Shown here: piece after piece, positions 1-64,000 of the stretch
Numbering within the stretch: the stretch's first letter is position 1
Layout: the number at the start of each line of letters is the position of its first letter
Origin: Siphonodentalium dalli
Taxonomy: Eukaryota; Mollusca; Scaphopoda; Gadilida; Siphonodentaliidae
Length of the DNA: 64,000 bases
Direction: 5' to 3'
Assembly: GCA_032622095.1 (NCBI GenBank)
Contig: CP136065.1
Span: 149,177,577-149,241,576, forward strand
The notes under the pieces: generated by a model
What the model was told of the DNA's origin: nothing
Seen by the model: the letters and a program-made list of their open reading frames with translations, nothing else
Databases searched by the model: none
Made by a program: the position numbers and the translations under genes

Positions 1-840
1 TTGAACGAGTTCTAACCTGAGAAGACACAGGTCAAGTTCTATTTTGGTCACGGTCCCCTGACATTTGACGGAGTTATGCCCATTGTTCGACAACAAGACA
101 AGCAGACCACAGTCTTGTCTTCACAAAATTCCTTTTGCACATCCATCTTAGGTTGGAATTTTACAACTGGTACTTCAACCTCTCCAACTTTGGGAAATTT
201 CCAATCAGACATCCCCCATAAAGTAAATATTTGTGGCCAATCTGACATCCCCCATAAAGTTAAAAAAAATGTGGCCATTGCCGTCCAACAGTTTAACCGG
301 AAGTAGGATAAAACGGACTGTTGATCTAAACATACCGGTTGGAAAATCAAACTATGAGGACAATTCTAACCTATTTTTGGTGTGAAAATCAAATTTCCAA
401 CTAATGATGTATCAGGCATAAAAATTTCTAACTGTTTAAATTTTGATAAAAGTAGGGGGTCAAAACTCACCAACCCCCTCTACACACCCGCCCATCCTGT
501 ATGCTTAGAAATCATTAGGAATCTGTATATTGTTATAACAGGAGTAAAATTTAATTCAACAGCATATATACAATTAGGGTAGGTGGGGGAATAAATCTCT
601 TATCTCTGCCCCTATTCTGCCCCTATTTTAACCAATGTAAATCCCAATCTATGAGATCCATTTATCTCATAATTTGCAAACGGTATATTTTAAGAGTTGA
701 AGAGAATTCATTTTCCTCAAAAGTAGTTACACAATTCAGGGAAGGGTTATCCCCATGCTGGCACCACCGATACATTCTCCTTGAAATCAGCGTAATAGAT
801 CTACACCTCATTGCAAAAAGAGTTAACAGCTTATCTATCT
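1..840. other. no gene; short 36-bp tandem duplication
   Basis: No coding region recognised. The 24-mer starting CCAATC(A/T)GACATCC is present at 201-224 and again at 237-260, a two-copy direct repeat of period 36. The remainder is AT-rich sequence without a recognised repeat. Confidence 0.5.
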
Positions 841-1556
841 TCTACTATATATTTTGAGACTTACGTATATAAATATATATATAAATATATATATACTTTA
901 TAGAATCGAAAACGGCTGCACCTATCGAGACCAAACTTCCCATCTAAGGGTAAAATCCCATGGGAATTGTCGTCGCGGCGTTTTGGAGAAGCTCCAAGCA
1001 CCCGTGCTTCACTCCCAGTCACAAAAAACGGCACTGTGGGTTAATCGCGTTGATAGTTAAAGAGCGTTCGTATCCGCAGTGTCCTTGATAAAGATCGAGC
1101 GTAGGCCTATGCGTGTAATGTGATTCTTACGTCCGGGTCCGGGCATGAGCGTCACTGTATCCAGACATGAGCGTGTTGTGTGATTCTTACGTACTTATGG
1201 CTTCCTAGGAAAGGGGGAGATTTTCATCGGGTCAGTTTTTCCACCAGAGGTGATCTTCACCTTGAAACGGGTACCCACAAATGATATGTATGTGTGTGTC
1301 CTTTATAGACTCGAACCGATTGAGCTCGAACTTGCTACCTAGGGATACTTTTGTGTGGGAAGTGTCATGGATGAGTTAAATTGTGACCCCGACCTGACCT
1401 TGAAAATGATCAATTCAAGGTCAAATCGGGTAAAACTGGCGGATTTCGACGAAATTTTAAACCTAGGTGCAGCATACGTGTCTCGGAAGCTGTTGCAATT
1501 GCTTTTTCGAACAAAGCCATGAGACGAACCACGCCAGTGGCGGGCTAACCTGCTAG
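841..1556 (+). mobile_element. non-autonomous Helitron-like element, copy 1
   Basis: Starts TCTACTATATATTTTGAGAC and ends with a short hairpin (CGCC-AGT-GGCG) followed by CTAG before T. A 5' TC, a 3' hairpin and a CTRR end are classic Helitron termini. The body, from 'gaatcgaaaacggctgcacc' onward, recurs at about 33600-34252. No Rep or helicase coding sequence is seen. The base before the 5' end is T rather than A, so the exact left edge is uncertain. Confidence 0.55.
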
Positions 1557-1855
1557 TATTTACATAATATTGTAACACATGTTACATCTAAAGCTGATAA
1601 GTTCTAAATCCCATAACTATGTCCATATTCACATCATCCACTGGCCTATCACTGTGAGAGCCAATGGTTTAGTGATTTCGGATATTTTAAGTTGAAGTTA
1701 ACTCATTGGAAGCAAAAGTGTTAAATCCCTATCTCTGCCACTTTTGACCAGCCAGAATTTCAAATCTCACTCACTTCTAAAGAGAAAATATAATCTGTTG
1801 ACAAGCCCACTGCTCCGAACACATGGGATTCCATCTCTTATCTCAGTTGAACTTT
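1557..1855. repeat. dispersed repeat fragment, paralogous to 24110-25180
   Basis: The stretch around 1630-1725 (CTCACTGTGAGA-like, then GTGATTTCGG and AAGTTAACTCATTGGAAGC) recurs at 24125-24187 and continues at 25129-25180, where a 932-bp element interrupts it. This copy is the uninterrupted version. Otherwise nothing is recognised. Confidence 0.6.
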
Positions 1856-2679
1856 AACAAGAGGTGTGCACTCGAGTGCTAGCATACCCCCACCGTGGCA
1901 AATTCAACCCGCATTATCCGTAAACCCAACAAAAAAGATTTTTAACTTTACAGAAAAATTTGGATTAATAATTTTGATATTGGTTCATATTTGTTCGAAT
2001 GATTGCAGAAACCCAAAAAAGGGTAGAAAATGAAATGCATGGCTTTTGTTGAGTGTGATAGCATCCACAAAAAAAGGAAGTTTCAAATATCTACGATCAA
2101 AACTGTAGGATGAATTGATTACACCATGAAGGTACCCTCATACAGTAAAACAGAAAACTGAATTTCCAATTAAACAATCCAAACTTGAGTTATCATCCGG
2201 AAACCAAAGAAAAAACAAGAAAAATTGAATTTTCTAAGTCGAAAAGCCCATAACTCAGAGAAAAATCATCGGATCAAACTCAAATTCGAACTTGACCTGT
2301 ATTTTGATATCATGGACTCACACGGAATTTTCAATTGAACAGTCCAAACTTTAGTTATCATCTGGAAACCAAAAAAAGAAGAAGAAAAAGTCCATTACTC
2401 CAGATTACTCCAGCTGATTACTCTAGAAAAAATCATCGGATCAAACTCAAATTCGAACTCGAAGTCGAAAATGAGCCGTAACTTAAAAAAAAAAAGTATG
2501 CAATTAGCATCATGCGGAGAGGCAGTCATAAGGAGATTGCATACAAACAATTATTGAAATTGGTTCATAGTTGTTCGAGTTATGAGGTCGGACGGACGGA
2601 CACACGGAGGGAGAAAGCGTGACGGACAGACGCAATCAGTCCAGTATACCCCCATTTTCTTCGAAAGTGGGGGTATAAT
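1856..2679 (+). repeat. dispersed repeat with 3' hairpin, copy 1
   Basis: Begins AACAAGAGGTGTGCACTCGA and ends in GACGGACAGACG-rich sequence followed by a hairpin (ATACCCCCATTTTC...GAAAGTGGGGGTAT). The same start and end occur at 57848-58462, so these are the likely element borders. Tandem-like internal segments repeat 'aaatcatcggatcaaactcaaattcgaac'-type sequence. It has no coding capacity and the class is unknown. Confidence 0.7.
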
Positions 2680-2984
2680 GACCCCTATTCCCACCATAAC
2701 TGACAAGTGTAATGAAAGTGTCAATGACACTGTAGCTCAACTTGGAAAGGGAATACTTTAATGTATTACAGTCAATGGAGCTATTAGGAATGTGGAAAGT
2801 TGAATGTCTAATACGGCAGCGGCTATTCGCCATCGGATGGCAAATAGCGATTCTACCGATATGCGCTATTTGCCATCCGATGGTATTTTAAAGAAAAGAA
2901 AACATATCTTATCATCACAATATGCTAATATAACGAGGATTCCTACCGCCTTCGTGATCATTAGGCCCAGTTGACCGTCGGTTG

Positions 2985-3430
2985 ACCACCCACAGATATC
3001 CTGGGGGGATGGCAAATAAGAAATCGACCAATTTTGAAGTAAATTTCGTATAGTTTGAACATTTAGTGGCACAAGCTGTCGCTATATGGCCACATAATCA
3101 CCATTTGTACCCGCCTTACTGAAACCCCGTACCAGTTGACCGTCGGTTGATCACCTACAGATATCCTGGGGGGATGGCAAATAAGAAATCGAGTAATTTT
3201 GAAGGAAATTTCGTATAGTTTTAACATTTAGTGGCACAAGCTGTCGCTATATGGCCACATAATCACCATTTGTACCCACCTTACTGAAAACCCGGACCAG
3301 TTGACCGTCGGTTGACCACCCACAGATATCCTGGGGGGATGGCAAATAAGAAATCGACCAATTTTGAAGGAAATTTCGTATAGTTTGAACATTTAGTGGC
3401 ACAAGCTGTCGCTATATGGCCACATAATCA
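2985..3430 (-). repeat. 165-bp tandem array, short inverted arm
   Basis: About 2.7 copies of the 165-bp monomer in the orientation opposite to the main array. The orientation switch is at about 3430, where CACATAATC meets AAACAAACTCAAACTATACG. Confidence 0.9.
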
Positions 3431-6400
3431 AACAAACTCAAACTATACGAAATTTCCTTCAAAATTACTCGATTTCTTATTTGCCATCCCCCCAGGATAT
3501 ATGTAGGTGGTCAACCGACGGTCAACTGGTCCGGGTGTTCAGTAAGGCGGGTACAAATGGTGATTATGTGGCCATATAGCGACAGCTTGTGCCACTAAAT
3601 GTTCAAACTATACGAAATTTCCTTCAAAATTGGTCGATTTCTTATTTGCCATCCCCCCAGGATATCTGTGGGTGGTCAACCGACGGTCAACTGGTCCGGG
3701 TTTTCAGTAAGGCGGGTACAAATGGTGACTATGTGGCCATATAGCGACAGCTTGTGCCACTAAATGTTCAAACTATACGAAATTTCCTTCATAATTACTC
3801 GATTTCTTATTTGCCATCCCCCCAGGATATCTGTAGGTGGTCAACCGACGGTCAACTGGTCCGGGTTTTCAGTAAGGCGGGTACAAATGGTGATTATGTG
3901 GCCATATAGCGACAGCTTGTGCCACTAAATGTTCAAACTATACGAAATTTCCTTCAAAATTGGTCGATTTCTTATTTGCCATCCCCCAGGATATCTGTGG
4001 GTGGTCAACCGACGGTCAACTGGTCCGGGTTTTCAGTAAGGCGGGTACAAATGGTGATTATGTGGCCATATAGCGACAGCTTGTGCCACTAAATGTTCAA
4101 ACTATACGAAATTTCCTTCAAAATTGGTCGATTTCTTATTTGCCATCCCCCCAGGATATCTGTGGGTGGTCAACCGACGGTCAACTGGTCCGGGTTTTCA
4201 GTAAGGCGGGTACAAATGGTGATTATGTGGCCAGATAGCGACAGCTTGTGCCACTAAATGTTCAAACTATACGAAATTTCCTTCAAAATTTGTCGATTTC
4301 TTATTTGCCATCCCCCCAGGATATCTGTAGGTGGTCAACCGACGGTCAACTGGTCCGGGTTTTCAGTAAGGCGGGTACAAATGGTGATTATGTGGCCATA
4401 TATCGACAGCTTGTGCCACTAAATGTTCAAACTATACGAAATTTCCTTCAAAATTGGTCGATTTCTTATTTGCCATCCCCCCAGGATATCTGTAGGTGGT
4501 CAACCGACGATCAACTGGTCCGGATTTTCAGTAAGGCGGGTACAAATGGCGATTATGTGGCCATATAGCGACAGCTTGTGCCACTAAATGTTCAAACTAT
4601 ACGAAATTTCCTTCAAAATTACTCTATTTCTTATTTGCCATCCCCCCAGGATATATGTAGGTGGTCAACCGACGGTCAACTGGTCCGGGTTTTCAGTAAG
4701 GCGGGTACAAATGGTGATTATGTGGCCATATAGCGACAGCTTGTGCCACTAAATGTTCAAACTATACGAAATTTCCTTCAAAATTGGTCGATTTCTTATT
4801 TGCCATCCCCCCAGGATATCTGTGGGTGGTCAACCGACGGTCAACTGGTCCGGGTTTTCAGTAAGGCGGGTACAAATGGTGATTATGTGGCCATATAGCG
4901 ACAGCTTGTGCCACTAAATGTTCAAACTATACGAAATTTCCTTCAAAATTACTCGATTTCTTATTTGCCATCCCCCCAGGATATCTGTAGGTGGTCAACC
5001 GACGGTCAACTGGTCCGGGTTTTCAGTAAGGCGGGTACAAATGGTGATTATGTGGCCATATAGCGACAGCTTGTGCCACTAAATGTTCAAACTATACGAA
5101 ATTTCCTTCAAAATTGGTCGATTTCTTATTTGCCATCCCCCGGGATATTTGTGGGTGGTCAACCGACGGTCAACTGGTCCGGGTTTTCAGTAAGGCGGGT
5201 ACAAATGGCGATTATGTGGCCATATAGCGACAGCTTGTGCCACTAAATGTTCAAACTATACGAAATTTCCTTCAAAATTACTCGATTTCTTATTTGCCAT
5301 CCCCCCAGGATATCTGTAGGTGGTCAACCGACGGTCAACTGGTCCGGGTTTTCAATAAGGCGGGTACAAATGGTGATTACGTGGCCATATAGCGACAGCT
5401 TGTGCCACTAAATGTTCAAACTATACGAAATTTCCTTCAAAATTACTCGATTTTTTATTTGCCATCCCCCCAGGATATCTGTAGGTGGTCAACCGACGGT
5501 CAACTGGTCCGGGTTTTCAGTAAGGCGGGTACAAATGGTGATTATGTGGCCATATAGCGACAGCTTGTGCCACTAAATATTCAAACTATACGAAATTTCC
5601 TTCAAAATTGGTCGATTTCTTATTTGCCATCCCCCCAGGATATCTGTGGGTGGTCAACCGACGGTCAACTGGTCCGGGTTTTCAGTAAGGCGGGTACAAA
5701 TGGTGACTATGTGGCCATATAGCGACAGCTTGTGCCACTAAATGTTCAAACTATACGAAATTTCCTTCATAATTACTCGATTTCTTATTTGCCATCCCCC
5801 CCCCCAGGATATCTGTAGGTGGTCAACCGACGGTCAACTGGTCCGGGTTTTCAGTAAGGCGGGTACAAATGGTGATTATGTGGCCATATAGCGACAGCTT
5901 GTGCCACTAAATGTTCAAACTATACGAAATTTCCTTCAAAATTGGTCGATTTCTTATTTGCCATCCCCCAGGATATCTGTGGGTGGTCAACCGACGGTCA
6001 ACTGGTCCGGGTTTTCAATAAGGCGGGTACAAATGGTGATTATGTGGCCATATAGCGACAGCTTGTGCCACTAAATGTTCAAACTATACGAAATTTCCTT
6101 CAAAATTGGTCGATTTCTTATTTGCCATCCCCCCAGGATATCTGTGGGTGGTCAACCGACGGTCAACTGGTCCGGGTTTTCAGTAAGGCGGGTACAAATG
6201 GTGATTATGTGGCCAGATAGCGACAGCTTGTGCCACTAAATGTTCAAACTATACGAAATTTCCTTCAAAATTGGTCGATTTCTTATTTGCCATCCCCCAG
6301 GATATCTGTAGGTGGTCAACCGACGGTCAACTGGTCCGGGTTTTCAGTAAGGCGGGTACAAATGGTGATTATGTGGCCATATATCGACAGCTTGTGCCAC

Positions 6401-7985
6401 TAAATGTTCAAACTATACGAAATTTCCTTCAAAATTGGTCGATTTCTTATTTGCCATCCCCCCAGGATATCTGTAGGTGGTCAACCGACGATCAACTGGT
6501 CCGGATTTTCAGTAAGGCGGGTACAAATGGCGATTATGTGGCCATATAGCGACAGCTTGTGCCACTAAATGTTCAAACTATACGAAATTTCCTTCAAAAT
6601 TACTCGATTTCTTATTTGCCATCCCCCCAGGATATATGTAGGTGGTCAACCGACGGTCAACTGGTCCGGGTTTTCAGTAAGGCGGGTACAAATGGTGATT
6701 ATGTGGCCATATATCGACAGCTTGTGCCACTAAATGTTCAAACTATACGAAATTTCCTTCAAAATTGGTCGATTTCTTATTTGCCATCCCCCCAGGATAT
6801 CTGTAGGTGGTCAACCGACGATCAACTGGTCCGGATTTTCAGTAAGGCGGGTACAAATGGCGATTATGTGGCCATATAGCGACAGCTTGTGCCACTAAAT
6901 GTTCAAACTATACGAAATTTCCTTCAAAATTACTCGATTTCTTATTTGCCATCCCCCCAGGATATATGTAGGTGGTCAACCGACGGTCAACTGGTCCGGG
7001 TTTTCAGTAAGGCGGGTACAAATGGTGATTATGTGGCCATATAGCGACAGCTTGTGCCACTAAATGTTCAAACTATACGAAATTTCCTTCAAAATTGGTC
7101 GATTTCTTATTTGCCATCCCCCCAGGATATCTGTGGGTGGTCAACCGACGGTCAACTGGTCCGGGTTTTCAGTAAGGCGGGTACAAATGGTGATTATGTG
7201 GCCATATAGCGACAGCTTGTGCCACTAAATGTTCAAACTATACGAAATTTCCTTCAAAATTACTCGATTTCTTATTTGCCATCCCCCCAGGATATCTGTA
7301 GGTGGTCAACCGACGGTCAACTGGTCCGGGTTTTCAGTAAGGCGGGTACAAATGGTGATTATGTGGCCATATAGCGACAGCTTGTGCCACTAAATGTTCA
7401 AACTATACGAAATTTCCTTCAAAATTGGTCGATTTCTTATTTGCCATCCCCCGGGATATCTGTGGGTGGTCAACCGACGGTCAACTGGTCCGGGTTTTCA
7501 GTAAGGCGGGTACAAATGGCGATTATGTGGCCATATAGCGACAGCTTGTGCCACTAAATGTTCAAACTATACGAAATTTCCTTCAAAATTACTCGATTTC
7601 TTATTTGCCATCCCCCCAGGATATCTGTAGGTGGTCAACCGACGGTCAACTGGTCCGGGTTTTCAGTAAGGCGGGTACAAATGGTGATTATGTGGCCATA
7701 TAGCGACAGCTTGTGCCACTAAATGTTCAAACTATACGAAATTTCCTTCAAAATTACTCGATTTTTTATTTGCCATCCCCCCAGGATATCTGTAGGTGGT
7801 CAACCGACCGTCAACTGGTCCGGGTTTTCAGTAAGGCGTGTACAAATGGTGATTATGTGGCCATATAGCGACAGCTTGTGCCACTAAATATTCAAACTAT
7901 ACGAAATTTCCTTCAAAATTGGTCGATTTCTTATTTGCCATCCCCCCAGGATATCTGTGGGTGGTCAACCGACGGTCAACTGGGC
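3431..7985 (+). repeat. 165-bp tandem array, long arm (about 28 units)
   Basis: Monomer landmarks: GTGCCACTAAATGTTCAAAC, TTATTTGCCATCCCCCCAGG and GGTCAACCGACGGTCAACTG. Spacing is 164-166 bp. Variant markers reveal larger duplications: TTCATAATTACTCG at about 3788 and 5767; ATATATCGACAG at about 4397, 6381 and 6711; CCCCGGGATAT at about 5137 and 7448. This implies a block copy of about 1.98 kb plus a 330-bp dimer duplication. Confidence 0.95.
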
Positions 7986-8144
7986 CTAATGATCAAGAAG
8001 GCGGTAGGAATCCTCGTTATAATAGCGTATTATGATGATATGATATGTTTTCTTTTCTTTAAAATTCCATCGGATGGCAAATAGCGCATATCGGTAGAAT
8101 CGCTATTTGCCATCCGATGGCGAATAGACACTTCCGTCTAATAC

Positions 8145-11100
8145 TAGTTAAAAGACATGAAGAGAAAAGTAAAATCCAAGATGGCTGCTGGCGGCCACGA
8201 TTTCGGCCGAATGACCCCAAAATGAGTCGTTCCCATCTACGTGTCATCGTTAACATACATGACAAATTTTATGACGATCAGACGAAAGGTACGACCTGTA
8301 GCCCATGCTAAAGAATTTAGTCATACAAAGAGTAAAATCCAAGTTGGCTGCTGGCGGCCATGTTTTTTGGCCGAATCACCCCAAAATGACTCGTTCCCAT
8401 CTACATGTCAATATTATCATCCATGACAAATTTCATGATGATCAGACGAACAGTACGACCTATGGCCCGTGCTAATGGATTAAATTTTGAAATCCAAGAT
8501 GGCCGCTGGCGGCCATGTTTTTTGTCCAAATGACCCCAAAATAACTCGTTCCCATCTACATTCCAATTTCAACAGCCATGACAAATGTTATGATGATCAG
8601 ACTAAAGGTACGACCTGTAGCCCGTGCTAAAGGATTTAGTCATACAAAGAGTAAAATCCAAGATGGCTGCTGGCGGCCATGTTTTTTGGCCGAATGACCC
8701 CAAAATGACTCGTTCCCATCTACATGTCATTATTAACATTCATGACACATTTATGATGATCAGACTAAAGGTACGACCTGCAGCCCGTGCTAAAGAATTT
8801 AGTCATCCAAGATGGTTGCTGGCGGCCATGTTTTTTGGCCGAATAACCCCAAAGTTACTCGTTCCCATCTACATGTCAATATTATCATCCATGACAAATT
8901 TCATGATGATCAGACGAACAGTACGACCTGTGGCCCGTGCTAATGGATTAAATTTTGAAATCCAAGATGGCCGCTGGCGGCCATGTTTTTTGTCCAAATG
9001 ACCCCAAAATAACTCGTTCCCATCTACATTCCAATTTCAACAGCCATGACAAATTTTATGATGATCAGACTAAAGGTACGACCTGTAGCCCGTGCTAAAG
9101 GATTTAGTCATACAAAGAGTAAAATCAAAGATGCCTGCTGGCGGCCATGTTTTTTGACCGAATGACCCCAAAATGACTCGGACCCATCTACATGTCATTA
9201 TTAACATTCATGACAAATTTTATGCTGATCAGACTAAAGGTACGACCTGTAGCCCGTGCTAATTAAAGGATTTAGTCATACAAAGAGTAAAATCCAAGAT
9301 GGCTGCTGGCGGCCATGTTTTTTGGCCAAATGACCCCAAAATTACTCGTTCCCATTTACATGTCAATATTAACATCCATGACAAATTTGATGATGATCAG
9401 ACTAAAGGTACGACCTGTAGCCCGTGCTAAATAATTTAGTCATACAAAGAGTAAAATCCAAGATGGCTGCTGGCCGCATGTTTTTAGGCCAAATGGCCCC
9501 AAAATTACTCGTTCCCATCTACATGTCAATATTAACATCCATGACAAATTTCATGATGATCAGACGAACAGTACGACCTGTGGCCCGTGCTAATGGATTG
9601 AATTTTGAAATCCAAGATGGCCACTGGCGGCCATTGTTTTTTGTCCGAATGACCCCAAAATTACTCGTTCCCATCTACATTCCAATTTCAACAGCCATGA
9701 CAAATTTTATGATGATCAGACTAAAGGTACGACCTGTAGCCCGTGCTAAAGGATTTAGTCATACAAAGAGTAAAATCAAAGATGCCTGCTGGCGGCCATG
9801 TTTTTTGACCGAATGACCCCAAAATGACTCGTACCCATCTAAATGTCATTATTAACATTCATGACAAATTTTATGCTGATCAGACTAAAGGTACGACCTG
9901 TAGCCCGTGCTAAAGGATTTAGTCATACAAAGAGTAAAATCCAAGATGGCTGCTGGCGGCCATGTTTTTTGGCCAAATGACCCCAAAATTACTCGTTCCC
10001 ATTTACATGTCAATATTAACATCCATGACAAATTTGATGATGATCAGACTAAAGATACGACCTGTAGCCCGTGCTAAATAATTTAGTCATACAAAGAGTA
10101 AAATCCAAGATGGCTGCTGGCCGCATGTTTTTAGGCCAAATGACCCCAAAATTACTCGTTCCCATCTACATGTCAATATTAACATCCATGACAAATTTCA
10201 TGATGATCAGACGAACAGTACGACCTGTGGCCCATGCTAATGGATTGAATTTTGAAATCCAAGATGGCCACTGGCGGCCATTGTTTTTTGTCCGAATGAC
10301 CCCAAAATGACTCGTTCCCATCTACATTCCAATTTCAACAGCCATGACAAATTTTATGATGATCGGACTAAAGGTACGACCTGTAGCCCGTGCTAAAGGA
10401 TTTAGTCATACAAAGAGTAAAATCAAAGATGCCTGCTGGCGGCCATGTTTTTTGACCGAACGACATGACATTTTACCCCAAAATGACTCGTTCCCATCTA
10501 CATGTTATTATCAACATTCATGACAAATTTTATGATGATCAGACTAAAAGTACGACCTGTAGCCCGTGCTAAAGGATTTAGTCATACAAAGAGTAAAATC
10601 CAAGATGGCTGCTGGCGGCCATGTTTTTGGGCCAAATGACCCCAAAATTACTCGTTCCCATCTACATGGCAATATTAACATCCATGACAAATTTGATGAT
10701 GATCAGACTAAAGGTACGACCTGTAGCCCGTGCTAAAGAATTTAGTCATCCAAGATGGCTGCTGGCGGCCATGTTTTTTGGCCGAATGACCCCAAAATTA
10801 CTCGTTCCCATCTACATGTCAATATTATCATCCATGACAAATTTCATGATGATCAGACGAACAGTACGACCTGTGGCCCGTGCTAATGGATTAAATTTTG
10901 AAATCCAAGATGGCCGCTGGCGGCCATGTTTTTTGTCCAAATGACCCCAAAATAACTCGTTTCCATCTACATTCCAATTTCAACAGCCATGACAAATTTT
11001 ATGATGATCAGACTAAAGGTACGACCTGCAGCCCATGCTAAAGGATTTAGTCATACAAAGAGTAAAATCCAAGATGGCTGCCATGTTTTTTTGGCCGAAT

Positions 11101-14100
11101 GACCCCAAAATTACTCGTTCCCATCTGCATGTCAATATTGTCATCCATGACAAATTTCATGATGATCAGACTAACAGTACGACCTGTGGCCCGTGCTAAT
11201 GGATTAAATTTTAAAATCCAAGATGGCCGCTGGCGGCCATGTTTTTTGTCCAAATGACCCCAAAATAACTCGTTCCCATCTACATTCCAATTTCAACAGC
11301 CATGACAAATGTTATGATGATCAGACTAAAGGTACGACCTGTAGCCCGTGCTAAAGGATTTAGTCATACAAAGAGTAAAATCCAAGATGGCTGCTGGCGG
11401 CCATGTTTTTTGGCCGAATGACCCCAAAATGACTCGTTCCCATCTACATGTCATTATTAACATTCATGACAAATTTATGATGATCAGACTAAAGGTACGA
11501 CCTGCAGCCCGTGCTAAAGAATTTAGTCATCCAAGATGGTTGCTGGCGGCCATGTTTTTTGGCCGAATAACCCCAAAGTTACTCGTTCCCATCTACATGT
11601 CAATATTATCATCCATGACAAATTTCATGATGATCAGACGAACAGTACGACCTGTGGCCCGTGCTAATGGATTAAATTTTGAAATCCAAGATGGCCGCTG
11701 GCGGCCATGTTTTTTGTCCAAATGACCCCAAAATAACTCGTTCCCATCTACATTCCAATTTCAACAGCCATGACAAATTTTATGATGATCAGACTAAAGG
11801 TACGACCTGTAGCCCGTGCTAAAGGATTTAGTCATACAAAGAGTAAAATCCAAGATGGCTGCTGGCGGCCATGTTTTTTGGCCGAATGACCCCAAAATGA
11901 CTCGTTCCCATCTACATGTCATTATTAACATTCATGACACATTTATGATGATCAGACTAAAGGTACGACCTGCAGCCCGTGCTAAAGAATTTAGTCATAC
12001 AAAGAGTAAAATCCAAGATGGCTGCTGGCGGCCATGTTTTTTGGCCAAATGACCCCAAAATTACTCGTTCCCATTTACATGTCAATATTAACATCCATGA
12101 CAAATTTGATGATGATCAGACTAAAGGTACGACCTGTAGCCCGTGCTAAATAATTTAGTCATACAAAGAGTAAAATCCAAGATGGCTGCTGGCCGCATGT
12201 TTTTAGGCCAAATGGCCCCAAAATTACTCGTTCCCATCTACATGTCAATATTAACATCCATGACAAATTTCATGATGATCAGACGAACAGTACGACCTGT
12301 GGCCCGTGCTAATGGATTGAATTTTGAAATCCAAGATGGCCACTGGCGGCCATTGTTTTTTGTCCGAATGACCCCAAAATGACTCGTTCCCATCTACATT
12401 CCAATTTCAACAGCCATGACAAATTTTATGATGATCAGACTAAAGGTACGACCTGTAGCCCGTGCTAAAGGATTTAGTCATACAAAGAGTAAAATCAAAG
12501 ATGCCTGCTGGCGGCCATGTTTTTTGACCGAATGACCCCAAAATGACTCGTACCCATCTAAATGTCATTATTAACATTCATGACAAATTTTATGCTGATC
12601 AGACTAAAGGTACGACCTGTAGCCCGTGCTAAAGGATTTAGTCATACAAAGAGTAAAATCCAAGATGGCTGCTGGCGGCCATGTTTTTTGGCCAAATGAC
12701 CCCAAAATTACTCGTTCCCATTTACATGTCAATATTAACATCAATGACAAATTTGATGATGATCAGACTAAAGATACGACCTGTAGCCCGTGCTAAATAA
12801 TTTAGTCATACAAAGAGTAAAATCCAAGATGGCTGCTGGCCGCATGTTTTTAGGCCAAATGACCCCAAAATTACTCGTTCCCATCTACATGTCAATATTA
12901 ACATCCATGACAAATTTCATGATGATCAGACGAACAGTACGACCTGTGGCCCATGCTAATGGATTGAATTTTGAAATCCAAGATGGCCACTGTTTTTTGT
13001 CCGAATGACCCCAAAATGACTCGTTCCCATCTACATTCCAATTTCAACAGCCATGACAAATGTTATGATGATCGGACTAAAGGTACGACCTGTAGCCCGT
13101 GCTAAAGGATTTAGTCATACAAAGAGTAAAATCAAAGATGCCTGCTGGCGGCCATGTTTTTTGACCGAACGACATGACATTTTACCCCAAAATGACTCGT
13201 TCCCATCTACATGTTATTATCAACATTCATGACAAATTTTATGATGATCAGACTAAAAGTACGACCTGTAGCCCGTGCTAAAGGATTTAGTCATACAAAG
13301 AGTAAAATCCAAGATGGCTGCTGGCGGCCATGTTTTTGGGCCAAATGACCCCAAAATTACTCGTTCCCATCTACATGGCAATATTAACATCCATGACAAA
13401 TTTGATGATGATCAGACTAAAGGTACGACCTGTAGCCCGTGCTAAAGAATTTAGTCATCCAAGATGGCTGCTGGCGGCCATGTTTTTTGGCCGAATGACA
13501 CCAAAATTACTCGTTCCCATCTACATGTCAATATTATCATCCATGACAAATTTCATGATGATCAGACGAACAGTACGACCTGTGGCCCGTGCTAATGGAT
13601 TAAATTTTGAAATCCAAGATGGCCGCTGGCGGCCATGTTTTTTGTCCAAATGACCCCAAAATAACTCGTTTCCATCTACATTCCAATTTCAACAGCCATG
13701 ACAAATTTTATGATGATCAGACAAAAGGTACGACCTGCAGCCCATGCTAAAGGATTTAGTCATACAAAGAGTAAAATCCAAGATGGCTGCCATGTTTTTT
13801 TGGCCGAATGACCCCAAAATTACTCGTTCCCATCTGCATGTCAATATTGTCATCCATGACAAATTTCATGATGATCAGACTAACAGTACGACCTGTGGCC
13901 CGTGCTAATGGATTAAATTTTAAAATCCAAGATGGCCGCTGGCGGCCATGTTTTTTGTCCAAATGACCCCAAAATAACTCGTTCCCATCTACATTCCAAT
14001 TTCAACAGCCATGACAAATGTTATGATGATCAGACTAAAGGTACGACCTGTAGCCCGTGCTAAAGGATTTAGTCATACAAAGAGTAAAATCCAAGATGGC

Positions 14101-17100
14101 TGCTGGCGGCCATGTTTTTTGGCCGAATGACCCCAAAATGACTCGTTCCCATCTACATGTCATTATTAACATTCATGACAAATTTATAATGATCAGACTA
14201 AAGGTACGACCTGCAGCCCGTGCTAAAGAATTTAGTCATCCAAGATGGTTGCTGGCGGCCATGTTTTTTGGCCGAATAACCCCAAAGTTACTCGTTCCCA
14301 TCTACATGTCAATATTATCATCCATGACAAATTTCATGATGATCAGACGAACAGTACGACCTGTGGCCCGTGCTAATGGATTAAATTTTGAAATCCAAGA
14401 TGGCCGCTGGCGGCCATGTTTTTTGTCCAAATGACCCCAAAATAACTCGTTCCCATCTACATTCCAATTTCAACAGCCATGACAAATTTTATGATGATCA
14501 GACTAAAGGTACGACCTGTAGCCCGTGCTAAAGGATTTAGTCATACAAAGAGTAAAATCCAAGATGGCTGCTGGCGGCCATGTTTTTTGGCCGAATGACC
14601 CCAAAATGACTCGTTCCCATCTACATGTCATTATTAACATTCATGACACATTTATGATGATCAGACTAAAGGTACGACCTGCAGCCCGTGCTAAAGAATT
14701 TAGTCATACAAAGAGTAAAATCCAAGATGGCTGCTGGCGGCCATGTTTTTTGGCCAAATGACCCCAAAATTACTCGTTCCCATTTACATGTCAATATTAA
14801 CATCCATGACAAATTTGATGATGATCAGACTAAAGGTACGACCTGTAGCCCGTGCTAAATAATTTAGTCATACAAAGAGTAAAATCCAAGATGGCTGCTG
14901 GCCGCATGTTTTTAGGCCAAATGGCCCCAAAATTACTCGTTCCCATCTACATGTCAATATTAACATCCATGACAAATTTCATGATGATCAGACGAACAGT
15001 ACGACCTGTGGCCCGTGCTAATGGATTGAATTTTGAAATCCAAGATGGCCACTGGCGGCCATTGTTTTTTGTCCGAATGACCCCAAAATGACTCGTTCCC
15101 ATCTACATTCCAATTTCAACAGCCATGACAAATTTTATGATGATCAGACTAAAGGTACGACCTGTAGCCCGTGCTAAAGGATTTAGTCATACAAAGAGTA
15201 AAATCAAAGATGCCTGCTGGCGGCCATGTTTTTTGACCGAATGACCCCAAAATGACTCGTACCCATCTAAATGTCATTATTAACATTCATGACAAATTTT
15301 ATGCTGATCAGACTAAAGGTACGACCTGTAGCCCGTGCTAAAGGATTTAGTCATACAAAGAGTAAAATCCAAGATGGCTGCTGGCGGCCATGTTTTTTGG
15401 CCAAATGACCCCAAAATTACTCGTTCCCATTTACATGTCAATATTAACATCCATGACAAATTTGATGATGATCAGACTAAAGATACGACCTGTAGCCCGT
15501 GCTAAATAATTTAGTCATACAAAGAGTAAAATCCAAGATGGCTGCTGGCCGCATGTTTTTAGGCCAAATGACCCCAAAATTACTCGTTCCCATCTACATT
15601 TCAATATTAACATCCATGACAAATTTCATGATGATCAGACGAACAGTACGACCTGTGGCCCATGCTAATGGATTGAATTTTGAAATCCAAGATGGCCACT
15701 GGCGGCCATTGTTTTGTGTCCGAATGACCCCAAAATGACTCGTTCCCATCTACATTCCAATTTCAACAGCCATGACAAATTTTATGATGATCGGACTAAA
15801 GGTACGACCTGTAGCCCGTGCTAAAGGATTTAGTCATACAAAGAGTAAAATCAAAGATGCCTGCTGGCGGCCATGTTTTTTGACCGAACGACATGACATT
15901 TTACCCCAAAATGACTCGTTCCCATCTACATGTTATTATCAACATTCATGACAAATTTTATGATGATCAGACTAAAAGTACGACCTGTAGCCCGTGCTAA
16001 AGGATTTAGTCATACAAAGAGTAAAATCCAAGATGGCTGCTGGCGGCCATGTTTTTGGGCCAAATGACCCCAAAATTACTCGTTCCCATCTACATGGCAA
16101 TATTAACATCCATGACAAATTTGATGATGATCAGACTAAAGGTACGACCTGTAGCCCGTGCTAAAGAATTTAGTCATCCAAGATGGCTGCTGGCGGCCAT
16201 GTTTTTTGGCCGAATGACCCCAAAATTACTCGTTCCCATCTACATGTCAATATTATCATCCATGACAAATTTCATGATGATCAGACGAACAGTACGACCT
16301 GTGGCCCGTGCTAATGGATTAAATTTTGAAATCCAAGATGGCCGCTGGCGGCCATGTTTTTTGTCCAAATGACCCCAAAATAACTCGTTTCCATCTACAT
16401 TCCAATTTCAACAGCCATGACAAATTTTATGATGATCAGACTAAAGGTACGACCTGCAGCCCATGCTAAAGGATTTAGTCATACAAAGAGTAAAATCCAA
16501 GATGGCTGCCATGTTTTTTTGGCCGAATGACCCCAAAATTACTCGTTCCCATCTGCATGTCAATATTGTCATCCATGACAAATTTCATGATGATCAGACT
16601 AACAGTACGACCTGTGGCCCGTGCTAATGGATTAAATTTTAAAATCCAAGATGGCCGCTGGCGGCCATGTTTTTTGTCCAAATGACCCCAAAATAACTCG
16701 TTCCCATCTACATTCCAATTTCAACAGCCATGACAAATGTTATGATGATCAGACTAAAGGTACGACGTGTAGCCCGTGCTAAAGGATTTAGTCATACAAA
16801 GAGTAAAATCCAAGATGGCTGCTGGCGGCCATGTTTTTTGGCCGAATGACCCCAAAATGACTCGTTCCCATCTACATGTCATTATTAACATTCATGACAA
16901 ATTTATGATGATCAGACTAAAGGTACGACCTGCAGCCCGTGCTAAAGAATTTAGTCATCCAAGATGGTTGCTGGCGGCCATGTTTTTTGGCCGAATAACC
17001 CCAAAGTTACTCGTTCCCATCTACATGTCAATATTATCATCCATGACAAATTTCATGATGATCAGACGAACAGTACGACCTGTGGCCCGTGCTAATGGAT

Positions 17101-18915
17101 TAAATTTTGAAATCCAAGATGGCCGCTGGCGGCCATGTTTTTTGTCCAAATGACCCCAAAATAACTCGTTCCCATCTACATTCCAATTTCAACAGCCATG
17201 ACAAATTTTATGATGATCAGACTAAAGGTACGACCTGTAGCCCGTGCTAAAGGATTTAGTCATACAAAGAGTAAAATCAAAGATGCCTGCTGGCGGCCAT
17301 GTTTTTTGACCGAATGACCCCAAAATGACTCGTACCCATCTAAATGTCATTATTAACATTCATGACAAATTTTATGCTGATCAGACTAAAGGTACGACCT
17401 GTAGCCCGTGCTAATTAAAGGATTTAGTCATACAAAGAGTAAAATCCAAGATGGCTGCTGGCGGCCATGTTTTTTGGCCAAATGACCCCAAAATTACTCG
17501 TTCCCATTTACATGTCAATATTAACATCCATGACAAATTTGATGATGATCAGACTAAAGGTACGACCTGTAGCCCGTGCTAAATAATTTAGTCATACAAA
17601 GAGTAAAATCCAAGATGGCTGCTGGCCGCATGTTTTTAGGCCAAATGGCCCCAAAATTACTCGTTCCCATCTACATGTCAATATTAACATCCATGACAAA
17701 TTTCATGATGATCAGACGAACAGTACGACCTGTGGCCCGTGCTAATGGATTGAATTTTGAAATCCAAGATGGCCACTGGCGGCCATTGTTTTTTGTCCGA
17801 ATGACCCCAAAATGACTCGTTCCCATCTACATTCCAATTTCAACAGCCATGACAAATTTTATGATGATCGGACTAAAGGTACGACCTGTAGCCCGTGCTA
17901 AATGATTTAGTCATACAAAGAGTAAAATCAAAGATGCCTGCTGGCGGCCATGTTTTTTGACCGAACGACCCCCAAATGACTCGTTCCCATCTACATGTTA
18001 TTATCAACATTCATGACAAATTTTATGATGATCAGACTAAAAGTACGACCTGTAGCCCGTGCTAAAGGATTTAGTCATACAAAGAGTAAAATCCAAGATG
18101 GCTGCTGGCGGCCATGTTTTTGGGCCAAATGACCCCAAAATTACTCGTTCCCACCTACATGACATTGTTAATATCCATGACAAATTTTATGATGATCAGA
18201 CTAAAGGTACGACCTGCAGCCCGTGCTAAAGAATTTAGTCATCCAAGATGGCTGCTGGCGGCCATGTTTTTTGGCCGAATGACCCCAAAATTACTCGTTC
18301 CCATCTACATGTCAATATTATCATCCATGACAAATTTCATGATGATCAGACGAACAGTACGACCTGTGGCCCGTGCTAATGGATTAAATTTTGAAATCCA
18401 AGATGGCCGCTGGCGGCCATGTTTTTTGTCCAAATGACCCCAAAATAACTCGTTTCCATCTACATTCCAATTTCAACAGCCATGACAAATTTTATGATGA
18501 TCAGACTAAAGGTACGACCTGCAGCCCATGCTAAAGGATTTAGTCATACAAAGAGTAAAATCCAAGATGGCTGCCATGTTTTTTGGCCGAATGACCCCAA
18601 AATTACTCGTTCCCATCTGCATGTCAATATTATCATCCATGACAAATTTCATGATGATCAGACTAACAGTACGACCTGTGGCCCGTGCTAATGGATTAAA
18701 TTTTAAAATCCAAGAAGGCTGCTGGCGGCCATGTTTTTTGTCCGAATGACCCCAAAATTACTCGTTCCCATCTACATGTCAATATTATCAACCATGACAA
18801 ATTTCATGATGATCAGACTAACAGTACGACCTGTGGCCCGTGCTAATGGATAAAAAATTTTAATCCAAGATGGCCGCTGGCGGCCATGTTTTTTGTCCGA
18901 ATGACCCCAAAAGTA
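8145..18915 (+). repeat. tandem array of about 160-bp units with 2.7-kb higher-order repeat
   Basis: Units of about 155-165 bp with landmarks TACGACCTGTAGCCCGTGCT, AAATCCAAGATGGCTGCTGG, CGGCCATGTTTTTTGGCC and CTCGTTCCCATCTACATGTC. Several unit subtypes repeat in a fixed order: the marker GACCGAACGACATGACATTT falls near 10456, 13165 and 15884, a period of 2709-2719 bp. There are three full blocks from about 8624, 11348 and 14057, and a shortened fourth from 16776. The short open frames are by-products of the repeat. Confidence 0.93.
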
Positions 18916-18926
18916 AAGTTGAGCTA

Positions 18927-19151
18927 ATAAAGCATGCAGATCTAATACTCAAGACTAGGTTTTTAATAACAGGGGTGTTTGTTTTTCAAAAATGTTTTTT
19001 TTTATATAAAAAAAAAAAAAAATTTAAATTGAGCAAGGAGTTAAATCTAAATTTGACTGAATTAGATATAAAAAAAAAATATGAAAATTTTGTTTTCTTT
19101 TTTTTTATTAAAAATGTTTTTTTAATTCAGCAAGGAGTTAAATCTAAACAA
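18927..19151. other. AT-rich low-complexity spacer
   Basis: Long A and T runs between two array elements, with AGCAAGGAGTTAAATCTAAA present twice (about 19032 and 19129). The same motif occurs near 25614. No gene is seen. Confidence 0.6.
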
Positions 19152-20095
19152 AATGAAAGTGTCAATGACACTGTAGCTCAACTTAGGTAAGGGAATAATT
19201 TAATGGTTGACAGTAAATGGAGGAATAGGAAAGGTGCTAACCTGTGCCAAAGGATTTAGTCATGCAAAGAGTAAAATCCAAGATGGCCACTGGCGGGCAT
19301 GTTTTTTGGCCGAATGATCCCAAATGACTCGTTCCCATCTACATGTCTTTATTAACATTCTTGACAAATTTTATGATGATCAGACTAAAAGTACGACCTG
19401 TAGCCCATGCTAAAGAATTTAGTCATACAAAGAGTAAAATCCAAGATGGCTGCCATGTTTTTGGGCCAAATGACCCCAAAATTACTCGTTCCCACCTACA
19501 TGACATTGTTAATATCCATGACAAATTTTATGATGATCAGACTAAAGGTACGACCTGCAGCCCGTGCTAAAGAATTTAGTCATACAAAGAGTAAAATCCA
19601 AGATGGCTGCTGGTGGTCATGTTTTTTGGCCGAATAACCTCAAAATGACTCGATCCCATCTACATGTCATTCTTAACATCCATGGCAAATGAAGTTCTGA
19701 CCATAGCTACGACCTGTAGCCCTCGCCAAAGGATTTAGTCATGCAAAGAGTAAAATCCAAGATGGCTGCTGGCGGCCATGTTTTTTGGCCGAACGACCCC
19801 AAAATCACTCGTTCCGATCTACATGTCAATATTAACATCCATGACAAATTTCATGATGATCAGACGAACAGTACTACCTGTAGACCGTGCCAATGGATTT
19901 AATTTTGAAATCCAAGATGGCCACCAGCGGCCATGTTTTTTGGCCGAATGTCCCAAAAATGACTCGTTCCCATCTACATGTCAATGTCAACATTCATGAC
20001 AAATTTCATAAAGATCAGACCTGTAGCCCGCGCTACGGACACATGGACGACAACCCATGGCAATAGCTCAAACTTACAAAGTAAGTTGAGCTAAA
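19152..20095. mobile_element. pearl/HINE-like element, short copy 2
   Basis: Starts with the same AATGAAAGTGTCAATGACAC...TAGCTCAACTTA as the giant copy and ends in a hairpin AGCTCAAACTTA...TAAGTTGAGCT (about 20064-20092). It holds about five of the 160-bp units. It is essentially a complete short version of the 2711-18926 element. Confidence 0.65.
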
Positions 20096-20924
20096 AACCA
20101 ATTATTTTAAAGGTACTCAATCCAATTAAGCACCCCTAAATTACTATTTCTTTGGCTTCGGGGTAAAAAATATTTGATTCAAGTCGAGGAACCCACCATT
20201 CAAAGCTTAGAGTGATCAGATATCGATTTTTGAAATGTGTTAATTTTTGGAGATGTGGTCCACTTCCACGTCTCATCGGACAAATTACGGGTGTAAGATG
20301 GATAACTCTAATTTAATGACATTAAGTCACATGTACTTGAGGGATATTCTAAACAGGGCATCACCTATAATCTATAAGAATATTCAATAGGTGTCTTATT
20401 GAGTGTTGCAAAGGGGGGAGGGTTAATTTAATATTTTTCTGCAGTTGAAACAATAGTCGTGTAGATTTATGTTTGTGTATACCCATTGCACAGATAATTC
20501 ATATTGGCTAGCAGCCATTAGTTTAATATTCATAGCATGTGTATGGGGTGGGTAGGATTAATATAATTTTCAAGATCAATTAGTCAATCCAACAATCCAT
20601 ACAGGTGAAGAGTGCAGATACACCTAGATGAGAAATTCGAGGAAGAGCCCATAGATGCATGCTATACATGGGCTCTTCCTTTTTTTTCTTTTCGGAGCAG
20701 ATCAATAGAAATATACCAGGCTCTTATGCAGGTGAGGGGGTGTGTCATCAGAAACCATGTAATGAAATTTCAACAGAATTGGAGGAACTTCAGTAGTATG
20801 TCATCCATTAATCCCATTTTGACATATATAAGCAATTAAATACAGCACCCTATCTGTTCCTCTTGCCACTGGTCATAACAGCAACTATGGCATTACTTGC
20901 AGATTTCATGGCAAGTGCACACAT
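20096..20924. other. no gene; one perfect 12-bp-stem hairpin
   Basis: No coding region or family repeat recognised. GGAAGAGCCCAT (20641-20652) pairs with ATGGGCTCTTCC (20668-20679), followed by a T-rich run. Confidence 0.5.
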
Positions 20925-21538
20925 AATGAAAGTGTCCATGACACTGCAGCTCAACTTTGCAAAGAAGTAAAATTTATGTAATGAGCAATAAACGGAATGA
21001 TGAATTGAATTTTGAAATCCAAGATAGCCGCTGGTGGCCATGTTTTTTTCTTCAGAATGACCCCAAAATGACTCATTCCGCATCTACATGTCAATATTAA
21101 CATCCATGACAAATTTCATGATCCAACCAAAGGTACTAGCTGCAGCCCTTGCCAAAAGATTTAGTCATGCAAAGAGTAAAATCCAAGATGGCTGCTGGTG
21201 GCCATGTTTTATGCCAAATGGCCCCAAAATGACTCGTTCCCATCCACATGTCAACAGCCATGACAAATTTCATAATGATCTGACCAAAATACGACTTTTA
21301 GCACATGCCAAAATGGACGTCGGCGGCCATGTTTTTTGGCCAAATGACCTGACCCTAAGATGACTCGTTCCAATCTACATGTCAATGTCAACAGCCATGA
21401 CAAATTTCATGATGATCCGACCAAAGGTACGAACTGTAGCCCATGCTAATTGAAATTGTTGGGCGATGTCTCCACACACATGCACCACGGATACTAAGCC
21501 ATAACAACAGCTCAAACTTTACAGTAAAGTTGAGCTAA
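20925..21538. mobile_element. pearl/HINE-like element, short copy 3
   Basis: Left end AATGAAAGTGTCCATGACAC, then CAGCTCAACTTT. The right-end hairpin is AGCTCAAACTTTAC...GTAAAGTTGAGCT (about 21510-21537). It contains about three internal units with AAATCCAAGAT and CTCGTTCC landmarks, more diverged than in the giant copy. Confidence 0.65.
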
Positions 21539-21799
21539 AAATGGATGTATTATGTTATAGGTCTGTTCGTTCGCTTTTGGTTTCCGGATGATAACTTGCG
21601 TTCTCAACTGAATGGAATGAAATTTGGGTTCCGTCCGCCAATATTTACCAGAGATATGGCCCATTGTTGTAATTACCAGGACCGTATTTTGCCTTTCAGT
21701 AAGAGTTTTTGCAGGGAAGAAAATGAAGAAACAGTTAACATAACCAAGCTTTTATTTATAACCTGCTTAGTCCCATATGATGAACAAAACTTCAACTGA
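21539..21799 (+). repeat. dispersed repeat fragment
   Basis: TTTGGTTTCCGGATGATAAC and the following bases resemble segments at about 2185-2215 and 2345-2370 on the opposite strand (ATCATCTGGAAACCAAA). The 84-codon open frame here has no recognisable domain and is treated as repeat sequence. Confidence 0.4.
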
Positions 21800-23449
21800 A
21801 AAGCTGGTAAAATAACAGACAAAGGTAATGAATAATAATATACAGGGGTAGATTCGTGAGATTCTATTCACAACTTTAGCTTTTTTCGAAAGTGACTCTC
21901 AGCACAACAAATATATCGTACATGTGTGTAAAAGGAGAAGAAAACACCTTTATTTTGTTGAGTTAATAATGGTGTACAATAGAATAAAGAGGGAGCATCT
22001 CTTCCTTGGATGTTGTCTTAGATTAGATTTAGGGGAATAAAATAACACATTTTGAGCCAGAGAGACGTTTAAACAAGAGCTTCTGTCAATAGTAAATTTT
22101 GTTTTCATTAACTGAGAGAGTAATGTTACTGTTATTAGAACATTGAAAACTATCTTTTAAAGATTTCCAAGTGAAAAATATGTAACACCAGATAAAGCAA
22201 GCATGTATTCAAGAAGTGTTCAATAGATTTTTTTGTCACACGTTTTGCTGGGAAGAGATAGTGTCTTTAAAGTTAAAAGTTAGAAATTGATGGAAAATTG
22301 TTCTGCTAGATTGAGACAAGAATGAGTTGTAAAGGATCAGGGGAAACAAAATGTACAAAATTGATCACCTTTAGGAAATTGAAGAGATCATTTTGAGTAA
22401 ACTGAACATTTGAGCATCATTATTAAGTAATACAAAAGGAAATGTGCAACTGAGTTAAAATGAAATCAATATTGACAATGGTTCAACATAGGTAATAAAT
22501 AAAATCCTTTCTGTACAATAGTTTTATGTTTACAGAGAATTCAAACACAGAAAAACCCAAACACCATATTCAAAAACCAAATGCTTTGGTGAAAATGATT
22601 ATAAAATTAGATTAATAAAAAAAAAAAATCTGTGTTCTCAGACATGTCCGTCATCACTAATACATAATACAGCATCATCAAATTTGATTAATTTCCATTC
22701 AATCATTATTTTATCCACAATTGGACATTTTGGTTATAAATTTGTGCTGAAGATGTTATGGATAAAAAGCAGTGGAGGATACTACATTTGTGGGTTATTT
22801 GAAGGATTTTATTCCATTAATAATTGATCATCCATTGATGTTTAAAATTCTTGCAAAAAATAAAGAGCATCGCTTGTTCATCAAAATTTACATATTTAAC
22901 TGCCTGAGAACACAGATATTTATGTTCAATGGACTTTACACTATGTCAAAGTGAGGGAAGGTTGCCATTCAGGTTTTGAATGGAAAAGATAAGTCACACG
23001 AATGTTGATGATCTTATTCCACCTGAAGCTTTTTGGTTGCATACAATTCAATGTATATTCTAAATTATTATCATTCAAACAGGAGAAAAAAGTGCAAACT
23101 TCTATTGTGCCATACAAATAATTGCTATGACATTATTCATTTAATAACAGGCAATGGATATTCAAGTATGACAAGAGTACACAGTGCTGAATACTTTTTG
23201 ACAACTGATCATTCCAGATAAAGCAGATATGACAGGTTAGACGCATCAAATTATTATAATATTTAAATCCAAATTAATTTCCAGTTAAGAGAAATGTTTT
23301 TAAATAACGCATAAAATATACAACTGACGCAGTAGTGACCGACTGTAGAAATAATGCGTGCCTCATACTTTAAAACCGAAATGTCGATTCCTTCATGCAG
23401 TTATATTCCAATACTGAGGACTAGTGTAAACTAATGTAGTGTTCAGAAC
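21800..23449. other. AT-rich 3' flank of OGT, no gene seen
   Basis: Unique-looking AT-rich sequence without long open frames, recognisable repeats or RNA genes. It could hold a longer OGT 3' UTR; transcript data would decide. Confidence 0.5.
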
Positions 23450-23469
23450 TTTATTTTACATTATTTATT
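23450..23469 (-). promoter_or_regulatory. OGT: candidate polyadenylation signals for OGT
   Basis: Two AATAAA hexamers on the minus strand (23469-23464 and 23455-23450), about 220-235 nt past the stop codon. They would give a short 3' UTR. Position is the only evidence. The AT-rich flank to 21.8 kb offers other candidates, so a longer UTR is possible. Confidence 0.35.
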
Positions 23470-23686
23470 GCATTGTATCATAAAATAATAATTTGTAATA
23501 GTCAGGGTAATTACTTTGTTTTGTTTTAGTCAAAAAGTATCAACACCTCTTACAAACTTTAACATCAATGACAGTTATGCATGATTCTGATGAGATGTGC
23601 AATGAAAGAAAATGTAGACAGAACACGCATAAAACTATACATATGTACACTTTCTTTATAAATAAAATAAATATATGTAGATATAT

Positions 23687-63894
<40,208 letters not shown>

Positions 63895-64000
63895 CTGTAT
63901 CAAATAGAAATTGAATGCGATATGAAAGATATTATAAGAGAACAGCAGACTAAGGTACTCTTGAATGGCTAATAGTTCAGAGAAGAAACAGATGAACAAA

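What the first reader, a model, noticed from the sequence alone, without database searches (positions are those of the whole stretch)
2815..8135. Foldback transposon with very unequal arms built from a 165-bp satellite
An exact 9-bp duplication (GTCTAATAC) flanks inverted tips, and the interior is a 165-bp array that switches orientation at about 3430, leaving about 2.7 units one way and about 28 the other. The element is both a transposon and a satellite seed. The unequal arms suggest that one arm expanded by unequal exchange after or before insertion. The 9-bp TSD points to Mutator-like mobilisation, which I infer from TSD length and TIR form only.
Basis: partly seen in the sequence, partly recalled or inferred. 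Interest (0 to 1): 0.75.

Follow-up and report, generated by a model that had tools for sequence, protein, structure and literature searches.

The report
Foldback transposon carrying a satellite array
This is a jumping DNA element with mirror-image ends whose inside is almost entirely one 165-base repeat; it sits inside a second, different repeat-carrying element, and is a good but not unprecedented example of how mobile DNA can carry and grow satellite DNA.

Summary
At 2815-8135 there is a 5,321-bp element with 153-bp inverted tips (144 of 153 bases identical). An exact 9-bp direct repeat (GTCTAATAC), found nowhere else in the window, flanks it. The interior is one 165-bp satellite that switches orientation across a 7-bp spacer: 2.8 units to the left, 27.6 to the right, with no loop domain.

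New here: (i) each tip holds a stem-loop with a perfect 20-bp stem, and 60 tip bases are identical in both arms; (ii) the right arm carries a near-duplicated 12-unit block (about 1.98 kb, 98.6-98.8% identical), which fits expansion by unequal exchange; (iii) the insertion lies in the leader of a HINE-like (Helentron-type) element that carries an unrelated 164-bp array of about 10.7 kb; two shorter relatives of that element follow it; (iv) tip and unit share a 12-bp word, a possible transposase site, on modest statistics.

The foldback reading is supported. Mutator membership rests on the 9-bp TSD and on analogy only: no host genome is held, so other copies and a transposase could not be sought. 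Tetris (Drosophila virilis) and Tm1 (Meloidogyne) are close published precedents. Verdict: a new member of a known kind, of fairly low interest.

The parts
2806..2814 (+). Left target-site duplication GTCTAATAC
   Evidence: exact match to 8136-8144; only two occurrences in the window
2815..2966 (+). Left tip domain of the terminal inverted repeat
   Evidence: 144/153 identical to the right tip over 2815-2967
2830..2883 (+). Stem-loop in the left tip: 20-bp perfect stem, 14-nt loop
   Evidence: self-inverted match; DNA fold z-score -7.6, 0 of 200 shuffles as stable
2967..3430 (-). Left arm: 2.8 units of the 165-bp satellite
3431..3437 (.). 7-bp spacer AACAAAC at the orientation switch; no loop domain
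3438..7983 (+). Right arm: 27.6 units of the 165-bp satellite
3603..5580 (+). 12-unit block R02-R13, near-duplicate of units in R14-R27
   Evidence: 98.6-98.8% identical to 5581-7891 at lags of 12 and 14 units
5581..7891 (+). Units R14-R27: second 12-unit block plus about 2 extra units
7984..8135 (-). Right tip domain of the terminal inverted repeat, with the same stem-loop (8067-8120; z -7.8)
8136..8144 (+). Right target-site duplication
2711..2814 (+). Left module (leader) of the HINE-like element into which the foldback inserted; subterminal repeat AGCTCAACTT at 2734
   Evidence: 2711-2790 is 87.7% identical to the leader of a second element at 19152-19231; 2743-2811 is 80% identical to 29332-29401; motif
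8145..18925 (+). Rest of that HINE-like element: about 67 units of an unrelated 164-bp satellite (8168-18912), then the inverted subterminal repeat AAGTTGAGCT at 18916

Best explanation
A non-autonomous foldback-type DNA transposon. A transposase supplied in trans recognised its hairpin-bearing tips, cut it out elsewhere and inserted it at GTCTAATAC in the leader of a HINE-like element, duplicating 9 bp (inferred from anatomy). Between the tips its body is only an inverted pair of arms made of one 165-bp satellite. The two arms then changed length separately: unequal exchange or replication slippage in the right arm duplicated blocks of units, most recently about 12 units and about 2 units, while the left arm has under 3 units. 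The transposase is most likely of the Mutator superfamily (Phantom/FB/Tm1-like), but that step is only inferred.
For: Exact 9-bp TSD and 153-bp inverted tips. Both arms join their tips at the same place in the unit. Within the right arm, units 12 or 14 apart differ by 1.81% and 1.44%, against 2.35-3.40% at the other 18 of the 20 lags tried; two alignments of about 1.98 kb are 98.64% and 98.79% identical. The tips differ by 5.9% (9/153), so the block duplication looks younger than the divergence of the arms. Both flanks belong to one HINE-like leader: with the element and one TSD copy removed, the span from AGCTCAACTT to AGTAAAATCC is 104 bp, against 95 bp in the neighbouring element. A further leader-like stretch (29332-29401) matches the left flank up to base 2811, inside the TSD, so the TSD bases belong to the target. 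Tip hairpins.
Against: No second copy, no empty allele and no transposase seen; elsewhere in the window the tips give only short chance-level hits (13-19 bp, E 0.09-0.31), and the host genome is not held. The bases next to the insertion align poorly to the neighbouring leaders, and the stretch at 29332-29401 does not continue into the right flank, so no base-exact empty site was found. Gene conversion within the array could make the block duplication look young, and the tips may have differed before insertion. The choice of bases 10-69 as the conserved part was made after seeing the alignment.
Confidence: 0.82

Rival explanations
1. A foldback element of another superfamily (as Galileo is of the P superfamily, or a Merlin-type element), not Mutator.
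For: Foldback form has arisen in more than one superfamily: Galileo carries a P-type transposase (PMC3169594 section 11; PMC3573991 passages). No transposase was seen here (10 ORFs scanned).
Against: A 9-bp TSD fits Mutator (8-11 bp, PMC6446971 passages); Galileo's are 7 bp (PMC3573991 passages). That Merlin makes 8-9 bp is recalled, not looked up, and would not exclude it.
Confidence: 0.25
2. The unequal arms were already present in the donor, and the whole 5.3-kb element jumped as it is; the array is cargo, not an in-place expansion.
For: The exact TSD shows one joint insertion of both ends and says nothing about arm length at that time.
Against: The 12-unit duplication (1.2-1.4% diverged) looks younger than the tip divergence (5.9%), unless conversion hides its age or the tips differed before insertion.
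Confidence: 0.35
3. Assembly error: the right-arm length or the 12-unit duplication is a misassembly or a merged pair of haplotypes.
For: Two blocks of about 2 kb at 98.6-98.8% identity are the kind of repeat that assemblers mishandle; no reads could be seen.
Against: The blocks differ by 20 and 23 mismatches in the two registers, with unit-specific variants. Inverted tips plus TSD need a real orientation switch.
Confidence: 0.1
4. A satellite array with an ordinary inversion; tips and TSD are chance.
For: Orientation switches occur within satellite arrays in general (established knowledge, not tested here).
Against: Non-satellite 153-bp inverted tips at both outer ends, and an exact TSD with p about 6.5e-6 at fixed ends.
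Confidence: 0.02

Closest known systems
Tetris / TIR-220 (Drosophila virilis), PMC4079207
   Same: Foldback with a flanking tip domain, then tandem repeats (about 220 bp) in the terminal inverted repeats; 8-10 bp TSDs; no conserved ORF; two alleles of one copy differ by one unit; long satellite arrays (up to 66 units) grew from it; a short stretch is shared by tip domain and unit (37 bp at about 80% there, a 12-bp exact word here).
   Different: Here there is no inner domain and no middle domain (7-bp spacer only), the tips are about 153 bp against up to 866 bp, and a very unequal, long array is still bounded by both tips and an exact TSD. Sequences were not compared.
Tm1 Mutator/Foldback family (Meloidogyne), PMC3169594
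   Same: Commonly 9-bp TSDs; composite terminal inverted repeats with unit number differing between the two ends of one element; mean arm identity 93.15%, tips here 94.1%; outermost bases not well matched between ends (7-bp motifs there; here 3 of the first 8 bases differ).
   Different: Tm1 units are about 14 bp and 1-9 in number; a Phantom-type transposase is known for Tm1, none here.
Galileo foldback-like elements of Drosophila (PMC3573991, PMC3688188)
   Same: Internally repetitive arms; tandem-repeat numbers that differ between the two TIRs of one copy; transposase-binding sites inside some of the repeats.
   Different: 7-bp TSDs and P superfamily; two or three tandem copies (about 210 bp) in F-subfamily TIRs, against 27.6 here.
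Cg_HINE non-autonomous Helentrons of the Pacific oyster (PMC7492417)
   Same: Concerns the insertion-site element, not the foldback: subterminal inverted repeats in the two modules, satellite-like centre, 3' palindrome (seen in the two neighbours).
   Different: The host element here carries about 10.7 kb of array with a period of about 2.7 kb on top; that paper speaks of short arrays. The left-module inverted repeat of the paper was not properly met here.

Membership tests
Foldback-type transposon (structural class) | Long terminal inverted repeats that contain tandem repeats | tested here: met
Foldback-type transposon (structural class) | Bounded by a target-site duplication | tested here: met
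   GTCTAATAC twice, nowhere else in the window
Foldback-type transposon (structural class) | Dispersed copies with the same tips | not testable with these tools
   host genome not held; no other copy in this 64-kb window; exact-pattern scans of viral and prokaryotic contigs, not the right organisms, gave 0
Mutator (MULE) superfamily | TSD of 8-11 bp, often 9 | tested here: met
   range from PMC6446971 passages
Mutator (MULE) superfamily | MULE transposase in the element or in a relative with the same tips | not testable with these tools
   the three stop-to-stop frames of 100 aa or more inside the element are translations of the satellite; 10 other ORFs gave only GT41 in three; relatives not searchable
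Tetris family proper | Sequence identity to the Tetris TIR | not tested
   Tetris sequence not held; only anatomy compared
Helentron/HINE (insertion-site element) | Subterminal inverted repeats in left and right modules | tested here: met
   AGCTCAACTT at 2734, 19175, 20948; AAGTTGAGCT at 18916, 20083, 21527, also at 30460 and 41397 (up to one mismatch allowed)
Helentron/HINE (insertion-site element) | Inverted repeat complementary to the subterminal repeat close by in the left module (7-12 bp, 1-12 bp away in PMC7492417) | tested here: not met
   longest exact piece 7 bp at 2797 (over 50 bp away) in the host element, 5 bp in each neighbour; inexact copies not tested. Hence 'HINE-like' only
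Helentron/HINE (insertion-site element) | 3' palindrome in the right module | tested here: inconclusive
   one neighbour folded (21495-21540, z -4.0, 1 of 200 shuffles as stable), the other read by eye; in the host element only the second half remains
Helentron/HINE (insertion-site element) | No TSD, insertion at oligo-T, microsatellite in the left module | not tested
   outer ends of these elements were not mapped to the base

The most novel reading that the evidence does not exclude
A mobile satellite: every 165-bp unit carries a copy of the tip's transposase-binding word (TATTTGCCATCC), so the array itself is a string of extra recognition sites. The element then stays mobile while one arm grows to satellite size, and it carries ready-made satellite arrays to new places, including into other satellite-bearing transposons.
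Probability: 0.15. Interest if true: 0.55.

Novelty: new member of a known kind. Interest (0 to 1): 0.33.

Why it matters
It is a clean intermediate between a foldback transposon and a satellite array: both tips and the TSD survive while one arm is about ten times as long as the other. Because it is nested in a HINE-like element with its own array, one locus shows two unrelated transposon types each carrying a satellite. If copies with graded arm lengths exist, the steps from transposon arm to satellite could be ordered in time.

Tried and rejected
Search of the window's own genome: not held. Exact-pattern scans for a 19-bp tip word and a 24-bp unit word in viral and in prokaryotic contigs: 0 matches each; these collections should not hold an animal repeat, so this is no evidence of rarity. 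tRNA and Rfam (gathering threshold) scans of the window: nothing. Pfam on 10 of the 39 listed ORFs: only GT41/OGT, in three of them; the other 29 (many are translations of the arrays) and frames under 100 aa were not scanned, so a broken transposase elsewhere in the window is not excluded.

The idea that the 165-bp unit is related to the neighbouring 164-bp unit was rejected: all 32 BLAST hits of the unit (E up to 1) lie inside the element. The shared 12-bp word between tip and unit is suggestive only: 13 of 3,000 dinucleotide shuffles of the tip share a word of 12 or more (maximum 15), and in a local alignment test at least one of 1,000 shuffles reached 33 against 24 observed (shuffle mean 17.3). 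The word is in 29 of 29 full units, but so are 26 of the unit's 165 12-mers. That the TSD might be an extension of the inverted repeat was considered, because it matches its own reverse complement at 6 of 9 positions; the direct match is 9 of 9, so TSD is preferred. The left leader 2706-2760 does not fold clearly better than chance (z -1.1, 33 of 200 shuffles as stable). No base-exact empty site was found.
Full report
OBSERVATION. GTCTAATAC lies at 2806-2814 and 8136-8144 and nowhere else in the window. Between the two copies lie 153-bp inverted tips, 144 of 153 bases identical, and two arrays of one 165-bp unit in opposite orientation: 2967-3430 with 2.8 units and 3438-7983 with 27.6 units. 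They meet across a 7-bp spacer, AACAAAC. The longest inverted pair in the region is 624 bp, 96% complementary, and takes in the TSD. At a fixed pair of ends an exact 9-bp match has a chance of about 6.5e-6; 1 of 200,000 random unrelated pairs of 9-mers matched.

TIPS. The nine differences between the tips are at positions 3, 6, 8, 70, 95, 104, 109, 114 and 140; bases 10-69 are identical (Fisher p = 0.012 against the rest; the stretch was chosen after seeing the alignment). It holds a stem-loop with a 20-bp perfect stem and a 14-nt loop, more stable than any of 200 shuffles in each tip (z -7.6 and -7.8). Conserved hairpin tips fit a transposase-recognition role (inference). Elsewhere in the window the tips give only short chance-level hits (13-19 bp, E 0.09-0.31).

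ARMS. Cutting the arms into units gives 28 on the right (27 full, one of 92 bp) and 4 pieces on the left (42, 165, 165, 94 bp). In the right arm, units 12 or 14 positions apart differ least (1.81% over 15 pairs, 1.44% over 13 pairs); the other 18 of 20 lags tested lie at 2.35-3.40%. Units 2-13 align to units 14-27 at 98.64% and 98.79% over about 1.98 kb in two registers. The simplest history is one duplication of about 12 units plus one of about 2 units; before it, by this reckoning, the right arm already had about 14 units. The tips differ by 5.9%, so the block duplication looks younger than the divergence of the two arms; conversion within the array, or tips that already differed before insertion, could mislead this dating. 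Left and right units are close: L02 differs from R09 and R23 at 1 of 165 positions and from the outermost R28 at 0 of the 92 they share; L03 from R10, R24 and R26 at 4 of 165; L04 from R28 at 1 of 92. On average left units differ from right ones slightly more (5.8) than right ones do among themselves (4.8). This is what arms that began as a mirror pair and then changed separately would show, but it does not prove that order.

SETTING. The left flank 2711-2790 is 87.7% identical to 19152-19231, the leader of another element in the window. A further stretch, 29332-29401, is 80% identical to 2743-2811, that is, up to three bases before the end of the TSD; it does not continue into the right flank. 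The motif AGCTCAACTT stands at 2734, 19175 and 20948, and its reverse complement at 18916, 20083 and 21527 (also at 30460 and 41397; up to one mismatch allowed in this scan). This marks three elements with subterminal inverted repeats around arrays of one 164-bp satellite: about 2711-18925, 19152-20092 and 20921-21536. One of the neighbours ends in a palindrome that folds (z -4.0), the other in one read by eye. This resembles the HINE elements of oysters (passages of PMC7492417), but the left-module inverted repeat described there was not found at the stated distance, so I call them HINE-like. The foldback sits in the leader of the largest; 23 bp lie between the right TSD copy and the array (8168). 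Without the element and one TSD copy the leader measures 104 bp between two shared words, against 95 bp in the neighbour; the bases next to the insertion align poorly. This shows the nesting, not a base-exact empty site. The two satellites are unrelated in sequence, despite periods of 165 and 164 bp.

HOST. Pieces of a GT41 O-GlcNAc transferase lie on the minus strand at 27.4-40.0 kb (3 of 10 ORFs scanned). The best solved-structure matches of one piece are entries named as the 110-kDa OGT subunit (that these are the human enzyme is recalled), so the host is probably an animal. HINE-like elements suggest a mollusc, but this is an inference and no species could be named.

MECHANISM. Shown: one joint insertion of both ends (TSD), mirror arms, block duplication in one arm. 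Inferred: movement by a transposase supplied in trans; Mutator type; recognition at the hairpin tips; unequal exchange or slippage as the source of the right arm. Every one of 29 full units carries TATTTGCCATCC, which the tips also hold on both strands. In Galileo, transposase-binding sites have been shown near the tip and inside two of four long repeats (passages of PMC3688188), so the word may be such a site. The statistics are modest: 13 of 3,000 shuffles share a word as long, and in a local alignment test the best of 1,000 shuffles scored higher than the real tip.

COMPARISON. Tetris of Drosophila virilis (abstract, section 10 and part 1 of 2 of section 16 of PMC4079207 read) is a foldback with 8-10 bp TSDs, about 220-bp repeats in its arms, an allele pair differing by one unit, and arrays of up to 66 units that grew inside the element; its authors also place it in Mutator without a transposase. 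Tm1 of root-knot nematodes (abstract, section 9 and part 1 of 2 of section 11 of PMC3169594) has 9-bp TSDs, unequal unit numbers at the two ends of one element, and a Phantom-type Mutator transposase. Galileo TIRs also differ in tandem-repeat number within one copy (passages of PMC3573991). In a MULE survey (passages of PMC6446971) the TSD is given as 8-11 bp, Rehavkus and aphid Phantom carry minisatellites, and a mollusc MULE group is listed without TIRs or a stated TSD. So foldback form, 9-bp TSD, unequal arms and satellite growth are each in print. What I did not see in what I read is such an extreme one-sided array still framed by both tips and a TSD, and the nesting in a HINE-like element. 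The paper searches aimed at foldbacks with satellites or in molluscs (5 papers, Tetris among them; 15 listed of 349; 1 paper) listed no title describing this. That is a weak absence: listings only, and most subscription journals are not held. In one oyster satellite paper (PMC8268682, passages) 'foldback' occurs once, as the Tetris reference, and two satellites are labelled MuDR; in another (PMC11136912) it occurs once in a passage not shown.

VERDICT. It is a new member of a known kind with an instructive anatomy.

Noticed in passing
8168-18912: 164-bp satellite (about 67 units) with a higher-order period of about 2.71 kb (best ungapped self-match at lags 5428, 2709 and 2719), bounded by HINE-like modules.
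   Followed up: partly
19152-20092 and 20921-21536: Two further HINE-like elements with the same leader, the same 164-bp repeat type and inverted subterminal repeats, close behind the first: three relatives in a row.
   Followed up: partly
43763-54702: A third tandem family: 217-bp arrays of 17.6, 5.3 and 3.3 copies, with a 214-bp (3.5 copies) and a 173-bp (2.0 copies) stretch nearby.
   Followed up: no
2462-2679 and 58226-58462: Dispersed repeat (83% identical over 240 bp) that contains CCCCCATTTTCTTCGAAAGTGGGGG, an imperfect inverted pair, at 2649 and 58432, left of the HINE-like leader; possibly the end of another mobile element.
   Followed up: no
27370-40000: Exon pieces of an O-GlcNAc transferase (GT41) on the minus strand.
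   Followed up: partly
890-1438 and 33632-34160: A direct repeat of about 550 bp, 85.5% identical, not identified.
   Followed up: no
2806-2814: The target site GTCTAATAC is itself partly palindromic (6 of 9 positions match its reverse complement); with one site no preference can be claimed.
   Followed up: no
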